Shown piece by piece: positions 1-64,000 of a DNA stretch of 64,000 nt. A model generated the notes under the pieces. That model had not been told where the DNA came from and ran no database searches. It was given only the letters and a program-made list of their open reading frames with translations. Each line of letters begins with the position of its first letter. Position 1 is the first letter of the stretch. Source of the stretch: Henriciella sp. (GTDB lineage Bacteria > Pseudomonadota > Alphaproteobacteria > Caulobacterales > Hyphomonadaceae); contig NZ_JAPYPG010000008.1 in assembly GCF_029937755.1 (NCBI RefSeq), positions 83,759-147,758 on the forward strand. Direction: 5' to 3'. Both the position numbers and the translations under genes were made by a program.

Positions 1-2
1 TG

Positions 3-521
3 CACGAGCCCAGGACCCTTCTGCGCCCGGCCGCCCTTTTCCTGGGGGGCATCGCGGTGCTGACCGCGTCCTCCTGGGTGGCCGTACCCATGGTGCCCGT
101 GCCGGTCACGATGCAGACGCTGGCTGTGCTGCTGGTTGGCGCCCTGGCCGGACCGCGCTTCGGGTTCGCCATGATCGTCTTCTGGCTCGGACTGGCTGCC
201 CTTGGGGCACCGGTGCTCTCCGAAGGCAAGGCCGGGATCGCCGCCTTTGTCGGCCCGACCGCCGGATACCTGCTCGCCTTCCCGGTCGTCGGCTATCTGG
301 CAGGGCTCGGCGTGAAAACCGTCATGACGGGCCATGTCTCCCGCTTCGCCGGCTTTCTCGCGCTGCACGGGCTGATCCTGCTTACCGGCTGGGCATGGCT
401 GGCGACAATCATCGGCGCGCGGGAAGCCTTCGCAGCCGGCGTCGCGCCCTTCCTCATCGGCGCGCTGATCAAGAGCGGCCTCGGCGCCGCGATCATGGCC
501 GCTTTCGACCGCGTGAAGTAG
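3..521 (+). CDS. bioY: BioY, biotin ECF transporter S component (5' partial)
   Basis: BioY is the integral-membrane substrate-capture (S) component of the energy-coupling-factor biotin importer and sits in the inner membrane. The frame is open from the window edge, so the track start (GTG at 57) is only the first internal start codon and the true start lies upstream. At least 172 residues are visible, with several hydrophobic segments. The family hallmark PVPVTMQTLAVL follows the first visible membrane helix, and GKAGIAAFVGPTAGYL matches the conserved GK-G-A-GPTGGY region. No ECF ATPase or transmembrane partner gene is visible in this window, so it may use a shared energizing module or work alone. 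The stop is followed by a 130-base spacer holding one of the 11-base-period repeat arrays. The family call is confident; biotin specificity is inferred from the family. Confidence 0.9.
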   Translation, partial: HEPRTLLRPAALFLGGIAVLTASSWVAVPMVPVPVTMQTLAVLLVGALAGPRFGFAMIVFWLGLAALGAPVLSEGKAGIAAFVGPTAGYLLAFPVVGYLAGLGVKTVMTGHVSRFAGFLALHGLILLTGWAWLATIIGAREAFAAGVAPFLIGALIKSGLGAAIMAAFDRVK

Positions 522-552
522 GTGTGCCGGGGGATATTTTCAGGCCCACAAA

Positions 553-591
553 AATATGGGCTGGAACTGGGCTGAAACTGGAATGGTTCTG
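553..591 (-). repeat. 11-base-period degenerate repeat array, locus 1
   Basis: Read on the minus strand this intergenic stretch divides into CAGAACCATTC, a short CAGTTT, CAGCCCAGTTC and CAGCCCATATT. These share the CAG-start 11-base unit seen at two other intergenic loci in the window (near 29.5 kb and 50.4 kb). It lies between bioY and ygfZ and is the most degraded of the three arrays. No function is known to me. Confidence 0.55.
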
Positions 592-651
592 GACCCTCCA
601 AAATCATGGACAGAGGGTGGCGTTTCCACGGAAAATCCCTAAATCCCCGGC

Positions 652-1470
652 ATGGAAACCACCCTGCTCCCCAACCGCTCCATCCTCGTCCTTGACGGCC
701 CCGATACCCTCGCCCTGCTCGAGCGGCTGGTCACCAACAACACCCATGACTGGGACATTGGCGAGGCCCGCTACGGCGCGCTGCTGACGCCGCAAGGCAA
801 GGTCATTGCCGATTTCATTGCCCACCGCACCGAGGCGGGCGCCCTGCTCGACACCGCCACCAATGCGGTCGGTGACCTCTCGAAGCGGCTCAAGATGTTC
901 CGCCTGCGCGCCAAGGTCGAGATCGATGTCGACGGCAAACTGGCCGCCGCCATTACAGAAGACGGCGCCCCCGATCCGCGCTCGCCGGAGCTGCCAAAGC
1001 GCGGCGTTGTGGAGATCGATAGCGCTCCGGAAATGAGCCAGGCCGACTGGGACAAGATCCGTATCCCCGCGGGCGTCGCCGAATGGGGGCAGGACTTCAT
1101 CGGTGCGGAAGTGTTTCCGTGGGAAATCAATATGGACCGCCAGGGCGGCGTCGATCTCAAGAAGGGCTGCTTTGTCGGCCAGGAAGTCGTCTCGCGGATG
1201 CATCGCCGTGGGAAGCTCCGCAAGCGTAATGTTGTCATCGAAGGCGAAAATCTTGAGGCTGGACAGTCGGTTACGGCCAGTGGCTCACTCGGCGAGATAA
1301 CGAGCGCCACAGCCACACACGCGCTTGCCCGGCTGCGCACCGACCGGCTTGCCAAGGCGATCGAGGACGGGGAAACCCTGTTGGTCGAAGACCAGCCCGT
1401 CCAGCTTGTCCGGACGGAGTGGCTGAAACAGGAAATCGACGCCAGCCTGAGCGATACGGGCGCAGACTAG
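652..1470 (+). CDS. ygfZ: YgfZ/GcvT-like folate-binding Fe-S cluster maintenance protein
   Basis: The 272-residue protein is a folate-binding member of the GcvT/YgfZ family (IBA57 in mitochondria). These cytosolic proteins help assemble or repair certain Fe-S enzymes, with tetrahydrofolate as cofactor. The family signature KGCFVGQE lies near residue 170 and carries the conserved cysteine; the N-terminal region with LTPQGKV also fits. The ATG at 652 is used because it gives the normal family N-terminus, although no clear Shine-Dalgarno sequence precedes it. The gene converges with the DUF488 gene and their stop codons overlap by four bases. The length is slightly short of E. coli YgfZ (about 325) but usual for alphaproteobacterial members. 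Confidence 0.88.
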   Translation: METTLLPNRSILVLDGPDTLALLERLVTNNTHDWDIGEARYGALLTPQGKVIADFIAHRTEAGALLDTATNAVGDLSKRLKMFRLRAKVEIDVDGKLAAAITEDGAPDPRSPELPKRGVVEIDSAPEMSQADWDKIRIPAGVAEWGQDFIGAEVFPWEINMDRQGGVDLKKGCFVGQEVVSRMHRRGKLRKRNVVIEGENLEAGQSVTASGSLGEITSATATHALARLRTDRLAKAIEDGETLLVEDQPVQLVRTEWLKQEIDASLSDTGAD

Positions 1471-1823
1471 GCCGTTTTCAGCAGATAGTCTCTCAGCGCA
1501 GTCGCATTGTTGCGCTCGGTCTGCTTGCTCGCGAAGAGTAGCGTAATCGTGCCTTTGGCAGCGGCTGTCTTCAACGTTTCGACGCCTTCGAGCGCCTCGT
1601 CACAGCGCAGCTCCGCCTCATAGGCGCGCACGAAATTCGCCCAGCCGAGATCGCCGTCATGGAATTTCTTGCGCAGCTCATCGCTTGGCGCGACCGACTT
1701 GATCCAGTCTTCAATCTTCGCGTCTTCCTTCGAGATGCCGCGCGGCCACAATCTGTCGACCAGATAGCGCGCACCATCCGATTGCCGGGCCTTGTCGTAA
1801 ATGCGCCTGACCTGAATATCCAT
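1467..1823 (-). CDS. DUF488 family protein
   Basis: The 118-residue cytosolic protein belongs to the DUF488 family, recognised from ARYLVDRLWPRGI near the N-terminus and the following IEDWIKSVAPSDELRKKF. The biochemical role of the family is not established. The ORF track begins 12 residues upstream, but the ATG at 1823 (MDIQVRRIYD) matches the family N-terminus and avoids an improbable Cys/Trp-rich leader. It overlaps the end of ygfZ tail to tail and is divergent from tag, with a 64-base gap that must hold both promoters. No catalytic residues can be assigned. Confidence 0.8.
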   Translation of the reverse strand: MDIQVRRIYDKARQSDGARYLVDRLWPRGISKEDAKIEDWIKSVAPSDELRKKFHDGDLGWANFVRAYEAELRCDEALEGVETLKTAAAKGTITLLFASKQTERNNATALRDYLLKTA

Positions 1824-1887
1824 CTGCCCGACCTGGCATCTCCAATTGCATCTTGGCAAGCCGTCCGGCGCCTGACACTAAAGACAG

Positions 1888-2490
1888 ATGGGTCTCAATC
1901 TCTCTTCCGACGAAACGCTCCACTGCCGCTGGGCACCGGCCGAAGACACCCTCTACCGCGCCTATCATGACGAGGAATGGGGCGTGCCGGAATACGATTC
2001 CCGGGCGCTCTGGGAGAAGCTGCAGCTCGACGGCATGCAGGCCGGCCTGTCATGGATCACGATCCTGCGGAAGCGGGACGCGATAAGGGAAGAATTCGAC
2101 GGGTTCGTGCCAGAGCGCGTCGCCCGCTGGGATCAGGAGCGGGTCGAGAAAGCGCTGCAGAATCCGGGCATCATCCGCAGTCCGAAGAAGATCCAGGCCA
2201 CGATCGGCAACGCCCAGGCCTATCTCGACATGATGGATGCGGGCGAGAATTTTTCCGACTGGCTGTGGAGCTTTACCAGCGGCGAGCCCATCGTGAACCA
2301 GCTTGATGACGTCTCGAACGTGCCGGCAAAGACGCCGCTCTCGGAAGACCTCTCAAAGGCGCTCAAGAAAAAGGGCTTCAAATTCTGCGGCCCTGTCATC
2401 GTTTATGCCTTCATGCAGGCGGTCGGCATGGTCAACGACCATGAGACGCGCTGCCCCCGGCACAAGGAAATACAGGAGCTTTATACATGA
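1888..2490 (+). CDS. tag: DNA-3-methyladenine glycosylase I
   Basis: Tag excises 3-methyladenine from alkylated DNA as the first step of base-excision repair. The 200-residue protein aligns well with E. coli Tag by eye. YHDEEWGVP and QAGLSWITILRKR are conserved, and the structural zinc ligands can be placed at Cys13, His27, His185 and Cys189 (the C-terminal pair is in HETRC). The E. coli residue Glu38, which contacts the methylated base, appears to be Asp here (LDGMQAGLSW), a conservative but notable change. The next gene starts inside the stop codon (ATGA overlap), so the two are likely co-transcribed. No SOS or Ada box was recognised upstream. Confidence 0.92.
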   Translation: MGLNLSSDETLHCRWAPAEDTLYRAYHDEEWGVPEYDSRALWEKLQLDGMQAGLSWITILRKRDAIREEFDGFVPERVARWDQERVEKALQNPGIIRSPKKIQATIGNAQAYLDMMDAGENFSDWLWSFTSGEPIVNQLDDVSNVPAKTPLSEDLSKALKKKGFKFCGPVIVYAFMQAVGMVNDHETRCPRHKEIQELYT

Positions 2491-2702
2491 AATCAGTGAC
2501 TTGCCTCGGCCTCGCGAGCCTCTTCCTGCTTGCCGCCTGCTCGACCATGGGCCGGCCCTATATCGATGACAGTGCGGCCTGCGACGACATTGTCGACGCG
2601 AAGGAACGCCTCGATTGCTATGAGCGCGCCGACCGCGCCGAGTCCGAATGGCGCAAGGAAAAGCGCGATGAAGACGAGTCGCGCACCAGCAAAGACGACT
2701 AG
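2487..2702 (+). CDS. Small lipoprotein, 71 residues
   Basis: This is a short predicted lipoprotein. A basic N-terminus and hydrophobic stretch lead into the lipobox LLAAC, so Cys18 would be the lipidated residue. The mature part is hydrophilic, holds two more cysteines (ACDD and LDCYER) that could pair, and ends in a charged Arg/Lys/Asp/Glu-rich tail. The start ATG overlaps the tag stop as ATGA, which decides the start and indicates translational coupling. I do not recognise the family and no function is proposed. Confidence 0.75.
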   Translation: MKSVTCLGLASLFLLAACSTMGRPYIDDSAACDDIVDAKERLDCYERADRAESEWRKEKRDEDESRTSKDD

Positions 2703-2805
2703 ACGGGCGCAGTCCAAGGCTCGACGCCGCAGGCGGCTCAACCTAATCTCCATCAAAACAAGAAACTGACCCGGCTCCAGTCCGGGCAGCAGAGGACGCA
2801 TCGCC

Positions 2806-3924
2806 ATGACACCCGTCATTTCCGCGACAGGGCTGTGGACCCCGCCACACACCGTCACCAATGAAGAACTGGTCGAAAGCTTCAACGCCTGGGCCGACCG
2901 GTGGAACGCCGAGCACGAAGCCGATATCGCAGCCGGCAAGGTCGAGGCGAAGACGCATTCCTCAACCGAATTCATCGAGAAAGCTTCAGGGATCAAGTCG
3001 CGCTATGTGGTCGACAAGTCCGGCGTCGTGGACCCGGCCCTGATGCGCCCGGTCATTCCGGAGCGCACGAACGAGGACATTTCCATCCTGGCCGAGATCG
3101 CGATCAAGGCTGCCAACCAGGCACTGGAACGTGCGGGCCGCGACCCGAAAGACGTCGATGCCGTGATCTGCGCCGCGTCCAATATGCAGCGCGCCTATCC
3201 GGCCATGGCGATCGAAGTACAGGAAGCGCTCGGCATTGACGGCTTTTCCTTCGACATGAATGTCGCCTGCTCGTCAGCGACGTTCGGCATCCAGACGGCG
3301 GCGGACTTCGTGCGCGCCGGACATGCGAAGTCCGTACTCATGGTCAATCCGGAGATCACGTCCGGCCATCTCAACTGGACCGACCGCGACAGCCATTTCA
3401 TCTTCGGCGATGTCGCAACCGCCGTGCTGGTCGAGGATATTTCCATTGCGCCGAAGGATCACTGGAAGATTCTGGGCACCCATCTGAAGACCAAATTCTC
3501 CAACAATATCAGGAACAATTTCGGCTTCCTGAACCGCGCCGACCCGTCTGGCGAAGGCCAGCCGGACAAGCTTTTCGTGCAGGAAGGCCGCAAGGTATTC
3601 AAGGAAGTCGTGCCGATGGTGTCGGCGATGATCCAGTCTGAACTCGGCCGCCTCGACATCAGGGCTGAAGACCTGCGCCGTCTCTGGCTTCACCAAGCCA
3701 ATGCCAACATGAACCGGCTGATCTCGTCAAAAGTGCTTGGCCATGAGGCGAGCGACGATGAGAGCCCGACCGTTCTCGACGAATATGCCAATACCTCCTC
3801 GGCCGGCTCGATCATCGCCTTTCACAAGCATTCCGATGATTTCAAACCCGGCGAAAAGGGCCTGATCTGTTCATTCGGGGCCGGCTATTCCGCCGGCACC
3901 GTCTTTGTAGAAAAAGCCGCCTGA
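2806..3924 (+). CDS. Beta-ketoacyl-ACP synthase III, FabH2 (PA3286-like)
   Basis: The 372-residue thiolase-fold enzyme should condense an acyl-CoA with malonyl-ACP to start or feed fatty acid synthesis. The triad is visible: cysteine in MNVACSSATFG (about residue 151), histidine in WLHQANANMNR and asparagine in YANTSSAG. It is longer than classical FabH (about 320) because of an N-terminal insertion (ESFNAWADRWN and following). In this and in ASGIKSRYV it resembles Pseudomonas PA3286, which diverts octanoyl-CoA from beta-oxidation back into synthesis; that resemblance is from memory. A weak Shine-Dalgarno (GAGGA) precedes the ATG. Several acyl-CoA dehydrogenases elsewhere in the window fit a role in recycling acyl chains. 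The substrate is an inference. Confidence 0.85.
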   Translation: MTPVISATGLWTPPHTVTNEELVESFNAWADRWNAEHEADIAAGKVEAKTHSSTEFIEKASGIKSRYVVDKSGVVDPALMRPVIPERTNEDISILAEIAIKAANQALERAGRDPKDVDAVICAASNMQRAYPAMAIEVQEALGIDGFSFDMNVACSSATFGIQTAADFVRAGHAKSVLMVNPEITSGHLNWTDRDSHFIFGDVATAVLVEDISIAPKDHWKILGTHLKTKFSNNIRNNFGFLNRADPSGEGQPDKLFVQEGRKVFKEVVPMVSAMIQSELGRLDIRAEDLRRLWLHQANANMNRLISSKVLGHEASDDESPTVLDEYANTSSAGSIIAFHKHSDDFKPGEKGLICSFGAGYSAGTVFVEKAA

Positions 3925-3943
3925 GCGCCCTACATCGAAGGGT

Positions 3944-4807
3944 ATGACCGACAGAACCCTCAAGGCGAAACACGCCGCCTATCGTGACGATATCGCAGAC
4001 CTCGTAACCCGCCGGCCAGTGCCCGGTCCGGGTGTCGATCAGGTCGACCCTTTCCTGTTCCTCAACCATCACGGGCCGCAGACCTATGCCCCCGGCAATA
4101 ACGGCCTGCCCTTCGGACCGCACCCGCATCGCGGCTTCGAAACGGTGACCTTCATCCTCGAGGGCAGTCTCGCCCATATGGACACAGGCGGCCATGAGAG
4201 CGTCATCAACGCCGGTGGCGTTCAGTGGATGACCGCCGGCTCCGGCCTCATTCATGCGGAGCTGTCGCCACCCGAGTTCAAACGCGATGGCGGCGACATG
4301 GAGATCCTGCAGCTCTGGGTGAACCTGCCGTCAGAGCTGAAGATGACGACGCCGCGCTATACCGGCGTGCAGGCCGACCACATCCCGGCCATCGCGGCTG
4401 GCGAGGGCGCAATCCTGCACCTCGTCTCCGGCGAGTATGAGGGCAAGAGCGGGCCTGTGGCCTCTCTGACCGGTGTTTTCATGTCGATGATCTCGCTGCC
4501 AAAAGGCTCGAAACTCACCCTGCCCGCGCCGAAGGATCGTAGCGTTTTCTTCTATGTCGTGCGCGGCAATGTCTCTATCGGCGAAGAGAACGCCCAGGCC
4601 TTCGAGCTTGTCGAATTTGCCCATGATGGCGATGCTATCAGCGTCTCCTCCCGGGACGACGCCTTCCTGCTCTTCGGCCACGCCGATCCGATCGAAGAGC
4701 CGGTGGTCGCGCGCGGGCCGTTCGTGATGAACACGGAAGCCGAGATCCGGGACGCGATCGCCGACTATCAGGCCGGCAAGTTCAACCGCGCCCCGGAAAA
4801 TGTCTGA
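3944..4807 (+). CDS. Pirin family protein
   Basis: The 287-residue bicupin belongs to the pirin family, which includes quercetin 2,3-dioxygenase-like metal enzymes and regulators; the in vivo role of most bacterial members is unknown. The N-terminal metal-binding motif is clear in FGPHPHRGFETVT, with the later ligands in HAELSPPE. The C-terminal cupin (AHDGDAISV and following) closes with VMNTEAEIRDAIADYQ, typical of the family. GAAGGG stands just upstream of the ATG. It lies 19 bases after the ketosynthase and may share its transcript. Its end is three bases from the end of the convergent TonB receptor gene. Confidence 0.88.
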   Translation: MTDRTLKAKHAAYRDDIADLVTRRPVPGPGVDQVDPFLFLNHHGPQTYAPGNNGLPFGPHPHRGFETVTFILEGSLAHMDTGGHESVINAGGVQWMTAGSGLIHAELSPPEFKRDGGDMEILQLWVNLPSELKMTTPRYTGVQADHIPAIAAGEGAILHLVSGEYEGKSGPVASLTGVFMSMISLPKGSKLTLPAPKDRSVFFYVVRGNVSIGEENAQAFELVEFAHDGDAISVSSRDDAFLLFGHADPIEEPVVARGPFVMNTEAEIRDAIADYQAGKFNRAPENV

Positions 4808-4810
4808 GGC

Positions 4811-6991
4811 CTAGCCGCCGAACTGCCAGCTCGCCGCGATCTTGTAGTTGCGGCCGGGTTCATAGACGCCTTCGAAGACGCGCTCATAACGCTCGTCGAA
4901 GATGTTATCGATGCCCGCATCGAAGCGGATACCCGGCAGGCCGTCCGGTGACCAGCTCGCATAGATGTCGGCAACGGCATAGGAGTCGCGCGTCTCGGCT
5001 ATGGTCGATCCGCCTGCCCCGTCGCTCTCATAGCGCGTGAAGTCGCTCGCATGCTGGAGACGCACACCAAAGATCGCGTCCCACTCATGGGCTTTCAGCC
5101 CCATGTCGAGGGACACCCGGTCCGGGCTCAGCGTGCCGAGATCGGAACCGGTCGAGAGGTCCGCGCCCTCGATGGAGGAATAGCTCGCGCGAATGAAGGA
5201 GCGGTCGCTGTCATAGCGAAGCTCGCCTTCCACGCCCTCGATCTCCGCGCTCGAGACATTGGCCGAACTCGTCGTGCCGGCCGAGCACGGGAAGAAGGGG
5301 GGTGCGAAACAGGTGGCGCTATAGCTGAAGTCGACCGAGAGATTGATCAGGTCTTCAACCTCGCTCTCATAATACGACACCTTGGCCTGGACGCGGTCTC
5401 CCGATGAGACGACATCATGAAAATCCAGCCCGGCGCCGACTTCCACGGTCTCCGTCTTCTCCGGCTTCAGGTCGGCATTCGGGATGAATTCGTTGGTGAC
5501 GAAGACAAAGGAACCTGCGCCGGGATCGAACAGGATCGGGTGCGGCACCTCGAAGTGGGTACCATCGAGATAGAGCTCGTTGACCGAGGGGGCGCGGAAG
5601 CCTTCCGAGTAACTCCCGAAAACGCGGAGCCATTCGACAGGGCCATAACTCGCGGCGAAGCGGGGCGAGACGGCGCTGTCTTCATTTTCGCCGGTCGCGG
5701 TCTCGGAATCGGACGAGAATTCGTCATAGCGAACACCGGGGATCAGGATCAGCTGACCCGGCAGGCCGAACGGACGCTCGGCAACGGCCTCAATCTGCGC
5801 AAACAGGCCCATGAACTCGGATTCAGCATCCGGCACACCGCCCCGAACGCCATCGCCGGTCTCACTGTCGAAGCCGGTCTGCTCGTCGCGATACCAGTCC
5901 CCGCCAATGGTGAAAGTCGTCTGCACCGGGCCGAGATCGAAACGCGAAGCATTGCGCGCGCTGACGCCGGTCGTCTCGATCTCGCGGGAAATGGTGCGCG
6001 GGACCGTGGCGTCGAATTCCTCCACTTCCGTGGTCGTCTGGTAGACGGTAAGGTCACTGTCGAGCAGTTTGCTGGCAGGATTGAAGCCGGCGCCAATGCG
6101 GTAAGTGTCGGAGGTGATGTCCTTGTCGACATTGCGGTCCAAAACGCTGTCGCCTGTGCCCAGCGTGCCCTGGCCATTGTTTGGCTCGAAAGCGGAATTC
6201 CCGAAACGCTGCCAGGAGGCTTCAAGGCTCAGCGCGTCCGTAAGCGCATAGCGCCCCTTTACCAGGCCCGTGGTGATCTCATCATCCGATGGCAGGCTCG
6301 AGCCATCGCCCAGCTCGATATCGCCCGACTGGCGCAGGCCGATCGAGGCGAGGCCATCGAACTTGCCGGTATTGGTGAACGCACTGAGGCTGGTCAGCGT
6401 CTCCTCATTGACCGACTGATAGGCCGCACGCACTCGCGCGCCCCAGCTCTGCCCCTCTTCCAGCAGGTCTTCGGCGTCGGCGCTTTCCAGCGCGAGAACC
6501 CCGCCCACTGCGCCGGAGCCATAAAGCGCCGAGGCCGGACCGCGCACGACTTCAGCCGTCCCCAGCAGCGCCGGGTCAGCGAAGAAGCGGCCATCATGGG
6601 CGGAAGTGAAGGACTGGCGCGCGCCATCGAGCAGGATCAGCACATTCTGGCCGGTAAAGCCGCGCAGGCTCGGCACTTCGCCGGTTCGCCTCGGCCCGCC
6701 GGAAAACTCCATGCCCGGCACATCGCGCAGCAGATCGGACACAGAAGACGGCGTGCGCAGCTCGATCTCGTCGCGCGTGATCACGCTCACCTGGCCCGGA
6801 TAATCGAAGACCGGGATCGGGTTGCTCGTGCCGTAGACAGTAACCGTCTCCTGACGCTGTTCCGGTTCGGGTGTCGCCCCACTGTCCTCGGCGTCCTGGG
6901 CCAAAGCCGTTCCCGCCAGCGCAAGTCCGCTCGCTGTGGCGAACATCGCCCGCGCAAACCGGCGGCGACCGGATCCAGTTTTCATCGTCAT
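4811..6991 (-). CDS. TonB-dependent receptor, heme/hemoprotein type
   Basis: This is a 726-residue outer-membrane TonB-dependent transporter. An N-terminal export signal ends in ALAQD. A TonB box-like TVTVYG is followed by the plug domain (VSVITRDEIELRTPSSVSDL to about residue 170) and a 22-strand-type barrel ending in a terminal Phe-Gly-Gly. EGFRAPS followed by NADLKPEKTE match the FRAP and NPNL boxes of heme receptors such as HmuR, and histidines lie between them (GTHFEVPHP), as in that family. The track start is a TTG at 7006; the ATG at 6991 is preferred because GAGGGA lies five bases before it. The divergent DUF6607 gene shares an intergenic region with Fur-box-like sequences, so iron repression is likely. 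Heme as substrate is an inference. Confidence 0.88.
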   Translation of the reverse strand: MTMKTGSGRRRFARAMFATASGLALAGTALAQDAEDSGATPEPEQRQETVTVYGTSNPIPVFDYPGQVSVITRDEIELRTPSSVSDLLRDVPGMEFSGGPRRTGEVPSLRGFTGQNVLILLDGARQSFTSAHDGRFFADPALLGTAEVVRGPASALYGSGAVGGVLALESADAEDLLEEGQSWGARVRAAYQSVNEETLTSLSAFTNTGKFDGLASIGLRQSGDIELGDGSSLPSDDEITTGLVKGRYALTDALSLEASWQRFGNSAFEPNNGQGTLGTGDSVLDRNVDKDITSDTYRIGAGFNPASKLLDSDLTVYQTTTEVEEFDATVPRTISREIETTGVSARNASRFDLGPVQTTFTIGGDWYRDEQTGFDSETGDGVRGGVPDAESEFMGLFAQIEAVAERPFGLPGQLILIPGVRYDEFSSDSETATGENEDSAVSPRFAASYGPVEWLRVFGSYSEGFRAPSVNELYLDGTHFEVPHPILFDPGAGSFVFVTNEFIPNADLKPEKTETVEVGAGLDFHDVVSSGDRVQAKVSYYESEVEDLINLSVDFSYSATCFAPPFFPCSAGTTSSANVSSAEIEGVEGELRYDSDRSFIRASYSSIEGADLSTGSDLGTLSPDRVSLDMGLKAHEWDAIFGVRLQHASDFTRYESDGAGGSTIAETRDSYAVADIYASWSPDGLPGIRFDAGIDNIFDERYERVFEGVYEPGRNYKIAASWQFGG

Positions 6992-7020
6992 ATCATTCCC
7001 TCGCAATACAAATAACTCAT

Positions 7021-7039
7021 AATGAGACTCACTCGCATT
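7021..7039. promoter_or_regulatory. Fur-box-like operator 1
   Basis: The 19-base sequence AATGAGACTCACTCGCATT matches the palindromic Fur consensus AATGAGAATnATTCTCATT at 15 of 18 specified positions, counted by hand. It lies in the divergent promoter region of the TonB receptor and DUF6607 genes. The wider block also holds a perfect 8-base inverted repeat, TAATGAGA/TCTCATTA (7020-7027 and 7039-7046). Confidence 0.6.
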
Positions 7040-7067
7040 CTCATTACATGACAGAGCTCGTATTGCA

Positions 7068-7088
7068 AATAATTCTCAGTTTCATTAT
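7068..7088. promoter_or_regulatory. Fur-box-like operator 2 (weaker)
   Basis: Within TGCAAATAATTCTCAGTTTCATTATC, the 19 bases ending in CATT match the Fur consensus at about 13 of 18 specified positions by hand count. It sits 40-60 bases before the DUF6607 start and close to site 1, suggesting tandem Fur occupancy of the divergent promoter. It is weaker than site 1 and could be chance in an AT-rich promoter. Confidence 0.45.
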
Positions 7089-7128
7089 CACTAAGGGCAA
7101 TCAACACTGATCTGCCGAGGGAAAACCA

Positions 7129-8139
7129 ATGCTCAACCTGACCCGAACCGCCGCAATTGGCGCACTCGCCTGCGCCCTGTCCGCGCCTGTCTTGGCCGAG
7201 GCGCCAGACGATAATCCCGGTTTCGAAAAGGACCGCGAAGCCATTCTCGCCATGGCCGGAAATTACGATGTCACTTTCGATTTCCGCGAGACCGTCCCAC
7301 TGGCCGAAGGCTATGAAGTCAAAGAGCCGAAGCTTTCGGGTGGCTACGAAATCGTGCGTGTCATCGAGGATACGGGTGAGTTTATCAGCCTCCAGCACAT
7401 CCTCGTTGTCGGGGACGAAGGCGAGGAGTTTCCGATCAAGCACTGGCGCCAGGACTGGACCTATGAACCATCCGAGGTGCTGACCTTCATCGGCGGCAAT
7501 GCCTGGGAGATGCGCCCTGTCCCGGCCAGTGAAAGCGAAGGCCAGTGGGCTCAGGAAGTCTATCAGGTCGACGATTCACCGCGCTATGGCGCTGTTGGCG
7601 ACTGGACCCATGACAACAGTGTTTCGCAATGGACGCCCCCGGCCGAGTGGCGTCCCCTGCCCCGCCGCGACATGACCACCAGGGACGATTATGACGCGGT
7701 GCTGGCCGTCAACCGCCACACAATCACGCCCTTCGGCTGGGTGCATGAGCAGAATAATTCCAAGCTCGTTCTGGATGAAAATCCGCATGTGCTTGTGCGG
7801 GAGATCGGCGTGAACACCTACCGCCACTTCGAGGATTACCCGGTCGAGGTCGGCGATGATTACTGGACCGCCACAAAGGATTACTGGGCCGGGGTCCGCG
7901 CCGAATGGGAGGCCCTCGAAGATGCCGGAGAGCCTTTTGGCCTGACCATGCAGGGCGAACCGGAAGCGCTTTACCAGCCGCTGCTGGAGCTTGCCGGCGA
8001 GGTCGAGGAGGGCACAACGCCGACGCAGGACGCCATCTCCGAAGCCTCAGACGTCATTGCCGAATACACCACGACCGAGATCGGCACGCTGTCCAGCCGC
8101 GTAAATGACGCGCCCGAAAAAGAAGACGGGGCCTATTAG
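7129..8139 (+). CDS. DUF6607 family exported protein
   Basis: The 336-residue protein has a cleavable signal peptide (cut probably after VLAEA). The mature part matches my memory of the DUF6607 family: AMAGNYDVTFDFRET, KHWRQDWTYEP, VYQVDDSPRYGAVG and EWRPLPRRDMTTRDDY. No enzymatic function is established. It is rich in Trp and acidic residues and is probably periplasmic or outer-membrane associated. It is transcribed divergently from a heme-type TonB receptor across Fur-box-like sequences, so a role in heme or iron acquisition is a reasonable inference. GAGGG lies a few bases before the ATG. The stop codon is inside a GC-rich hairpin. Confidence 0.8.
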   Translation: MLNLTRTAAIGALACALSAPVLAEAPDDNPGFEKDREAILAMAGNYDVTFDFRETVPLAEGYEVKEPKLSGGYEIVRVIEDTGEFISLQHILVVGDEGEEFPIKHWRQDWTYEPSEVLTFIGGNAWEMRPVPASESEGQWAQEVYQVDDSPRYGAVGDWTHDNSVSQWTPPAEWRPLPRRDMTTRDDYDAVLAVNRHTITPFGWVHEQNNSKLVLDENPHVLVREIGVNTYRHFEDYPVEVGDDYWTATKDYWAGVRAEWEALEDAGEPFGLTMQGEPEALYQPLLELAGEVEEGTTPTQDAISEASDVIAEYTTTEIGTLSSRVNDAPEKEDGAY

Positions 8140-8147
8140 GCCCCGTC
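8125..8147 (+). terminator. Hairpin over the DUF6607 stop codon, possible terminator
   Basis: A perfect 9-base stem GACGGGGCC/GGCCCCGTC closes a 5-base loop and includes the stop codon. It is followed by TCTCTCCC rather than a run of T, so it is only a weak intrinsic terminator candidate. Confidence 0.4.
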
Positions 8148-8193
8148 TCTCCCGTCGGCGATTTTCCGCGACGGTTTACCCCCTCGGTAAAGA

Positions 8194-8349
8194 CTAGTCT
8201 TCGTAGTCTTCTTCACCGATATCGCCCCAGAGGACCTTTCGGCTGGAGTGGGCGGCCTCGACCGTTACGATCAGGGCCGCCCCTGCCAGAACCCACCATG
8301 CCGTTGCAGGATTGCTTGCAACGTTCATCACCATTTCCACCATCTTCAT
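8194..8349 (-). CDS. Small single-pass membrane protein, 51 residues (not in ORF track)
   Basis: I read this ORF directly; it is too short for the supplied track. The protein starts MKMVEMVMNVASNP, has one hydrophobic helix (about residues 17-30, WWVLAGAALIVTVEA) and a charged tail ending in GEEDYED. GAGG lies four bases before the ATG at 8349. It fills most of the gap between the DUF6607 gene and the HD hydrolase gene. The arrangement N-terminus, helix, acidic tail is typical of small inner-membrane proteins, but I do not recognise the family. An in-frame ATG two codons later is an alternative start. Confidence 0.6.
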   Translation of the reverse strand: MKMVEMVMNVASNPATAWWVLAGAALIVTVEAAHSSRKVLWGDIGEEDYED

Positions 8350-8499
8350 CACGCCTCGGGCTTGTTGTTCGTCCGTTGAGACCGTTATCGCTGTGACCTC
8401 TTAACGGGAGCTGAGCAAACCGCATGCCGTGCAGCTGGAATGGTAAGCGAAATGCGGGCTTTTCTTTACCCGGCTTGCCAATGGATTAAAGAAGGCGCC

Positions 8500-9126
8500 A
8501 TGAGCACAAGCCCGAAACCCGTCGCCAGAAAGGCGCCCGCCCGCGTCTGGCAGCGCATGCTGTCGGGCCGCCGGCTGGATCTGCTCGATCCATCGCCGGT
8601 CGATATCGAAGTCGATGACATTGCCCACGGTCTTGCCCGTGTCGCCCGCTGGAACGGGCAGACGCTGGGCGACCATGCCTTTTCCGTCGCACAGCACAGT
8701 GTCGTGGTGGAACAGGTCTGCGCCGCGCTTGAGCCTGGCATCCGTCCGGCCGAACGCCTGATGGCGTTGCATCATGACGCCGCTGAATATGTGATCGGCG
8801 ACATGATCTCACCTTTCAAGACAGTCCTCGGCGACGGCTACAAGGATATCGAGAACCGGCTCACCGAAGCCATCCATATCCGGTTCGGCCTACCTGCCCG
8901 CCTGCCCGCGAGCCTGAAGCGACTGATCAAGCGCGCCGATCATATCTGCGCCTGGTACGAGGCCACCCAGCTTGCCGGGTTTGGCACGACGGAAGCCGAC
9001 CGCTTCTTCGGATCACCGCCGCGCACCATCCAGCTCGAACTCAAGCCGGAAGCGCCAACGGTTGCCCAGAAACGGTTCGTTGCGCGCCATGAAACCTTGC
9101 TGAAGGACATGGAGGCGCGCCGGTGA
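8500..9126 (+). CDS. HD-domain phosphohydrolase (YfbR-like)
   Basis: The 208-residue cytosolic protein has an HD-type metal-dependent phosphohydrolase domain. The metal-binding HD pair is in LMALHHDAAEYVIGDM near residue 90, with the upstream histidine probably in AQHSVVVEQ and a later Asp in KRADH. Relatives include YfbR-type 5'-deoxynucleotidases; the substrate here is unknown. The track ORF starts 20 residues earlier, but ATG 8500 (MSTSPKP) follows a plausible GAAGG and removes an unlikely leader. The downstream NrtR-like gene starts inside this stop codon (GTGA), so the two are translationally coupled, hinting at a link to nucleotide or NAD metabolism. Confidence 0.8.
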   Translation: MSTSPKPVARKAPARVWQRMLSGRRLDLLDPSPVDIEVDDIAHGLARVARWNGQTLGDHAFSVAQHSVVVEQVCAALEPGIRPAERLMALHHDAAEYVIGDMISPFKTVLGDGYKDIENRLTEAIHIRFGLPARLPASLKRLIKRADHICAWYEATQLAGFGTTEADRFFGSPPRTIQLELKPEAPTVAQKRFVARHETLLKDMEARR

Positions 9127-10070
9127 CAACAGCGCTCATCATTGGCCTTTCGGTCGTGATTGTCGCTGCGGACGGCGAGACGCCCTGCGTGCTGGTCACC
9201 CGCCGCAATGGCGGGCTCACGGCGCTACCCTTCGGGACGTTCGACCCGGCAGAGCACCGCACCTTCGAGATCGCGCTACGCGGCTGGGTGCGCGAGCAGA
9301 CCGGCTTCGATCTCGGCTATGTCGAGCAGCTCTATACCTTCGGGGACCGTGACCGCGAGACCCCGGAAGCCACACTTGCCGACACGCCTGAAAACGCCCG
9401 CGTCGTCTCTGTCGGCTACCTCGGCCTGACGCCGGACCCGACGCGCCCGCCGGAAGCGCTCGAAGCGCGCTGGCGCGGCTGGTATGGCCACTTCCCCTGG
9501 GAAGACCACCGCAATGGCCGCCCGGGGATTATCGACGCGGTCATCGCGCCACGGCTGCAAACATGGGCGGCAGGCAGTGAAAACCGCCAGTCACGCGCCC
9601 GTCTGGCTTTCGGCCTGGAGGGGCAGGACTGGATCGATGACCGTGTGCTGGAACGCTACGAACTGCTCTATGAGGCCGGGCTCGTCACCGAATGCGCGCG
9701 TGACGCCGGCCTGCCGCTGCCGGACGTGAAGCTCGGCGAGCCAATGGCCTCGGATCACCGCCGCATCCTCGCAACCGCCATGGGCCGCCTGCGCGGCAAG
9801 ATCCGCTATCGCCCCGTCGTCTTCGAGCTGATGCCGGAGCGGTTCACGCTCTCGGCCCTGCAGCTGACCTGCGAGGGCATTCTCGGCCTGCGTCTGCACA
9901 AGCAGAACTTCCGCCGCGCGCTCGACCGCGCCGGACTTGTCGAGGGAACAGGTGAAATGATGGCCGCGACCGGCGGACGCCCGGCCGAACTTTTCCGCTT
10001 CTGCCGTGATAAATTCCGCCGGAGTGCCGCGCTCGGCATCACCACACCGGCCATGCGCCGGGAGGGCTAA
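9123..10070 (+). CDS. NrtR-like NAD regulator (degenerate Nudix plus winged helix)
   Basis: The 315-residue protein resembles the Nudix-related regulators called NrtR or NAD regulator (COG4111). The N-terminal part looks like a Nudix fold, but the Nudix box is degenerate: GTFDPAEHRTFEIALRGWV lacks the normal RE-EE core, so hydrolase activity is doubtful and a sensor role fits. The C-terminal winged-helix part is recognised by LRLHKQNFRRALDRAGLVE followed by GGRPAELFRF, typical of NrtR. The GTG start overlaps the upstream HD gene by four bases, which decides it. No NAD biosynthesis gene is visible nearby, so target genes are unknown. Confidence 0.75.
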   Translation: MTTALIIGLSVVIVAADGETPCVLVTRRNGGLTALPFGTFDPAEHRTFEIALRGWVREQTGFDLGYVEQLYTFGDRDRETPEATLADTPENARVVSVGYLGLTPDPTRPPEALEARWRGWYGHFPWEDHRNGRPGIIDAVIAPRLQTWAAGSENRQSRARLAFGLEGQDWIDDRVLERYELLYEAGLVTECARDAGLPLPDVKLGEPMASDHRRILATAMGRLRGKIRYRPVVFELMPERFTLSALQLTCEGILGLRLHKQNFRRALDRAGLVEGTGEMMAATGGRPAELFRFCRDKFRRSAALGITTPAMRREG

Positions 10071-10086
10071 GGGATCGTCTCAAAAA

Positions 10087-10171
10087 CCGCCTCCCTGACG
10101 CACGTCAGGGTCCATGGCGGCTGGAAGGTGGTCTCAACCGCCATGGGTCCCAGCTTTCGCTGGGAAGGCGG
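10087..10171. repeat. Cloverleaf-like intergenic repeat, copy A
   Basis: This 85-base element has an outer stem CCGCCT/AGGCGG, a hairpin CCCTGACG-CA-CGTCAGGG, a central stem CCATGGCGG/CCGCCATGG and a hairpin CCCAGC-TTTC-GCTGGG. Two further copies lie at 60.3 and 60.9 kb with different arm sequences that still pair. It fills the gap between the convergent NrtR-like and rhomboid genes. Confidence 0.85.
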
Positions 10172-10196
10172 AGGATAGCTATGGCTGAGCTTGAGA

Positions 10197-10976
10197 TCAG
10201 ATGTGACGCAGTCGCTCGGCCAGCGCCGGATTGAAGAAGCGTAGCATCAGCGGAAACAGGACGAACCCGCCCGCCAGCCCGCCAATGTGCGCCATCCATG
10301 CGAGCTGCATGCCGAAGGTCGCCGCGATCAGCATGTTACCGACAACCGCGATCACCAGGTTGATGACCAGCCACGGCATGGACATGCGGACAGCCTGTTT
10401 GAACCCGCCTTGCAGCCAGCCCACCGCGGGCAGGAAACCGGACAGCGCAGAAGAGGCCCCGATCACGATTTCGGAGCGGTTCATGAACTCGCCCCAGGCG
10501 ATCTGGGCGAGCGCACCGGCAATCGCTGCGCCCGCAAAGAAAACGAGAAAGCCGACAGCGCCTTTGCCGCCCCGTCCAAATGCCATGGCGATGGGCGGGC
10601 CGAAGGCGATCATCGCCGTCATGTTCATGGCCAGATGGAAGAAGCCGCCATGCAGCAGAACGTGCAGGATGAGTGGCGGGAAATCTCCGAATGGACGCGT
10701 CACATCCGCGAATTCCGGGCCCGTCAGGATGGCGCCAGCCGCGAACATCCAGTTCTCGAGATAGGGGTCGGCCATGAACTGGATGATGCTCGTGCCGATA
10801 ATGACCGCCGTCAGCGCCAGGACAATCGCTGGAAAGCGATTGAAGACGGGTTCACGCGGGCGAAGGTCCTGGGAGGGGTCGTAGCGATACACCCGGCAAA
10901 TATGGGGCAGCGCCAGCCGGGTTAAAGGCTGGGCCTGTTGCAGCACAAACAATGCCGCGTCATCCCCCAACGTCAT
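10197..10976 (-). CDS. Rhomboid family intramembrane serine protease
   Basis: The 259-residue polytopic inner-membrane protein belongs to the rhomboid family, which cleaves transmembrane substrates within the membrane. The catalytic serine is in GASSALSG (about residue 175) and the catalytic histidine in WMAHIGGLAGG; the HGGFFHLAMNM segment matches the conserved L1/helix 2 region. The start is uncertain: the first ATG (10976) lacks a Shine-Dalgarno sequence and a GTG about 28 residues later (VYRYDP) is possible. Its 3' end abuts repeat copy A, and it is divergent from an acyl-CoA dehydrogenase with 37 bases between the annotated starts. The substrate is unknown. Confidence 0.88.
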   Translation of the reverse strand: MTLGDDAALFVLQQAQPLTRLALPHICRVYRYDPSQDLRPREPVFNRFPAIVLALTAVIIGTSIIQFMADPYLENWMFAAGAILTGPEFADVTRPFGDFPPLILHVLLHGGFFHLAMNMTAMIAFGPPIAMAFGRGGKGAVGFLVFFAGAAIAGALAQIAWGEFMNRSEIVIGASSALSGFLPAVGWLQGGFKQAVRMSMPWLVINLVIAVVGNMLIAATFGMQLAWMAHIGGLAGGFVLFPLMLRFFNPALAERLRHI

Positions 10977-11013
10977 GAATTGATTTCGCGGGCGGACCCG
11001 TCAGGATCGTCTC

Positions 11014-12195
11014 ATGAGCAAGACACGCGACATCACTTTCGACAGCCTCCGTCCGCCCGCCCCGTGGATGGACGATACCCATTCAATATGGCGCAACTCG
11101 GTCCGCGCCTTCATCGACAAGGAACTCGTTCCAAACATCGAAGAGTGGGAAGAGGCCGGACAGATTCCGCGCGACGTCTATCCCAAGGCGGCAGACGCCG
11201 GCCTGATCGGGATGGGCTATCCCGAGGAATATGGCGGCGCCGGCACCGATTTCGACCGCTTCCACGGCACTGTCACGTCCGAAGAACTGGCCCGCATGGG
11301 CGCCGGGGGCGTCTCGTCAGCGCTGATGATCCACGGCATCGGCCTGCCGCCAATCATGGCGCTCGGCACCGAGGAGATGAAGCAGGAGATCGCGCCCCAG
11401 GTTCTCTCCGGCAAGAAACAGATCAGCCTTGGCATTACCGAGCCCGGTGGCGGCTCGGATGTCGCGCAGTTGAAGACCAATGCGAAGCGCTCCGGCAATG
11501 GCTGGGTCGTCAACGGCTCGAAGACTTACATTACTGGCGGCATGACCTCGAAATGGCTCACCTGCGCCGTCCGCACCGGCGGGCCGGGCATGGGCGGCAT
11601 TTCGCTGATGCTGATCGATCTCGAAGCTGAGGGTGTCTCCCGCACGAGCCTGCCGAAGATGGGCTGGTGGGCCTCCGATACCGCGACGATCCATCTGGAC
11701 GATGTCTTCGTGGCGCCGGAAAACCTGATCGGCGAGGTCGACAAGGGCTTTTACGGCATCATGGCGAACTTCAATGGCGAGCGCCTCGGCATGGCCGCGC
11801 AGGCGACCGCCTATGCCCGCGTCTGCATCGAGGAAGCCGCGGCCTGGGCCCAGCAGCGCGAGACCTTCGGCAAGCGCCTCGCGGACCACCAGGTCATCCG
11901 CCACAAGATTGCCGCCATGTGCCAGCGTGTCTGGGCCACGACGGCGATGCTCGACCAGCTGACATGGCGCGTTCAGAGCGGCGAACAGCCGATCGGTGAA
12001 CTTGCCATGCTGAAGGTGCAGGCGACCGAGACGATGGAATTCTGCGCCCGCGAGGCCATGCAGATCCTTGGCGGCGCCGGGTTCATCCGCGGCCACCGTG
12101 TGGAACGCATCTATCGTGAGGTGCGCGTCATGGCGATTGGCGGCGGCTCGGAAGAGATCATGCGCGACCTGACGGCACGGCAGCTGGGGCTCTGA
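11014..12195 (+). CDS. Acyl-CoA dehydrogenase family protein
   Basis: The 393-residue FAD enzyme should oxidise an acyl-CoA at the alpha-beta bond and pass electrons to ETF. The N-terminal helical domain (to about 125), the beta domain with ITEPGGGSDVAQLKT, and the C-terminal helical domain with REAMQILGGAGFIRGH are all present. Where short- and medium-chain enzymes have Y-E-G-T-S-E-I with the catalytic Glu, this protein has AIGGGSEEIM, so the base is probably on helix G as in long-chain and isovaleryl types. AGGA lies seven bases before the ATG. It appears monocistronic; no ETF or hydratase gene is adjacent. The substrate is unknown. Confidence 0.88.
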   Translation: MSKTRDITFDSLRPPAPWMDDTHSIWRNSVRAFIDKELVPNIEEWEEAGQIPRDVYPKAADAGLIGMGYPEEYGGAGTDFDRFHGTVTSEELARMGAGGVSSALMIHGIGLPPIMALGTEEMKQEIAPQVLSGKKQISLGITEPGGGSDVAQLKTNAKRSGNGWVVNGSKTYITGGMTSKWLTCAVRTGGPGMGGISLMLIDLEAEGVSRTSLPKMGWWASDTATIHLDDVFVAPENLIGEVDKGFYGIMANFNGERLGMAAQATAYARVCIEEAAAWAQQRETFGKRLADHQVIRHKIAAMCQRVWATTAMLDQLTWRVQSGEQPIGELAMLKVQATETMEFCAREAMQILGGAGFIRGHRVERIYREVRVMAIGGGSEEIMRDLTARQLGL

Positions 12196-12272
12196 CTCCC
12201 GGAAATTCGATGGATTTCTGAACGCGACACGCGCTCGGCACGTTATGCTTATAGTCTGCGGAGAAATCATCG

Positions 12273-12698
12273 ATGAAACTGTACTGGCTCGCCCCGGCTG
12301 CCCTCGCCCTGATCACCGCATGTGGCAGTGACGAAACCGAGACGCCGACCCTGTTCTCGAACTGTGTAACCGTGATGTCCGACCCGGAACTTTCCCGGGA
12401 ACTCGCCGAGGCGTCGACCTCGCCGGACGCGGCCTGCACCTGCCTTCAGGCGCATGTGAAGGAGGATGAGGACACCAAGCGCATGCTGGGCATCTTCTTC
12501 TCTGATCTCGCCAGCGCAATGCAGGCGTCCGGCGAAAGCGCTGAAGACTTGGCCGGACGGCTGATCGCCCGTTCGATGCTGCCGGACGAAGGATCTGGCG
12601 ATCCAACCTTCGCCGACGCGATGCCTGTCTTCAACAATGTCTTCGAAGAGCTGCTGAGCGACATCGAAGAAAATGATGGTGCCTGCCCGGCCGTCTAG
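12273..12698 (+). CDS. Hypothetical lipoprotein, 141 residues
   Basis: This is a predicted lipoprotein with lipobox LITAC after a short hydrophobic N-terminus; lipidation would be on about Cys17. The mature chain is acidic and contains a CTCLQAH motif plus Cys residues near both ends, suggesting disulfide bonds in the periplasm. GGAG lies nine bases before the ATG, and a TTATAGT sequence farther upstream could serve as a -10 element. I do not recognise a family. It is convergent with the ompW-like gene, with that gene's terminator between them. Confidence 0.7.
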   Translation: MKLYWLAPAALALITACGSDETETPTLFSNCVTVMSDPELSRELAEASTSPDAACTCLQAHVKEDEDTKRMLGIFFSDLASAMQASGESAEDLAGRLIARSMLPDEGSGDPTFADAMPVFNNVFEELLSDIEENDGACPAV

Positions 12699-12733
12699 CG
12701 GTGACCAGTATGGGGCCTCCCCTTCCCCAAAAA

Positions 12734-12761
12734 AATACGGGCCCTCCATCCTGGAGGGCCC
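12734..12761 (-). terminator. Rho-independent terminator of the OmpW gene
   Basis: A perfect 10-base stem GGGCCCTCCA/TGGAGGGCCC closes a 3-base loop. Read on the minus strand it is followed by GTATTTTTTT, the expected U-tract. It lies 35 bases beyond the ompW-like stop. Confidence 0.9.
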
Positions 12762-12795
12762 GCGGGGGCAACTAATCTGCCAGGGAGGTGGCGGA

Positions 12796-13494
12796 CTAGA
12801 AGCGGTAGCCGAGACCGAGACCGATGATCACAGGATTGATCTCGACATCGGCATTGACCTTGACCTTCTCGACGCCGAGCGACGGGCCGAGGGCACTGGA
12901 CAGATCGACCGTCACATCGGGCTCGATCCAGACCTTCTTCACATCGGCATTGAAGGCCCAGCCGCCTTCCTGGCCGTCCAGGTCATAATCAAAACCTGCC
13001 TGCAGCGCGAAGCCGACTGTCGGATCGTATTCGATGCTGTCGGCGACGGCGCCTTCATCCTCATTGAAGAAGAAGGTCGCGTTCACGCCGGCCCCGACAT
13101 AGGGCTTGAACGCCGAGCCGGTATCGAAGTGATACTGCAGGGTCAGCGTCGGTGGCAGCAGCCAGACATCGCCCAGATCGACCGTCGCACCGTCCAGGAC
13201 ACCCGGCACCGTGACGGCTGTGGCCTTCACATCGTGCGGGGTGACACCGAGGATCAGCTCGGCGGCAATGTTGTCGGTAAAGAAGTAGGTGATGTCGAGC
13301 TCCGGCACATACTGATCGCCGATATCGACACTGCCCGGCAGCGCTGTGCCACCGACAGACAAATCTGCGCCTTCGTCCGGCAGCACCCCGATGACCCGGC
13401 CGCGAACCATCCAGTCGCCCGGTTCAGCCATCGCATGGCCTGCCCCCATCAACGCGGATGCTGCCATAAGGCCAGCCAGAAGACTACGTTTCAT
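12796..13494 (-). CDS. OmpW family outer-membrane protein
   Basis: This is a 232-residue eight-stranded outer-membrane beta-barrel. A signal peptide (MKRSLLAGLMAASALM to AMAEP) is followed by GDWMVRGRVIGVLPDEG, the conserved start of OmpW-family barrels, and the chain ends in GLGYRF with the C-terminal Phe recognised by the BAM machinery. Alternating hydrophobic strands are visible throughout, including the family-typical YHF and YVGAGVN segments. OmpW proteins form a narrow hydrophobic channel; the physiological substrate here is unknown. The start carries CTCCTC-complementary GAGGAG just upstream on the coding strand. It is transcribed alone and has a strong intrinsic terminator. Confidence 0.88.
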   Translation of the reverse strand: MKRSLLAGLMAASALMGAGHAMAEPGDWMVRGRVIGVLPDEGADLSVGGTALPGSVDIGDQYVPELDITYFFTDNIAAELILGVTPHDVKATAVTVPGVLDGATVDLGDVWLLPPTLTLQYHFDTGSAFKPYVGAGVNATFFFNEDEGAVADSIEYDPTVGFALQAGFDYDLDGQEGGWAFNADVKKVWIEPDVTVDLSSALGPSLGVEKVKVNADVEINPVIIGLGLGYRF

Positions 13495-13679
13495 GAAACT
13501 CTCCTCAACAAGTGATGAGGACTACTAACCCGCTGGGATAACAATGGATATTGGCCCGCTTGTCGCGCGCCGACACACCGCGCGGCATAGTCGCCCGACT
13601 AGGGAGAAGCCCCTATGGACCGCGGCTGCAGGCGCGCTTTGGACTGGTAATTTTCCCCGAAACGTCCGACATTATACCT

Positions 13680-14165
13680 ATGGCCCACGCAGACGCCGAA
13701 ACGCACAAGCACGTAAACACCCCCTGCAGCCCGCAGGATATCGATGCTTTCCTTGCGGAAGCCGAAGCGCTTGCCATCCGCAAGGGCCAGCGGCTGACGA
13801 AGATTCGCCGCAAGGTGCTGCGCCTTCTCCTGGAGAGCAATGAGCCCTCAAAGGCCTATGACCTGCTCGCCAATCTCGATGGCGAGGGGTCGGCCAAGCC
13901 GCCAACGGTCTACCGCGCGCTGGACTTCCTGCAGGAGGTCGGCCTCGCCCACAAGATCGAGAGCCTCAACGCCTATGTCGCCTGCGGCCATACCAGCCAC
14001 AAACATTCCGCGGTCTTCCTGATCTGCGAGGAGTGCGGGGGTGCCGAAGAGCTGCATGCGGTCACGACGACGGAAGCGCTGAAGGCCGAGACCGAAGCCG
14101 CAGGCTTCAGGATGCGCCATGCCGTGATCGAGGCGCGAGGCATCTGCAGGGAATGCGCCTCGTGA
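13680..14165 (+). CDS. Fur family transcriptional regulator, Zur-like
   Basis: The 161-residue metalloregulator has an N-terminal winged helix (RLTKIRRKVLRLLLESNEPSKAY, then PPTVYRALDFLQEVG as recognition region) and a C-terminal dimerisation and metal domain. Structural zinc cysteines are in ICEECGG and ICREC, and the sensor histidines in CGHTSHKHS. The lack of the usual Fur HHDH cluster and the overall pattern suggest Zur, controlling zinc uptake; no znu genes are in the window. The track ORF starts 43 residues earlier in sequence without family similarity; ATG 13680 is preferred, though no Shine-Dalgarno is seen. The next gene starts in its stop codon. Confidence 0.82.
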   Translation: MAHADAETHKHVNTPCSPQDIDAFLAEAEALAIRKGQRLTKIRRKVLRLLLESNEPSKAYDLLANLDGEGSAKPPTVYRALDFLQEVGLAHKIESLNAYVACGHTSHKHSAVFLICEECGGAEELHAVTTTEALKAETEAAGFRMRHAVIEARGICRECAS

Positions 14166-14584
14166 GAGCGATTGCGCTGGCCATGCTGGCGCTTGTCGCC
14201 CTGCCCGCGCACGCCAATGAAACCGCGTTTGCCCAGGCTGTCGAAACCGGCGCCTGGCAAGGCTGCGTGTTTGAAGAAGGCTATGATCCTTACCCCATCA
14301 TCCTGACGCCGCGCGGCGAAGACTTTTTCGTCTCCTATCCGCATCTGGAGTGCATCGGTGGCCACAATGTCGATGTGCGCCCGCAAGGCTATGATGCCGT
14401 CGAGATCATGGTCATCGACACCGGCCATCAGTGCACGACCAATTCGCCGCTCGAATACACCCTGCAGCCCGATGGTCTCCGCATCGACTATTTCGCTGAC
14501 GAGATCGGCACCTATGCCCTGCTGCGTCCGGCCCCGCCTGGCGCACCTCCACCGGTCTGCAACACGCCCGAAGCAACATCGTGA
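14162..14584 (+). CDS. Secreted hypothetical protein, 140 residues
   Basis: The gene starts at a GTG that overlaps the Zur-like stop codon (GTGA), so it is probably translationally coupled. The protein begins with a clear signal peptide (RAIALAMLALVALPAHA, cut before NETAF). The mature domain has several cysteines (GCVFEEG, LECIGGH, HQCTTN, VCNTPE), suggesting disulfide bonds in the periplasm, and a proline-rich C-terminus. I do not recognise the family. Position behind a metal regulator could mean a metal-linked envelope role, but that is only contextual. Confidence 0.72.
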   Translation: MRAIALAMLALVALPAHANETAFAQAVETGAWQGCVFEEGYDPYPIILTPRGEDFFVSYPHLECIGGHNVDVRPQGYDAVEIMVIDTGHQCTTNSPLEYTLQPDGLRIDYFADEIGTYALLRPAPPGAPPPVCNTPEATS

Positions 14585-14694
14585 TCGATGTTTCGGTTCG
14601 GTTTGGCGGCATCTTCCGATATGAGACGCAGTGACGGGGGCAAAGACGATTCGCCCCTTCGCTTGAGACGCAACGGGAGACCGCGACGGCCGAC

Positions 14695-15618
14695 ATGATT
14701 GATCTCTGGAAGGGAAGCGCCAACACCTGGGACTGTGACGAGATGGGGCACATGAATGTGCGCGTCTATCTCGAAAAGGCATTCGAGGGGCTCGGCACAG
14801 TGGCAGGCCTCTGCCATCTGAGCCATGTCTACAAACCGAATGCGCCCTCGACACTGATCCCGCGCGAACAGCACATCCGCTTTATTCGCGAAGTGCATCC
14901 GGGCCGTCCGCTCTCGATGACGGGCTGCGTTCTGGAGGTCGGTGAGACCACGGTGACCGTCTACCAGCAGCTGGTCCACGGAGACGGGACGGTCGCGGCG
15001 GCCTTCCGCACCGAGCTGGAACATGTCTCGACCCACAGCCTGAAGGCGTTCCCCTGGAGCGACCGCACCCGCACCTCCCTCGAGGCGCTGGCCGGCACGC
15101 CACCCACGGAAACCGCACCGCGCGGCCTCGACATGGAGAAGTCGCCCCTTCCCGACGATGAGGTGAGCCGCGCCATCGCCGAGGAACAAGGCGTGCAGGT
15201 GATCGGGCTGGGGATGATCCCGCTTCAGCATTGCGATGTGTTCGGACGGATGGAACCGGCCCGGTTTATTGGCCGGGTCTCTGATTCCGTGCCGAACCTG
15301 CTTTATGACTGGCGGACACGCGTTGCTGAATCCGTGCCCGGACGGAAGATGGGCGCTGCCGTACTCGAGAACCGCATCGTCTACCGCCGCTGGCCGAAAG
15401 CCGGCGACCGTTTCGAGGTCCGCACGGCGCTTGCCGGTGTGCAGGAGAAGACCCACTCGCTCGTCCACTGGGTGCTCGATCCGCAGACCGGGCTGCCCTG
15501 GATGACCGCCGAAGTGGTTGCGATCACCTTCGACATGAATACCCGCAAGGCCATCGCGACGCCAAAAGACATGATGGATGACCTGGCCCGCATCGCGCCG
15601 GGAGACATTTCGCTTTAA
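14695..15618 (+). CDS. Double-hotdog acyl-CoA thioesterase-like protein
   Basis: The 307-residue cytosolic protein contains two hotdog domains of the thioesterase superfamily. The first starts at WDCDEMGHMNVRVYLEKA, which matches the 4HBT active-site pattern (catalytic Asp/Glu before GHMN). The second starts near residue 177 with LQHCDVFGRMEPARFIG, a diverged copy of the same motif. Such double-hotdog enzymes hydrolyse acyl-CoA thioesters. The gene is in a strip of unrelated lipid and hydrolase genes and stands alone, converging with the alpha/beta hydrolase gene 11 bases away. The substrate is unknown. The ATG at 14695 has only a weak ribosome binding site. Confidence 0.75.
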   Translation: MIDLWKGSANTWDCDEMGHMNVRVYLEKAFEGLGTVAGLCHLSHVYKPNAPSTLIPREQHIRFIREVHPGRPLSMTGCVLEVGETTVTVYQQLVHGDGTVAAAFRTELEHVSTHSLKAFPWSDRTRTSLEALAGTPPTETAPRGLDMEKSPLPDDEVSRAIAEEQGVQVIGLGMIPLQHCDVFGRMEPARFIGRVSDSVPNLLYDWRTRVAESVPGRKMGAAVLENRIVYRRWPKAGDRFEVRTALAGVQEKTHSLVHWVLDPQTGLPWMTAEVVAITFDMNTRKAIATPKDMMDDLARIAPGDISL

Positions 15619-15629
15619 GCCCGCCTGCG

Positions 15630-16598
15630 CTAGCCGATGCCGTGCAGGCTGCGGCGCATCTGGCCTTCATCCCCGGCTGCGAATCCCTCGATCAGCCGCG
15701 CAATTGCTGTCGAGAGCTCTTCACGGACCTCATAGGGCGCTTCCATGGGATGGAAATGCGTCGTGTTCGGACGGTCCTTGAGAACGAGATCCGGATATTT
15801 GTCGAGCATCATGTCGGCGACCTTGTCGCTCATCACCGGCTGGATTTCCGGCCGGAGGATGACCATCGGGATCTTCTTCTTCTTCACCTTCGACAGCGCG
15901 CCCCAGGGCTGGTTGCGCTGGGCATTGAACGTGGCGGCCTCCCAGGCCGGTTCACAGGTTAGCCGCCAGCGCTGGTCATCGCTGTCATAGTGATTGTCGT
16001 CCACCCGGTGCAGGCCGTCCATCAGATAGTCGTCGAGAAAGGGCTCGCGCCATGTCTTGAAGGCACCCCTGCCATTATACGCCTCGCGCGCTTTCTCCGG
16101 GCTGGAAAATTCGGCGCGCCGCTTCCTCGCCTGACGGGCCATCTGATTTCCGCCACCAAGGAATGAGGGCAGGAAAGGCAGCATGTGTTTCATGAAATAG
16201 AAGCGCCGCGTGAGAATGACCGGGTCGACCAGAACCAGCCCCTTCACCAGGTCGGGTCTTTTGCCGGCAACAAGAAGTGCCACGCAGCCGCCCATGGAAT
16301 GCCCGCAAAGCACAATCGGCTGGGTCGCGTTCTTCTCGAGGAAGGTGATTACGTCATCACGATACTTGTGCCAGGATTTGAGCTTCTTCGGCTCGGCTGG
16401 CAGCTTCGTGCGCCCATGGCCGCGCATATCCAGCGCCGTGACCTTGGTGCGAAGCCCGAGCGGCGCGATCATCGACTGATAGGTCATCGCATTGAAGCCG
16501 GTCGCGTGTAGCCACACGGCCGCAATCTCCAGTGCAGGATTGCCGAAATCAATCGCCTGCATGTCGCCTTCGGCCGTCTCTGTCCGGTATCTCCGCAT
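15630..16598 (-). CDS. Alpha/beta hydrolase
   Basis: The 322-residue protein is an alpha/beta-fold hydrolase. The nucleophile elbow GHSMGG contains the catalytic serine, an HATGFN segment fits the oxyanion region, and TTHFHPMEAP carries the likely catalytic histidine. The track ORF extends 52 residues upstream in sequence without similarity to the family; the ATG at 16598 (MRRYRTETAEGD) is the better start although its ribosome binding site is poor. There is no signal peptide, so it should be cytosolic. About 180 bases separate it from the next gene upstream. Substrate class cannot be told from sequence alone. Confidence 0.78.
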   Translation of the reverse strand: MRRYRTETAEGDMQAIDFGNPALEIAAVWLHATGFNAMTYQSMIAPLGLRTKVTALDMRGHGRTKLPAEPKKLKSWHKYRDDVITFLEKNATQPIVLCGHSMGGCVALLVAGKRPDLVKGLVLVDPVILTRRFYFMKHMLPFLPSFLGGGNQMARQARKRRAEFSSPEKAREAYNGRGAFKTWREPFLDDYLMDGLHRVDDNHYDSDDQRWRLTCEPAWEAATFNAQRNQPWGALSKVKKKKIPMVILRPEIQPVMSDKVADMMLDKYPDLVLKDRPNTTHFHPMEAPYEVREELSTAIARLIEGFAAGDEGQMRRSLHGIG

Positions 16599-16776
16599 CA
16601 GGCCGCTATGAAGACGCGCCGCATGATCGTCCTCTCCTACTCTACCGGCCGGTTTTTCTTCTGAAATCAGAAGTTTAAAAAACGATGGCCACTGCGAACA
16701 AAGCAGAGTCTGCACAGACGCCGGGCAACTTGTAAAGCGCTCCCGCACGGCCATACACAGTGCAATTCACGCCGCT

Positions 16777-17118
16777 TCAGGCGTCGGTAAGCCTGAAGAT
16801 CGAGGTCGCCTTGAGAAGCGTCGTCCCGTCTGCCGACAGGGTGCCGCTCATGAAGATGATGGTCCTTGTCTGCCGATCCACTTTCGAGGAAAGCGCGACC
16901 TCGCCACCAGCAAAGTCTGCCCCCGTCACATCCACACTGATGGAAACGGTCTTTGCAGTCTTCTCGCCGCCCAGGCTGTCGGCATGGGCACGCATGGCCC
17001 GGATCATCAGTGCAGAGAGCACCGCCTCTCCGGCCTTCGGCAGATGGGCTTTCGCCTCCCCCGGGGCTGTGATCTTGATCTCGGGAAGCGTAATGGCGGC
17101 GTGGGCAGTCTCTGTCAT
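16777..17118 (-). CDS. Hypothetical protein, possible hotdog fold
   Basis: The 113-residue protein starts at the ATG at 17118; the track ORF adds 16 unlikely upstream residues. The chain has a central helix with LSALMIRAMRAHADSLGG followed by strands SISVDVTGADFAGGEVALSSKVDRQ and IIFMSGTLSADG. That helix-then-antiparallel-sheet order resembles the second half of PaaI-type hotdog thioesterases, but no catalytic motif is convincing. It lies between an alpha/beta hydrolase gene and an unknown gene, all on the minus strand. The function is unknown. Confidence 0.55.
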   Translation of the reverse strand: MTETAHAAITLPEIKITAPGEAKAHLPKAGEAVLSALMIRAMRAHADSLGGEKTAKTVSISVDVTGADFAGGEVALSSKVDRQTRTIIFMSGTLSADGTTLLKATSIFRLTDA

Positions 17119-17146
17119 GCCGGATTTGCTAGTCTGCCGCGGCGCA

Positions 17147-17185
17147 AAAGAAAAGGCCTGCCGCACGGTGAGTGCAAGGCAGGCC
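17147..17185 (-). terminator. Rho-independent terminator
   Basis: GGCCTGCCGCAC pairs with GTGCaaGGCAGGCC (12 base pairs with a two-base bulge, loop GGTGA). On the minus strand it is followed by TTTTCTTTTG. It should end transcription of the 17217-17642 gene. Confidence 0.8.
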
Positions 17186-17216
17186 CCTCGATTGGCAAAT
17201 CTGTTGTGGTGGCCGT

Positions 17217-17642
17217 TCAGGCGACGGCGGTGCGGCGCTCCTCGCCAGCCTTCGGATCGGTGACGATCAGATCCCCCAGATGGCCGATGCCGCGGACATT
17301 GTAGGCCGTTTCCATATGCTGGCCGACGCAGCCGAGCAGCTTGGCGATCTGGGCGTGGCCGAGGCCGATTTCGTGGAGGCGCGAGAACATCGACATGGAG
17401 ACGTGCTGGCGTCCGCCCGGTGTCTGTTCGATCAGGCGGGCGATGGTGCCTGTGGCCGCGCCTTCCTGTGCGCCGGTCGTGGCAGACAGCGTGCGTGCGC
17501 CCGGCATGCGGGAGAAGACTTTCTCGATCAGCGGCGCGCCCTGGCGCTCTGCCGTATTGAAGAGGACGCCGAGCGCCTGTCGCGTCTGAGTTTCATCCAG
17601 TCCGGTTGCTTCAGACGTGGTCCTGATCAGGTCGTTCAACAT
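17217..17642 (-). CDS. Hypothetical protein, 141 residues (DUF2780-like?)
   Basis: The protein starts at ATG 17642, six bases after a consensus AGGAGG; the track start is a TTG five codons upstream and is rejected. The sequence is mostly helical and contains TGLDETQTRQALGVLFNTAE and HEIGLGHAQIAKLLG, which vaguely resemble the DUF2780 (VcgC/VcgE) or DUF2267 helical families; this is not a firm match. No signal peptide or membrane helix is present. A good intrinsic terminator follows, and a 160-base upstream region separates it from argS, so it is likely transcribed alone. Confidence 0.65.
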   Translation of the reverse strand: MLNDLIRTTSEATGLDETQTRQALGVLFNTAERQGAPLIEKVFSRMPGARTLSATTGAQEGAATGTIARLIEQTPGGRQHVSMSMFSRLHEIGLGHAQIAKLLGCVGQHMETAYNVRGIGHLGDLIVTDPKAGEERRTAVA

Positions 17643-17805
17643 TGTCAGCCTCCTCAACTTTGCCTCGTAGGCTTAAGAGGATAGGCACCGGCCCTTTGCA
17701 GAAAGTTACCGATACCCCCTGCAAATGTTCATTTTTCAGGATGAATCCTTAAAGCGCGTTAGGGCCGGGTAAAAATTTTGACCGGTTTTGTTAAGGAATG
17801 CGCGG

Positions 17806-19569
17806 CTACATCCGCTCCGGCGCTTCGATACCGAGAATGCCGAGCCCCGTTTCGAGCTGCTTCAGCACCGCCTCACAAAGCCCGAGGCGCGAGGCCCGGA
17901 CCGCCGCATCGCTCTCATTCGCGATCGGCGCATCGGCATAGAGTGCACTGAACGCCTGGGCGAGCGAGTAGACATGCTCGCACAGGATATGCGGCTGGCG
18001 TTTGGCGTGGGACTGCGCGAGGGCCTGCGCAAACCCGTCCATGGCAAGCACCAGCGCACGTTCGGTGTCGCGCTCGATGGTCACCGCGCCCGGCTCGTGC
18101 CCGGCGTCCTTCGCGCGGCGCAGCAGGGATTTGATGCGGACCGCCGCATAGAGCATGTATGGCCCGGTCTTGCCCTCGAAGCTGGTGAACCGCTCAAGGT
18201 CAAAGACATAGTTCGTGGTGCGGACATTCTGCAGGTCGGCAAAGCGAAGCGCCGCACGGGCGACCAGCTTCGCAATATTGCCGCGCTCTTCCGCCGTGAT
18301 GTCACCCGACAGGCCCGCCTCACCGATCTTCTTCTCGGCTTCCTCAAGCGCCATGCGGTTGAGATCAGACAGGCGCAGCACGCCGCCCTCACGGGTCTTG
18401 AAGGGCTTGCCGTCGGTGCCGTTCACCGTGCCGAAGCCGATATGCTCCATCCGGTCCTCGGCCATCAGCCCGGCCATGTCGGCGGCGCGGAAGACCTGTT
18501 CGAAGTGCAGCGCCTGACGCTGATCGACAACATAGAGGATACGGTCGGGATGCAGCGTCTCCACACGGTCGACAATCGTTGCAAGGTCGGTGGCATGATA
18601 GCCGGTTCCGCCGCGCGAATTGATGACCATGAAGGGCGGCATCTCCTTCTTGTCGCTCTCGCGCGAGACACCGATGATCCATGCGCCATCATCGAGCTTG
18701 GCGAGGCCCTTTTCCTTCAGGTCCTCGACCATGCCGGGGATCAGGCCATCGACATCGCTTTCGCCCTTCCAGAGGTCGAACTCGACGCCGAGGAAACTGT
18801 AATCGACCTTCAGCGCATCCACCGACACATTGATGAAATGCCTGAGCAGCGCGCGGTAGCCCGGATGGCCGGACTGCATCTCCGCGACGGCCAGCTGGCT
18901 CGCCTCATTGCGCTGCGGGTCTTCCTTCGCCTTGGCCGAGGCCTGCGGATAGAGCCGGCCAAGATCCTCGATCGTGACCGGCGGCTCGTCCGGATACGGA
19001 CCTTTGAAGTCCGGATCGAAATAGATGAGGTCCGGCTGCTCGGCGAAGAGTTCGGTGATGAGGTGGCCCATCTGAAGGCCCCAGTCGCCGAGGTGGGCAT
19101 CGCCCGTCACATCGTCGCCGAGGAAGCGGAACAGCCGCACCATCGTATCGCCGATCACGGCGGAACGCAGATGGCCGACATGCATGGGCTTGGCGACATT
19201 CGGCCCGCCAAAATCGATGACGACCTTCTCGGTCTGCTCCAGCTTTCCGCCGCCGACCTGCGCATCGGTGCGGATGAATTCGGTCTGTTTCGACAGCGCC
19301 TCGCCGGAGACGCGGATGTTCAGGAAGCCCGGCCCGGCGACATCGACACGCTCAATCGGCCCCTGCCCGGTAATCCGTTCGGCAATCTTCGCCGCCAGGT
19401 CACGCGGGATGAGACCAGCTTTCTTCGCCGCGCCCATGCAGCCATTGCACTGGAAGTCGGCCAGTTCCGGCCGGTCGGAGCGGCGCACGGCGCCCCAGCG
19501 CGCTTCGAAGCCTTCCGCTTCAAACGCGGCGGCACACGCCGCCGAAAGGTCCGTGGCGAGATCGCTCAT
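17806..19569 (-). CDS. argS: Arginyl-tRNA synthetase
   Basis: ArgRS charges tRNA-Arg with arginine. The 587-residue protein has the N-terminal Add1 domain that recognises the tRNA D-loop (to about residue 110). The class I signature follows in GGPNVAKPMHVGHLRS, with HVGH as the HIGH motif. The second class I motif is present in the usual reduced form around GKPFKTREGG. The C-terminal anticodon-binding DALR domain ends in LGILGIEAPERM. Length and domain order are normal for bacterial ArgRS. It is followed downstream, in the same direction, by the 17642 gene, and preceded by a lipoprotein gene 21 bases upstream that may be co-transcribed. Confidence 0.97.
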   Translation of the reverse strand: MSDLATDLSAACAAAFEAEGFEARWGAVRRSDRPELADFQCNGCMGAAKKAGLIPRDLAAKIAERITGQGPIERVDVAGPGFLNIRVSGEALSKQTEFIRTDAQVGGGKLEQTEKVVIDFGGPNVAKPMHVGHLRSAVIGDTMVRLFRFLGDDVTGDAHLGDWGLQMGHLITELFAEQPDLIYFDPDFKGPYPDEPPVTIEDLGRLYPQASAKAKEDPQRNEASQLAVAEMQSGHPGYRALLRHFINVSVDALKVDYSFLGVEFDLWKGESDVDGLIPGMVEDLKEKGLAKLDDGAWIIGVSRESDKKEMPPFMVINSRGGTGYHATDLATIVDRVETLHPDRILYVVDQRQALHFEQVFRAADMAGLMAEDRMEHIGFGTVNGTDGKPFKTREGGVLRLSDLNRMALEEAEKKIGEAGLSGDITAEERGNIAKLVARAALRFADLQNVRTTNYVFDLERFTSFEGKTGPYMLYAAVRIKSLLRRAKDAGHEPGAVTIERDTERALVLAMDGFAQALAQSHAKRQPHILCEHVYSLAQAFSALYADAPIANESDAAVRASRLGLCEAVLKQLETGLGILGIEAPERM

Positions 19570-19590
19570 GCTGGTCCCCGGTATGTTGTC

Positions 19591-20154
19591 TTATTCGCCC
19601 GCGCCGGCATCGAGACGGAAACGGCGGCCCTCGCGGTTGAAGGCAAGCTGTTCCTCGGTCAGGTCGAACCCGACCATCACCTCGAAGTTGGCGCCGGAAA
19701 TTGTCGAATCGGCACGCGGGATGACGATGTCATTGATCGTGACGGTCTGGCCCGTCACCTTGTCGCCGCCGAAATTGGCATCGACGCTGAAATACTGCTT
19801 GGCCAGCACCTTTGAGCTGCGCCGCGTCACAGCGACCCAGTAGGTATATTCATGCTGGTTCGATGACGCCTTCGGTCCCTTGCCGAACGCCATGTCGATC
19901 TCGAGCGAGGCGCGCAGCGGCTGGTCCTCGACATAGCGGCAGAACAGCTCGATGCCGTTCATCTCACCGGTATAGGCAATATTGGTGTAGCTGTTGTCCT
20001 CTCCGTCCATCTCGACGACACGCGAGGCGTCATAGAGGATGGCGGCCGGCGGGCAGGGACCGGCATTGCTGCGGGTGTCGAGCGCCCGTGTCACGGAATT
20101 GCCACCACAGGCGGCAAGCATAAGTCCGGCTGCAATTACAGCGAATACGCGCAT
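19591..20154 (-). CDS. Hypothetical lipoprotein, 187 residues
   Basis: The predicted lipoprotein starts at ATG 20154 (the track ORF adds 15 residues); AAGG lies upstream. Its N-terminus has a lipobox LMLAAC, so the mature protein would be anchored at about Cys16. The mature region reads as a beta-rich domain with [18 protein letters not shown] and a second cysteine in ELFCRY. It resembles alphaproteobacterial lipoproteins of unknown role found next to argS, but I cannot give the family. It lies just upstream of argS in the same orientation and divergent from ispH, so the 120-base gap holds two promoters. Confidence 0.72.
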
Positions 20155-20274
20155 CTTGAATGCCTTGTCACTCTTGGCCTGAGCCTTCAGGCTGTCCATC
20201 TGGAATGGGGAGTGTTACCGGGCACCCGCCGATGGCGCAACGCCCGATCTGCTCACGGTGCAGCAAGGAGAAGC

Positions 20275-21225
20275 ATGGCCCACCGCAAACTCGAAATCAG
20301 GCTGGCCGCCCCGCGCGGTTTCTGTGCCGGTGTCGACCGGGCGATCCAGATCGTCGAGGAAGCCCTTCAGAAATGGGGGGCGCCGGTCTATGTCCGCCAC
20401 GAGATCGTGCACAACCAGCATGTCGTCTCACGCCTGGAAGGCCTGGGCGCGGTCTTCGTCGAGGAACTGGACGAATGCCCGCCGGACCGGCCGGTCGTCT
20501 TTTCCGCCCATGGCGTGCCGAAAGCCGTGCCGGCCGAAGCCGAACGCCGCGAGATGATCTATGTCGATGCCACCTGCCCGCTTGTCTCCAAGGTGCATGT
20601 CGAGGCTGAGCGCCACCACAAGGCCGGCCGCGAGATCGTCCTTATCGGCCATGCCGGGCACCCTGAGGTCATCGGCACGATGGGACAGCTGCCGGATGGT
20701 GCGATCGAGCTGATCGAGACCGAGGAGGATGCGCGAACCTTCGAGCCGAAGGACGCCGCCAATGTCGCCTTCGTCACGCAGACCACACTGTCGGTCGATG
20801 ACACCGCCAGCATCGTCTCCATCCTGCAGGAGCGCTTCCCCGGCATTGCCACCCCGCACAAGGAAGACATCTGCTACGCCACGACCAATCGGCAGGAAGC
20901 GGTAAAGGCAATGTCGGAAGGCTGCGACCTCTTCCTCGTTATCGGCGCGGAGACCTCATCCAATTCCAAGCGCCTTGTCGAAGTGGCCAAACGTGCTGGC
21001 GCGAAAGACTCTCGGCTGGTCGCCAGTGCGCTGGATGTCGACTGGGACTGGTTCGAGAGCGTCGAAACGCTCGGCCTCACCGCTGGCGCCTCGGCCCCTG
21101 AGGACCTTGTCCAGGGCCTTATCGCGGCCTGCCGCGCGCGGTTCGATATCGAGGTCGTACCCGTGACCACGGCCCAGGAGACGGTGACGTTCAAACTGCC
21201 GCGCGTGCTGGCGGCGGAAGTCTAG
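20275..21225 (+). CDS. ispH: 4-hydroxy-3-methylbut-2-enyl diphosphate reductase
   Basis: IspH (LytB) carries out the last step of the MEP isoprenoid pathway, reducing HMBPP to IPP and DMAPP with a 4Fe-4S cluster. The 316-residue protein has the three cluster cysteines in GFCAGV (about residue 18), DATCPLV (about 102) and EDICYAT (about 202). The substrate-binding histidines in YVRHEIVHN and GHAGHPEV and the Thr/Glu/Ser/Asn cluster ending in TSSNSKRL are also in place. The ATG at 20275 follows AAGGAG at ideal spacing, so the 21 extra residues of the track ORF are excluded. purB follows after 58 bases on the same strand. Confidence 0.96.
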
Positions 21226-21283
21226 GGCTTGCCCCTTCTGCCGACTGGCGTAGAACCCGCGCCATAACGCGAAGAGGCCCGAC

Positions 21284-22576
21284 ATGATTCCACGCTATGC
21301 CCGCCCTGAGATGACCGCGATCTGGTCGCCGGAAAGCAAGTACGGCATCTGGCTCGAGATCGAGACGCTGGCGGCGGAAGCCATGGAAGAGCTTGGCCAG
21401 ATCCCGGAAGGGACGTCAGCGGCGGTCCGCGAAAAGGCGAGCTTCGAGGTCGAGCGCATCGACGAGATCGAGGCCGAGGTGAAGCATGACGTCATCGCCT
21501 TCCTGACCAATGTCGCCGAACATGTCGGAGAGCCCGCCCGCTTCCTGCACAAGGGCATGACCTCGTCCGACGTGCTGGACACCTGCCTCAACGTGCAGCT
21601 TGTGCGCGCCGCTGACCTCCTTCTTGTCGGGATGGACCGCGTCCTGGAAGCGCTGAAGACACGCGCCAAGGAACACAAATACACGCCGAAGATCGGCCGC
21701 AGCCACGGCATCCATGCCGAGCCAACCACCTTCGGCGTCACGCTCGCGACTTTCTATGCCGAATTCGCCCGTGGCCGTGATCGCCTCGTCGCTGCCCGCA
21801 AGGAAGTCGCGACCTGCGCCATCTCCGGCGCGGTCGGCACCTTCGCCAATATCGATCCGCGCGTTGAGGAATATGTCGCCGGCAAGCTCGGCATGGAGCC
21901 GGAGCCCGTCTCCACACAGGTCATCCCGCGCGACCGCCATGCCATGTTCTTCGCGACACTGGGCGTCATCGCCTCTTCCATTGAGCGGCTCGCCACCGAA
22001 GTACGCCACCTGCAACGCACCGAAGTCCTCGAGGCGGAAGAGTTTTTCTCGAAGGGCCAGAAGGGCTCATCCGCCATGCCGCACAAGCGCAACCCGGTGC
22101 TGACGGAAAACCTCACCGGTCTTGCCCGGCTGGTCCGCTCTGCCGTGACCCCGGCGCTGGAGAATGTCGCCCTCTGGCATGAGCGCGACATCTCTCACTC
22201 ATCCGTCGAGCGCGGCATCGGCCCGGACGCCACCATCCACCTCGATTTTGCCCTGCATCGCATGGCCGGCGTGGTCGAGAACCTGCTCATCTATCCCGAC
22301 CGGATGATGGAGAACATGATGCGCCTCGGCGGGCTGCATAACTCGCAGCGCGTCCTGCTGGCCCTCGTCGAAGCAGGCGTCAGCCGCGAGGATTCCTACC
22401 GGCTCGTCCAGCGCAATGCGATGAAGACCTGGGCGGGCGAAGGCCCCTTCCTCGATCATCTCAAGGCCGATAGCGAAGTCACCGCGAAGCTCAGCGACGC
22501 GCAACTCGAAGCCCTGTTCGACCTCGACTACCACTTCAAGCGCATCGACCTCATCTTCGGCCGCGTCTTCGGCTAG
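21284..22576 (+). CDS. purB: Adenylosuccinate lyase
   Basis: PurB cleaves SAICAR and adenylosuccinate, releasing fumarate in two steps of purine biosynthesis. The 430-residue cytosolic protein has the fumarase/aspartase superfamily signature GSSAMPHKRNP with the flexible catalytic-loop serine. GRSHGIHAEPTTFG carries the catalytic histidine, and HKGMTSSDVLDT the third conserved region. Starting at MIPRYARPEM is family-typical and GAAGAGG precedes the ATG. The gene follows ispH closely. Length and motifs agree with the B. subtilis/alphaproteobacterial subgroup (about 430) rather than the E. coli type (456). Confidence 0.96.
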   Translation: MIPRYARPEMTAIWSPESKYGIWLEIETLAAEAMEELGQIPEGTSAAVREKASFEVERIDEIEAEVKHDVIAFLTNVAEHVGEPARFLHKGMTSSDVLDTCLNVQLVRAADLLLVGMDRVLEALKTRAKEHKYTPKIGRSHGIHAEPTTFGVTLATFYAEFARGRDRLVAARKEVATCAISGAVGTFANIDPRVEEYVAGKLGMEPEPVSTQVIPRDRHAMFFATLGVIASSIERLATEVRHLQRTEVLEAEEFFSKGQKGSSAMPHKRNPVLTENLTGLARLVRSAVTPALENVALWHERDISHSSVERGIGPDATIHLDFALHRMAGVVENLLIYPDRMMENMMRLGGLHNSQRVLLALVEAGVSREDSYRLVQRNAMKTWAGEGPFLDHLKADSEVTAKLSDAQLEALFDLDYHFKRIDLIFGRVFG

Positions 22577-22644
22577 GTAATCCTACGGGGGTTGTCTCAT
22601 AGCTGAATCTCCGCATCCTCTTCAGCGCAACTGTGGGAGGATGC

Positions 22645-23088
22645 ATGAGACGTTTCATTCTTGGCGCCAGCGCGCTTGCCCTTGCGGCTTGCGCCACCAG
22701 CGGGCCGGTACCGACGGAACCGGAAACGCTTAGCGAAGCCGAATATCAGGCCGTGTTGAAGGATGCGACCGGGGCTTGGGGTAGCAAGGAATTCGAAGAG
22801 ATGGAGGCCAATCACGCCGCCATTCTGGCGCGCGACGACATCTCGACCGAACAGCGCGCCCAGACCTATCTCAATCGCGGCATCGCCCGCTCCTCGGTCT
22901 CGCCCTACTGCGCCGTGCGCGACTGGGTGCGCGGCCTGGAACTCAACCCGGATCATCCGAGCCGTGATTACATCCTCAGTGAGATCGAGGCCGAGAAGCA
23001 ACGCGAAGGCAACTTTCTCGGACCGGAAGATATCGAGGACTGCGAATTTGTCGGCCCAAATCCCGATGCGGGCTTCGATGGCAGGTGA
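22645..23088 (+). CDS. Hypothetical lipoprotein with TPR-like region
   Basis: The 147-residue predicted lipoprotein has a short signal with lipobox ALAAC. The start ATG at 22645 lies four bases after GGGAGG; the four-residue longer track form is less likely. The mature part is helical, with QRAQTYLNRGIARSS and CAVRDWVRGLELNPDHPSRD, which read like one or two tetratricopeptide-type repeats. A cysteine near the C-terminus (DCEFVG) could pair with the one in SPYCAV. No catalytic motif is seen. It probably acts as an envelope scaffold or assembly factor, but that is only an inference from repeats. Confidence 0.68.
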   Translation: MRRFILGASALALAACATSGPVPTEPETLSEAEYQAVLKDATGAWGSKEFEEMEANHAAILARDDISTEQRAQTYLNRGIARSSVSPYCAVRDWVRGLELNPDHPSRDYILSEIEAEKQREGNFLGPEDIEDCEFVGPNPDAGFDGR

Positions 23089-23172
23089 GATGAGGCTTGC
23101 GGGGATTAAGCGAATTTACCAGAAATTGCTGCCCTGACGCACACGTCAAACCAAGATTGATATGGCCTGATC

Positions 23173-23195
23173 ATCTCTCCTGACTTGGGAGAGAT
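23173..23195 (+). promoter_or_regulatory. Leader hairpin burying the ribosome binding site
   Basis: A perfect 8-base stem ATCTCTCC/GGAGAGAT with a 7-base loop ends four bases before the ATG of the 162-residue gene. The right arm is that gene's Shine-Dalgarno sequence, so translation could depend on opening the hairpin. Confidence 0.5.
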
Positions 23196-23198
23196 AGA

Positions 23199-23687
23199 AT
23201 GTCTGCATCCTGGAGCATGTCAGTCACCGAGACCGGCAGCCTGCCATCCGCGCATGATGACGGGGTCGCCCGCCAGTCCGGCACGGGCAGCCTCGCCAAC
23301 CTGGCCGACACCTTTGCGCGCCAGCTTTTCTGCGCCGCCTTTGACTGGGATGTGAGCGCGCCCCCGGCCATTGTCGGCTATGACGCCATCGACGATGCCG
23401 GCAACCGCTACCGCATCAAGGGCCGCCGGCAGACGCCATTCGACAGCTCCTGCCAGCTCTCCGGCATTCGCAACCTCTCGAACGCGCCGTTCGACTATCT
23501 CGCTGCCGCGCTCTTCGACGCCAACAGCCAGGTCCTGCGCGCGGCCATTGTGCCAACCGCCATGCTGCCGGAATTCGCGGTCTACCGGCGCACCGTCAAC
23601 GCGCACTTCGTCTGCCTTGGCGATGCCGTCTGGCAGACGGCCGGCGTGCGCGACGTTGGTGCAGAACTGCAACACGCCGCGCCCTGA
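23199..23687 (+). CDS. Hypothetical protein, possible nuclease-like fold (DUF6998-like?)
   Basis: The 162-residue cytosolic protein is not firmly recognised. Its core GYDAIDDAGNRYRIKGRR has the Asp ... (Glu/Gln/Arg)-x-Lys spacing of restriction-endonuclease-like domains. It is followed by SCQLSGIRNL and FDYLAAALFDANSQVLRAAIVP, a pattern I associate, without certainty, with the family named DUF6998. The Glu of a true ExK motif is replaced by Arg (RIK), so catalysis is unclear. The gene stands alone between a lipoprotein gene and the convergent agcS-like gene. Its Shine-Dalgarno sequence lies inside a leader hairpin. No methylase or other defence gene is adjacent. Confidence 0.5.
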   Translation: MSASWSMSVTETGSLPSAHDDGVARQSGTGSLANLADTFARQLFCAAFDWDVSAPPAIVGYDAIDDAGNRYRIKGRRQTPFDSSCQLSGIRNLSNAPFDYLAAALFDANSQVLRAAIVPTAMLPEFAVYRRTVNAHFVCLGDAVWQTAGVRDVGAELQHAAP

Positions 23688-23712
23688 TCCGCGAGCCTGG
23701 TCGGTGGGCCGC

Positions 23713-25170
23713 CTAGCCCGGATGCCTGCTCGGACGCTCGGTGAGCTGCCAGGCTTCCTTGTTGATATCCAGGTCGTCGAACTTGTCCGCATCGAAGACC
23801 GGGATTTTCACACCGGCTTTGCGCTGCTGGTCGAAGTCCCTCATCACCCGCAGGCCGACCGGGAAGAGCAGCGCGACGGCGAAAAGGTTCACCAGCGCCA
23901 GCAGACCCATCGTCAGGCTGGAAAAGCTCAGCACGTCGCCGAGGCTGACCGTTGCCCCCAGCACGACAAAGCCGACAACGATGAACCGGTAGATGTTCAC
24001 CGCAAGCATGTTGTCGGGGATATAGTAGTCCACGGCGTTTTCCCCGAGATAATAGGAATACATGATCGAGGAGAAGGCGAAGAGGAACAGCGCGAAGGCG
24101 ATGAAATACTCCGCCCAGTCGCCGACATGATCCCCCAGTGCCAGCTGCGTCAGGACACCTTGCGTAGCATCGTCCACGCCGAAATAGTTCTGCGCTGACA
24201 GCAGGATGATCAGGGCGGTGACCGTGCACATGATGATCGTGTCGATGAAGACCGACAGCGACTGCACCATGCCCTGCTGGGCCGGATGCTCGACATAGGC
24301 CGCCGCAGCGACGTTCGGAGCCGAGCCCAGACCGGCCTCGTTCGAGAACAGGCCGCGATCGACGCCCATCATGATGGCGATACCGATCCCCCCGGCAACC
24401 GCTTCATTGAAACCGAAGGCACTGGTCACGATTGTGGCGAGCGCGCCGGGAACCTGCGGCAGGTGCGTCACCAGAACGAACAGGCCAAGCAGCGCATAGA
24501 AGACCGCCATCGCCGGCACGACAAATTCCGCGACACTCGCAATGCGGCGCACACCGCCAAAGATCACCAGGCTGACGATCACGGCAAGGCCGATGCCGGA
24601 CCAGAGGCGCGGCGCGTCAAAGGCCGATTCCATCGAACTGGTGGTCGCAAAGCTCTGGAAACAGATGAAGGCGAAACCGAAGGTTACGATCAGCAGGAGC
24701 GAATACACAAAGCCGAGCACAGGCGCGACACCACCGAGTTTCTTCCCGAGCCCGTGCTTGATGTAATAGGCCGGTCCGCCGCGGAAGTCGCCATTCGGCT
24801 CCTTCTGCTTGTAGAGCTGGGCGAGCGTACATTCGAAATAGCTCGTCGCCATGCCGACAAGACCGACGATCCACATCCAGAAGATCGCGCCCGGTCCGCC
24901 AATAGCCAGTGCGGCTGCCACGCCTGCGATATTGCCCCCGCCGACACGGCCTGCCACTGATAGCGCCAGAGCCTGGAAAGAGGAGGGCTGGTCGGTTTCA
25001 TGCTGGAAGCCCTGCCCGAGGACAGAAAACATGGACCCGAACAGCCGGAACTGCACGCCTCTGGACCAGATTGTAAAAATCAGACCGAGTGGGATCAGAA
25101 CGGCAATGAGAATCTTGCCATTGATGAGATCGCTCAGAAAGGCGTTCAGGTCATTGAGAAAATCGAGCAT
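23713..25170 (-). CDS. Alanine/glycine:cation symporter family protein (AgcS)
   Basis: The 485-residue polytopic inner-membrane protein is a sodium-coupled amino acid symporter. Family motifs are clear: AGRVGGGNIAGVAAALAIGG near the N-terminus, FRGGPAYYIKHG in the middle and MGVDRGLFSNEAGLGSAPN in the second half. About ten hydrophobic helices are visible. The start is set at ATG 25170 because AAGGA precedes it at good spacing; the track ORF extends 75 residues into unrelated sequence. Its start codon overlaps, on the opposite strand, the most upstream ATG of the thioredoxin-like gene. Alanine or glycine is the usual substrate; the exact one is not shown by sequence. Confidence 0.93.
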   Translation of the reverse strand: MLDFLNDLNAFLSDLINGKILIAVLIPLGLIFTIWSRGVQFRLFGSMFSVLGQGFQHETDQPSSFQALALSVAGRVGGGNIAGVAAALAIGGPGAIFWMWIVGLVGMATSYFECTLAQLYKQKEPNGDFRGGPAYYIKHGLGKKLGGVAPVLGFVYSLLLIVTFGFAFICFQSFATTSSMESAFDAPRLWSGIGLAVIVSLVIFGGVRRIASVAEFVVPAMAVFYALLGLFVLVTHLPQVPGALATIVTSAFGFNEAVAGGIGIAIMMGVDRGLFSNEAGLGSAPNVAAAAYVEHPAQQGMVQSLSVFIDTIIMCTVTALIILLSAQNYFGVDDATQGVLTQLALGDHVGDWAEYFIAFALFLFAFSSIMYSYYLGENAVDYYIPDNMLAVNIYRFIVVGFVVLGATVSLGDVLSFSSLTMGLLALVNLFAVALLFPVGLRVMRDFDQQRKAGVKIPVFDADKFDDLDINKEAWQLTERPSRHPG

Positions 25171-25705
25171 GACATCCTTGTTATATTTGGCTTCATTTCC
25201 TCTTAGAGGCGCGAGCGCGGGGAGTAAAACCGCGTGCTGTATCGCAGCCAGCCTGATGATAGGTCTGCTTGTCCCGCAGGCGAGTTTTGCGCAGGCACCG
25301 CTCAAACTGATCGCCCTGACGGCAGACTGGTGCGCGAAGTGCCATGTCCTCGAACCGGCCCTGGCCCGCGCGCTGGAGGAAACGCCGGACGGCACCGTCG
25401 ATTATGTCGAGATCGACTTCACACATATCCGCGACGGACAGCAGGCCCGCCAGGGCATCGAGGGCGCCAGCAGGGCGCGGCTCACCCTGCACAAGGCCGG
25501 TTGGTTGTGGGAGCGTCATGGCGCAACGACGGGCCTTGCCTGGCTGATCGCCACTGACACCGGCGAACCGCTTGCCTGCTTCACCAGCGCCGTCTCCGCA
25601 AGCGCCATGACTGAGGAGATCCGCCATTCCGCCCGTCTCGTCGAGAGCACACCACCCGGAAAGCGTGCAGCAGGCCAGCCTGACTGCCCCGGCCTCATCG
25701 AGTAG
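25169..25705 (+). CDS. Periplasmic thioredoxin-like protein
   Basis: The product (up to 178 residues) has a hydrophobic export segment ending in PQASFAQ and then a thioredoxin fold with the redox motif TADWCAKCHVLEPAL (WCxxC). It may act in the periplasm on disulfides, as thiol:disulfide exchange or cytochrome maturation helpers do. The start is uncertain. The ATG at 25169 overlaps the divergent agcS start codon and has no good ribosome binding site. Nearby TTG codons are possible, and the internal ATG (MIGLLVPQ) would leave a short signal. The cis-Pro of the fold is not obvious, so it may be a diverged member. Confidence 0.7.
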   Translation: MTSLLYLASFPLRGASAGSKTACCIAASLMIGLLVPQASFAQAPLKLIALTADWCAKCHVLEPALARALEETPDGTVDYVEIDFTHIRDGQQARQGIEGASRARLTLHKAGWLWERHGATTGLAWLIATDTGEPLACFTSAVSASAMTEEIRHSARLVESTPPGKRAAGQPDCPGLIE

Positions 25706-25824
25706 ACTTGCAACCCGATCTGAGTCGGGTGCGTTGGAGGTTCATCCCGCCTTCAGCCTGCCTCATTTAAAGCGCATAGCGCAGCCGGATTTTTGTGTCG
25801 CCGTTCCTGCCCGGAAGGATATTC

Positions 25825-27810
25825 GTGCCAGCCCAACCGCCGAACCGGACCTCATCAAACCGCCCCCCCACCTATGATTGGCGTAGCGGTGGCGGCTTTG
25901 CCTCGATCCTGTCGGGCAAGCCGATCCTGAAATGGGGCCTGATCACCATCTTCGGTCTGGTCGTCATCGCCGCGCTGGCCGTCTGGATCTACTGGCAGAG
26001 CCTCTATCGCGGCATGCCGGACCTGCCGTCGAATGAAGACCTCTGGGCCACGGGCCGCGAACAGGCGATCGAGTTTGTCGATGCCAATGGCGACACGATC
26101 GCGATCCGGGGGCCCCGCTATGGCCGCGCCATCAATCTCGAAGACCTTCCTGCCCACGTTCCGCAAGCCTTCATCGCGGCCGAGGACAAGCGCTTCTACG
26201 AACATGACGGCGCCGATACGCAAGCCATCATGCGCGCTGTCTGGGCAAATGTGACCTCGGGCGAAACCGTCTCCGGCGCCTCCACGATCACCCAGCAGCT
26301 GATCAAGAACCTCGTGCTCACGCCAGAACAGACCCTGAAGCGCAAGGCACAGGAAATCCGGCTGGCCCGCCGTCTCGAAGAGCGCCTGACCAAGGAGCAG
26401 ATTCTCGAGCTTTACATGAACCGCGTCTATTTCGGCGCCGGCTTCTACGGGCTGGGCGCCGCCTCGCGCTTCTACTTCGGCAAGCAGCCCGAAGAGCTGA
26501 CCATCGGCGAGGCCTCCCTGCTCGCCACCCTGCCGCAGGCGCCCTCGCGGCTGGCGCTGACCAACAACATGACCGATGCAAAGACACGCCAGCGCTATGT
26601 GCTGAGGGAGATGGTCGATTCCGGTTTCATTACCCCGCCCCAGGCAGCGGCAGCCGAGAAGGAAGACATCGCGCTCACCGACCCGCCCGAGCGCGACCCG
26701 CAATTCGGCTATGCCCTCGATGTCGCCACCGACCGGATCGACGAAATCCTGCCGACCATGCCGGGCGACCTTGTCGTCCAGCTCACCATCGATGCCGACC
26801 TTCAGGCCGCCGTGGACGAGGCCTTCACCAGACGGATGCAGGAAGAAGGGGCAAAGCAGGATGCAACCCAGGCGGCCGGCATCGTGATGGATGCCAAGGG
26901 CCGCATCCTCGCCATGTATGGTGGCGTCGACTACACGGAGAACCAGTTCAACCGTGCGACACAGGCGCAGCGCCAGCCGGGTTCAGCCTTCAAGCCGCTC
27001 GTCTACGCCACTGCCATCCAGCAGGGCCTGTCACCCTATGATGTGCGCCGCGACGAGGCGTTCACGATCGATGACTGGACGCCGGAAAACTATTCCCGCG
27101 TCCACACCGGCCCGATGACGCTGTCTGAGGCGCTGAAGGACTCGATCAACACGGTCGCTGCGCAGCTGGGTCAGGAAGTTGGCGAGGAAAACATCATCTC
27201 GCTGGCGCGCCGCTTCGGCATCTCGAGTGCCGACGGTATGAAACCCCTGCCCTCCATCGCGCTGGGCAGCCAGGAAGTGAGTGTGCAGGACCTTGCCCGC
27301 GCCTATGGCGTCTTCATGACCGGCGGCAAGCGCCTCGATCCGCATGTCGTCGAGAAAATCTCGAATTCGCGCGGAGATGTGCTTTACGAACGCCCGCAAT
27401 ACGATGCCGAACAGGTCTATGACCGCCGCGACGCCGAAACCATGGTCGCCATGATGGAGCGCGTGATCACCGATGGCACCGGAACGCGCGCCCGTCTGGC
27501 CAACTGGCAGGTCGCCGGCAAGACGGGCACCAGCCAGGATTTCCGCGATGCCTGGTTTGCCGGTTTCTCGGCGGTGCGTGTGGGCGCGGTCTGGGTGGGC
27601 AATGACGATGACAGCGCGATGAAAAAGGTCACAGGCGGCGGGCTTCCGGCCGCGCTCTGGCACGACATGATGGTGCTCGCCCATGACGGGCTGGAGCCCC
27701 AGCCGCTGGCCGGCGCCGGAACACTGAAGACGCTCTCCCCGCAGGCGCAGCAGCGCATCGCTTTCTACCGTGACCTCGGCATGGCCTTCGAAGGCGCAGC
27801 GACGAACTGA
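25825..27810 (+). CDS. Class A penicillin-binding protein (transglycosylase/transpeptidase)
   Basis: This bifunctional peptidoglycan synthase polymerises glycan strands and cross-links peptides in the periplasm. The 661-residue protein has a cytoplasmic N-terminus, one membrane helix (about residues 38-60) and a GT51 domain with AAEDKRFYEHDGAD holding the catalytic Glu, then STITQQLIKN. The transpeptidase domain has PGSAFKPLVY (SxxK), KDSINTV (SxN) and AGKTGTSQ (KTG). The GTG at 25825 follows GGAAGG at six bases and is preferred over the track GTG ten codons earlier. It is shorter than typical PBP1A (about 800), lacking the OB-like insert. It stands alone between unrelated genes. Confidence 0.93.
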   Translation: MPAQPPNRTSSNRPPTYDWRSGGGFASILSGKPILKWGLITIFGLVVIAALAVWIYWQSLYRGMPDLPSNEDLWATGREQAIEFVDANGDTIAIRGPRYGRAINLEDLPAHVPQAFIAAEDKRFYEHDGADTQAIMRAVWANVTSGETVSGASTITQQLIKNLVLTPEQTLKRKAQEIRLARRLEERLTKEQILELYMNRVYFGAGFYGLGAASRFYFGKQPEELTIGEASLLATLPQAPSRLALTNNMTDAKTRQRYVLREMVDSGFITPPQAAAAEKEDIALTDPPERDPQFGYALDVATDRIDEILPTMPGDLVVQLTIDADLQAAVDEAFTRRMQEEGAKQDATQAAGIVMDAKGRILAMYGGVDYTENQFNRATQAQRQPGSAFKPLVYATAIQQGLSPYDVRRDEAFTIDDWTPENYSRVHTGPMTLSEALKDSINTVAAQLGQEVGEENIISLARRFGISSADGMKPLPSIALGSQEVSVQDLARAYGVFMTGGKRLDPHVVEKISNSRGDVLYERPQYDAEQVYDRRDAETMVAMMERVITDGTGTRARLANWQVAGKTGTSQDFRDAWFAGFSAVRVGAVWVGNDDDSAMKKVTGGGLPAALWHDMMVLAHDGLEPQPLAGAGTLKTLSPQAQQRIAFYRDLGMAFEGAATN

Positions 27811-27845
27811 AGAGGCGGGTTCGCTTAGGCTCCCTGCCTCATCGC

Positions 27846-29450
27846 CTACGGCCCCGTGCCTTCTTCTGCGCGCTCGAAACTGTCGGCCTGGGCCAGAGCC
27901 CATTCCCGCGAAAGCACCGTGTCCGAGGGCTCCTGCAGAAGAGCCCCCGGTTTCAGCAGTTTGTAAGCGTGGTGGCCGGGCTCGGCGATGTCCTCGGTCA
28001 CGCGGTGCATGATGTGGCGGGGCGTGAGTTCGCCCGGATGGTCGCACCCGGCAGCGCCGACCACCTCCATCAGCGCCCGCACGGTATTGCGCTGGAAATT
28101 GTAGACCCGCGCCGCCTTGTCAGGGATGACGAGACCGCGCTGGCGGGATTTGTCCGTCGTGGCGATGCCCGTCGGGCAGAGATTGTTGTGGCAGTTGAGC
28201 GACTGGATACAGCCGAGCGAAAACATGAAGCCGCGCGCTGTGTTGATCCAGTCGGCGCCGAGCGCCATGCTCGCCGCCATCGAGAAAGCCGAGAGCTGCT
28301 TGCCGCTGGCCGCGATGCGGATGTCATCCTTAAGTCCGCAGCCAACCAGCGCATTACGCACCAGAATGAGTCCCTGGCGCAGCGGCGCACCGATATGGTC
28401 CATGAACTCGGCCGGGGCGGCGCCCGTCCCGCCTTCGGCGCCATCCACGACGATAAAGTCCGGCTTGATGCCGGTGCCGAGAATCGCCTTGCAGATGGCG
28501 AGCACTTCCCAGCGATTGCCGACACAGAGCTTCATGCCCACCGGCTTGCCGCCTGACAGCTCACGCAACTGGGCCACCCATTCGATCAGGCCGTTCGGCG
28601 TCGAGAAGGCCGTGTGCGCCGGGGGTGAGAAACAGGTCTGCCCGACCGGAATCCCACGCGCCTCGGCAATCTCGGGCGTCACCTTTGTACCCGGCAGCAC
28701 ACCGCCATGCCCCGGCTTGGCGCCCTGGGAGAGCTTTATTTCGATCATCTTGATCTGGTCATTGGCCGCCACGTCCCGGAAGCGGTCGGGATCAAACGAC
28801 CCATCCTGCGCCCGGCAGCCGAAATAGCCGGACCCCAGCTCCCAGACGAGATCCCCGCCGCCGGCGCGATGGTATTTCGAGACCCCGCCCTCACCAGTGT
28901 CGTGATAGAAACCACCCATCGCCGCACCGCGACTGAGCGCCTCGATCGCATGTGACCCGAGCGAGCCGAAACTCATCGCGGAAATATTGAGCACGCTGGC
29001 GGAGTAAGGCTTCGCCGTGCCCGGCGCGCCGACAGTCACACGCGGGTCTGTGTCCTGCGGATGGCGCGCCACGATGGAGTGCGACAGCCATTCATAGGGT
29101 GGTTTGTCGATATCGAGCTGGCTGCCGAACGGTTCGACCGAGGAGACGTTCTTCGCCCGGCGGTACACCATGGTGCGCTCTTCATGGTTGAAGGGCCGGC
29201 CTTCGGTCTCGCTCTCGACGATGTAGGATCTCAGGAAAGGTCGAAGCTCTTCGGCAATCCAGCGTATCCGCGCCAGGATCGGATAGTTCCGCCACAGCGT
29301 GTGGTGTGTCTGGACAAGGTCATAAAACCCGAGCAGCGTCAGCCCCGCAAAGATGACTGCAGCGATGATGAACCACGGACTGAGAAACGCGAGCCAGACG
29401 AAACCGGCGGTCAGGAGAAGGACGGCGGCGAGTGGCAAAAAACGATACAT
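27846..29450 (-). CDS. FMN-binding glutamate synthase-like protein
   Basis: The 534-residue protein has two N-terminal membrane segments (about residues 4-42) and then a domain homologous to the FMN-binding synthase domain of glutamate synthase (GltB). The FMN/phosphate-binding region GAEGGTGAAPAEFMDHIG and the 3Fe-4S-type cysteine cluster GCIQSLNCHNNLCPTGIAT are intact. It lacks the amidotransferase domain, so ammonia-dependent glutamate synthesis or another redox role is possible; the reaction of this stand-alone subfamily is not established. It is convergent with the penicillin-binding protein gene. Downstream of its promoter side lies the long repeat-containing gap at 29.5 kb. Confidence 0.87.
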   Translation of the reverse strand: MYRFLPLAAVLLLTAGFVWLAFLSPWFIIAAVIFAGLTLLGFYDLVQTHHTLWRNYPILARIRWIAEELRPFLRSYIVESETEGRPFNHEERTMVYRRAKNVSSVEPFGSQLDIDKPPYEWLSHSIVARHPQDTDPRVTVGAPGTAKPYSASVLNISAMSFGSLGSHAIEALSRGAAMGGFYHDTGEGGVSKYHRAGGGDLVWELGSGYFGCRAQDGSFDPDRFRDVAANDQIKMIEIKLSQGAKPGHGGVLPGTKVTPEIAEARGIPVGQTCFSPPAHTAFSTPNGLIEWVAQLRELSGGKPVGMKLCVGNRWEVLAICKAILGTGIKPDFIVVDGAEGGTGAAPAEFMDHIGAPLRQGLILVRNALVGCGLKDDIRIAASGKQLSAFSMAASMALGADWINTARGFMFSLGCIQSLNCHNNLCPTGIATTDKSRQRGLVIPDKAARVYNFQRNTVRALMEVVGAAGCDHPGELTPRHIMHRVTEDIAEPGHHAYKLLKPGALLQEPSDTVLSREWALAQADSFERAEEGTGP

Positions 29451-29548
29451 GGAGACGGGGAAACCTCGCTGGCTGTTCGCAGCGCAACTTAGCCCTCAGG
29501 CGCGAGTCTGCAATGCGGGATAGCCGGCCATGCAAAAGAGCGCGAGAA

Positions 29549-29592
29549 CCGGACTGGTTTCGGACTGCTACCGGACTGTTTTCGGACCCTGA
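29549..29592 (-). repeat. 11-base-period degenerate repeat array, locus 2
   Basis: On the plus strand the units are CCGGACTGGTT, TCGGACTGCTA, CCGGACTGTTT and TCGGACCCTGA, each exactly 11 bases. On the minus strand the same sequence reads as CAGTCCGGTTC-type units, one of them identical to a unit of the 50.4 kb array. Confidence 0.85.
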
Positions 29593-29663
29593 TTTTCAGC
29601 CCTTCCAGACGTGAAGATTAAATCGTCTGGCCAGATGGAACCGCCCCCTTATCCAACAGTTAC

Positions 29664-29770
29664 TCCGGTTCCAGATACGCTCTGGTTGGCCGTGTGCGTG
29701 TAACCGGACCATTCACTTGTACACGGCTGACGGGCCGGGGTCCCCGAATGGGAACTCCGGCCCGTTATTT
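29664..29770 (+). ncRNA. Candidate structured small RNA with terminator-like hairpin
   Basis: The stretch opens with an outer stem TCCGGTT/AACCGGA (29664-29670 and 29702-29708) enclosing a hairpin CCAGA-TACGC-TCTGG. It ends with a 9-base stem ACGGGCCGG/CCGGCCCGT (29730-29738 and 29757-29765) followed by TATTTT. That order fits a short non-coding RNA on the plus strand, or simply a terminator for the convergent dehydrogenase gene. No promoter was identified with confidence. Confidence 0.3.
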
Positions 29771-29792
29771 TGCGCGGCACCTTGTTTTCAGT

Positions 29793-30929
29793 CTAGAAAT
29801 CGTTCAGCCGCGCATAGCGGTCACGATGGAAACTCGCTGAGCCGAGCAGCGCTTCCTGGACGCGGGCCCGCTTCATGTAGAAGCCGGAATCATGGTCATC
29901 GGTCATGCCGATACCGCCATGCAGCTGCACCGTATCATTGGATACGAGGTGCACCGTCTCTGACGCCCGCGCCTTGGCGAGACTCGCCAGTTCAGCGATG
30001 TCGTTTTTCTGTTCGTCTACCGCTGAAAGTGCTGCAGCCACGCAGGATGTGGTCAGCTCGATCTCGGTGAACATCTTCGCCGCCCGATGCTGGAGCGCCT
30101 GAAAAGAACCGATCAGCTGGCCAAACTGCTTGCGCGTCTGGAGATACTCATGCGTCATTTCGAAGGCCGCGAGCGACGAGCCCAGCATCTCCGCCGAAAG
30201 CGCAATCCGGCCCCGGTCAAGCACAGGCTCGAGCAGATCATTGCCCTTGTCGGGCGCGCCAAGAACATGACTGTCATCGACATGTACGCCCTCCAGCGTG
30301 AGGTGAGCAGCGCCGTGACTGTCGACGGTTTTAAGGGCCTGAACAGTCAGGCCTTTTGCATCGCGTGGTACGAGGAAAAGCGTCAGCCCATGCGTGTCGC
30401 CCGGTTCACCAAAGGTGCGCGCGACCACGATAAAGACATCGGCATGATGGCCGTCCTGGACGTACTTCTTGGCGCCGTTCAGCGTGTAGCCCTGTCCATC
30501 GCGCTCGGCTTCGGTGGCGACGCCGGTCGGGTTGTGATGGCTCGTCTCATCCAGGGCGAGCGCGGTGGTCACCTCACCTGAGGCGATCTTCGGGAGCCAT
30601 TCCTTCTTCTGGGCTTCGGTACCGCCCAGCAGGATGGCGGAGGCGCCGATGCAGGCGGTCTGCAGAAGCGGTGTGGAAGCGAGCGTGCGGCCCTGTGCTT
30701 CCATCACCTGGCCGAGCGCGACCATACCCATGCCAACGCCGTCATACTCTTCCGGGATCAGCACGCCGAAAAAGCCGAGTTCGGCCAGTTGGTTGCGGGC
30801 ATCCGTATCGACGCCGTTCTTGCCGGAATCGCGCAGGCCGCGCAGATGCTTCACCGGCAGCTCGTCGCGCGTGAAACTCACTGCGGTATCGCGCAGCATC
30901 TCCTGGTCTTCAGTCAGGACAAAAGTCAT
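29793..30929 (-). CDS. Acyl-CoA dehydrogenase family protein (second of a pair)
   Basis: The 378-residue flavoprotein of the acyl-CoA dehydrogenase family starts MTFVLTEDQEMLRDTAVSF and contains LDETSHHNPTGVATEAERDG in the middle domain. It ends with VQLHGGIGMTDDHDSGFYMKRA. It lies 62 bases downstream of another acyl-CoA dehydrogenase gene on the same strand. Such pairs (for example FadE28-FadE29 and ChsE1-ChsE2) often form alpha2-beta2 heterotetramers acting on bulky CoA esters such as sterol side chains; this assembly is inferred from arrangement. The usual FAD-phosphate motif of the middle domain is diverged here (SHHNPTG), which fits the less active partner of such a pair. Confidence 0.85.
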   Translation of the reverse strand: MTFVLTEDQEMLRDTAVSFTRDELPVKHLRGLRDSGKNGVDTDARNQLAELGFFGVLIPEEYDGVGMGMVALGQVMEAQGRTLASTPLLQTACIGASAILLGGTEAQKKEWLPKIASGEVTTALALDETSHHNPTGVATEAERDGQGYTLNGAKKYVQDGHHADVFIVVARTFGEPGDTHGLTLFLVPRDAKGLTVQALKTVDSHGAAHLTLEGVHVDDSHVLGAPDKGNDLLEPVLDRGRIALSAEMLGSSLAAFEMTHEYLQTRKQFGQLIGSFQALQHRAAKMFTEIELTTSCVAAALSAVDEQKNDIAELASLAKARASETVHLVSNDTVQLHGGIGMTDDHDSGFYMKRARVQEALLGSASFHRDRYARLNDF

Positions 30930-30991
30930 TATCTTACCCTCATTCCTCCGGCGGCGCCGTATCTGAGCCCGCGCCGCATTGTTTGTCTTGT

Positions 30992-32206
30992 CTACTGGTG
31001 TTCGCGCAGGCCAAGCACGCGCTTGGCAACGACGTTGAGATTGATCTCACTGGTGCCGCCTTCGATCGAATTACCCTTCGAACGCAGCCATCCACGAGTC
31101 GCCATCTTGGCCCCCTTGTCGAAGCCTTCGCCTTCCCAGCCGAGGCCCTCGGTGCCGAGCGCTTCAATCATCAGCTCGAACTTGTCCTGGTTCATCTTGG
31201 CGGCGGCGTATTTGATGATCGACGCGGTATGGCCGACTTCCTGCCCGGCCTTGGCCTGCTCGCCAGACCGCTTGACCGTCAGATTGAAGGCCTTGGCATA
31301 CATCATGTGATCGGCAATCCGGCCACGCAGGTCACCGTCGAGGACCTTGCCGTCCTTGTCCGTGCCGACATGGATCTTGGCATACTCGTCCGGGCCGAGC
31401 ATGCCGGAGCCACGGGTCGACCCGAAACCACCAGCCGAAATCGAGGAGCGTTCATGCTGCAGCAGGCGCTTGGCGATTTTCCAGCCGCCATTCACTTCAC
31501 CCACGAGCTGGTCCTTGGGAACTTTCACATCGGTGAAGAAGGTTTCGCAGAAGGGCGAGGACCCCGAGATGAGTTTGATCGGGCGGGTTTCGACACCTTC
31601 GCTTTCCATGTCGAAGAGGATGAAGCTGATGCCCTCATGCTTCTTCGATGTGTCGGTCCGAACGAGGCAGAAAATCCAGTCCGCCTCATTGGCATACGAG
31701 GTCCAGACCTTCTGACCATTGATGAGATAATGGTCGCCCTTGTCTTCACACTTGGTCTGCAGGCCGGCGAGGTCAGAGCCCGCGCCCGGCTCGGAATAGC
31801 CCTGGCACCAGCGCGTCTTGCCCATCACGATATCGGGCAGGAAGCGCTTCTTCTGCTCTTCGTTGCCAAATTCGATCAGGGCCGGACCGAACATCCAGAG
31901 ACCGAAGGAGAACAGCGGAGGCCGCGCCTTGATACGGGCCATCTCTTGCTCGAGTACCTTGGCCTGCTCGCGGGTCAGTCCGCCGCCACCATATTCCTTG
32001 GGCCAGGTCGGAGCGGTCCAGCCCTTTTCGCCCATCCGCTGGAGCCAGACCTTCGAGTCCGGGTTCTTGAATTTTTCGCGGCGCCCGCCCCAGACGACTT
32101 CGTCTTCGGTCATCGGCGTCCGCATGGAAGGCGGGCAGTTTTCTTCAAGCCATTCACGCACCTCTGTGCGGAAAGCATCAAGATCGGTTGGCGTATCATA
32201 GGCCAT
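30992..32206 (-). CDS. Acyl-CoA dehydrogenase family protein (first of a pair)
   Basis: The 404-residue flavoenzyme is of the larger acyl-CoA dehydrogenase type. CQGYSEPGAGSDLAGLQT is the conserved middle-domain motif, with VWTSYANEADWIFCLVRTD after it. The C-terminal SIEGGTSEINLNVVAKRVLGL is the region that lines the active site. The ATG at 32206 follows GGAGGAG, so the 15 residues added by the track ORF are excluded. Its gene precedes the smaller dehydrogenase gene, and the two are probably an operon encoding a heteromeric enzyme. Upstream, a small inverted repeat GTGCT-GAT-AGCAC near 32240 could be an operator. The substrate is unknown. Confidence 0.87.
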   Translation of the reverse strand: MAYDTPTDLDAFRTEVREWLEENCPPSMRTPMTEDEVVWGGRREKFKNPDSKVWLQRMGEKGWTAPTWPKEYGGGGLTREQAKVLEQEMARIKARPPLFSFGLWMFGPALIEFGNEEQKKRFLPDIVMGKTRWCQGYSEPGAGSDLAGLQTKCEDKGDHYLINGQKVWTSYANEADWIFCLVRTDTSKKHEGISFILFDMESEGVETRPIKLISGSSPFCETFFTDVKVPKDQLVGEVNGGWKIAKRLLQHERSSISAGGFGSTRGSGMLGPDEYAKIHVGTDKDGKVLDGDLRGRIADHMMYAKAFNLTVKRSGEQAKAGQEVGHTASIIKYAAAKMNQDKFELMIEALGTEGLGWEGEGFDKGAKMATRGWLRSKGNSIEGGTSEINLNVVAKRVLGLREHQ

Positions 32207-32330
32207 GGGCGAACTCCTCCGGGCAGTCTTCTTGCTAAGTGCTGATAGCACACTAGCGCGAGCTTGAGAGCGCGTCCAAGGCTTCCTTGGCGTCAGAGGT
32301 CATCTGCCGCAGCCGCCCGGCACACCTTGC

Positions 32331-32702
32331 CTAATTGAAGAATTCTTCCCGCACGATCTTGCCATCTTTTACCGTGTAGATGGCAAGTTCCTGCATCTGC
32401 GTCCGCTCACCGGTCGGCTTGAATGTGCAGTCGACGGCGAAGATCACGCCAAACCGGTCATCGCCATGGAGAAAGGGGCCTTTCGCGGTGGTCTCGTGAA
32501 CCGTGTGATTGTCTTCCCACCACGCCCATTTGCCGGCAATGGCCTCGAGCCCCTGCGCCTCGGCGCTGCCCCCCGGCACGGGTCCGGACTCGACCGATAC
32601 ACATGATGGATCATAGACGGTGTCGATCAGCGTCTTGTAGCTGCCGTCATTATTTGCCGCGACGACCTTCTCGCCGATGGCCTTCAAAGCTTCACGATCC
32701 AA
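32331..32702 (-). CDS. NTF2-fold/SnoaL-like protein, 123 residues
   Basis: The 123-residue protein has the pattern of the NTF2/SnoaL alpha-plus-beta barrel: an N-terminal helix pair (DREALKAIGEKVVAANNDGSYKT) followed by four to five strands, ending in ELAIYTVKDGKIVREEFF, the usual last strand. Relatives include small isomerases, hydrolases and non-enzymatic ligand-binding proteins, so no reaction can be given. It lies between the dehydrogenase pair and a secreted alpha/beta hydrolase gene, all on the minus strand, and could belong to the same catabolic unit. Confidence 0.75.
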   Translation of the reverse strand: MDREALKAIGEKVVAANNDGSYKTLIDTVYDPSCVSVESGPVPGGSAEAQGLEAIAGKWAWWEDNHTVHETTAKGPFLHGDDRFGVIFAVDCTFKPTGERTQMQELAIYTVKDGKIVREEFFN

Positions 32703-32774
32703 AATCCACCTCCATCCTTCCCATTCTGTTCCAAATCGAGCTAGCGCGTCCGCGAAAAAATATGGGTAGAGGCG

Positions 32775-33764
32775 CTAGTCGGTCATTGCCTCAAGTCCGG
32801 CGATCAGCTCGTGCATGAACCGGTCCGGCGCCTCGATATGCGGACTATGACCCAGATCGGGAAAGCTCACCAGTATAGCGCCCGGAATGGCCGCTTCTGT
32901 CTCACGGGCCAGTGCTTCATAATTACCGAGCGTTTCGCGGACACTCTCGCTTGCCCGCCCCTTGCCCAGCGCCGTGTTATCCTGCTCGCCAATCAGCAGC
33001 AGCGTCGGCACTTCGATGGTCGGGAATTCGTGCACGACGGGCTGGTTGAAAACCATGTCAGCCGTCAGCGCATGGTGCCAGGCCGTGATCTTGCCTCCTT
33101 CGCCCTCATACATGCTCCACAACATGTCGACCCAACGGTCGTAGCGGTCCTTCCAGTCGCCGACATAATAGGTCGATTGCTGGTAGGCCTTGATGCCGTC
33201 TCGCGTGGTCTTCAGCTGGCTTTGATAGAGCTGGTCGACAGTGACGTTCGGCACGGCCTTGGCCCGCCAGTCCTCAAGACCGATCGGATTGAGGAGAACA
33301 AGACCACCGGTCTCTTGGGGATATTGCAGGGTATAGCGCGCCGCCAGCATGCCGCCCATGGAATGGCCCATGATGACCGGCGCCTCGATATCCAGCGCTT
33401 CGATCAGGCCATGCGTATTCGCGGCGAGCGTGTGCAGACCATACTGGTAGCCCTGTGGTTTGGAAGATTTGCAGAAACCGATCTGATCCGGTGCGATGAC
33501 GCGATAGCCCTCATCAAGAAGTGCCCGGATCACTGTTTCCCAAGTCGCGGCGCAAAAATTCTTGCCGTGAAGGAGCACGACGGTTTCACCGTTCGTCTCT
33601 TCGGGCATGACATCGAGATAGGCCATCTCCATCGCCTGCCCCTGACTGACCAGGGCATGGCGCTCGACGGGCCAGGGATAGTCGAAGTCAGAAAGCATCG
33701 GATCGGCGGCAGCTGTCCCGGCCAGGCAAACGCCCATCAATGCGCCTGTCAGAAATCGTTTCAT
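32775..33764 (-). CDS. Exported alpha/beta hydrolase
   Basis: The 329-residue protein carries a signal peptide (MKRFLTGALMGVCLAGTAAA), so it works in the periplasm or outside the cell. The alpha/beta-hydrolase core has an HGKNFCAATWE oxyanion segment, the nucleophile elbow GHSMGG and the catalytic histidine in LGHSPHIEAP. ATG 33764 follows GGAGG with seven bases spacing and replaces the track start 12 codons upstream. Family resemblance is to lactonases, epoxide hydrolases and haloperoxidases; the substrate is not clear. It is on the same strand as the NTF2-fold gene 72 bases downstream. Confidence 0.83.
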   Translation of the reverse strand: MKRFLTGALMGVCLAGTAAADPMLSDFDYPWPVERHALVSQGQAMEMAYLDVMPEETNGETVVLLHGKNFCAATWETVIRALLDEGYRVIAPDQIGFCKSSKPQGYQYGLHTLAANTHGLIEALDIEAPVIMGHSMGGMLAARYTLQYPQETGGLVLLNPIGLEDWRAKAVPNVTVDQLYQSQLKTTRDGIKAYQQSTYYVGDWKDRYDRWVDMLWSMYEGEGGKITAWHHALTADMVFNQPVVHEFPTIEVPTLLLIGEQDNTALGKGRASESVRETLGNYEALARETEAAIPGAILVSFPDLGHSPHIEAPDRFMHELIAGLEAMTD

Positions 33765-33837
33765 CACCCGCCTCCATTCAACCGATCGATGGTCAAGCAA
33801 TGCGCCTCAACCCGCGAGCGTTCCGCAGGCGGCGAAT

Positions 33838-34071
33838 TTACCGCCCGAAGCGCCCCAAAAGGCCGTGCTCTGGCCCGGTTTCAAAACCGGCAAGGTTGAT
33901 CGCGTGGACCATTCCGAGAAAGACCACAAGCGTGCAGCCAACCATGATCAGGCCCCAAGGCATCTGATTGGGGCGCCCATCCTTGCGGACGCCGCCCAGT
34001 TTGCGGCTGGACAGGAAGATCCCGGCCCCTGCGGCGACGATAATCAGGATAGTAATGATCCAGGTGGTCAT
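33838..34071 (-). CDS. Small membrane protein, 77 residues
   Basis: The short protein has two predicted membrane helices (TTWIITILIIVAAGAGIFLS and about residues 36-54, WGLIMVGCTLVVFLGMVHA) and a Gly-rich basic C-terminus. Its ATG at 34071 overlaps the glycosyltransferase stop codon (ATGA), which sets the start far inside the 134-residue track ORF and implies translational coupling. It may assist or regulate the glycosyltransferase, but that is only positional. I do not recognise the family. Confidence 0.7.
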   Translation of the reverse strand: MTTWIITILIIVAAGAGIFLSSRKLGGVRKDGRPNQMPWGLIMVGCTLVVFLGMVHAINLAGFETGPEHGLLGRFGR

Positions 34072-35558
34072 GCTTCGATATCTGCTCGGCTGGCCGCTTC
34101 GCCCTGCTCGGGCTGATGCGGCGTCTTTGCCCAGAAGTGCGGCCTGACCGCAAGGCCATAGAGCGCCATAATTGCAGCACCGGTCTGAAGCATCCAGTAG
34201 AAGGGACGCGAAACAACGGCCAGGGTCCGGGCAAACCGCCACCGCCCCGGCGCCAGTGCATCACCGAGCGTACTGGCAATCCAGCCCAGCCCGAACAGGG
34301 CGAAGCTGAGAGCGTCTACCTGCACGGCAGGGACGATCAGGCCGGCCAGCATCCAGAGTGTCATCGGCCCATAGAGGAATGCACTCAGGATGGACGCGCC
34401 CAGTGTCATCTGGAGGCTCACCCACGCCGGAAACCCGAGTTCGCTCAGGAGGCTGAATGGCCTGCGCATGCACACCAGCCAAGTTTGCATATAGCCCTTG
34501 ATCCATCGCTTGCGCTGGTGAAACCAGACCGAATACGTCTCCGGCGCAGATTCCAAAGTGGGGGTATTGATCCGCCAGGTCTGTCCGCCAAGCCGTGCGG
34601 CCCGCAGGCCGAGGTCGGCGTCTTCGGTCACATTCCAGGCGTCCCAGCCTCCAAAGGCGATGAGGTCCAGCCTGCGGAAATGATTGCTCGTTCCTCCCAG
34701 CATGATGGGGTGCCCCCAACTGGCGAGTGCCGGGAGGTAGAGATTGAACTGGACATCGTACTCAAGTGCCCAATGCGCCGCGACCCAGCTGGATGCTCCG
34801 TTCGTTGCCTTGAGTGGCGCCTGCAGGCAGAGCACATTTGCCGGCGCGTCCTCGAACATGGCGCAGGCCGCTTTCAATTGCTGCGGGTCCGGGCGGTCTT
34901 CAGCATCATAGATCGTGAGATATTCACCAACCGCACGCGCGAGCCCGTAGTTGAGCGCCCGCGGTTTGGTCAGCGGCTTGCCGGGTGGAACGCGGATGAC
35001 GCGGGTGCCTGTCGGGAACGCCGCATCACGCGCAGCACGCATCGTTTCCGTGTCATCGGCCTCGATCAGCAGGAGAATGTCGAGCCGGCCGGCCGGCCAA
35101 TCCAGCGCCGACAGGCTGGTCGCGAGCTGGGGCATCATGCCGGCCTCATGGCGCAAGGCGATGAGAATGGAATAAACCGGTAGCTCTTCCGGAAGGCTCT
35201 TCGCGTGGCTCTCAGAGGAGGATGGCCCAAATCGCCGGCCCGCGCCGACAATGACCAGGCAAAAGCGCCACAGCACGATGAGGATGAAGGCAAACCAGCA
35301 GGTAAATCCTGCTACAGAAAGCGTAAGGCCCGGTTGCCAGCGAACCGCGGCACATCCGAGTGCGACAAGGCCCAGAAACGCCAAGACCTGAAACAGGCTT
35401 GGCACCGTGCGGGCGCTCAGTTTCGGCGGAAGCGCTTCTGACCGGGAGATTGCCTGAAGCAGGCTGTAGCCGACCGGTTTCTCACCATGGTTGAGGTTAC
35501 GCGCCGCACTTCGGCTTCGCGCTGCAACGCCCAGATCGCCCCAACTGCCCTCGCCCAT
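34068..35558 (-). CDS. Membrane glycosyltransferase family 2
   Basis: The 496-residue inner-membrane protein is a processive-type family 2 glycosyltransferase. Two helices near residues 45-95 precede a cytosolic GT-A domain with LLIEADD, then DAEDRPDP (metal/UDP site), TEDADLG (catalytic Asp) and HQRKRWIKGY, the Q-x-x-R-W motif of cellulose-synthase-like enzymes. Four or more C-terminal helices follow. It could build or export a surface polysaccharide. Start ATG 35558 is chosen over a TTG six codons upstream; neither has a strong ribosome binding site. Its stop overlaps the next small membrane protein gene by four bases. The sugar is unknown. Confidence 0.87.
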   Translation of the reverse strand: MGEGSWGDLGVAARSRSAARNLNHGEKPVGYSLLQAISRSEALPPKLSARTVPSLFQVLAFLGLVALGCAAVRWQPGLTLSVAGFTCWFAFILIVLWRFCLVIVGAGRRFGPSSSESHAKSLPEELPVYSILIALRHEAGMMPQLATSLSALDWPAGRLDILLLIEADDTETMRAARDAAFPTGTRVIRVPPGKPLTKPRALNYGLARAVGEYLTIYDAEDRPDPQQLKAACAMFEDAPANVLCLQAPLKATNGASSWVAAHWALEYDVQFNLYLPALASWGHPIMLGGTSNHFRRLDLIAFGGWDAWNVTEDADLGLRAARLGGQTWRINTPTLESAPETYSVWFHQRKRWIKGYMQTWLVCMRRPFSLLSELGFPAWVSLQMTLGASILSAFLYGPMTLWMLAGLIVPAVQVDALSFALFGLGWIASTLGDALAPGRWRFARTLAVVSRPFYWMLQTGAAIMALYGLAVRPHFWAKTPHQPEQGEAASRADIEA

Positions 35559-35597
35559 ACAGAATGGAGAGCGCAAATAGCGCTAAATTTCAAGTTG

Positions 35598-36602
35598 TTA
35601 TTTCGCGCTTGAGAGGAAATCAGCGCACGCCAGACCGCTCAACCAGGCCGCTTCGACGCGTGGTCCCGACCGCCAGTCGCCGATCACGGCTATCCCTGTC
35701 GCCTCGTCCCAGCCGAATGACGAACCCGCAGCCTTGTCCACCTTGGCATGGAGCCAGCGGTGGGCCGCCACATGGATGGGCTCTGGCGCACCGGACATGG
35801 TGCTGAACTCGCGAAGGAGCTGTGCCATCACGTCGTCCTTTTCAAGATCGACATGCTCGCGGCTCCAGGCCGGTGAGGCGTGCAGCACCCATGTTTCAGT
35901 ATCTCCACGGTCAGGCTTGCTCGCATTCCGGGTCACCCAGCCGAGCGCACCGTCAGCAATATTCGCAGCATCCCAGTCCACGGGCAGCTTTTCCTTGAAG
36001 GCGAGCATCACCGCCCAGCAGGGGGCGGACTGTGCACGCGCCGCCTGGGCCGAAAGAGCGTCGCTCACACCGGAGAGGAGATCGACAGCCTGTTCAGCCG
36101 GCGTGGCGCAGATGACCTTGTCGAAAGGACCTTCCTCGCCACCATCTTCGAAGACGAGTGTCTTGTGTTGACCATCCAACCGGATCTTTGTCACGCGCCT
36201 GCCCCAGTCGATCGGCAGATCCGTCGCCATGGCCTTGATCACGGCGTTCATTGATGGCGTACCAACGAACAGGGGCTCGCGTTCGTTCTCGCTGGGCTGG
36301 ACACCGACCGTCCAGCTATCCGAACGCTTGCGGATGTCTGCCATGCGCGGGCGCCAGCGCGTAACCGCCCCTGCCTCACGCAGACGAACAATCTCTTCGC
36401 GAAAGGCTTCATCCCGCGCGGTAAAGAACTGCGCGCCATGGTCCCAGCGGGCTTCACCCACCGGTGTTTCGGCGCGGCGCGTCGACATGCGGCCCCCTGG
36501 CCCGCGGCCTTTGTCATAAAGCCTGACCGTTTCTCCCGCAGCCTCCAGAACGCGGGCGGCACTTAGCCCTGCGATGCCTGCACCAATGATTGCCGTTGTC
36601 AT
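35598..36602 (-). CDS. Renalase-like FAD-dependent oxidoreductase
   Basis: The 334-residue protein begins with a Rossmann dinucleotide motif, AIIGAGIAGLSAARVLEAAG, and the following LYDKGRGPGGRMSTRR, typical of renalase-like and amine-oxidase flavoproteins. A second conserved stretch WDHGAQFFTAR and a C-terminal GDWRSGPRVEAAWLSG bind FAD. ATG 36602 gives this standard N-terminus and excludes 24 upstream residues of the track ORF. It is divergent from a DUF2256 gene; in many proteobacteria these two families neighbour photolyase or cryptochrome genes (from memory), but no photolyase is in this window. The substrate is unknown. Confidence 0.83.
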   Translation of the reverse strand: MTTAIIGAGIAGLSAARVLEAAGETVRLYDKGRGPGGRMSTRRAETPVGEARWDHGAQFFTARDEAFREEIVRLREAGAVTRWRPRMADIRKRSDSWTVGVQPSENEREPLFVGTPSMNAVIKAMATDLPIDWGRRVTKIRLDGQHKTLVFEDGGEEGPFDKVICATPAEQAVDLLSGVSDALSAQAARAQSAPCWAVMLAFKEKLPVDWDAANIADGALGWVTRNASKPDRGDTETWVLHASPAWSREHVDLEKDDVMAQLLREFSTMSGAPEPIHVAAHRWLHAKVDKAAGSSFGWDEATGIAVIGDWRSGPRVEAAWLSGLACADFLSSAK

Positions 36603-36715
36603 GCCTCGTCCCGTTTTCGCTTGCAGGGCATGGAAGTAGGACTCGTCACGAATTGGCAAGGGCACGCTCGCCACTGAGCCGCAACCGCCTAACTCGATTC
36701 CCAGCGAGGACAGAA

Positions 36716-36889
36716 ATGGCGAGACGAAGCTCCGGACCGAAATCCATCACCCTGGGGGCGCGCGGCAAGGGGGCGCTTCCAGTGAAAACATGCGCGCGAT
36801 GCGGACGCCCGTTCGAATGGCGAAAGAAGTGGGAAAAGGTCTGGGAGGAGGTGCGATTCTGCTCCGAAAAGTGCCGGAAAACCCGCTAA
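36716..36889 (+). CDS. DUF2256 family zinc-binding-like protein, 57 residues
   Basis: The small basic protein carries the DUF2256 pattern: KTCARCGRPFEWRKKWEKVW followed by RFCSEKCRK, so four cysteines probably hold zinc. Function is unknown; the family is often next to DNA photolyases and flavoproteins. The ATG at 36716 is preceded by GAGGA at good distance; the track ORF is 42 residues longer and begins in the promoter region of the divergent oxidoreductase gene. Only 113 bases separate the two starts, so they probably share regulation. Confidence 0.83.
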   Translation: MARRSSGPKSITLGARGKGALPVKTCARCGRPFEWRKKWEKVWEEVRFCSEKCRKTR

Positions 36890-36908
36890 CCGGATCTAGA
36901 GGCGTTAA

Positions 36909-36993
36909 AATTATCGAAAAACAATAAAAATAATGCCTTGTTTTTATTGAGTTTCGCTGTTTTTCGGAAAATAGTTATTGATTTTCGATAATT
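36909..36993. repeat. Nested inverted repeats in an AT-rich region
   Basis: AATTATCGAAAAACAATAA (36909-36927) faces TTATTGATTTTCGATAATT (36975-36993): 18 of 19 positions complementary. Inside lies a perfect 9-base pair of arms CAATAAAAA (36922-36930) and TTTTTATTG (36941-36949), and a TTTTC-G-GAAAA palindrome. The stretch is strongly AT-rich compared with the rest of the window and sits upstream of the 61-residue gene. It may be a regulatory or topologically active site. Confidence 0.85.
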
Positions 36994-37102
36994 CTTATCC
37001 TAACTCTTGGTCATCGGCGGCAACAACAAAGCAAGCCTCCGAAAAAAGAAACCAACCCCACCCGGCATCAAGACCGGATATTTGCAACGAAGGAGTAACT
37101 AG

Positions 37103-37288
37103 ATGTACCCGCTCGCCTCCCAGAGCTCCGCCGCTTCCGCCCACCCCGTTGAAGCGCTGTCCACGGCCCACACGGTTCAGGCCATCTCCCCCGACGTCCG
37201 GACCGTGGCCAATGACAACTCGGCAGCCTGGAAACCCAGCCTGCTGGTCCAGCGCCGCCGCAGGCTCAACCGGCGCGCGGTCCGCTAG
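37103..37288 (+). CDS. Small protein, 61 residues
   Basis: The gene has a textbook AAGGAG seven bases before the ATG and is followed by a strong intrinsic terminator, so a 61-residue product is likely real. The N-terminal half is Ala/Ser-rich and the C-terminal half is basic, with RTVANDNSAAWKPSLLVQRR and an end RRLNRRAVR. There is no signal peptide or membrane helix. The basic tail could bind nucleic acid or ribosomes, but this is speculation. It stands alone between a DUF2256 gene and the convergent sixA gene and is preceded by 110 bases of AT-rich sequence with long inverted repeats. I do not recognise the family. Confidence 0.7.
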   Translation: MYPLASQSSAASAHPVEALSTAHTVQAISPDVRTVANDNSAAWKPSLLVQRRRRLNRRAVR

Positions 37289-37351
37289 TTCAAGAGACAG
37301 GGGACTGGCGGGGTTCACTCCTTGCGCCGTTCCTGCCATCCCCTTCCCGAG

Positions 37352-37382
37352 CCGCCCTGCCCCGCCTGGCAGGGCGGTTTTC
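37352..37382 (+). terminator. Rho-independent terminator of the 61-residue gene
   Basis: A perfect 10-base stem CCGCCCTGCC/GGCAGGGCGG with a 6-base loop is followed by TTTTCG. It lies 63 bases beyond the stop codon and just before the convergent sixA stop. Confidence 0.88.
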
Positions 37383-37385
37383 GTA

Positions 37386-37901
37386 TCAGGCGAGATTTTT
37401 CGGCTTGATGAAGTCAACGAGCTTGAAAAGCACGGGCACATAGGGCCCGTCATCCTCCTGCTCGAAAAAAGCCGCCGCAGAGGTGGGCAGCTTCGCGGCC
37501 AGCTTCATGGATGCACGATGATTTTCGCTGCCCGCCTGGCGCAGGATGGATCCTGAGAGCTCATGCAGGCCGGGATTGTGGCCGATCACGATGACCGTGG
37601 AGGCCTCACCCGCATGCTTTTTGATCAGCTCTTCTATTACCGGCACCCCTGCGAGATAAAGGTCGTCGGTGACAAGTTTCCGGCATTCGGGGAAGACCAG
37701 CGCCAGATGCTGCCAGGTCTCACGTGTACGCCGCGCGCTGGAAACCAGCGCCATGTCTGGTGACCAACCTTCCTGCTGCAATGCCACGGCCATGGCTTCG
37801 GCGTCACCGTGCCCACGCGGGGTCAGGATGCGGTCGCGATCATTCACGCCCTCATTCCAGGGTTCGGTCTTGGCATGCCGCATCAGGATCAGGCGTTTCA
37901 T
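37386..37901 (-). CDS. sixA: SixA-like phosphohistidine phosphatase
   Basis: The 171-residue cytosolic protein is a histidine phosphatase of the SixA subfamily, which removes phosphate from phosphohistidine in signalling proteins. The catalytic RHG-type motif is LMRHAKTEP with His near residue 9, the second histidine is in IGHNPGLHEL, and SARRTRETW carries the second phosphate-binding arginine. The E. coli SixA acts on ArcB; whether the target is similar here is unknown. The N-terminus MKRLILMRHAKTE is family-typical. It stands alone, convergent with the 61-residue gene and divergent from the peroxiredoxin gene. Confidence 0.86.
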   Translation of the reverse strand: MKRLILMRHAKTEPWNEGVNDRDRILTPRGHGDAEAMAVALQQEGWSPDMALVSSARRTRETWQHLALVFPECRKLVTDDLYLAGVPVIEELIKKHAGEASTVIVIGHNPGLHELSGSILRQAGSENHRASMKLAAKLPTSAAAFFEQEDDGPYVPVLFKLVDFIKPKNLA

Positions 37902-38023
37902 GTGTAGGGAACTGCCCTTCGAAGCTTAGTAAAACTAACCACCGGAATCAGCGTGCCAAGCTTGTTGACCCTGAGGCTCCGTACCATCTTCCCGGCAAGA
38001 TAAAGCAATTACTGGAGAATTCC

Positions 38024-38659
38024 ATGAGCCTGCTGCTTGGCGATACAGCCCCTGATTTTGAAGCCGAGACCACTGAAGGCAAGATCAACTTCCATGATTG
38101 GATCGGTGATGACTGGGTGGTGTTCTTTTCCCACCCGGCCGACTTTACCCCCGTCTGCACGACTGAGCTTGGCTACACAGCCAAACTGAAGGACGAGCTG
38201 GCCGCGCGCGGCGCGAAAGCCATCGTGATCTCGGCCGACAGTCTTCAGGACCATAAAGAATGGGTGAAGGACATCGAAGAGACCCAGGGATGCGCGGTCA
38301 ACTTCCCGCTGATCGCCGATCCGGACAAGAAGGTCGCCACCCTCTACAACATGATCCACCCGAATGCCGATGCGAAAGTCACGGTGCGGGCGGTCTATGT
38401 GATCGATCCGAAGAAGAAGATCCGCGCCTCGATTGTCTATCCGCCGAGCGCTGGCCGGAACTTCAACGAGATCCTGCGCCTGATCGACTCCCTGCAGCTC
38501 ACCGACGGCTACAAGGTGGCCACCCCGGTGAACTGGCAGCAGGGCGAAGATGTGATCATCGTGCCGAGCGTCTCGAATGAGGATGCCGACAAGATGTTCC
38601 CGAAGGGCTACAAGACGCTGAAGCCTTATCTGCGCACTACACCGCAGCCGAACAAATAG
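38024..38659 (+). CDS. Peroxiredoxin, Prx6 (1-Cys) type
   Basis: The 211-residue peroxiredoxin reduces hydrogen and organic peroxides. The peroxidatic cysteine is in FTPVCTTELG, with the preceding HPADFTP typical of the Prx6/AhpC branch. YPPSAGRNFNEILR carries the conserved arginine, and the C-terminal extension (VIIVPSVSNEDADKMFPKG) is characteristic of Prx6-type enzymes. There is no canonical resolving cysteine near the C-terminus. ATG 38024 lies seven bases after GGAG, so the 100 extra residues of the track ORF are excluded. A strong bidirectional terminator follows, so the gene is monocistronic. Confidence 0.92.
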   Translation: MSLLLGDTAPDFEAETTEGKINFHDWIGDDWVVFFSHPADFTPVCTTELGYTAKLKDELAARGAKAIVISADSLQDHKEWVKDIEETQGCAVNFPLIADPDKKVATLYNMIHPNADAKVTVRAVYVIDPKKKIRASIVYPPSAGRNFNEILRLIDSLQLTDGYKVATPVNWQQGEDVIIVPSVSNEDADKMFPKGYKTLKPYLRTTPQPNK

Positions 38660-38684
38660 GCCGCAGTCGCCCTTCAGACACAAG

Positions 38685-38717
38685 AAAGCCGCGCCAGCCC
38701 TGGCGCGGCTTTTTCTT
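38685..38717. terminator. Bidirectional Rho-independent terminator
   Basis: A 12-base stem AAAGCCGCGCCA/TGGCGCGGCTTT with a 4-base loop is followed by TTTCTT on the plus strand and, on the minus strand, by TTTCTTG. It separates the convergent peroxiredoxin and 48-residue protein genes. Confidence 0.92.
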
Positions 38718-38738
38718 GTTATCAATTGTCCTTCCCGC

Positions 38739-38885
38739 TTATCGGGTCAGCATCCGTAAGAATTTCTGACTGCCGCTGAGCTTGCGGCGCTTGAGCCCGA
38801 AATGTTTGCGCACAGCATCCGGTTTTTCATAGATGGAGCGCAGCGTCTTCAGGCGTTTCAGGGCCTTCTTCCGACTGGATTTCAT
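38739..38885 (-). CDS. Small highly basic protein, 48 residues (not in ORF track)
   Basis: This ORF is shorter than the track cut-off and was read directly. The protein begins MKSSRKKALKRLKTLRS, contains RKHFGLKRRKLSG and has no acidic stretch; about 40 percent of residues are Lys or Arg. It is bounded by a bidirectional terminator 20 bases downstream, and an extended -10 element (TGCTATACT) lies upstream. A GAGAGG sequence lies about 20 bases before the ATG, which is too far for normal initiation; an in-frame ATT or ATC just after it could be a rare start, adding about seven residues. The basic composition suggests nucleic acid or ribosome binding, which is only an inference. Confidence 0.55.
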   Translation of the reverse strand: MKSSRKKALKRLKTLRSIYEKPDAVRKHFGLKRRKLSGSQKFLRMLTR

Positions 38886-38911
38886 CTTGCTCTGGGCGAT
38901 AATGCACCTCT

Positions 38912-38934
38912 CTTTCCGAGCGGAAAGTATAGCA
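38912..38934 (-). promoter_or_regulatory. Extended -10 promoter and hairpin before the 48-residue gene
   Basis: On the minus strand TGCTATACT matches an extended -10 (TGn plus TATACT). Directly after it is a perfect 7-base inverted repeat, CTTTCCG/CGGAAAG, with a two-base centre, which could be a 5' hairpin or operator. No convincing -35 was identified. Confidence 0.5.
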
Positions 38935-39031
38935 TATCCAGCTCGGTTTTCGAAGGCAGGCAGGCATTAGCCCGCTACGGGTCTCAGGCAATCAGATCGC
39001 ATGGAAAAGCTCACGACCGTCAGCGAGGGGC

Positions 39032-39919
39032 TCAAACGACCGGATTTTTCACCTTGCCATTCACGAGATCGGAATAGTCGTTCACCAGCGCCTCGGTCAC
39101 CTGGCCGGGCTTGTACTCGACCTCTCCAATGGAGCGCACGGGCGTCAGCTCTGCAGCTGTGCCGGTGATGAAGCACTCGGAGAAGGTCGGCAGCTCTTCC
39201 GGAAGGATCGTCCGCTCGACGATTTCGATCCCGCGCGCTTCAGCAAGCTTGATCGCTGTCTGCCGGGTGATCCCGTTGAGGAAGCAATCCGGCGTTGGCG
39301 TGTGAAGCGCCCCATCGCGCAGGAAGAAGATGTTGGCACCTGTCGCCTCAGCCACGTGGCCGCGCCAGTCAAGCATGAGCGCGTCGGCAAAACCCTGACG
39401 CTCAGCAGCATGCTTGGACAGCGTGCAGATCATGTAGAGGCCGGCAGCCTTCGCCTCGCACGGCGCGGTCTTCGGATCAGGACGGCGCCACTGCGAATGC
39501 GTCATCGCAATGCCCTTCATCTTGTCCTTGAAATAGTCGCCCCAATGCCAGACGGCGATGGCAAGGTGGATGCGGTTCTCCTGCGCGGACACACCCATCA
39601 TCTCGCTGCCGCGCCAGGCAAAAGCCCGCACATAGGCATTCTCGAGACCGGATTTCGCCAGCGTCTCCTTCTTGGCATCCTCAAGCTGATCGACTGTCCC
39701 AGGCACGTCAAAATCAAGGATTCGGCCGGAACGGTGAAGGCGCTCGGAATGCTTGCGCGATTCGAAAATCTGACCGTTATAGGCGCGCTCTCCCTCGAAC
39801 ACCGAGGAGGCATAGTGCAGACCATGGGTGAGGACGTGAATTTTAGCATCGCGCCATGGTACAAATTCACCATCCATCCAGATGTATCCGTCACGGTCAT
39901 GATACGGGATGGAAGCCAT
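39032..39919 (-). CDS. ilvE: Branched-chain amino acid aminotransferase
   Basis: IlvE is the PLP-dependent enzyme that makes or degrades valine, leucine and isoleucine by transamination. The 295-residue class IV aminotransferase has the family's HVLTHGLHYASSVFEGERAY at the N-terminus, the PLP-lysine region in EAKAAGLYMICTLSKHAA, EATGANIFFLRDG with the conserved Glu and Asn, and the phosphate-binding GITRQTAI. Length is normal. It is divergent from the MarR-type regulator gene, with 52 bases between the starts, so that regulator may control it. It stands alone on its strand. Confidence 0.93.
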   Translation of the reverse strand: MASIPYHDRDGYIWMDGEFVPWRDAKIHVLTHGLHYASSVFEGERAYNGQIFESRKHSERLHRSGRILDFDVPGTVDQLEDAKKETLAKSGLENAYVRAFAWRGSEMMGVSAQENRIHLAIAVWHWGDYFKDKMKGIAMTHSQWRRPDPKTAPCEAKAAGLYMICTLSKHAAERQGFADALMLDWRGHVAEATGANIFFLRDGALHTPTPDCFLNGITRQTAIKLAEARGIEIVERTILPEELPTFSECFITGTAAELTPVRSIGEVEYKPGQVTEALVNDYSDLVNGKVKNPVV

Positions 39920-39971
39920 TTTTCTTGTCCTCGCTTGAACTTCTACCGGAAAACCGCTCCATTCTCAGACT

Positions 39972-40448
39972 GTGACATCCGAAGTCAACCAGAAGCCGGG
40001 CGAAACGGGGCGGGTCGATCCGCGGCTTTTCCTCAGGGAGGAAGAGCTCGATAATGGTATTGCGCTTCTGCTGGCAAGCGAACGGGCGATTGCAGCGGCG
40101 CTTCGCCGCAACCAGGACACGACCGGACTGAACATGCCGGCGCTGCGTCTGATGATCACCATCCGCTTCAAGCCGGGCCTGACGGTGAGCGAACTGCGCG
40201 ACGAGACCGGTGCGACCACACCGACACTCGCTCGCCTGCTCGGCGAACTCGACAAGCGACACCTCGTCCACAAGAAAACCGGCGGGCGCGATGCACGCCG
40301 CCGCCGGCTGTCGCTTTCCGAGGAGGGAGAAGCCCTGATCGCTCCTGTCGTTGCCGATCTGCGTTCAGCCATGCGCGAAGCCTATCGCGAAGCCGGCGCC
40401 AGCGCTGTCGCCGGAACGCGCGCCGTGCTGGAGGCCCTGACACGATGA
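39972..40448 (+). CDS. MarR family transcriptional regulator (PetP-like)
   Basis: The 158-residue protein has a MarR-type winged-helix domain: PALRLMITIRFKPGLTVSELRDE, then a recognition helix TGATTPTLARLLGELDKRHLV and the wing HKKTGGRDARRRRLSLSEEG. It starts at a GTG and its stop overlaps the response-regulator start (ATGA), so it leads a three-gene operon with the response regulator and histidine kinase. MarR plus OmpR-type regulator pairs match the petP-petR arrangement of Rhodobacter capsulatus (from memory). The ligand is unknown. The divergent ilvE gene could be a target. Confidence 0.85.
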   Translation: MTSEVNQKPGETGRVDPRLFLREEELDNGIALLLASERAIAAALRRNQDTTGLNMPALRLMITIRFKPGLTVSELRDETGATTPTLARLLGELDKRHLVHKKTGGRDARRRRLSLSEEGEALIAPVVADLRSAMREAYREAGASAVAGTRAVLEALTR

Positions 40449-41122
40449 GTGACGCCCCGCATATCCTTGTGGTCGATGACGATGATCGTATCCGCAGCCT
40501 GCTCAAGCAGTATCTCGAAAAGCTCGATTATCGCGTCACCGTGGCGGCGAGCCCGGCAACCGCGCGCAAACTGTTGGCCACGCTGGATTTCGACCTCGCC
40601 ATTCTCGACATCATGATGCCGGGTGAGACAGGGCTGGAACTGCTGCAGTCGGTGCGCACGAACGGGCTTAAAACACCCGTGCTGCTGCTGACAGCCCGCG
40701 GAGAAACCGCCGACCGCATCGAGGGGCTGAAAGCCGGGGCGGATGACTATCTCGCCAAGCCGTTCGAGCCCGAAGAGCTGTCGCTGCGCGTTGGCGCCAT
40801 TCTCCGGCGCACCCATGTCGAGCCGGTTCCCGATGAAATCGAAATGTCAGGCCTGGTGTTTGACGCCAAGCGTGGTGAACTCACCGAAGGCGACCGCCGC
40901 GTCAAACTGACAGAAGCCGAGTTGCAGCTGCTTAGCATGCTCGCCTCGCGGGCCGGCGAACCGGTCAGCCGCGAAGAACTCGCCTCGCGCTCACCCGGCA
41001 GTACGGAACGCTCCATCGATGTACAGGTCACACGCCTGCGCCGGAAGATCGAACCCGATCCCAAGATGCCCCTGCACATCCAGACCGTGCGCGGGGTAGG
41101 CTACCGCCTCATGCCGGACTGA
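40445..41122 (+). CDS. OmpR-family response regulator (PetR-like)
   Basis: The 225-residue regulator has a receiver domain with the acidic pocket VVDDDDR, phospho-acceptor Asp55 in LAILDIMMPG, the switch Thr in LLLTARGE and the Lys in YLAKPF. A winged-helix output domain follows (VKLTEAELQLL, then STERSIDVQVTRLRRKIEPD). Its start overlaps the MarR gene and the kinase gene follows after 51 bases, so it should be phosphorylated by that kinase. PetR-like members are reported to be essential in Rhodobacter; that family link rests on gene order and overall similarity. Target genes are not visible. Confidence 0.9.
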   Translation: MSDAPHILVVDDDDRIRSLLKQYLEKLDYRVTVAASPATARKLLATLDFDLAILDIMMPGETGLELLQSVRTNGLKTPVLLLTARGETADRIEGLKAGADDYLAKPFEPEELSLRVGAILRRTHVEPVPDEIEMSGLVFDAKRGELTEGDRRVKLTEAELQLLSMLASRAGEPVSREELASRSPGSTERSIDVQVTRLRRKIEPDPKMPLHIQTVRGVGYRLMPD

Positions 41123-41173
41123 TCCGGCAGAAGGCGCTTTCGTATTGGGGCGAGCCTCGCTAGTCAGGATCGG

Positions 41174-42487
41174 ATGCCGAAGCGGTTTCACATACGCCTG
41201 AGGGACATTACCCCGCGCGGCCTCTATCCGCGGTCGGTGCTGATGGTCGTCCTGCCCGTCATCCTGCTGCTGACGGCAGTGACCTATATCTTCTACGACA
41301 GCCATTGGCGCCACACCTCGCGAAAGCTCAGTCAGACCATCTCAAGCGAGATCGCCTTCATGGTCACGCTGCGCCATGAATATCCCGGCGAGTTCGAGAT
41401 GCTGGCCAGTGAAGCGAGCCGCTCCATGCAGCTCGACGTGACGGTGCTCGAAGACACAGAGCTGCCAACCGAGCAGAAAGGCCTCTTCTTCACCGCGCTG
41501 GACGAAATCCTGTCGCGTGAACTCAGCGTCTCGCTGGACCAGCCTTACTGGTTCGACCTGTCAGGCTATGGAGAAACCGTCGAGATCCAGGTGCAGGATG
41601 GCGCGGACGTGCTTCAGTTCATCGCCGAGCGGGACCGGACCTTTTCGACGACCGGCCATATCTTCATCGTGTGGGTCATCGGGGCGACGGGCATTCTCGT
41701 TGCCCTCGCGCTGGGTTTCCTGCGCAATCAGGTCCGCTCCATCCTGAAGCTGACGGAAGCCGCCAAATCCTATGGCCGCGGCCGCGACACGGGGAACTAC
41801 CGGCCATCCGGCGCCACTGAAATCCGCGACGCGGCCCGGGCTGTCATGGATATGCGCACACGCCTGACCACGTTCGCTGAAGAACGCACCACAATGCTGG
41901 CCGGAATCAGTCATGACCTGCGCACGCCGCTGACACGGCTGAAGCTGCAGCTCGCCATGCTGGAGGATACGGAAGACATCCGGGCCGCCAAGGCCGACCT
42001 TGCTGAAATGTCCGCCATGCTGGAGGAATATCTCGCCTTTGCCAGCGGCAAGGAAGGTGAGCAACCGGTCTCCTTCCGCTTCGACGATATGGTGCGGGAC
42101 GTTGCTGAGGGGCTGGAGGGAGCCGTGGCCTTCAAGCGCATGGATGAAGTTTCCCTGATTGCCCGGCCAGGGCTGATCCGCCGGGCGGTGTCAAACCTCC
42201 TGTCCAACGCGCTTGGCTTCGGCTCGCATGTCGAGGCGGAAGTCATCAACGGCCCACACATGATCGAGCTTGTGGTCGATGATGACGGGCCGGGCATCCC
42301 GGCGGAGCGTCGTGAAGAAGCGTTCAAACCGTTCCATCGGCTGGACGCTTCACGTAATCAGAACGTCCCCGGCACCGGCCTCGGCCTCTCCATAGCGCGC
42401 GACACGGCCCGCCAGCATGGGGGTGACATCCGGCTTGAAGACAGCCCGCTTGGCGGGTTGAGAGTCCGGTTCAGGCTACCGCGCTAG
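41174..42487 (+). CDS. Sensor histidine kinase
   Basis: The 437-residue EnvZ-like kinase has two membrane helices (about residues 20-40 and 160-178) flanking a periplasmic sensor domain of about 115 residues. A HAMP linker, then the dimerisation domain with the phospho-acceptor histidine in GISHDLRTPLTRLK, and the ATPase domain with N-box NLLSNALG, G1 DDDGPGIP and G2 GTGLGLSIA follow. It should phosphorylate the response regulator encoded just upstream. The signal is unknown. Its stop codon overlaps the stop of the convergent midA gene by four bases. Confidence 0.92.
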   Translation: MPKRFHIRLRDITPRGLYPRSVLMVVLPVILLLTAVTYIFYDSHWRHTSRKLSQTISSEIAFMVTLRHEYPGEFEMLASEASRSMQLDVTVLEDTELPTEQKGLFFTALDEILSRELSVSLDQPYWFDLSGYGETVEIQVQDGADVLQFIAERDRTFSTTGHIFIVWVIGATGILVALALGFLRNQVRSILKLTEAAKSYGRGRDTGNYRPSGATEIRDAARAVMDMRTRLTTFAEERTTMLAGISHDLRTPLTRLKLQLAMLEDTEDIRAAKADLAEMSAMLEEYLAFASGKEGEQPVSFRFDDMVRDVAEGLEGAVAFKRMDEVSLIARPGLIRRAVSNLLSNALGFGSHVEAEVINGPHMIELVVDDDGPGIPAERREEAFKPFHRLDASRNQNVPGTGLGLSIARDTARQHGGDIRLEDSPLGGLRVRFRLPR

Positions 42488-43524
42488 AAACCGGCTGGCG
42501 GCGCGAGCCCCGGGGCACTCAGGCAAAGCACCCTGAAACGGCTGCCCATCTCTGCCGGATCGACAAGACGGCGCACGCCGTCATGGATCGCCTCCGCCTC
42601 TTCAGGATTGGCTTTTATCAACGCCTGCATGCGCGCTTCGGCCCCGAGCGACAGCAGGAATGGCCCCTGCTCCACAGGCCCCGCGACCTCCAGCCCTGCC
42701 GCGTCTGCCAGCCTTGCCAGACGGCCAAAATCCACATCGACGGTCAGATCGCTCTCGCCCGGATGGGCCAGCGGGTCGACCTGCTCTCCCCGCAGGAAAG
42801 CCCGCAGCGTGTCGCCTGGGGCCAGGTTGGATGGCCCGTAATCGATGAATAGCGCCCGCCCAGGCACCTGCTCGAAGGCGTCCCTCAGAACATCAACAAG
42901 GGTCTCAAGCGCGGGCTGGACTTCAGCGGCCTCCCCGGAAACCTGGGCGACCGGGGTACTGGCCGCATCGCCGGCGATGCCGAAAGCAAGCTCGCCAGCC
43001 TCATCAAGACCAACCACCTTTTCGCGCCACTCGCCATCCGACATCACAAACTGGCGGGCCGGCAGGCAGTCCAGCCACTCATTCGCAACGAGGATGAAGG
43101 GTGCTTCGCCAAGGGCCTGAAAGGCACCAAGAAAATCGGGATGGAACTGGGCGAGTGCTTCGCTCTGGCGCGCCGCATGGACGGGGCTGGCTTCGTTCAT
43201 GGCGAGCGAAAACGCCTCGCCGCCACCGGCCTTGCCGATCACGCGCAGCATGTCGGCCATCATCGTGCCACGGCCGCCGCCCACTTCGACCAGCCGCGCC
43301 GGGTTCGGCGCGCCCATCGACTGCCACTCATACAGCGCCCAGAGGCCGAGCAGCTCACCGAACACCTGGCTGATCTCGGGGGCTGTAATGAAGTCACGCC
43401 CAATCCCCGGACGCGTCGCATAATAGCCGTGCTGCAGGTCATGCAGGCAGGCGTTCATATAGGCCGAAACCGGAAGTGGCCCGCCAGCCTGGATGAGGGA
43501 TTTGAGGTCGTCCTTCAGGCTCAC
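42484..43524 (-). CDS. MidA/NDUFAF7-type SAM-dependent methyltransferase
   Basis: The 346-residue protein is a class I methyltransferase of the MidA/NDUFAF7 family (PF02636). In mitochondria NDUFAF7 methylates an arginine of a complex I subunit; the bacterial target is not settled. Family motifs include GYYATRPGIGRDFITAPEIS and the SAM site LVEVGGGRGTMMADMLR, with FIDYGPSN near residue 230. The GTG at 43524 overlaps the lgt stop codon (GTGA), which sets this start 34 codons inside the track ORF and shows coupling to lgt. lgt followed by this family is a common alphaproteobacterial arrangement (from memory). Confidence 0.87.
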   Translation of the reverse strand: MSLKDDLKSLIQAGGPLPVSAYMNACLHDLQHGYYATRPGIGRDFITAPEISQVFGELLGLWALYEWQSMGAPNPARLVEVGGGRGTMMADMLRVIGKAGGGEAFSLAMNEASPVHAARQSEALAQFHPDFLGAFQALGEAPFILVANEWLDCLPARQFVMSDGEWREKVVGLDEAGELAFGIAGDAASTPVAQVSGEAAEVQPALETLVDVLRDAFEQVPGRALFIDYGPSNLAPGDTLRAFLRGEQVDPLAHPGESDLTVDVDFGRLARLADAAGLEVAGPVEQGPFLLSLGAEARMQALIKANPEEAEAIHDGVRRLVDPAEMGSRFRVLCLSAPGLAPPAGF

Positions 43525-44459
43525 GCCGACGCCGCACTCGCTGGTGGTTTGCGCATCGAATTCCAGACAAGAAACGCCCCGCCAAGCCACATCGGCAGGG
43601 AGAGAAGCTGACCCATTGTCAGCCACTCAGGCATCACACCCAAGGTGAAGCTGTCTGGCATCCGGAACTGCTCAACGATCGAGCGTCCGATTCCATAAAG
43701 AAGCAGGAAAAGCCCTGCTGCCATGCCTGGCCGCTTCAGCAGACCAAAGCGCCAGACCAGAACGGAGATGATGATGGCTGGGATCAGGCCTTCCAGCGTC
43801 GCTTCGTATAGCTGGCTCGGATGGCGCGCGACTTCAGCGCCGGTATAGACCCATTGATTGGTTTCCCAGTTATAGGCCGAGGGCGTACCCCCGGCATTGC
43901 CTTCCGGAAACACCATGCCGATCGGCAGGTCGGTCGGGCGGCCAAAGAGCTCGGCGTTGATGAAGTTCGCGCAGCGCCCGAAGAACAGGCCGATCGGCGT
44001 TACGACACCGGCGATGTCGGCGATTGGCATAAGCTTGATGCCACGCTGCCTGGCAATAATCAGTATCGCCACGGCCACACCTAGAAGCCCTCCATGGAAG
44101 GACATGCCCCCTTCCCAGATCCTGAGCAGGCTCCACGGATCGCGCTGAATGAACTCGAACTGGAATGGCAGCTGGTAGAACAGGATGTAGCCGATCCGGC
44201 CACCCAGAATCACGCCGAGGGTCACATAGAAAAGCAGGTCGTCGATATCATCGCGGGTCGCCGGGCTCTGCCCACCCCAGAGGTTGGGTCGGCGCACCAG
44301 CGCCAATGCATAGCGCCAGCCGATAACGAGGCCGGCAATGTAGGCCAGCGCATACCAGCGTATCGGGAAGGTCGGCAGGCCGAGAAAGCCGAGGTCGATC
44401 TCGATCAGCGCAGGACTGAACTCCGGAAAACTCAGAGCGGCGGTCGTGAGTGCGTACAT
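43521..44459 (-). CDS. lgt: Prolipoprotein diacylglyceryl transferase
   Basis: Lgt is the inner-membrane enzyme that transfers diacylglyceryl from phosphatidylglycerol to the lipobox cysteine, the first step of lipoprotein maturation. The 312-residue polytopic protein has the HGG motif in GMSFHGGLLG and the family signature GRCANFINAELFGRP. IPIRWYALAYIAGL near the N-terminus carries the essential Tyr/Arg-type residues. It would process the several lipoproteins encoded in this window. Its stop overlaps the methyltransferase start, and it is divergent from ubiK with 87 bases between starts. Confidence 0.95.
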   Translation of the reverse strand: MYALTTAALSFPEFSPALIEIDLGFLGLPTFPIRWYALAYIAGLVIGWRYALALVRRPNLWGGQSPATRDDIDDLLFYVTLGVILGGRIGYILFYQLPFQFEFIQRDPWSLLRIWEGGMSFHGGLLGVAVAILIIARQRGIKLMPIADIAGVVTPIGLFFGRCANFINAELFGRPTDLPIGMVFPEGNAGGTPSAYNWETNQWVYTGAEVARHPSQLYEATLEGLIPAIIISVLVWRFGLLKRPGMAAGLFLLLYGIGRSIVEQFRMPDSFTLGVMPEWLTMGQLLSLPMWLGGAFLVWNSMRKPPASAASA

Positions 44460-44546
44460 GCGGCGTCTTTCCCCTGTCTGCCACCGGTCCTATCTGCTAG
44501 GCATTCCGGGTAACCAGTCCCTCTCAACGCGGCAAGGAGTAACCGC

Positions 44547-44792
44547 ATGGCGAGTTCAAATCCACTACTCGATGACCTTGCAGGCCTGATGACAGGCGCG
44601 ATGGGCGCCGCCCGCGCCGCCGGTGACGAAGCCCGCACTGCCGCGCAGGCCCGTGTGCGCTCGATGATCGCCGACATGGACCTCGCTGAACGCGACGAGG
44701 TTGAAGCGCTTAAAACCATCGCCACCAGAGCGTTGGAGCGGGTCGAAGACCTCGAGAAACGTATCGAGGCGCTGGAGAAGAAAAAGGGCTAG
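44547..44792 (+). CDS. ubiK: UbiK accessory factor (YqiC/BMFP family)
   Basis: The 81-residue protein matches the UbiK family, a trimeric coiled-coil protein that assists ubiquinone biosynthesis with the UbiJ partner and interacts with membranes. The N-terminal amphipathic region (NPLLDDLAGLMTGAMGAARAAGD) is followed by a long coiled coil, RALERVEDLEKRIEALEKKKG. The ATG is preceded by AAGGAG. It is divergent from lgt and converges with modC six bases away. Length and C-terminal Leu heptads are typical. Confidence 0.87.
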   Translation: MASSNPLLDDLAGLMTGAMGAARAAGDEARTAAQARVRSMIADMDLAERDEVEALKTIATRALERVEDLEKRIEALEKKKG

Positions 44793-44798
44793 GAGCCC

Positions 44799-45911
44799 TC
44801 AGCTCGCACCGAGATCTCCGGCCAGGCTCATGCTCTTGATGAGTGCGAACACCTCCATGCCTTCCGCGAGCTGCAGCTCTGCGAGTGCCGCGCGCGTAAT
44901 CCGAGCTCGCAGGCGGTTTGGACCGACCTGCAGGTCGATGTCAGCGTGTGGGGCCTTTGCCTCTGCCGAAATCGCCGTGATCCGCCCCGGCAGCATATTC
45001 CGGATGCTCAGCCCTTCAGGCTTGTGCGTCGCGACGGCGACATCCCGCGAATCGACAAAGAGACGAACCGTACTGCCCACGACCAGCCGCTCATCCAATG
45101 GCAGGCTGATCGAGGTTCCCGCAAGATCCAGCCTTGTGACGCCAAGGGCTGCATCATGACCGAGAACCCTTGTCTCGATCAGGCTCCCCGTCATGCCATT
45201 GGCCATGAGCGGCGCGAGATCGAGCGTCTGCATCACCTCGCTGATTGCGCCATTCGCTGTGACGGCGCCGTTCTCCAGCACCAGCATGTGCGTGGCCAGC
45301 GCGCTCACCTCCTCAATGTCGTGGCTGACATAGAGCGTGGGCAAGCCAAACCGCGCCGGCACGTCGCGCAGATAGGACAGGAGTTCGCGCTTTGAGGCCC
45401 TGTCGAGGCCGGTGAGCGGCTCATCCAGCAGAAGCAGACGTGGGCGTGACAACAGAGTCCGCGCCATTGAAACGCGCTGGCATTCACCGCCCGAGAGCCG
45501 GTCAATCCTGCGGTCGAGCAGGCCTGCTATGCCCGTCGCCTCAACCACGTCATCAAAGGTTATATCGCTCTGCGCCATCCGGCTGCGACGCTCGGCGAAG
45601 ACGAGATTGCCACGCACGTCGAGATGGCTGAAAAGGCGGGCGGCCTGAAACATGTAACCGACCGCGCGCCTGTGCGGTGGTACATTCCGGCGCTCATCAG
45701 AGGAAAACCAAACTTCACTGCCCAATGCGATGCGGCCCCGATCCGGGCGGTCGAGCCCGGCAATGGCCCTAAGCAGCGTGGTCTTGCCGCTGCCGCTTGG
45801 ACCGAACACCGCCGTAATGCCGTCAAGCGGCACAGCTTCATCGACGTGCAGTTCGAAGCCGCTGCGCGCAAGGGCAACGCGAAGGACAAGGGGGTCAGCT
45901 GGTGCGGACAC
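44799..45911 (-). CDS. modC: Molybdate ABC transporter ATP-binding protein
   Basis: ModC is the ATPase subunit of the molybdate importer. The 370-residue protein has Walker A GPSGSGKTT, the signature LSGGECQRV, Walker B LLLLDEPLTGLD and the switch SHDIEEV. A C-terminal TOBE/MOP domain (about residues 290-370) binds molybdate for feedback. The GTG at 45911 follows GGAG by five bases and overlaps the end of modB by 17 bases; the 53-residue extension in the track ORF is rejected. Gene order modA-modB-modC on the minus strand is standard, although the operon is placed between ubiK and ybjN. Confidence 0.93.
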   Translation of the reverse strand: MSAPADPLVLRVALARSGFELHVDEAVPLDGITAVFGPSGSGKTTLLRAIAGLDRPDRGRIALGSEVWFSSDERRNVPPHRRAVGYMFQAARLFSHLDVRGNLVFAERRSRMAQSDITFDDVVEATGIAGLLDRRIDRLSGGECQRVSMARTLLSRPRLLLLDEPLTGLDRASKRELLSYLRDVPARFGLPTLYVSHDIEEVSALATHMLVLENGAVTANGAISEVMQTLDLAPLMANGMTGSLIETRVLGHDAALGVTRLDLAGTSISLPLDERLVVGSTVRLFVDSRDVAVATHKPEGLSIRNMLPGRITAISAEAKAPHADIDLQVGPNRLRARITRAALAELQLAEGMEVFALIKSMSLAGDLGAS

Positions 45912-46566
45912 GCCAGCTCCGATTGATCGCATACACCCCGGCCAGCACAAGGAAAGCAAAGACGAGGAGACCAGCCGACAGCAGGTGCGCATCGCCGTAA
46001 TTCTGGTTCTCGACCTGCTCATAGATATCGATGGAGACCACACGCGTCCGGTCCGGGATGTTACCGCCAATCATCAGGACAACGCCGAACTCCCCGATCG
46101 TGTGCGCAAAGGTAAGTACGCCGGCCGTAATCAGGCCACGGACCGACTGGGGAAGCAGGACACTGAAGAAGGCATCGAATTGCGAGGCGCGGAGCATCGC
46201 AGCGGCCTCCATAGGCGCCCGGCCGACCGCTTCGAAGGCGGACTGGATGGGCTGCACCATGAAGGGCAGGGAATAGATGATTGAGGCAACAACCAGTCCG
46301 GCAAAGGAGAAGGTCAGTGTTTCGCCCGTGACAGACACCCAGAAGGCGCCAATGGGCGAAGTCGGGTTCAACGCAATCAACAGGTAGAAGCCGATCACGG
46401 TCGGCGGCAGGACAAGCGGAAGAGCCGTCACCGCCTCCACGACAGGCTTCAACGGAGAACGCGTGCGCGCAAGCCACCAGGCCAATGGCAAGGCAATGAC
46501 GAACAGGATCAACGTCGTGACCGCCGCAAGCTGGAGGCTGAGCAGGACGGGGGCGAGGTCAGGCAT
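45895..46566 (-). CDS. modB: Molybdate ABC transporter permease
   Basis: ModB is the 223-residue inner-membrane channel subunit, with about five helices. The cytosolic EAA-type loop that contacts ModC is visible in AVGRAPMEAAAMLRASQFDAFF, and the family-typical ALPLVLPPTVIGFYLL is near residue 50. It starts five bases after modA ends and its stop lies inside the modC gene, so the three are co-translated as a unit. Length and helices match typical ModB. Confidence 0.94.
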   Translation of the reverse strand: MPDLAPVLLSLQLAAVTTLILFVIALPLAWWLARTRSPLKPVVEAVTALPLVLPPTVIGFYLLIALNPTSPIGAFWVSVTGETLTFSFAGLVVASIIYSLPFMVQPIQSAFEAVGRAPMEAAAMLRASQFDAFFSVLLPQSVRGLITAGVLTFAHTIGEFGVVLMIGGNIPDRTRVVSIDIYEQVENQNYGDAHLLSAGLLVFAFLVLAGVYAINRSWRVRTS

Positions 46567-46571
46567 GACGT

Positions 46572-47342
46572 TCAGCCGGTTTCATAGCCGTACGCCGCGA
46601 TCGTCTCACGCGCCTCTTCGGTCTTCAGATAGTCGATAAAGCCCCGCGCCGCCTCATTCTCACTGGCTCGCTCCAGCAGAATGGCGTCCTGTCGGATCGG
46701 GGAATGAAGCGACTGAGGCGGCTGCCAGTATGACCCGCCGAGAGGTCTGCCGGGCGATGCGATCTGCGACAGGGCGACGAAGCCAAGTTCAGCATTCCCG
46801 CTCGTGACGATGGCCAGCGCCTGTCCTACATTTTCACCGCGAACGATCTTGTCCTGCAACTGCCCAGCAAGGCCCAGCGCGCCGATCACTTCCATCGCTG
46901 CAGCGCCATACGGGGCCAGATCGGGATTGGCGATAGCGAGGGCGCGAAAGTTTCCTTCGCGCAAGACGGCCTGGCCATCTCGCTGGAAAGCTGATGGGTC
47001 CGTGCTCCACAAGGCGAGTTTCCCGATGGCATAGGTGAAGCGCGTGCCAGCGACGGCATCCCCATCGTCTTCCAGCATTTCAGGCCGGCGCTGATCGGCC
47101 GCAAGAAACACATCGAAAGGCGCGCCATTTGTGATCTGGGTGTAGAGCTGGCCGGTTGAGCCCGAGGCAACCGAAATCTCATAGCCCGTCGACGCCTCGA
47201 AATCGGCTTCAAGCACCTCCGCCACTTCCCGGAAATTGGTTGCCACGGCCACGAGCGCATCGCCGGCAGGACGCCCGTCACCACAGGACACCGGCAGGAG
47301 AAGGACAAGAAAAGCAAATTTGCGAAGGAAAAGCCGGAGCAT
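46572..47342 (-). CDS. modA: Molybdate-binding protein (lipoprotein form)
   Basis: ModA is the substrate-binding protein that captures molybdate or tungstate in the periplasm. The 256-residue protein has a type II periplasmic-binding fold with VAVATNFREVAEVLEADFEA, then SVASGSTGQLYTQITNGAPFDVFLAAD, which contains the oxyanion-binding serines. The N-terminus reads as a lipoprotein signal ending in LPVSC rather than a plain cleavable signal, so it may be tethered to the membrane. ATG 47342 is used; the 40-residue upstream extension of the track ORF is not credible. No modE gene or ModE box was recognised. Confidence 0.92.
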   Translation of the reverse strand: MLRLFLRKFAFLVLLLPVSCGDGRPAGDALVAVATNFREVAEVLEADFEASTGYEISVASGSTGQLYTQITNGAPFDVFLAADQRRPEMLEDDGDAVAGTRFTYAIGKLALWSTDPSAFQRDGQAVLREGNFRALAIANPDLAPYGAAAMEVIGALGLAGQLQDKIVRGENVGQALAIVTSGNAELGFVALSQIASPGRPLGGSYWQPPQSLHSPIRQDAILLERASENEAARGFIDYLKTEEARETIAAYGYETG

Positions 47343-47556
47343 GCTTTCGCCTAGCACCCCCGAAATAGCCCGGCAACTGGATGTCAGGCGCTGGCGCCCG
47401 ACTGTCCTCAAGCATTGAAACGCGCCGTTCCCCATGCGACGGACATGCTGAGCCGCTTCCACAACCCTTGGAAGAAGTCCGGTTGCAGGCGGCTATCCCC
47501 GTGATACCGTCCTGACCAGTGGCGATTTCGCCACGATGATTCGGAAGGACCAAGCC

Positions 47557-48057
47557 ATGAGCCTCGACCTTCATACGCACGATACTCCGGCTGATCCGCT
47601 CGATCTCGTCGAAGCCTGCCTCGAGAATGCAGGCTGGGAGCATCAGCGCGACGATGACACCGCCATTCAGTGCATCGCCCAGAGCCGCTGGGGCGAAATG
47701 GGCGCGCTCTTCGCTGCCCGCCGCGAGCCACCGGCGCTGCACTTCACCCTGACGCTCGACCTGAAACCAACCGCTGCGCGCCAGAACGCGATCGCCAAGC
47801 TCGTGCTGATGGCGAATGAACGCCTCTGGCTCGGCCATTTCGACTACTGGGCCGATGATCATGTCATCCTGTTCCGCCACACCCTGCCCTTGCTCGACCG
47901 CCTCGAGCCCGATCCGGGTGAGATTCGCGCGGTTCTTGCTGCCGCGACGGATGCGGTGAACATGTTCGTCCCGGCGTTCAACTTCGTGATCTGGGCCGGC
48001 AAGACGCCGGAAGAAGCCATCGACGCAGCCCTCTTCGAGACAGATGGCGAGGCCTGA
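47557..48057 (+). CDS. YbjN domain-containing protein
   Basis: The 166-residue cytosolic protein belongs to the YbjN family, a fold related to type III secretion chaperones; E. coli YbjN affects motility and stress, but the mechanism is not known. The N-terminal DPLDLVEACLENAGWEHQRDDD and a central beta-sheet region with LFAARREPPALHFTLTLDL match. The ATG at 47557 follows GGAAGGA; seven extra residues in the track ORF are unlikely. proC begins 13 bases before its end. YbjN next to proC is a common alphaproteobacterial order (from memory). Confidence 0.82.
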   Translation: MSLDLHTHDTPADPLDLVEACLENAGWEHQRDDDTAIQCIAQSRWGEMGALFAARREPPALHFTLTLDLKPTAARQNAIAKLVLMANERLWLGHFDYWADDHVILFRHTLPLLDRLEPDPGEIRAVLAAATDAVNMFVPAFNFVIWAGKTPEEAIDAALFETDGEA

Positions 48058-48850
48058 GCCGGGGATTACACTTGTCGGCGGCGGACGCATGGGCTCCGCG
48101 CTGGCCGGCGGGTGGATCCAGTCGAATTATGACGGTCCCATCGCCATTATCGATCCTCAGCCATCCTCGCAGCTGACCGACTGGGAACGCGACGGCAAGA
48201 TTACCCTGAACCCGGCACCCGGACCGGCGACCACGCTGGTCGTCGCCGTGAAGCCTCAGGTTTTCGACAAGATCTCCGATCAGATCCGCGCTCATGTGGG
48301 CCCGGACACGCTGGTGCTCTCCATCATGGCGGGCATCACACTCGACTCGCTGGCCCGCACGCTGGGCACAGACAGGGTCGCCCGCGCCATGCCGAATACG
48401 CCAGGCCTCGTCGGCAAGGGCATGACCCTGCTCTGCCTGCCGGATGAGGCCAGCGCAGATGATGGCGACTACCTAAAGGCCCTGCTGACACCGCTTGGTG
48501 ACGTCGAAGGCCCGATCGGTGAGGACATGATCTCCGCCGCAACAGCCATTTCAGGCTGCGGGCCAGCTTATGTCTTTCTGCTCGCTGAAGTCATGGCAGC
48601 GGCCGGAAAGGCGCATGGGCTCGATCAGGACATGGCGATGCGGCTGGCCAAGAAGACGATCGAGGGCGCAGGCGCGCTAATGATGGAGTCCGAAGAAGCG
48701 CCATCGAAGCTGCGCGAGAACGTGACCTCGCCCGGCGGCGTCACGAAAGCCGCGCTGGACGTCTTGATGCAGGACACGGCGATGCCATCTCTCATGGAGC
48801 ACGCTGTTGGGGCGGCGATCAAAAGGGATCGCGAACTCTCGGGAGACTGA
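48044..48850 (+). CDS. proC: Pyrroline-5-carboxylate reductase
   Basis: ProC reduces 1-pyrroline-5-carboxylate to proline with NAD(P)H. The 268-residue protein has the dinucleotide-binding start ITLVGGGRMGSALAGGWI, the NADP-pocket region VVAVKPQVFDKI and the family signature in the C-terminal half, LRENVTSPGGVTKAALDVL. RAMPNTPGLVGKGM is also characteristic. The ATG at 48044 lies inside ybjN, so translation is coupled. The next regulator gene starts three bases after its stop. Confidence 0.95.
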   Translation: MARPEPGITLVGGGRMGSALAGGWIQSNYDGPIAIIDPQPSSQLTDWERDGKITLNPAPGPATTLVVAVKPQVFDKISDQIRAHVGPDTLVLSIMAGITLDSLARTLGTDRVARAMPNTPGLVGKGMTLLCLPDEASADDGDYLKALLTPLGDVEGPIGEDMISAATAISGCGPAYVFLLAEVMAAAGKAHGLDQDMAMRLAKKTIEGAGALMMESEEAPSKLRENVTSPGGVTKAALDVLMQDTAMPSLMEHAVGAAIKRDRELSGD

Positions 48851-48853
48851 ACC

Positions 48854-49501
48854 TTGGTCGAAGATCGCAGGACCATCCTCGAAATGGGCGTCCGCGCCGC
48901 GCTCAAACTAGCCACCGACGAGCCATGGGCTGACCTCACCCTGGCGCAGATCGCCGATGGGGCCGGCATTCCGCTGGAACAGTTTCATGGCGTCGCCAAC
49001 AAGGATACCATCGCCGACTCCGTCGAGCGCTATTTCGACAGGGCGATGAGCGAAGGCTCCTTCGATGAGGAGGAAATGCCCCGCACGCGGCTGTTCGACG
49101 TCATCATGATGCGCTTCGAGGCGATGGAAGATTATCGCCCCGGCCTGTTGTCGCTGATGAAGTGGCGCCAGTCACAGCCGCTCCGTCTCATGAACCTCAT
49201 TGCCGCCCGCCAGGCCTCCGCCGACTGGGCGCTGGTGTGCGCCGGTCTCGACAGCTCCGAAGGCCTGCCAAAGCCCGTGAAAGCGACAGGTGTGGCTTGG
49301 GCGATTGCGCAGGCGGAACGGGCCTGGCGCAAGGAAGAGTCGGCCGATCTTTCTCGCACCATGGCGGCGCTGGACGGAGAATTGCGCAAGATGGAAGAGC
49401 GCGCCAGCTGGATTACCGGGCGGCGGAGGAAGAAATCCGCAGATAGCCCATCAGAGGCCGCCGAAGCGCGGGACGAAACCTCCCCGGAGCAGGCTGAATA
49501 G
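48854..49501 (+). CDS. TetR-like transcriptional regulator
   Basis: The 215-residue protein has an N-terminal helix-turn-helix resembling TetR: RTILEMGVRAALKLATDEPWADLTLAQIAD, then AGIPLEQFHGVANKD. The C-terminal helical ligand domain is poorly conserved, ending in an Arg/Lys- and Glu-rich tail. It starts at a TTG three bases beyond the proC stop, with GGGAG upstream, so it is probably in the proC operon. The ligand and targets are unknown. The recognition helix is atypical (F-H-G-V-A-N-K rather than Y-x-Y-F), so the regulatory role is likely but unproved. Confidence 0.7.
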   Translation: MVEDRRTILEMGVRAALKLATDEPWADLTLAQIADGAGIPLEQFHGVANKDTIADSVERYFDRAMSEGSFDEEEMPRTRLFDVIMMRFEAMEDYRPGLLSLMKWRQSQPLRLMNLIAARQASADWALVCAGLDSSEGLPKPVKATGVAWAIAQAERAWRKEESADLSRTMAALDGELRKMEERASWITGRRRKKSADSPSEAAEARDETSPEQAE

Positions 49502-49534
49502 GCGCCCCCGTTTGCTTTTTCCGCCACGTGGCCT

Positions 49535-50326
49535 ATGCCCTCGCCCATGAGCATTCTTCCCCATACGCTTGCCCCGCATATTGCCAGCATGAAAGGCATC
49601 CGCCACGGCTTCTTCGGACGCCAGGGCGGGGTCTCCGACGGCATCTATGAAAGCCTCAATGTCGGCCCCGGCTCCGGCGACCGGCCCAAGGCCGTGACCC
49701 GCAACCGGGCGCTGATGGCCGAGGCGGTGGGCGCGTCGGGACCGGAAAACCTCCTCTCCTGCCACCAGGTGCATTCTGACCGCGCCATCCTCGCGACGAT
49801 GCCGTGGGGCGATGACCGCCCGCAGGCCGACGGCATGGTGACCGACCTGCCCGGCATCGCGCTCTGCATCCTCACCGCCGACTGCGTGCCGGTGCTGCTG
49901 GCAGACCGCAAGGCCGGGATCATCGGCGCCTGCCATGCCGGCTGGAAGGGCGCGCTCGGCGGCATCTGCGAGGCGACCATCGCCAAGATGGAGACGATCG
50001 GCGCCAGCAGGAAAGACATCCACGCCGCAATTGGCCCGTGCATCGGCCAGGAGAGCTATGAGGTCGGCCCGGATTTCCGTGAGGCATTCATGGAAAAGGC
50101 CCCGTGGAGTGGCAATCTCTTCCATGCCGGCCAGGGCGACCGTTTCCACTTCAACATCGAGACCTTCGTGAAGAACCGCCTGCTGCACGAGAAGGTCGCC
50201 TGGGTCGACGTCATCGGCCACGACACCTGCGAGATGGAGGAGATGTATTTCTCCAACCGCCGCCGCAACCACCGCGACGAACCCGATTATGGCCGCCAGG
50301 GCTCGGTCATCATGCTGGAGGGATAG
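49535..50326 (+). CDS. pgeF: Purine nucleoside phosphorylase-like laccase-domain protein (YfiH/PgeF)
   Basis: The 263-residue protein belongs to the YfiH/LACC1 family. Members act as purine nucleoside phosphorylase/adenosine deaminase, and E. coli YfiH (PgeF) edits peptidoglycan precursors wrongly built with serine. Metal ligands are visible: CHQVHSD, TADCVPVLL and CHAGWKG, with GPCIGQESYEVG following. An ATG at 49535 or four codons later is possible. It lies 33 bases after the TetR-like gene. Downstream is a 340-base gap with the largest 11-base repeat array. Confidence 0.9.
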   Translation: MPSPMSILPHTLAPHIASMKGIRHGFFGRQGGVSDGIYESLNVGPGSGDRPKAVTRNRALMAEAVGASGPENLLSCHQVHSDRAILATMPWGDDRPQADGMVTDLPGIALCILTADCVPVLLADRKAGIIGACHAGWKGALGGICEATIAKMETIGASRKDIHAAIGPCIGQESYEVGPDFREAFMEKAPWSGNLFHAGQGDRFHFNIETFVKNRLLHEKVAWVDVIGHDTCEMEEMYFSNRRRNHRDEPDYGRQGSVIMLEG

Positions 50327-50666
50327 GGACCAGACGGTCCACCGCTCTATCCCGCCCGAGAGGTTCCGGGCGCGTGCCGGACAGCATGGCCTCCATCCCC
50401 CAAAAACGACAGTCCGAAAACGTTCCGGTTTCAGTCCGGAAACAGTCCGGTTCCGGGGCCCGGAAAGCGTTCCGGAAACAGCCCAATTCCAGCCCAGTTT
50501 CAGCCCAGTTTTGGCGAGCAGAGCCGTGTCCGCCTCAGGTGACCTTCAGGGTGGTCTACGACCGTCGGCACCCTCACCCCTGACCCCTCTCCCGCAACCG
50601 GGGGGACGCGCCGGCTCAGGCGAGCCTCATATGGGCGAGGGGCACGCTTCGTGGTAAACTGGATTC
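50327..50666. other. Intergenic region with the main 11-base repeat array
   Basis: This 340-base gap contains no protein gene that I can support. Its centre (50410-50511) is the repeat array listed separately. The remainder (50512-50666) is GC-rich sequence leading to the 90-residue gene. Confidence 0.8.
50410..50511 (+). repeat. 11-base-period degenerate repeat array, locus 3 (nine units)
   Basis: Units in order are CAGTCCGAAAA, CGTTCCGGTTT, CAGTCCGGAAA, CAGTCCGGTTC, a 14-base variant, CGTTCCGGAAA, CAGCCCAATTC and twice CAGCCCAGTTT. Eight of nine are exactly 11 bases. The unit CAGTCCGGTTC recurs at the 29.5 kb locus and a CAGCCCAGTTC form at the 0.56 kb locus. Confidence 0.9.
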
Positions 50667-50939
50667 ATGAGCTACGATGTTGGCGCTGGCGACCTGGTGC
50701 TCTGCGTGAATGCGGCGCCGAACCATGTGACGGGCGAGCCGGTGCCGCTCGTGGCGGGCGAGACCTACCGGGTCTACTACGTCATGCCCTTCCTCTGCCC
50801 GTGCGGGCGCTCGGACGCCCTGCTCGATGTCGGCGTCGGCTTCGCCTGGTGCCAGACCCGCTTCCGCCTCCTGCCCAAACCGAAGAAGCGGCAAGTGACG
50901 CGGAAGGTCACTGCGCCGAAGGAGGTCGAGACGGTGTGA
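50667..50939 (+). CDS. Hypothetical protein, 90 residues
   Basis: The small protein has an N-terminal beta-rich part (GAGDLVLCVNAAP, then VAGETYRVYYVM) reminiscent of SH3-like hypothetical proteins, a CPCGRSD motif, and a basic C-terminus (PKKRQVTRKV). No signal peptide is present. The ribosome binding site is weak. The gene lies between the repeat array and the AT-rich DUF4238 gene and may belong to the same accessory insertion, although its own base composition is like the chromosome. I do not recognise the family with certainty. Confidence 0.5.
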   Translation: MSYDVGAGDLVLCVNAAPNHVTGEPVPLVAGETYRVYYVMPFLCPCGRSDALLDVGVGFAWCQTRFRLLPKPKKRQVTRKVTAPKEVETV

Positions 50940-51041
50940 GGGACGGCGGGTGTATTGTGCTCCGAAGAACGACACTTTGAAAACAGTGAAATTAATCAAA
51001 CCGAACAAGCACGAATAGACCGAAAACAACCGATCTTTACG

Positions 51042-51908
51042 TTACATACCAACAAGCGATTTCAATAGTTTTTCCGAGTGCGAGGCGATTTCGTGACTAT
51101 TCTTGGCGGCGTACTGGTTGATCTGACGGATTTTTTCAGGACTTGCTACGTTTCTATGGGGAATCCCGTTTCGGATATCGCGAACCAGAACCAACGCTAT
51201 CTTGGGACAAATCGGCATCCACATTTCCATATTCGGATTGGATAGACCATTGGAGCCACCATTTCCTATTCGATAGACCATTCTACTAGCAAGAATGAAT
51301 GAGTGCTTTGTCTCAGAGATCGCCCATCTAGGCACAAACTCAGAAAGCGTTTCTACTACACGCTGGCTGTCGTTGATTGTTGCGGCCACTCTTATGTGCC
51401 TACCTCGATCACGCAACCGGGCTTCGTTTGACAATTCAGCTTCTAGTTTTTGGCGTTGCTCAACGGGGACATCATCTGGCATTGCCCGCAAAGTGTCTTC
51501 AACAAGTTCTTTCCCAAGCTCAAAATCGTCGTGATCCTGAAGAAAATCAGGTGTTCTTTTTGCCATGTGCATCGCTGTCTTACGCAGAGAATCCAAAGAT
51601 TCGTCGGAAAAGTCGGGAATCTCTCCACGATCGAGAATCTCAATAGTTTGTGGAAGAATGCGACCGAGAAAGTCGTCTAGTTTCGCATAAAATGCACGCT
51701 CAATTCGGTCAGAACGTTGTTCATCTTCCAAGATCGTATTGTAATCTCTTATGACAAAAGTCTTTTCAATCGGCTTGCGCTTTGGCGCCGAATAAGTGCC
51801 GAGTTGGTCCTTCTTAGCACGCCAAATTTTTAGGGGATCACCCTCAATCCCAAATTGCCTTTGCAGTACCTTTGGGACGATGTGATGGTTTTTGGCTCTG
51901 TTACCCAT
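51042..51908 (-). CDS. DUF4238 family protein, AT-rich gene
   Basis: The 288-residue protein matches DUF4238, recognised from the N-terminal NHHIVPKVLQRQFG and the later helix-rich region with LRKTAMHMAKRTPDF. The family is widespread on mobile or accessory DNA and its function is unknown; the N-terminal HH-P pattern resembles HNH-type nucleases, but the rest does not obviously fit. ATG 51908 is the likely start; the track ORF adds 32 residues. The gene is much less GC-rich than its neighbours (a 60-base line counted by hand has 28 G+C), which points to horizontal acquisition. It is divergent from prs across 170 bases. Confidence 0.75.
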   Translation of the reverse strand: MGNRAKNHHIVPKVLQRQFGIEGDPLKIWRAKKDQLGTYSAPKRKPIEKTFVIRDYNTILEDEQRSDRIERAFYAKLDDFLGRILPQTIEILDRGEIPDFSDESLDSLRKTAMHMAKRTPDFLQDHDDFELGKELVEDTLRAMPDDVPVEQRQKLEAELSNEARLRDRGRHIRVAATINDSQRVVETLSEFVPRWAISETKHSFILASRMVYRIGNGGSNGLSNPNMEMWMPICPKIALVLVRDIRNGIPHRNVASPEKIRQINQYAAKNSHEIASHSEKLLKSLVGM

Positions 51909-52078
51909 TGTGCTTGCTATAGTGCCTTTCTGCGTATCAAGCCGCTGGAAATCAACTATCCTGAACTTTAACGTCCGCTTTCGGTTCTCCCACCCCACCT
52001 GCACCCTTTTCCTTGCGACTCGGCGCGCCTTGTTCCAAAAGCGCCGCTAGCGGATCAATGGAAGGGCTGGCCTGAGCG

Positions 52079-53011
52079 ATGAAACTGATTTCCTGCAACG
52101 CGAACCGACCCCTGGCGGAAGCCATTGCGGACCATCTCGACTGCCCGCTCTCTGCTGCCGAGATCAAGAATTTCTCCGACAATGAGATCTTCGTGCGCAT
52201 CAATGAAAATGTCCGCGGCGAGGATGTCTTCGTCATCCAGTCGACCTCGAAGCCGGCCAATGACAATTTGATGGAGCTGCTGATCTGCATCGATGCGCTG
52301 GTGCGCGCCTCGGCCAGCCGGATCACCGCCGTCATCCCCTATTACGGCTATGCCCGCCAGGACCGGAAGACCGATGGCCGCACGCCGATCTCCGCCAAGC
52401 TGGTTGCCAATCTGATCGCCAAGGCGGGTGCCGACCGCGTGCTGACCATGGATCTCCATGCCGGCCAGATCCAGGGCTTCTTCGACGTGCCGACCGACAA
52501 TCTCGTCGCCATGCCAGTGATCGAGAACGACATTCGCATCACCCATGGCAGCAGCAATGTCATGGTGGTATCGCCCGATGTCGGCGGCGTGGTGCGCGCG
52601 CGCAACCTCGCCAACCGGCTGGGGGTCGATCTTGCCATTGTCGACAAGCGCCGCCCGGAAGCCGGCAAGTCGGAAGTCATGAACATCATTGGCGATGTCT
52701 CGGGCCGCCACTGCATCATGGTCGATGATATCTGCGACTCCGGCGGCACGCTGGTGAACGCGGCCGCCGCGCTGAAGGACAAGGGCGCCAGCGGCGTCAG
52801 CGCCTATGTCACGCACGGGGTGCTGTCCAACAATGCGGTCAAGCGGGTAGAGAAATCCGTCATGGACGAGATCGTCATCTGCGACACGATCCGGCCGACC
52901 GAAGAGGACTTCAAGTCCAAGAGCCTGCGCGTGTTGTCTGTCGCCCCGCTTCTGGGCGAAGCCATCCGCCGCATCGCGAACAATGAAAGCGTCTCGAAGC
53001 TGTTTGACTAA
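52079..53011 (+). CDS. prs: Ribose-phosphate pyrophosphokinase
   Basis: Prs makes PRPP from ribose-5-phosphate and ATP, feeding nucleotide, histidine, tryptophan and NAD synthesis. The 310-residue protein has the type I phosphoribosyltransferase loop [18 protein letters not shown] and the ATP/Mg region [35 protein letters not shown] is the catalytic flexible-loop region of the family. The ATG at 52079 is preceded by GGAAGGG at a distance. The downstream gabD-like gene is separated by a strong leader hairpin, so prs is likely expressed on its own. Confidence 0.97.
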
Positions 53012-53045
53012 AATGTGATCTGGCCTGCGACACCTCGGCAGGAAC

Positions 53046-53098
53046 GGCCCTTCCGCCTTCGAGTTGGTTTTGTAACGAACCACCAAGAAGGAAGGGCC
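53046..53098 (+). promoter_or_regulatory. Leader hairpin that buries the gabD ribosome binding site
   Basis: GGCCCTTCC (53046-53054) pairs exactly with GGAAGGGCC (53090-53098), and TTC/GAA and TTGG/CCAA segments extend the pairing inward. The right arm is the Shine-Dalgarno region (GGAAGG) of the gene starting at 53104. The structure may hold translation off until it is melted or bound. Confidence 0.5.
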
Positions 53099-53103
53099 AA
53101 GAA

Positions 53104-54501
53104 ATGGCTGACAGTCAGCAACTGGGCGACATGCTCACCACCATCAATCCCGCCAATGGGCAGGAGCTCGAACGCTATCCTAGAATGGGCGACAGCGACG
53201 TCGAGACGATCATCCAGAATTGCCATGAGGCCTTCCTGGACTGGCGCCATGAAAGCCCGGAAAAGCGCGGCGAAATCATCAAGGCCATCGGCGAGGGCCT
53301 ACGGTCGAAGAAGTCCGAACTCGCCAGGCTGATGACCAATGAGATGGGCAAGCTCGTCAAACAGGGCGAGCAGGAAGTCGATCTCTGCGCGGGCATCTGT
53401 GACTGGACCGCGGCGAACGGGCCGAAGGAACTGGCCGCCGAAGAGCGCGAGCTGCCGAATGGCGGCAAGGGGCGGATCGCCTATTCGCCGATCGGCGTGA
53501 TCTACGGCATCCAGCCCTGGAACTTCCCGGCCTATCAGGTCATCCGCTATGCCATCGCCAATCTGATGGCGGGCAATGGCGTCCTGCTGAAGCATGCCGA
53601 GTCGGTGACCGGCTCAGGCCTGATGCTGGAAAAGATCTTCCGCGATGCCGGGCTGCCGGAGAACCTGTTCTCCGTCCTGCGCATCAATCATGACCAGTCC
53701 GACGCGGTCATCGCACACAAGCTGGTACGCGGCGTCACGCTGACGGGCAGTGCCGGGGCCGGCCAGATCATCGCCAAACAGGCCGGCGAGAAGCTCAAGA
53801 AGACCGTGCTAGAGCTCGGCTCGAACGACGCCTATATCGTGCTCGCCGACGCCGACCTCGACAAGGCCGTGCGCCAGTGCGTGATGGGCCGCGTCTACAA
53901 TAATGGCGAGACCTGCGTGGCCGCCAAACGCTTCATTGTTGTCGACGAGATCTATGACGACTTCCGCGACCGCTTCGTAAAGGCGATGAAGGACGTCAAG
54001 ATGGGCGACCCGCTCAACAATGAGGGCGATATCGGCCCGATGGCCCGCGAGGACCTCCGCGACGACCTGCATGAGCAGGTGCAGAAGAGTGTCCAGAACG
54101 GCGCGCAGATCCAGTGCGGCGGCGACGTGCCCAAGGATGATGGCTGGTGGTATCCGGCGACCGTCCTCGACAATGTGAAGCCCGGCCAGCCGGCCTATGA
54201 TGACGAGCTGTTCGGCCCAGTCGCCTCGCTGATCCGCGCGAAGGATGGCGATGACGCGATGCGGATCGCCAATGACAGCCGCTTCGGCCTCGGCGGCGGC
54301 ATCTTCTCCGAGGACAAGGAGAAGGCCATCGAGCTCGCGGAGAAGCATTTCGACACCGGCATGGTGTTCATCAACGGCTTCGGCCTGGCACAGCCCAACA
54401 TGCCGTTCGGCGGGGTCAAGGACTCAGGCTATGGCCGCGAACATGGCGGCTTCGGCATGAAGGAGTTCGTGAACGTGAAGGCAATCAATGTGATGGGCTA
54501 G
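53104..54501 (+). CDS. NAD(P)-dependent succinate-semialdehyde dehydrogenase family protein
   Basis: The 465-residue aldehyde dehydrogenase is most like succinate-semialdehyde dehydrogenases (GabD family), which finish GABA breakdown; the exact substrate is inferred. The cofactor-binding asparagine is in IQPWNFPAYQV, the general-base Glu in LELGSNDAYIVL, and the catalytic Cys in NNGETCVAAKR. VTLTGSAGAGQIIA is the NAD-binding turn. MADSQQLGD is the N-terminus, preceded by GGAAGGG that lies in a leader hairpin. An intrinsic terminator is found 40 bases downstream, inside the 3' end of the convergent M56-M23 gene. No gabT or transporter is adjacent. Confidence 0.9.
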   Translation: MADSQQLGDMLTTINPANGQELERYPRMGDSDVETIIQNCHEAFLDWRHESPEKRGEIIKAIGEGLRSKKSELARLMTNEMGKLVKQGEQEVDLCAGICDWTAANGPKELAAEERELPNGGKGRIAYSPIGVIYGIQPWNFPAYQVIRYAIANLMAGNGVLLKHAESVTGSGLMLEKIFRDAGLPENLFSVLRINHDQSDAVIAHKLVRGVTLTGSAGAGQIIAKQAGEKLKKTVLELGSNDAYIVLADADLDKAVRQCVMGRVYNNGETCVAAKRFIVVDEIYDDFRDRFVKAMKDVKMGDPLNNEGDIGPMAREDLRDDLHEQVQKSVQNGAQIQCGGDVPKDDGWWYPATVLDNVKPGQPAYDDELFGPVASLIRAKDGDDAMRIANDSRFGLGGGIFSEDKEKAIELAEKHFDTGMVFINGFGLAQPNMPFGGVKDSGYGREHGGFGMKEFVNVKAINVMG

Positions 54502-54539
54502 CCTGAGGCCAGCCCACCACCGAAAACTCAAAGCGATTG

Positions 54540-55982
54540 TCAGCCGGCCGCGTACAGCACGAGGCCGGCTGATTTTTGCGGGTCCAGCGGTTTCAGCTCG
54601 GTCTCGCCGCTCTCGGCGTCGAGCTGCGGCTGCCAGTGTTCGAGATGCAGGTGCGGGCCGGTCGCATACTTGCCGGACATGCCGACCTTGCCGATCACAG
54701 TCCCGGCGTTCACCTCATCGCCAACCTCGACAAGCCGCTCGCTCAGCTGCGCGAAGCGCATCTTGCTGCCATCGCCGAACGCGATCTCGACGGTCTCGCC
54801 ATAGCCTTTCTTCGAGGCGGACAGGACGACCGTGCCGCATCCAGGCGTGTGAACCGGTGTGCCCATCGGGGCCTTGATGTCGGTGCCGTTATGGAAGACG
54901 GGCTTCTTGGTGACGGGATGGGTGCGTTCGCCATAGCGGCTCGAGACGCCGGCGTCGGGGCTGAGCAGGACCGCGAAGTCAAAGCTCGCCTCGCCATCCT
55001 CCTTCCCATCGGCCGCAGCGACCGCGTCCTTCTGGCCTTCCGCTAGCGCGAAAGGGGTCAGCGCAAGCGCGACAAGGCTTGCACCGAGAGCCATGACAGG
55101 ACGCGATCGCGCCGGGCGGTGTTCGAACAGACGGTTGAGACGCATGGGTAGGCTCCGTTTTCTGGGCAGGATGAAAGCAGCGACGGGGAGCGCGCGCACC
55201 GGCGCACTGATCCGGGCGGCCTGGGCGAGCGTGCGGGCATAGCCGATCCGGTCGCCGCTCAGCTCGGAGGCGATCTCGTCGCACACGGCCTCGCGCCAGA
55301 AGTCGAGTTCGCGCCGCATCATCCAGGCAAAGGGGGAGAACCAGAAGATATCCGCAACGAGGCGCTCCAGCGGCCGCGTGATGAGGTCACCGCGTTTCAG
55401 GTGAACGCACTCATGGATCCCGATCTGGCGCAGGTCTTCCGGCGCCTCAAGGCCTTCCGGTACATAGATGGCGCGGCTGGCAAAGCCTGCGATGAAAGGC
55501 GATCCACCGGGGATCAGCCGCACATTGGGTACCCGCTCGAGGCCCAGCTCTGTCAGGGGAAAGGCGTCGATTGTGCGCCAATAGGCCACCGAGCGGGATT
55601 TCAGTCGCTGCAGGCGCGCCTGGGCGAGGAGGGCTGCGCCAAAGCGCAGGGCCCAGCCGGCGGCCAGCACGGCGAAAAGGGTTGGCGCTGTCCAGGCCCA
55701 TTGCGGGCCGGACACGGCCGTCTGCAGGCTTGTCGAAGCCGCCGAGACCGCTCCGGCCGCCGGTTCGACATAAGGGATGTCGGGCAGCGCCGAGGGCAAG
55801 GTCTGCGGCACAAGGCTCGCCACGCCGATCACGACCACCGGCAGGGCGCTCAACAGGGCGGCGCCGCGCCAGACAAGCTGTGCAAATCGGGCATTGACCC
55901 GTCCGGCTGTGATCAGGCTCGAGGCTCCGGCAAGGAAGCCGGTCCAGAGCAGGATAAAAATGACAAACCAGGCGATGCTCAT
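54540..55982 (-). CDS. BlaR1-like M56 metallopeptidase fused to an M23 (LytM-like) domain
   Basis: The 480-residue inner-membrane protein starts with membrane helices and an M56 (BlaR1/MecR1) peptidase domain whose zinc site is HECVH at about residues 190-194. After another membrane segment (about 300-318) comes a periplasmic M23 domain with HNGTD near residue 364 and HLHLE near 444. These are the HxxxD and HxH metal ligands of active LytM-type endopeptidases. Where BlaR1 carries a penicillin sensor, this has a peptidoglycan-cleaving or -binding domain. The upstream BlaI-type repressor gene is two bases away, so the likely model is cell-wall-triggered cleavage of the repressor. Domain order is known; the signal is not. 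Confidence 0.87.
   Translation of the reverse strand: MSIAWFVIFILLWTGFLAGASSLITAGRVNARFAQLVWRGAALLSALPVVVIGVASLVPQTLPSALPDIPYVEPAAGAVSAASTSLQTAVSGPQWAWTAPTLFAVLAAGWALRFGAALLAQARLQRLKSRSVAYWRTIDAFPLTELGLERVPNVRLIPGGSPFIAGFASRAIYVPEGLEAPEDLRQIGIHECVHLKRGDLITRPLERLVADIFWFSPFAWMMRRELDFWREAVCDEIASELSGDRIGYARTLAQAARISAPVRALPVAAFILPRKRSLPMRLNRLFEHRPARSRPVMALGASLVALALTPFALAEGQKDAVAAADGKEDGEASFDFAVLLSPDAGVSSRYGERTHPVTKKPVFHNGTDIKAPMGTPVHTPGCGTVVLSASKKGYGETVEIAFGDGSKMRFAQLSERLVEVGDEVNAGTVIGKVGMSGKYATGPHLHLEHWQPQLDAESGETELKPLDPQKSAGLVLYAAG
54541..54578 (+). terminator. Rho-independent terminator of the gabD-like gene
   Basis: A perfect 9-base stem CAGCCGGCC/GGCCGGCTG with a 13-base loop is followed by ATTTTTG. 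It overlaps the 3' end of the convergent M56-M23 coding sequence. Confidence 0.85.
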
Positions 55983-55984
55983 CG

Positions 55985-56380
55985 CTATTCCCCTCTCTCT
56001 GCCCGTTCCTTGTCTTCAGCGGCATTGATGATTGCATCGAGCTCATCGAGCTCTTCGCTCGACAGGTGCGGACTTTCGGCAAACAGTGCGGCGGGCAGCG
56101 GCCCTTTCAGATCGAGCACCTGACGCGCCAGCTGGCGGACCAGACCGCCCAGCGTTTCCACCCGGTCGAGCACGGCGACATAAAAAGCCGCGGCTTCCGT
56201 CGACTCCCCGTCGCGCTTCACCCAGCCCTTGGTCTCCATCCGGTTGATCACCGTACGGGTGGTCGAAAGCTGCCAGCCCTGAGCCGGCCCGATGGATTCA
56301 TGGATTTCCCGCGCCGTGCGCCGTCCGGCTGACCACAGGTATTTGAGAATGACGAGTTCTGATGCATTCGGTTTTGACAT
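55985..56380 (-). CDS. BlaI/MecI/CopY family transcriptional repressor
   Basis: The 131-residue protein is a BlaI-type repressor. A winged helix covers residues 1-75 (ELVILKYLWSAGRRTAREIHES, then STTRTVINRMETKGWVKR) and a dimerisation tail follows with AALFAESPHLSSEELDELDAII, the region cleaved or released when the partner peptidase is activated. The start ATG 56380 is chosen over the track ATG at 56413 because the extra eleven codons coincide with an operator sequence. The partner M56-M23 gene begins two bases after its stop. Two BlaI-like operator sequences lie directly upstream. Confidence 0.88.
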   Translation of the reverse strand: MSKPNASELVILKYLWSAGRRTAREIHESIGPAQGWQLSTTRTVINRMETKGWVKRDGESTEAAAFYVAVLDRVETLGGLVRQLARQVLDLKGPLPAALFAESPHLSSEELDELDAIINAAEDKERAERGE

Positions 56381-56398
56381 GATGTGGTGACCCTTCCA

Positions 56399-56412
56399 CG
56401 TTACAGTTGTCA
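56399..56412. promoter_or_regulatory. BlaI-like operator, site 2 (imperfect)
   Basis: CGTTACAGTTGTCA keeps one perfect half-site (CGTTACA) and a degraded second half (TGTCA). It lies just upstream of the blaI-like start and 23 bases from the stronger site. Confidence 0.5.
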
Positions 56413-56428
56413 TATCGGATGCGCTTTA

Positions 56429-56444
56429 CGTTACATGTGTAACG
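56429..56444. promoter_or_regulatory. BlaI-like operator, site 1
   Basis: The palindrome CGTTACA-TG-TGTAACG has perfect 7-base arms and the TACA-n2-TGTA core expected for BlaI/MecI-type repressors. It is followed, on the minus strand side, by a TTGACG that could be the -35 element of the blaI promoter. Confidence 0.7.
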
Positions 56445-56598
56445 CATCACGTCAAGACTGAATCAGTCCAGCAGTTGCCTGCCCTGCCTACATCGTGTAA
56501 TGGCCTCCGCTTCGAAAGGGCGGCGCAAGGCCGTGCCTGTCAGGCTGTCACCGACCGGAAAGAGACCGGCGGCGGACTTCAGGGCGAAAGGAAAAACA

Positions 56599-57291
56599 AT
56601 GGCCGAAAAACTCAATTTCAATGTCGAAGTGCGCGAGCGCACCGGTAAGGGCGGCGCACGCGAAGCCCGTCGCAACAAGATGGTCCCGGGCGTCCTTTAT
56701 GGGGGCGGTGAAGATCCGGTCGCCATCACGCTCAGGCTCAACGAAGTGATCCGCGCGATCAATTCCGGCCAGTTCCTGACCTCGACCGCCAACCTTGTCC
56801 ATGACGGCAAGAAGCAGCTGGTTATCCCGCAGGCGATCCAGATGCACCCGGTCACCGACATCCCGATGCATGTCGACCTCTACCGCGTGAAGGCGAGCCA
56901 GATCATTTCGGTCGAAGTGGCGGTTCACTTCCACAATGAAGAGCAGTCGCCGGGCCTCAAGCGCGGTGGTGCGCTGAACGTTGTTCGCCACGCGGTTGAA
57001 CTCAACGTGCGCGCCGACGGCATTCCGGACCAGCTGGATGCCGACCTGACCGGCCTCGATATCGGTGACAACGTCAAGATTTCCGACATCAAACTGCCGG
57101 AAGGCGCAGAGCCGACCATTACGGATCGCGACTTCACCATCGCGACGATCACCGGCCGGATGGCTGAAGTCGTCGACGAGACCGATGAAGAGGCCGCAGA
57201 GGCCGATGAGGTCGAAGCCATCAACCAGTCCGATGAGGACGAGGGTGAAGGCGAAGGCGAAGCTGACGGCGAAGAAGAATCCAAGGAATAG
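56599..57291 (+). CDS. rplY: 50S ribosomal protein L25/Ctc-type
   Basis: L25 binds 5S rRNA in the large ribosomal subunit. The 230-residue protein has the N-terminal L25 domain (LNFNVEVRERTGKGGAREAR and VPGVLYGGGEDPV) and the C-terminal Ctc/TL5 domain, plus an acidic tail (EDEGEGEGEADGEEESKE) common in alphaproteobacteria. ATG 56599 follows GAAAGGA; the 33 residues added by the track ORF are rejected. pth follows after 77 bases containing a GGCCC-TTCG-GGGCC hairpin. rplY followed by pth and ychF is a conserved order; here a TIR-domain gene lies between pth and ychF. Confidence 0.94.
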   Translation: MAEKLNFNVEVRERTGKGGAREARRNKMVPGVLYGGGEDPVAITLRLNEVIRAINSGQFLTSTANLVHDGKKQLVIPQAIQMHPVTDIPMHVDLYRVKASQIISVEVAVHFHNEEQSPGLKRGGALNVVRHAVELNVRADGIPDQLDADLTGLDIGDNVKISDIKLPEGAEPTITDRDFTIATITGRMAEVVDETDEEAAEADEVEAINQSDEDEGEGEGEADGEEESKE

Positions 57292-57368
57292 TCTCCCGGA
57301 TTCTGGGCTGGCTTTCGGGTCAGCCCGGCCCTTCGGGGCCTGAAACGGGCACGAGCACGGAGCCTGTC

Positions 57369-57986
57369 ATGCAGATTCTTGCAGGCCAGGGAAATCCGGG
57401 TCCGAAATATGCCGGCAACCGGCATAATCTCGGCTTCATGGTGCTCGACCGGATCGCATCCGATCACGGCTTCGGCCCCTGGAAGCAGCGTTTCCAGAGC
57501 GAGGCTGCAGAGGGCACGGTCCAGACCGCCAACGGCCCGGTGAAGCTGCTGCTCCTCAAGCCGCAGACCTTCTACAATGAAAGTGGACGCGCGGCCGGCG
57601 AGGCGGCGCGTTTCTTCAAACTGCCGCCGGAAGCCGTCACCGTCTTCCATGACGAGATCGATCTCGCTCCAGGCCGCCTGCGCGTGAAGCGCGGCGGCGG
57701 GCATTCCGGCAATAACGGAATCCGCTCCATGCTTTCGCATCTGGGGCCTGACGTCCGCCGCATCCGTCTTGGCGTCGGCCATCCAGGCGACAAGACCAAG
57801 GTCATGCCTTACGTCCTGGCCGACTTCGCGAAGGCGGAAAAGGACTGGGTCGAGGCGCTGCTGGATGCCTGTTCGCGCGCCCTGCCGTACCTTCTCGAAG
57901 ACAATGATGAGCGCTTCCAGACCGAAGTGCTGCGGCTTGCTCCGGCACCGAAATCCGATCCGCGTCAGGGCGCCCGCGAGACCTGA
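57369..57986 (+). CDS. pth: Peptidyl-tRNA hydrolase
   Basis: Pth frees tRNA from peptidyl-tRNA dropped by the ribosome. The 205-residue protein has the start ILAGQGNPGPKYAGNRHNLGF with the catalytic His and the conserved Asn, plus KPQTFYNESGRA and FHDEIDLAPGRLRVKRGGGHSGNNGIRS with the catalytic Asp and second histidine. The C-terminal extension (RLAPAPKSDPRQGARET) is a little longer than in E. coli. It ends three bases from the end of the convergent TIR-domain gene. Confidence 0.95.
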   Translation: MQILAGQGNPGPKYAGNRHNLGFMVLDRIASDHGFGPWKQRFQSEAAEGTVQTANGPVKLLLLKPQTFYNESGRAAGEAARFFKLPPEAVTVFHDEIDLAPGRLRVKRGGGHSGNNGIRSMLSHLGPDVRRIRLGVGHPGDKTKVMPYVLADFAKAEKDWVEALLDACSRALPYLLEDNDERFQTEVLRLAPAPKSDPRQGARET

Positions 57987-57989
57987 GCC

Positions 57990-59033
57990 CTACTCGTCTT
58001 CGGGCGTTTCTTCTTCCGTATCGTCCACGATCGTCCCTGTGCGGAGCGGCGGGATCTCGATCAGGGAGCGCGGCACCTGTCCGGGCGGACAGGCCTCGAC
58101 CAGTGCGGGCAGGCCGGCATTGCCGATCGCGCGCAGGCGCGCCTCGTCGGCGCCACCTGTTCCAGCCTGACCGGAGCGGAAGACCCAGGCCAGGATCATC
58201 ATCAGCGCGATCCCGCCAAGGACCGGCCCGATTATCGTCCAGCCGATATCCTCACGCTCTTCATCAACCAGCGAGGCCGGGCTCGGCCGGCGATATGGCA
58301 TGGCCGAAGGCGACCGGGGCGGATTGAGCTTGATCTTCGGTGTCAGCGTTTCCTCGCTGGCGAGTTCCGATGTGGCGGCGGGTACGGCTGCAGCTTCGGT
58401 GTCCGGGGCTGTCTCCTCGACAGGTTTTTCGGGCTCAGGCGCTGGCGGGGCAGCTGGCGTCTTCGCGGTGGGTTTCTTCGCAGCTTGCTTTTTCGCAGTT
58501 GGCTTTTTCGCCGGCGCTTTCTTCTTCGCCGTCCCGGCAATCGGATCTTTCGGGTGCGCCTTCTTCCAGGCATCCTTCGCTGCGGTATCGCCCGCGGCGA
58601 TCTTCAGGAAGTCCGAGAGGTCCTTGCGGCCCTGCGCGGCGCCGAGTGCGTCCACAAGCGCATGAAAACCGGCCGGGATGCGCTTGGGGCCCATGCCGGA
58701 AATCCTGAACCGCTCATCCTTGTCGAAGGGCTCGTTCGGGGTGGCAGAGTCGAGATCGGCCTGGAACAGCGCATCCTTGAGCGCACGGGCGAGATGCGCA
58801 ATCGCCTCAACCCATTCATTGTCCGGCGAGGCCTTGTCGGCAGCCGTCTTCGACCACAGCACCAGCACCGCGCCGGACTTGTTCGCATCATTGATGTCGC
58901 GCGAACTCGGCGTCGTATGCTCGCGCTTGGCGTCGTAGCGAACCTTGAACTTCAAGGCCCGCAGGCGCTTGGCGACCAGGTCAGCTTTCGTCTTGTCCGC
59001 CATGGCAGACGCAATCATCACGTCATAGGCCAT
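57990..59033 (-). CDS. TIR-domain protein with KAP-rich linker and C-terminal membrane anchor
   Basis: The 347-residue protein begins with a TIR-like domain (YDVMIASAMADKTKADLVAK, then VLVLWSKTAADKASPDNEWVE, about residues 1-130). A Lys/Ala/Pro-rich linker (AKKKAPAKKPTAKK and more, about 170-200), an acidic Pro-rich part, one membrane helix (about 270-292) and a short outer tail follow. TIR domains in bacteria often are NADases or scaffolds in defence and signalling. The usual W-x-x-x-E is shifted (W-V-E), so catalysis is doubtful. ATG 59033 follows GGAGGA; the track adds eight residues. The gene sits between pth and ychF, which are normally adjacent, so it looks inserted. Function unknown. 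Confidence 0.75.
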   Translation of the reverse strand: MAYDVMIASAMADKTKADLVAKRLRALKFKVRYDAKREHTTPSSRDINDANKSGAVLVLWSKTAADKASPDNEWVEAIAHLARALKDALFQADLDSATPNEPFDKDERFRISGMGPKRIPAGFHALVDALGAAQGRKDLSDFLKIAAGDTAAKDAWKKAHPKDPIAGTAKKKAPAKKPTAKKQAAKKPTAKTPAAPPAPEPEKPVEETAPDTEAAAVPAATSELASEETLTPKIKLNPPRSPSAMPYRRPSPASLVDEEREDIGWTIIGPVLGGIALMMILAWVFRSGQAGTGGADEARLRAIGNAGLPALVEACPPGQVPRSLIEIPPLRTGTIVDDTEEETPEDE

Positions 59034-59181
59034 ATTGTCCTCCAGGAATCTACCCACTCGGAATGCAAGCTTCGGGCCTGTCTTTTTCCTTCAATACCAG
59101 TTTCTTCCGACAAAACACCCTGTCCTGCTGAGCAAAATGCGCTATGCCGCTCGCCGCAAGACCCGAGCGAAGGAGACTTTC

Positions 59182-60279
59182 ATGGGATTCAAGTGCGGCA
59201 TCGTCGGCCTGCCGAACGTCGGCAAGTCCACCCTGTTCAATGCGCTGACCCAGACAGCCGCCGCCCAGGCGGCAAACTATCCCTTCTGCACGATCGAGCC
59301 GAATGTCGGCGAAGTCGCCGTGCCGGAGCCGCGCCTCGACAAGCTGGCCGAGGTTGCCGGCTCGAAGGAAATCATCCCGGCGCGCATGAACTTCGTGGAC
59401 ATTGCCGGCCTCGTCGAAGGCGCCTCCAAGGGCGAAGGCCTGGGCAACCAGTTTCTAGCAAACATTCGCGAGACCGATGCCATCATCTATGTCCTGCGCT
59501 GCTTCGAGGATGACGACATCACCCACGTCGCCGGACGCGTCGACCCGATTGCCGATCTCGATATCGTCGAGACCGAGCTGATGATCGCCGACATGGAAAG
59601 CCTCGAAAAGCGCCGCGCTGGCGTCGAGAAGAAAGCCAAGTCCGGCGAGAAGGAAGCGAAGGAAACGCTCGCCCTGCTCGATCTGGCGCTGGCTGAACTG
59701 AATGAAGGCCGCCCCGCCCGCATGGCTGATGTGCCGAAAGAGGACCAGAAGGCCTGGCGCATGCTGCAGCTCCTGACCGCCAAGCCTGTCCTGCTGGTCG
59801 CCAATGTCGACGAGGACAGTGCAGCCACGGGGAACAAATATTCCGAAGCCGTGCTCGAACGCGCCGAGAAGGAAGGCGCTGAAGCCGTCGTCATTTCCGC
59901 GCAGATCGAGGCGGAGATGGCCGTGCTCGCCCCGGAGGAGCGCGCAGAGTTCCTCGAAATGCAGGGCCTCGAAGAGCCGGGCCTGAACCGTCTCATCCAT
60001 TCCGGCTATCAGCTGCTCGGCCTTCAGACCTATTTCACGGTCGGCCCGAAAGAGGCGCGCGCCTGGACCATCCGCAAGGGCTGGACCGCACCGCAGGCCG
60101 CCGGGGTCATCCATGGCGACTTCGAGAAGGGCTTCATCCGCGCCGAGACCATCGCCTATGACGACTTCGTGTCGCTGGGCGGTGAAGCGGCCGCCAAGGA
60201 AGCCGGCAAGATGCGCCAGGAAGGCAAGGAGTACGTGGTCAAGGAAGGCGACGTCCTGCACTTCCGGTTTAACGTTTGA
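59182..60279 (+). CDS. ychF: Redox-regulated ATPase YchF
   Basis: YchF is an Obg-family P-loop ATPase that binds ribosomes and affects oxidative stress responses. The 365-residue protein has [15 protein letters not shown] (G1), [31 protein letters not shown] (G3 region) and a C-terminal TGS domain with [21 protein letters not shown] matches the altered G4 (N-x-x-E) that favours ATP over GTP. ATG 59182 follows AAGGAG, so the 49-residue extension in the track is excluded. Repeat copy B lies directly downstream. Confidence 0.96.
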
Positions 60280-60297
60280 TCAAGTAGCACATTCCCG

Positions 60298-60386
60298 TCA
60301 TCCCGGACGCGAAGCGATCCGGGACCCATGGCGGTCGAGAGCCTACCTCCCAGCCGCCATGGGCCCCACCTTTCGGTGGGAGGCGG
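60298..60386. repeat. Cloverleaf-like intergenic repeat, copy B
   Basis: Arms are TCCCGGA/TCCGGGA, the central stem CCATGGCGG/CCGCCATGG and CCCACC-TTTC-GGTGGG, then AGGCGG. The first arm differs completely from copy A yet pairs. The start CGTCATCCCGGACGCGAAGCG is similar to intergenic repeats I remember from other alphaproteobacteria. Confidence 0.85.
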
Positions 60387-60428
60387 ACAGTGGTTGGCTT
60401 GTGCTCACGCGTCATTACACTCCCTCCC

Positions 60429-60920
60429 ATGCCCAAACTCCTTATCGTCTATTTCTCCCGCACCGGCGGCGCCGAGCAGATGGCGAAGGCCGCTTTCGAA
60501 GCGGCTCAGTCTGAAGAGGGCACAGAAACGGTGCTGAAGCGCGCCGAAGAGGCCGGGCCGGAGGATTTGCTTGAGGCTGACGGCTACATCTTCTGCGCGC
60601 CGGAAAACCTCGCCGCGATTGCTGGCGGCATGAAGGAGTTCTTCGACCGCTCCTATTACGCTGTCCTCGGAAAGATCGAAGGGCGGCCCTATGCGCAGAT
60701 GATCTGTGCGGGCTCCGATGGCGAGAACGCGATGAAACAGACCGCGCGCATCGCCACCGGCTGGCGGCTGAAGGTCGCGCAGGAAGGCTTCATCGTCTGC
60801 ACGCATGCCCAAGGCAAGGAGGAGATCCTCGCCGACAAGACAATTGACGAAGAAGATCTCAGGAAGTGCCGCGAGCTCGGCGAAGCCATGGCGGCCGGGC
60901 TCGCAATGGGTGTGTTCTAG
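60429..60920 (+). CDS. Flavodoxin-fold NAD(P)H-dependent oxidoreductase
   Basis: The 163-residue cytosolic protein has a flavodoxin-like FMN-binding fold: LLIVYFSRTGGAEQMAKAA at the N-terminus is the phosphate-binding loop, and YIFCAPENLAAIAGGMKEFFDRSYY lines the isoalloxazine site. It resembles small NAD(P)H:quinone or azo-type reductases; the electron donor and acceptor are not shown. ATG 60429 is used; 13 upstream residues in the track ORF come from repeat copy B. Copies B and C of the cloverleaf repeat flank the gene on both sides. Confidence 0.8.
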   Translation: MPKLLIVYFSRTGGAEQMAKAAFEAAQSEEGTETVLKRAEEAGPEDLLEADGYIFCAPENLAAIAGGMKEFFDRSYYAVLGKIEGRPYAQMICAGSDGENAMKQTARIATGWRLKVAQEGFIVCTHAQGKEEILADKTIDEEDLRKCRELGEAMAAGLAMGVF

Positions 60921-60934
60921 CCACTCAACATAAG

Positions 60935-61024
60935 CCGCCTCCCCACCGAAAGGTGGGGTCCATGGCGGTTGAAAGCGCACTTTCCAGCCGCCATGGGTCT
61001 GAGCTTGCGCTGGGAGGGCGGCGG
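60935..61024. repeat. Cloverleaf-like intergenic repeat, copy C
   Basis: CCCCACC-GAAA-GGTGGGG, CCATGGCGG/CCGCCATGG and an imperfect third arm (CTGAGC/GCTGGG) repeat the same plan as copies A and B, with outer CCGCCT and GGGCGG. It lies just past the flavodoxin-like gene. Confidence 0.82.
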
Positions 61025-61038
61025 TAAGCTGAGCGAGC

Positions 61039-61329
61039 CTACCCCTTCGGCTCCCGCCCGAACTGCTTGCGGAGTTCGTCCTTGGCCGCTTCCAGTTTCT
61101 CGCGGTCCTTCTTCGACAGATTGCGGCCCGCGCGATTGATATGGAAGGTCAGCATCGACATGGCCGAGGCATAGGGCGAGGCCTTCTTCTTCCCGCTCTT
61201 TTCCGCCGAGCGTTTCAGTGAGGCAGCAATCCCGGCAGGGTCGTTCCTGGTGAACACGCCGTCTTCAAGATCGAGCGCGTCGCTCTTTTCGGTCACCTCC
61301 TGTGACCACTTTTCCTGTTTGCCGGACAT
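61039..61329 (-). CDS. DUF3175 family protein
   Basis: The 96-residue basic, soluble protein matches DUF3175: KWSQEVTEKSDALDLEDGVF near the start, IAASLKRSAEKSGKKKASPY in the middle and SAMSMLTFHINRAGRNLS near the end. The family is common in Alphaproteobacteria and its function is unknown. It is convergent with the flavodoxin-like gene, separated by repeat copy C. The start at MSGKQEKW is the first ATG and has a plausible upstream GGGAG. Confidence 0.85.
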   Translation of the reverse strand: MSGKQEKWSQEVTEKSDALDLEDGVFTRNDPAGIAASLKRSAEKSGKKKASPYASAMSMLTFHINRAGRNLSKKDREKLEAAKDELRKQFGREPKG

Positions 61330-61390
61330 GGGCGAAGCTCCCTTGCAAAGAGAGGCAACGAGTGCCTCGCCCTACCCGTTCCCAGCGGCC

Positions 61391-61783
61391 CTAGCGCGGC
61401 TTGTCGGGGGCCTGGTACATGGACAGCGTGTGGCCGTCCGGGTCAGCAAAGTCAGCCGTCAGGCCGCCGTCTGGTGCGTGCGAGACCGGCGTGACGATCG
61501 TTACCCCCTTTGAGGCAAGGCCCTCCACGACCCCCTCGATCCCGCCATCCGCGAGTTCGAACACCACGACCGGGCTGTCGCCCTGTTTGGACGGCATCTG
61601 GAAGAAGATGAGGCTGACGCCGCCTGCCGTCTCGGCCATCAGCCAGTCGGCCCCGCCGCCCTCACCCGGTTCGCCGGGCATGCGATTGACGCTCAGCCCG
61701 AGGGTTTCCTTGTAAAAGGCTTCGGTTCGGTCGATGTCGGTCACGTAAAAGACGATGGCGCCGATATTCATGTTTGCGAGCAT
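61391..61783 (-). CDS. VOC-family (glyoxalase/bleomycin-resistance fold) protein
   Basis: The 130-residue cytosolic protein has a paired beta-alpha-beta-beta-beta fold of the vicinal oxygen chelate family: IGAIVFYVTDIDRTEAFYKETLGL in the first half and VSHAPDGGLTADFADPDGHTLSMYQ in the second. One metal-ligand Glu/His position is visible at the second half's end, but the set is incomplete, so enzymatic activity is uncertain. It begins 16 bases before the stop of the sigma-factor gene, so the two are coupled. An ATG four codons later is an alternative start. Confidence 0.83.
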   Translation of the reverse strand: MLANMNIGAIVFYVTDIDRTEAFYKETLGLSVNRMPGEPGEGGGADWLMAETAGGVSLIFFQMPSKQGDSPVVVFELADGGIEGVVEGLASKGVTIVTPVSHAPDGGLTADFADPDGHTLSMYQAPDKPR

Positions 61784-62478
61784 GGATGGGTCTCCTTTTC
61801 CGGTGGCTCACCCTCCTGTTGCCGCACGCCCGGCTTTTGTGAGCTGGCGAGGACAAAAAGATGGCCATCCGGATCATGACTGGCGAGAAAACCGCCGCGG
61901 CGCTTCAGCCGATCGATCATGCTTCGTCTTAGCGCGCCAAAGGGGAGCGCCCCCTGCAGCGCCTGCGCGCCGCCGGTCTGGGGCAAGCCCGCGAGCGCCC
62001 GCTTGAGCTGGCTGATCCGCTGTCGGAGTGCTGTATCAGACAGGCCAAGCAGCCAGGCGATTTCAGGCCGCGTCGCGCCGGCAAAGGCAAGCAGCGCGAC
62101 CAGACGCAGAGAACGCGGCAGGGCCGACACGTCCGGCAGGCCATCTATCCCGCCAGCCTCCTGCGTGAGCCCATCCGCCTGCCAGGCACGCTCACGTTCG
62201 CGCCGCCGGACAGCGCCCCGCGCTTCCATCCGGGCGCGATTACGGATCACACCCGAAAGCCAGGCCCGCGTCTGGCCGGACGCGAAATCGGTCCGCCCGG
62301 CCTCTATGGCGGCCAGCAGCGCCTGCTGGACAAGGTCATCGGCCTCATCGGGCGTATGCGCATGACGGCGCGCCACTGCGCGCAATGACTGAGGCAAGTG
62401 TCCCGCCAATCCACATCCTCTTTCCAGCGCCGCACTGGACGCACCCCTTTGTTCCTTGTATGTTCTGCGTGTTTCCAC
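61768..62478 (-). CDS. RNA polymerase sigma factor, ECF type
   Basis: The protein (236 residues by the longest reading) looks like an extracytoplasmic-function sigma factor. Region 2 is recognised from HTPDEADDLVQQALLAAIEAG and region 4 from LLAFAGATRPEIAWLLGLSDTALRQRISQLKRAL, with a longer C-terminal tail. The start is uncertain: GTG 62478 lacks a clear ribosome binding site, and a TTG near 62409 has GAGG seven bases upstream, giving about 213 residues. It is coupled to the VOC-family gene and divergent from rmuC. No anti-sigma gene is evident. Confidence 0.8.
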   Translation of the reverse strand: METRRTYKEQRGASSAALERGCGLAGHLPQSLRAVARRHAHTPDEADDLVQQALLAAIEAGRTDFASGQTRAWLSGVIRNRARMEARGAVRRRERERAWQADGLTQEAGGIDGLPDVSALPRSLRLVALLAFAGATRPEIAWLLGLSDTALRQRISQLKRALAGLPQTGGAQALQGALPFGALRRSMIDRLKRRGGFLASHDPDGHLFVLASSQKPGVRQQEGEPPEKETHPCSQT

Positions 62479-62513
62479 CGCAGAGTCAAGCCGAATCGGA
62501 CTAGAAAAGCCCC

Positions 62514-63884
62514 ATGGACGCTCTCATCACCATCGGCTCGCTCAGCCTCGACCTCGTACACCTGCTCCTCATTCTCGCTGCGGCGGCGCTCGCAGGGGCG
62601 GTCTTCTGGCTGCGCGGGGAGCTTCGCAACCGCACCGGGGAAGTGGAACGCGACCTCGCCCATACCCAGGAGCTGCTCGAGACGGCGAAGGCCGAGCGCG
62701 AGGATTTCCGCCAGCAGCTGAAAACGCAGGCCGCCGTGGCTGACGATGCGAAAATCGCGCTGGCAAAGGCCGAAGCGCGCAGCGAGGAAGACGAGAAGAA
62801 ATTCGCCGACCTTGCCCAGCGCGTGCTCGACCAGTCGAGCCGGCGCTTCCTCAGCCAGGCGGATGAACACTTCAAGCGCCACAAGGAGGGGGCTCAGTCC
62901 AACCTCAAGGAGCTGATGACCCCGATCAACAAGAACCTCGAGGATTTCGCCAAGAAGGTCGCAGACCTCGAAAAGGTTCGGGCGCAGGACAAGTCCTCCA
63001 TCCAGGAGCAGGTCAAGGCCATCGGCGAGAGCCTGAAACTGCACACGACCGAGACCAACAAGCTCGTCACCGCGCTGTCGGCGCCCAAGGGCGGCGGGCG
63101 CTGGGGCGAGACGACGCTGCGCAATGTCATGGAGCATGCGGGCCTGTCAGCCCATTGCGACTTCTCCGAACAGGTGCATGACCGCGTGGATGAAAAGGCG
63201 ATCCGCCCGGACGTCATCATCAAGCTGCCCGGCGGGCGCGAGATCGTGGTCGATTCAAAGGTCTCGATCGAGGACTATCTGAAAGCGCTGGATGAGACCG
63301 ATCCGGCGCGGCGCACAGCCTATCTCAAGGCACACGGCAAGAAGGTGCGCGACCACATCAAGACGCTGGGCTCGAAGGATTATCAGAGCGCCTTCTCGAA
63401 GCGCGTGGACTTCGTGGCGCTGTTCATTCCGGGTGAGAATTTCTATGTCGCCGCGCTTGAGCATGAGCCGGACCTGTTTGACTTTGCCGCCGCCCGGCAG
63501 GTCATCGTCGTGACGCCGTCCACCCTGCTCGCGCTTGCCAAGGCGGTCGCCTATGGCTGGCGTCAGGAACAGGCGACCGAGAATGCCCGTCAGGCCGCCG
63601 AACTCGGCCGGGACCTCTATGGCCGGCTGACCTCAATGGGCGGGCATATCGAGAAGCTCGGCAAGTCCCTCAACATGACGGTGAACCACTTCAACAGCTT
63701 CTCCGGCTCCTTGCAGAGAAGTGTGCTGCCGGCCGCGCGCAAGTTCGAGGACCTGCACATTTCGGACTCCAGCAAATCGCTGCCAGAGCTCGATACGATC
63801 GAGAACCACGCGGCGCTGCCGGACAGGACCGGTGAGCTGGATTTCTCGGACGCCGAGGATGGAGACGAGGAGGATGCGGCCTGA
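62514..63884 (+). CDS. rmuC: DNA recombination protein RmuC
   Basis: RmuC-family proteins limit DNA inversions and have a predicted nuclease domain. The 456-residue protein has an N-terminal membrane anchor (about residues 15-36), a long coiled coil (about 40-180) and the conserved domain with GGGRWGETTLRNVMEHAGL and PDVIIKLPGGREIVVDSKVSIEDY. Those residues lie in the restriction-endonuclease-like core (D-x(n)-D-x-K). The C-terminal acidic tail is variable. It is divergent from the sigma-factor gene and 51 bases upstream of def. Confidence 0.93.
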   Translation: MDALITIGSLSLDLVHLLLILAAAALAGAVFWLRGELRNRTGEVERDLAHTQELLETAKAEREDFRQQLKTQAAVADDAKIALAKAEARSEEDEKKFADLAQRVLDQSSRRFLSQADEHFKRHKEGAQSNLKELMTPINKNLEDFAKKVADLEKVRAQDKSSIQEQVKAIGESLKLHTTETNKLVTALSAPKGGGRWGETTLRNVMEHAGLSAHCDFSEQVHDRVDEKAIRPDVIIKLPGGREIVVDSKVSIEDYLKALDETDPARRTAYLKAHGKKVRDHIKTLGSKDYQSAFSKRVDFVALFIPGENFYVAALEHEPDLFDFAAARQVIVVTPSTLLALAKAVAYGWRQEQATENARQAAELGRDLYGRLTSMGGHIEKLGKSLNMTVNHFNSFSGSLQRSVLPAARKFEDLHISDSSKSLPELDTIENHAALPDRTGELDFSDAEDGDEEDAA

Positions 63885-63935
63885 TCACAGCGCTCACGCG
63901 TTGATTTTCCAGCGTCTCCCTCCTATTTTACCGGC

Positions 63936-64000
63936 ATGGCTATTCGCGAAATTCTCACCGTCCCGGACCCGCGTCTGAAGGAAGTCTCCAAGCCCGTCGA
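63936..64000 (+). CDS. def: Peptide deformylase (3' partial)
   Basis: Only the first 21 codons are inside the window. The start MAIREILTVPDPRL is the classical beginning of type I peptide deformylases, followed by KEVSKPV. The enzyme removes the formyl group from new proteins. The catalytic motifs lie beyond the window. rmuC upstream followed by def is a common alphaproteobacterial neighbourhood. Confidence 0.85.
   Translation, partial: MAIREILTVPDPRLKEVSKPV

Follow-up and report, generated by a model that had tools for sequence, protein, structure and literature searches.

Oriented arrays of 11-bp units at conserved chromosomal slots in Henriciella, spelled differently between species

The stretch of DNA analysed here, referred to as the window, comprises 64,000 nucleotides of a Henriciella genome of 3.78 Mb (labelled G000), whose PrsA shares 97% identity with that of H. 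mobilis. Between pgeF and prsA, an insert is present that holds two short arrays of tandem units together with a 90-aa ORF and most of a DUF4238 gene, and the six congeners compared at this gap lack the insert, with approximately 15 to 200 bp in its place. The first-pass annotation described nine consecutive degenerate units at this position; eight units with an exact 11-bp step were recovered, organized as two abutting four-unit arrays of different sub-dialect rather than as a single run of nine. The two additional loci of the same unit family that had been announced in the window were located, both on the minus strand (Table 1).

Table 1. Coordinates of arrays and associated features in the window
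Feature	Position	Strand	Description
Four-unit array	553..596	-	Units GGGTCCAGAAC CATTCCAGTTT CAGCCCAGTTC CAGCCCATATT; between BioY and CAF17/GcvT-like genes
Four-unit array	29546..29589	-	Units GGGTCCGAAAA CAGTCCGGTAG CAGTCCGAAAC CAGTCCGGTTC
Insert between pgeF and prsA	50327..51985	.	~1.7 kb; holds arrays 1 and 2
Upstream arm position at array 1	50344..50409	+	Placed by the average of 116-117 arrays, not by this locus's own phasing
Array 1	50410..50453	+	Four 11-bp units, sub-dialect B (CAGTCCGG type): 50410 CAGTCCGAAAA, 50421 CGTTCCGGTTT, 50432 CAGTCCGGAAA, 50443 CAGTCCGGTTC
Interruption between arrays 1 and 2	50454..50467	+	14 bp, CGGGGCCCGGAAAG
Array 2	50468..50511	+	Four 11-bp units, sub-dialect A (CRTTCC / CAGCCCA type), equal to G000:C33:134226-134270: 50468 CGTTCCGGAAA, 50479 CAGCCCAATTC, 50490 CAGCCCAGTTT, 50501 CAGCCCAGTTT
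90-aa ORF in the insert	50667-50939		
DUF4238 gene	51042-52004	-	Most of it in the insert
15/30-bp tandem repeat	58450-58511		GCAGCTGGCTTTTTC (Tandem Repeats Finder); separate from the arrays, probably coding

Arrays in the Window and the Genome

The three window loci gave consensus-free period-11 scores of 0.70, 0.68, and 0.59, to be read against 60 Markov-1 resamples of the window in which the best score averaged 0.56 and reached a maximum of 0.67, so that the two higher-scoring loci stand above chance individually, unlike the lowest-scoring one. Across the whole genome, a two-unit pattern matched 72 times, with one match for the reversed control, and a 46-column sequence-only profile built from 31 arrays detected 38 places at E<1e-3. 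The search for further copies, whose absence had been named as grounds for abandoning the idea of a dispersed element, thus revealed abundant copies, about 38 loci in this genome.

The units of this genome (CAGTCCGGTTT) are tandem direct repeats with a layout of 7+4 bases, occurring in two sub-dialects, CAGTCCGG and CRTTCC with CAGCCCA, and exactly four units are present in 28 of the 35 arrays examined. The first unit often ends in GAAAA and the last in TTT or TTC, indicating that the order of units within an array is not random. When unit steps of 7 to 16 bp were scored in all species using a leave-one-locus-out unit profile, with the value of 11 not imposed, 450 of 459 steps were exactly 11 bp, which is an upper estimate since most loci had been gathered with 11-spaced patterns. 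The earlier impression that spacing is kept more strictly than sequence therefore holds within the genome and between species. Free drift of the spacing in relatives, the other outcome named as adverse, was not observed, apart from steps of 12-13 bp in two arrays of G010 (L319 and L499), a genome in which the candidate reader gene described below is split over two contigs.

Several conventional identities for the arrays were considered and set aside. An RNA element was rejected in view of the absence of consensus pairs in an RNAalifold analysis of 31 aligned arrays, the absence of Rfam matches in the window, and the lack of a strand preference relative to neighboring genes; no tRNA or tmRNA was detected in the window either. 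Copies of a longer mobile element were rejected, as the flanks share only weak A/T phasing and an enrichment of GGAAA/TTTCC. A small ORF present in several copies (MLTREW...), with arrays in G000 and G019, was rejected as a general carrier, accounting for only a few loci. A repeated small ORF (MLTREWIIAVLKTLPVWAWPIFF... / MLTRAWILETLALLPLYYWPVFF...) contains an array in its 3' part in G000 (L034, L038, L043) and in G019 (L262, L263, L265, L268), each written in the dialect of its own species, and L034 adjoins a tRNA-like sequence with a CAT anticodon.

The placement of arrays relative to genes was counted for 143 arrays with at least three units, using a home-made gene caller likely to have produced small false ORFs. 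Arrays were found in convergent gaps (36), in divergent gaps (19), between codirectional genes in sense (31) and antisense (23) orientation, and within called ORFs (26). Convergent gaps are overrepresented, harboring 36 of 109 intergenic arrays (33%), whereas 14% of the background gaps sampled from G018 (21 of 148) are convergent, and divergent gaps are underrepresented (17% of arrays versus 35% of the same 148 gaps). Arrays lie at a median distance of 38 bp from 3' ends, against 116 bp from gene starts. No functional theme emerged among the neighbors when 40 neighboring or window proteins were compared with Pfam. At the chromosomal scale, the spacing of arrays is more even than expected at random in G018 (P 0.0008) and in G000 (P 0.025), but not in G025. 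In G018, no arrays were detected in a gap of 854 kb (P 0.02) that, judged from a sign change of GC skew near 1.155 Mb (origin), includes the predicted terminus near 2.76 Mb; G025 does not show this, having arrays near its inferred terminus.

Slots and Dialects Across the Genus

Six other Henriciella species possess array sets with the same 11-bp step and a different unit. The profile built from G000 yielded only weak matches in four congeners, several of which proved to be 11-bp arrays spelled differently, and the sets themselves were recovered with generic and then dialect-specific patterns, for which reversed-pattern controls gave 0-2 matches. The dialects read CRGTAYRATTC/CAGTCTGATTC in H. 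mobilis (G019, 25 loci), CCGTCCAGAAA in H. pelagia (G021, 13 loci), CAGGCCGATTA in G025, YGGTGTGAGAG in G009, CGGTGCAGTGA/CGGTGTACTGG in G018, and CGGTGCATGGA in G005. H. pelagia additionally uses a second dialect of the CAGGCCGATTA type, as in G025; its CCGTCC.. arrays (L272-L285) and CRGGCCGAT.. arrays (L440-L445) occupy different slots, and one candidate reader gene was found in this genome.

The flanks of 152 arrays from seven species (1.4 kb each) were compared by translated search, demonstrating that the positions themselves are shared. Orthologous pairs comprised 99 supported on both sides and 76 supported on one side, some of the latter representing a single cluster linked by the repeated small ORF and to be discounted, and all pairs had the same orientation, with zero inversions. 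A single slot can carry arrays in up to six species, in differing spellings. The slot between MutA/small ORF and pdxJ is occupied in six of the seven species analyzed, the BioY/CAF17 slot (window position 553) in six species, and the convergent gap between xseA and NfeD in five; a slot inside an ORF with FabA domains is filled in five species with five dialects. Not every slot is common, since the gap holding the array at 29546 is empty in G019 and G010, and the pair at 50410 lies inside an insert missing from the compared congeners. In the FabA case, the array (L011:1501-1544, also L247 of G019) is situated within an uninterrupted ORF of 884 codons, beside the FabA domains.

Unit cores are nearly invariant within a genome, and array identity within species amounts to 0.72-0.76. 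Between G000 and G019, orthologous arrays share an identity of 0.579 and other arrays 0.561 (p 0.04). Orthologous arrays are thus hardly more alike than non-orthologous ones, compared with 0.72 within species, indicating that the units have evolved in concert.

The Upstream Arm and a Candidate Reader Protein

The composition of the DNA preceding the arrays was averaged over 116-117 arrays from seven genomes, excluding the repeated-ORF cluster. Peaks of A+T occur at -5, -15.5, -27, -39.5, -50.5, and -62, that is, about every 11.3 bp, and the coherent power at 11.5 bp is 32 in the 66 bp before the array, less than 1 in the next 66 bp, and approximately 5 downstream. The A+T phase is similar across all species despite their differing dialects, and GGAAA was found in 37 of 117 upstream 60-mers, compared with 9 downstream and 8 further away. 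A constant phased arm combined with an array in dialect describes a bipartite element of about 10-12 helical turns in all, in which arm and array together measure 110-130 bp and have a helically phased composition. These data are consistent with protein binding on one face of the helix, and the phased arm favors a helically phased structure that would act at the level of DNA.

In the slot that most species occupy, between a small ORF and pdxJ, a protein of about 200 residues is encoded with an array upstream of its gene. Its N-terminal part resembles a helix-turn-helix in sequence pattern (G009: GETYVQAARRAKVSLSTAKQWAAAMK), although no convincing match was obtained in Pfam, PHROGs, NCBIfam, or PDB, and the nearest Pfam matches stayed below threshold (HTH_28, E 0.035; HTH_Tnp_4, E 0.08). 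Profile searches identified a single copy of the gene in 14 of the 29 Henriciella genomes, split in G010 into two fragments that lie on separate contigs, and gave no strong match elsewhere among 398 genomes of the order; a phage or plasmid origin was rejected, as phages, plasmids, and viral contigs gave no match. In all 14 genomes, the gene is closely preceded by an array, which follows the dialect of the genome concerned and is irregular in G012 and G010.

The protein varies together with the dialects. It evolves much more rapidly than the proteins encoded beside it, retaining 58% identity between G000 and G019, compared with 89% for PdxJ and 85% for MutA. The most variable position of the helix-turn-helix, X in K-X-W-A, is V in six genomes with GGTGCA/GGTGTA arrays (G004, G005, G014, G017, G018, and G020), T in the non-sister genomes G019 and G010 with GTAC arrays, Q in G009 with GGTGTG arrays, H in G002 and K in G012 with GGTGTC arrays, L in the sisters G021 and G025 with GGCCGAT arrays, and E in G000 with GTCCGG arrays. 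In a partial Mantel test corrected for MutA distance, protein distance was correlated with dialect distance (r 0.47, p 0.003); the helix alone (r 0.24, p 0.07) showed no closer correlation with dialect than the remainder of the protein. When four genomes that lack the gene were scanned for period-11 arrays without a consensus, none scored at least 0.6 over 800 kb, whereas three did so over 400 kb in G018 and two within the 64 kb of the window. The co-occurrence of gene and arrays is confounded by ancestry because it follows one clade. On these grounds, the helix-turn-helix-like protein is the best and a well-motivated candidate for a reader of the arrays.

Possible Function and Alternative Explanations

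We consider the chances about even that the arrays are DNA-level binding platforms whose sites co-evolve with a putative reader. Such a platform would begin with the arm, which spans some six helical turns, bears phased A/T patches, and does not vary with dialect; the 11-bp units come next, usually four to six of them, and would set the same bases on the same helix face at each turn. A sequence-specific protein would align itself along these units, probably with bending or wrapping of the full 110-130 bp. The platforms would occupy ancient positions on the chromosome, some tens in number and most of them immediately past genes or in convergent gaps, a placement that makes chromosome organization, insulation, or a block to read-through likelier than promoter control, and the most likely purpose would be chromosome-wide, for instance to anchor or insulate the DNA where genes end. 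The putative reader and the units would change together, giving one dialect per species. The arrays themselves, with their slots, orientation, and dialects, are firmly established, and binding, wrapping, and the chromosomal role are inferred. Against co-evolution stand the two dialects of H. pelagia with one detected reader gene and the two sub-dialects of G000, and a change of dialect through point mutation and selection at some tens of scattered loci without a common theme would be demanding.

The chief alternative is in-place replacement of arrays by a rewriting or homing element, in which a transposase or a templated polymerase would periodically write arrays at slots marked by the phased arm, the dialect being that of the active writer. 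The concerted units, which are not retained at orthologous loci, would follow naturally from such a process, as would the two dialects side by side in G021, the slots that carry one or the other of these dialects in G025, the non-random unit order, and the arrays that some genomes possess in excess of their relatives. However, neither an enzyme nor a template was found, the flanks share no insertion motif except the weak phased arm, the zero inversions would require extreme target specificity, and unit variation between loci is rather high for recent copying, leaving this explanation unlikely. Less probable still is that gene ends carry a preferred site of DNA gyrase, another wrapping topoisomerase, or a nucleoid protein, the array forming the arm that is wrapped. 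Gyrase wraps a comparable length of DNA (~130 bp), and the total of 110-130 bp, the helical phasing, and the preference for 3' ends and convergent gaps would agree with such a site; the likeness to strong gyrase sites lies in length and in helically phased composition. Mapped gyrase sites (PMC6379681) are the obvious parallel, but a conserved enzyme leaves the sharply different six-base cores of sister species unexplained, and the cores are nearly invariant within a genome.

Operators of an ordinary regulon, for instance of an OmpR/PhoB-type regulator, appear improbable to a greater degree. Members of the OmpR/PhoB family bind direct 11-bp repeats, which the tandem direct repeats and the 7+4 layout in G000 resemble, but the arrays favor 3' ends and convergent gaps over promoters, their neighbors share no function that would define a regulon, several lie inside ORFs, and their spelling differs between species. 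Watermark sequences kept by molecular drive for species-specific exchange of DNA, comparable to DNA uptake sequences (DUS), have the slightest probability of the explanations weighed here. DUS are single 12-mers, approximately, present in very many copies. Their dialects are reported to differ between related species of Neisseriaceae (PMC3630211), and the Henriciella arrays likewise form a genome-wide family of short sequences whose spelling varies between relatives along with a reader, here putative. In contrast to DUS, these are some tens of multi-unit phased arrays per genome (about 38 in G000), not thousands of copies and not single short words, located at fixed slots with an upstream arm, and no link to competence genes was seen.

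Beyond these alternatives, the platform interpretation invites comparison with other DNA elements, and each of the systems likened to the arrays (DUS, iterons, chromosome-organizing sites, and gyrase sites) differs from them in one or more of its defining features, whether tested or expected. The sites of SlmA (SBS), Noc (NBS), and MatP (matS) each provide a DNA-binding protein with tens of dispersed chromosomal sites unrelated to gene function, as the arrays also do not follow gene function, but they are single palindromes with a stable consensus rather than direct 11-bp arrays in a changing dialect, and the candidate reader lies outside the known families, being none of the three proteins in view of its lack of a Pfam, NCBIfam, PHROG, or PDB match. 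Plasmid iterons and centromeres, such as ParR/parC of R1, carry direct repeats in tandem, each about 11 bp long and facing one side of the helix, with quickly diverging specificity, yet they form one locus per plasmid beside their own genes, unlike the approximately 38 chromosomal loci here, one of which lies beside the candidate reader. REP/BIME elements are similarly short, repeated, intergenic, and close to gene 3' ends; the arrays differ in having no palindrome or RNA fold (31 arrays) and in their species-specific spelling at orthologous slots. The searched open literature, a limited library, yielded no account of arrays of this kind.

In its broadest form, the platform interpretation describes a chromosome-wide code in a bacterial genus, made of phased 11-bp arrays at old, fixed, and oriented positions and read by a protein family without known relatives, with wholesale replacement of the code on several occasions between sister species. 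We assign slightly less than an even chance to this reading, which would make the code a bacterial counterpart of PRDM9-type recognition or of rapidly co-evolving centromeres. A factor acting across the chromosome normally has binding sites that rank with the best-conserved sequences of its genus, whereas here the arrays keep their place, direction, period, and length and swap their spelling throughout the genome between sister species. If the candidate protein is the reader, the genus would offer seven or more naturally occurring reader/site pairs, rendering the joint change in specificity of a DNA-binding protein and some tens of sites accessible to testing, and a new kind of chromosome-organizing or insulating system may emerge. 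Directly before the array and the candidate reader gene (L029 and its orthologues), a conserved ORF of 75-88 residues (..RILDWVESQSKVTRIWLDELIAEGDPNDLVSVIHRQAAWLELMRDRL..) is present, which may be part of the system.
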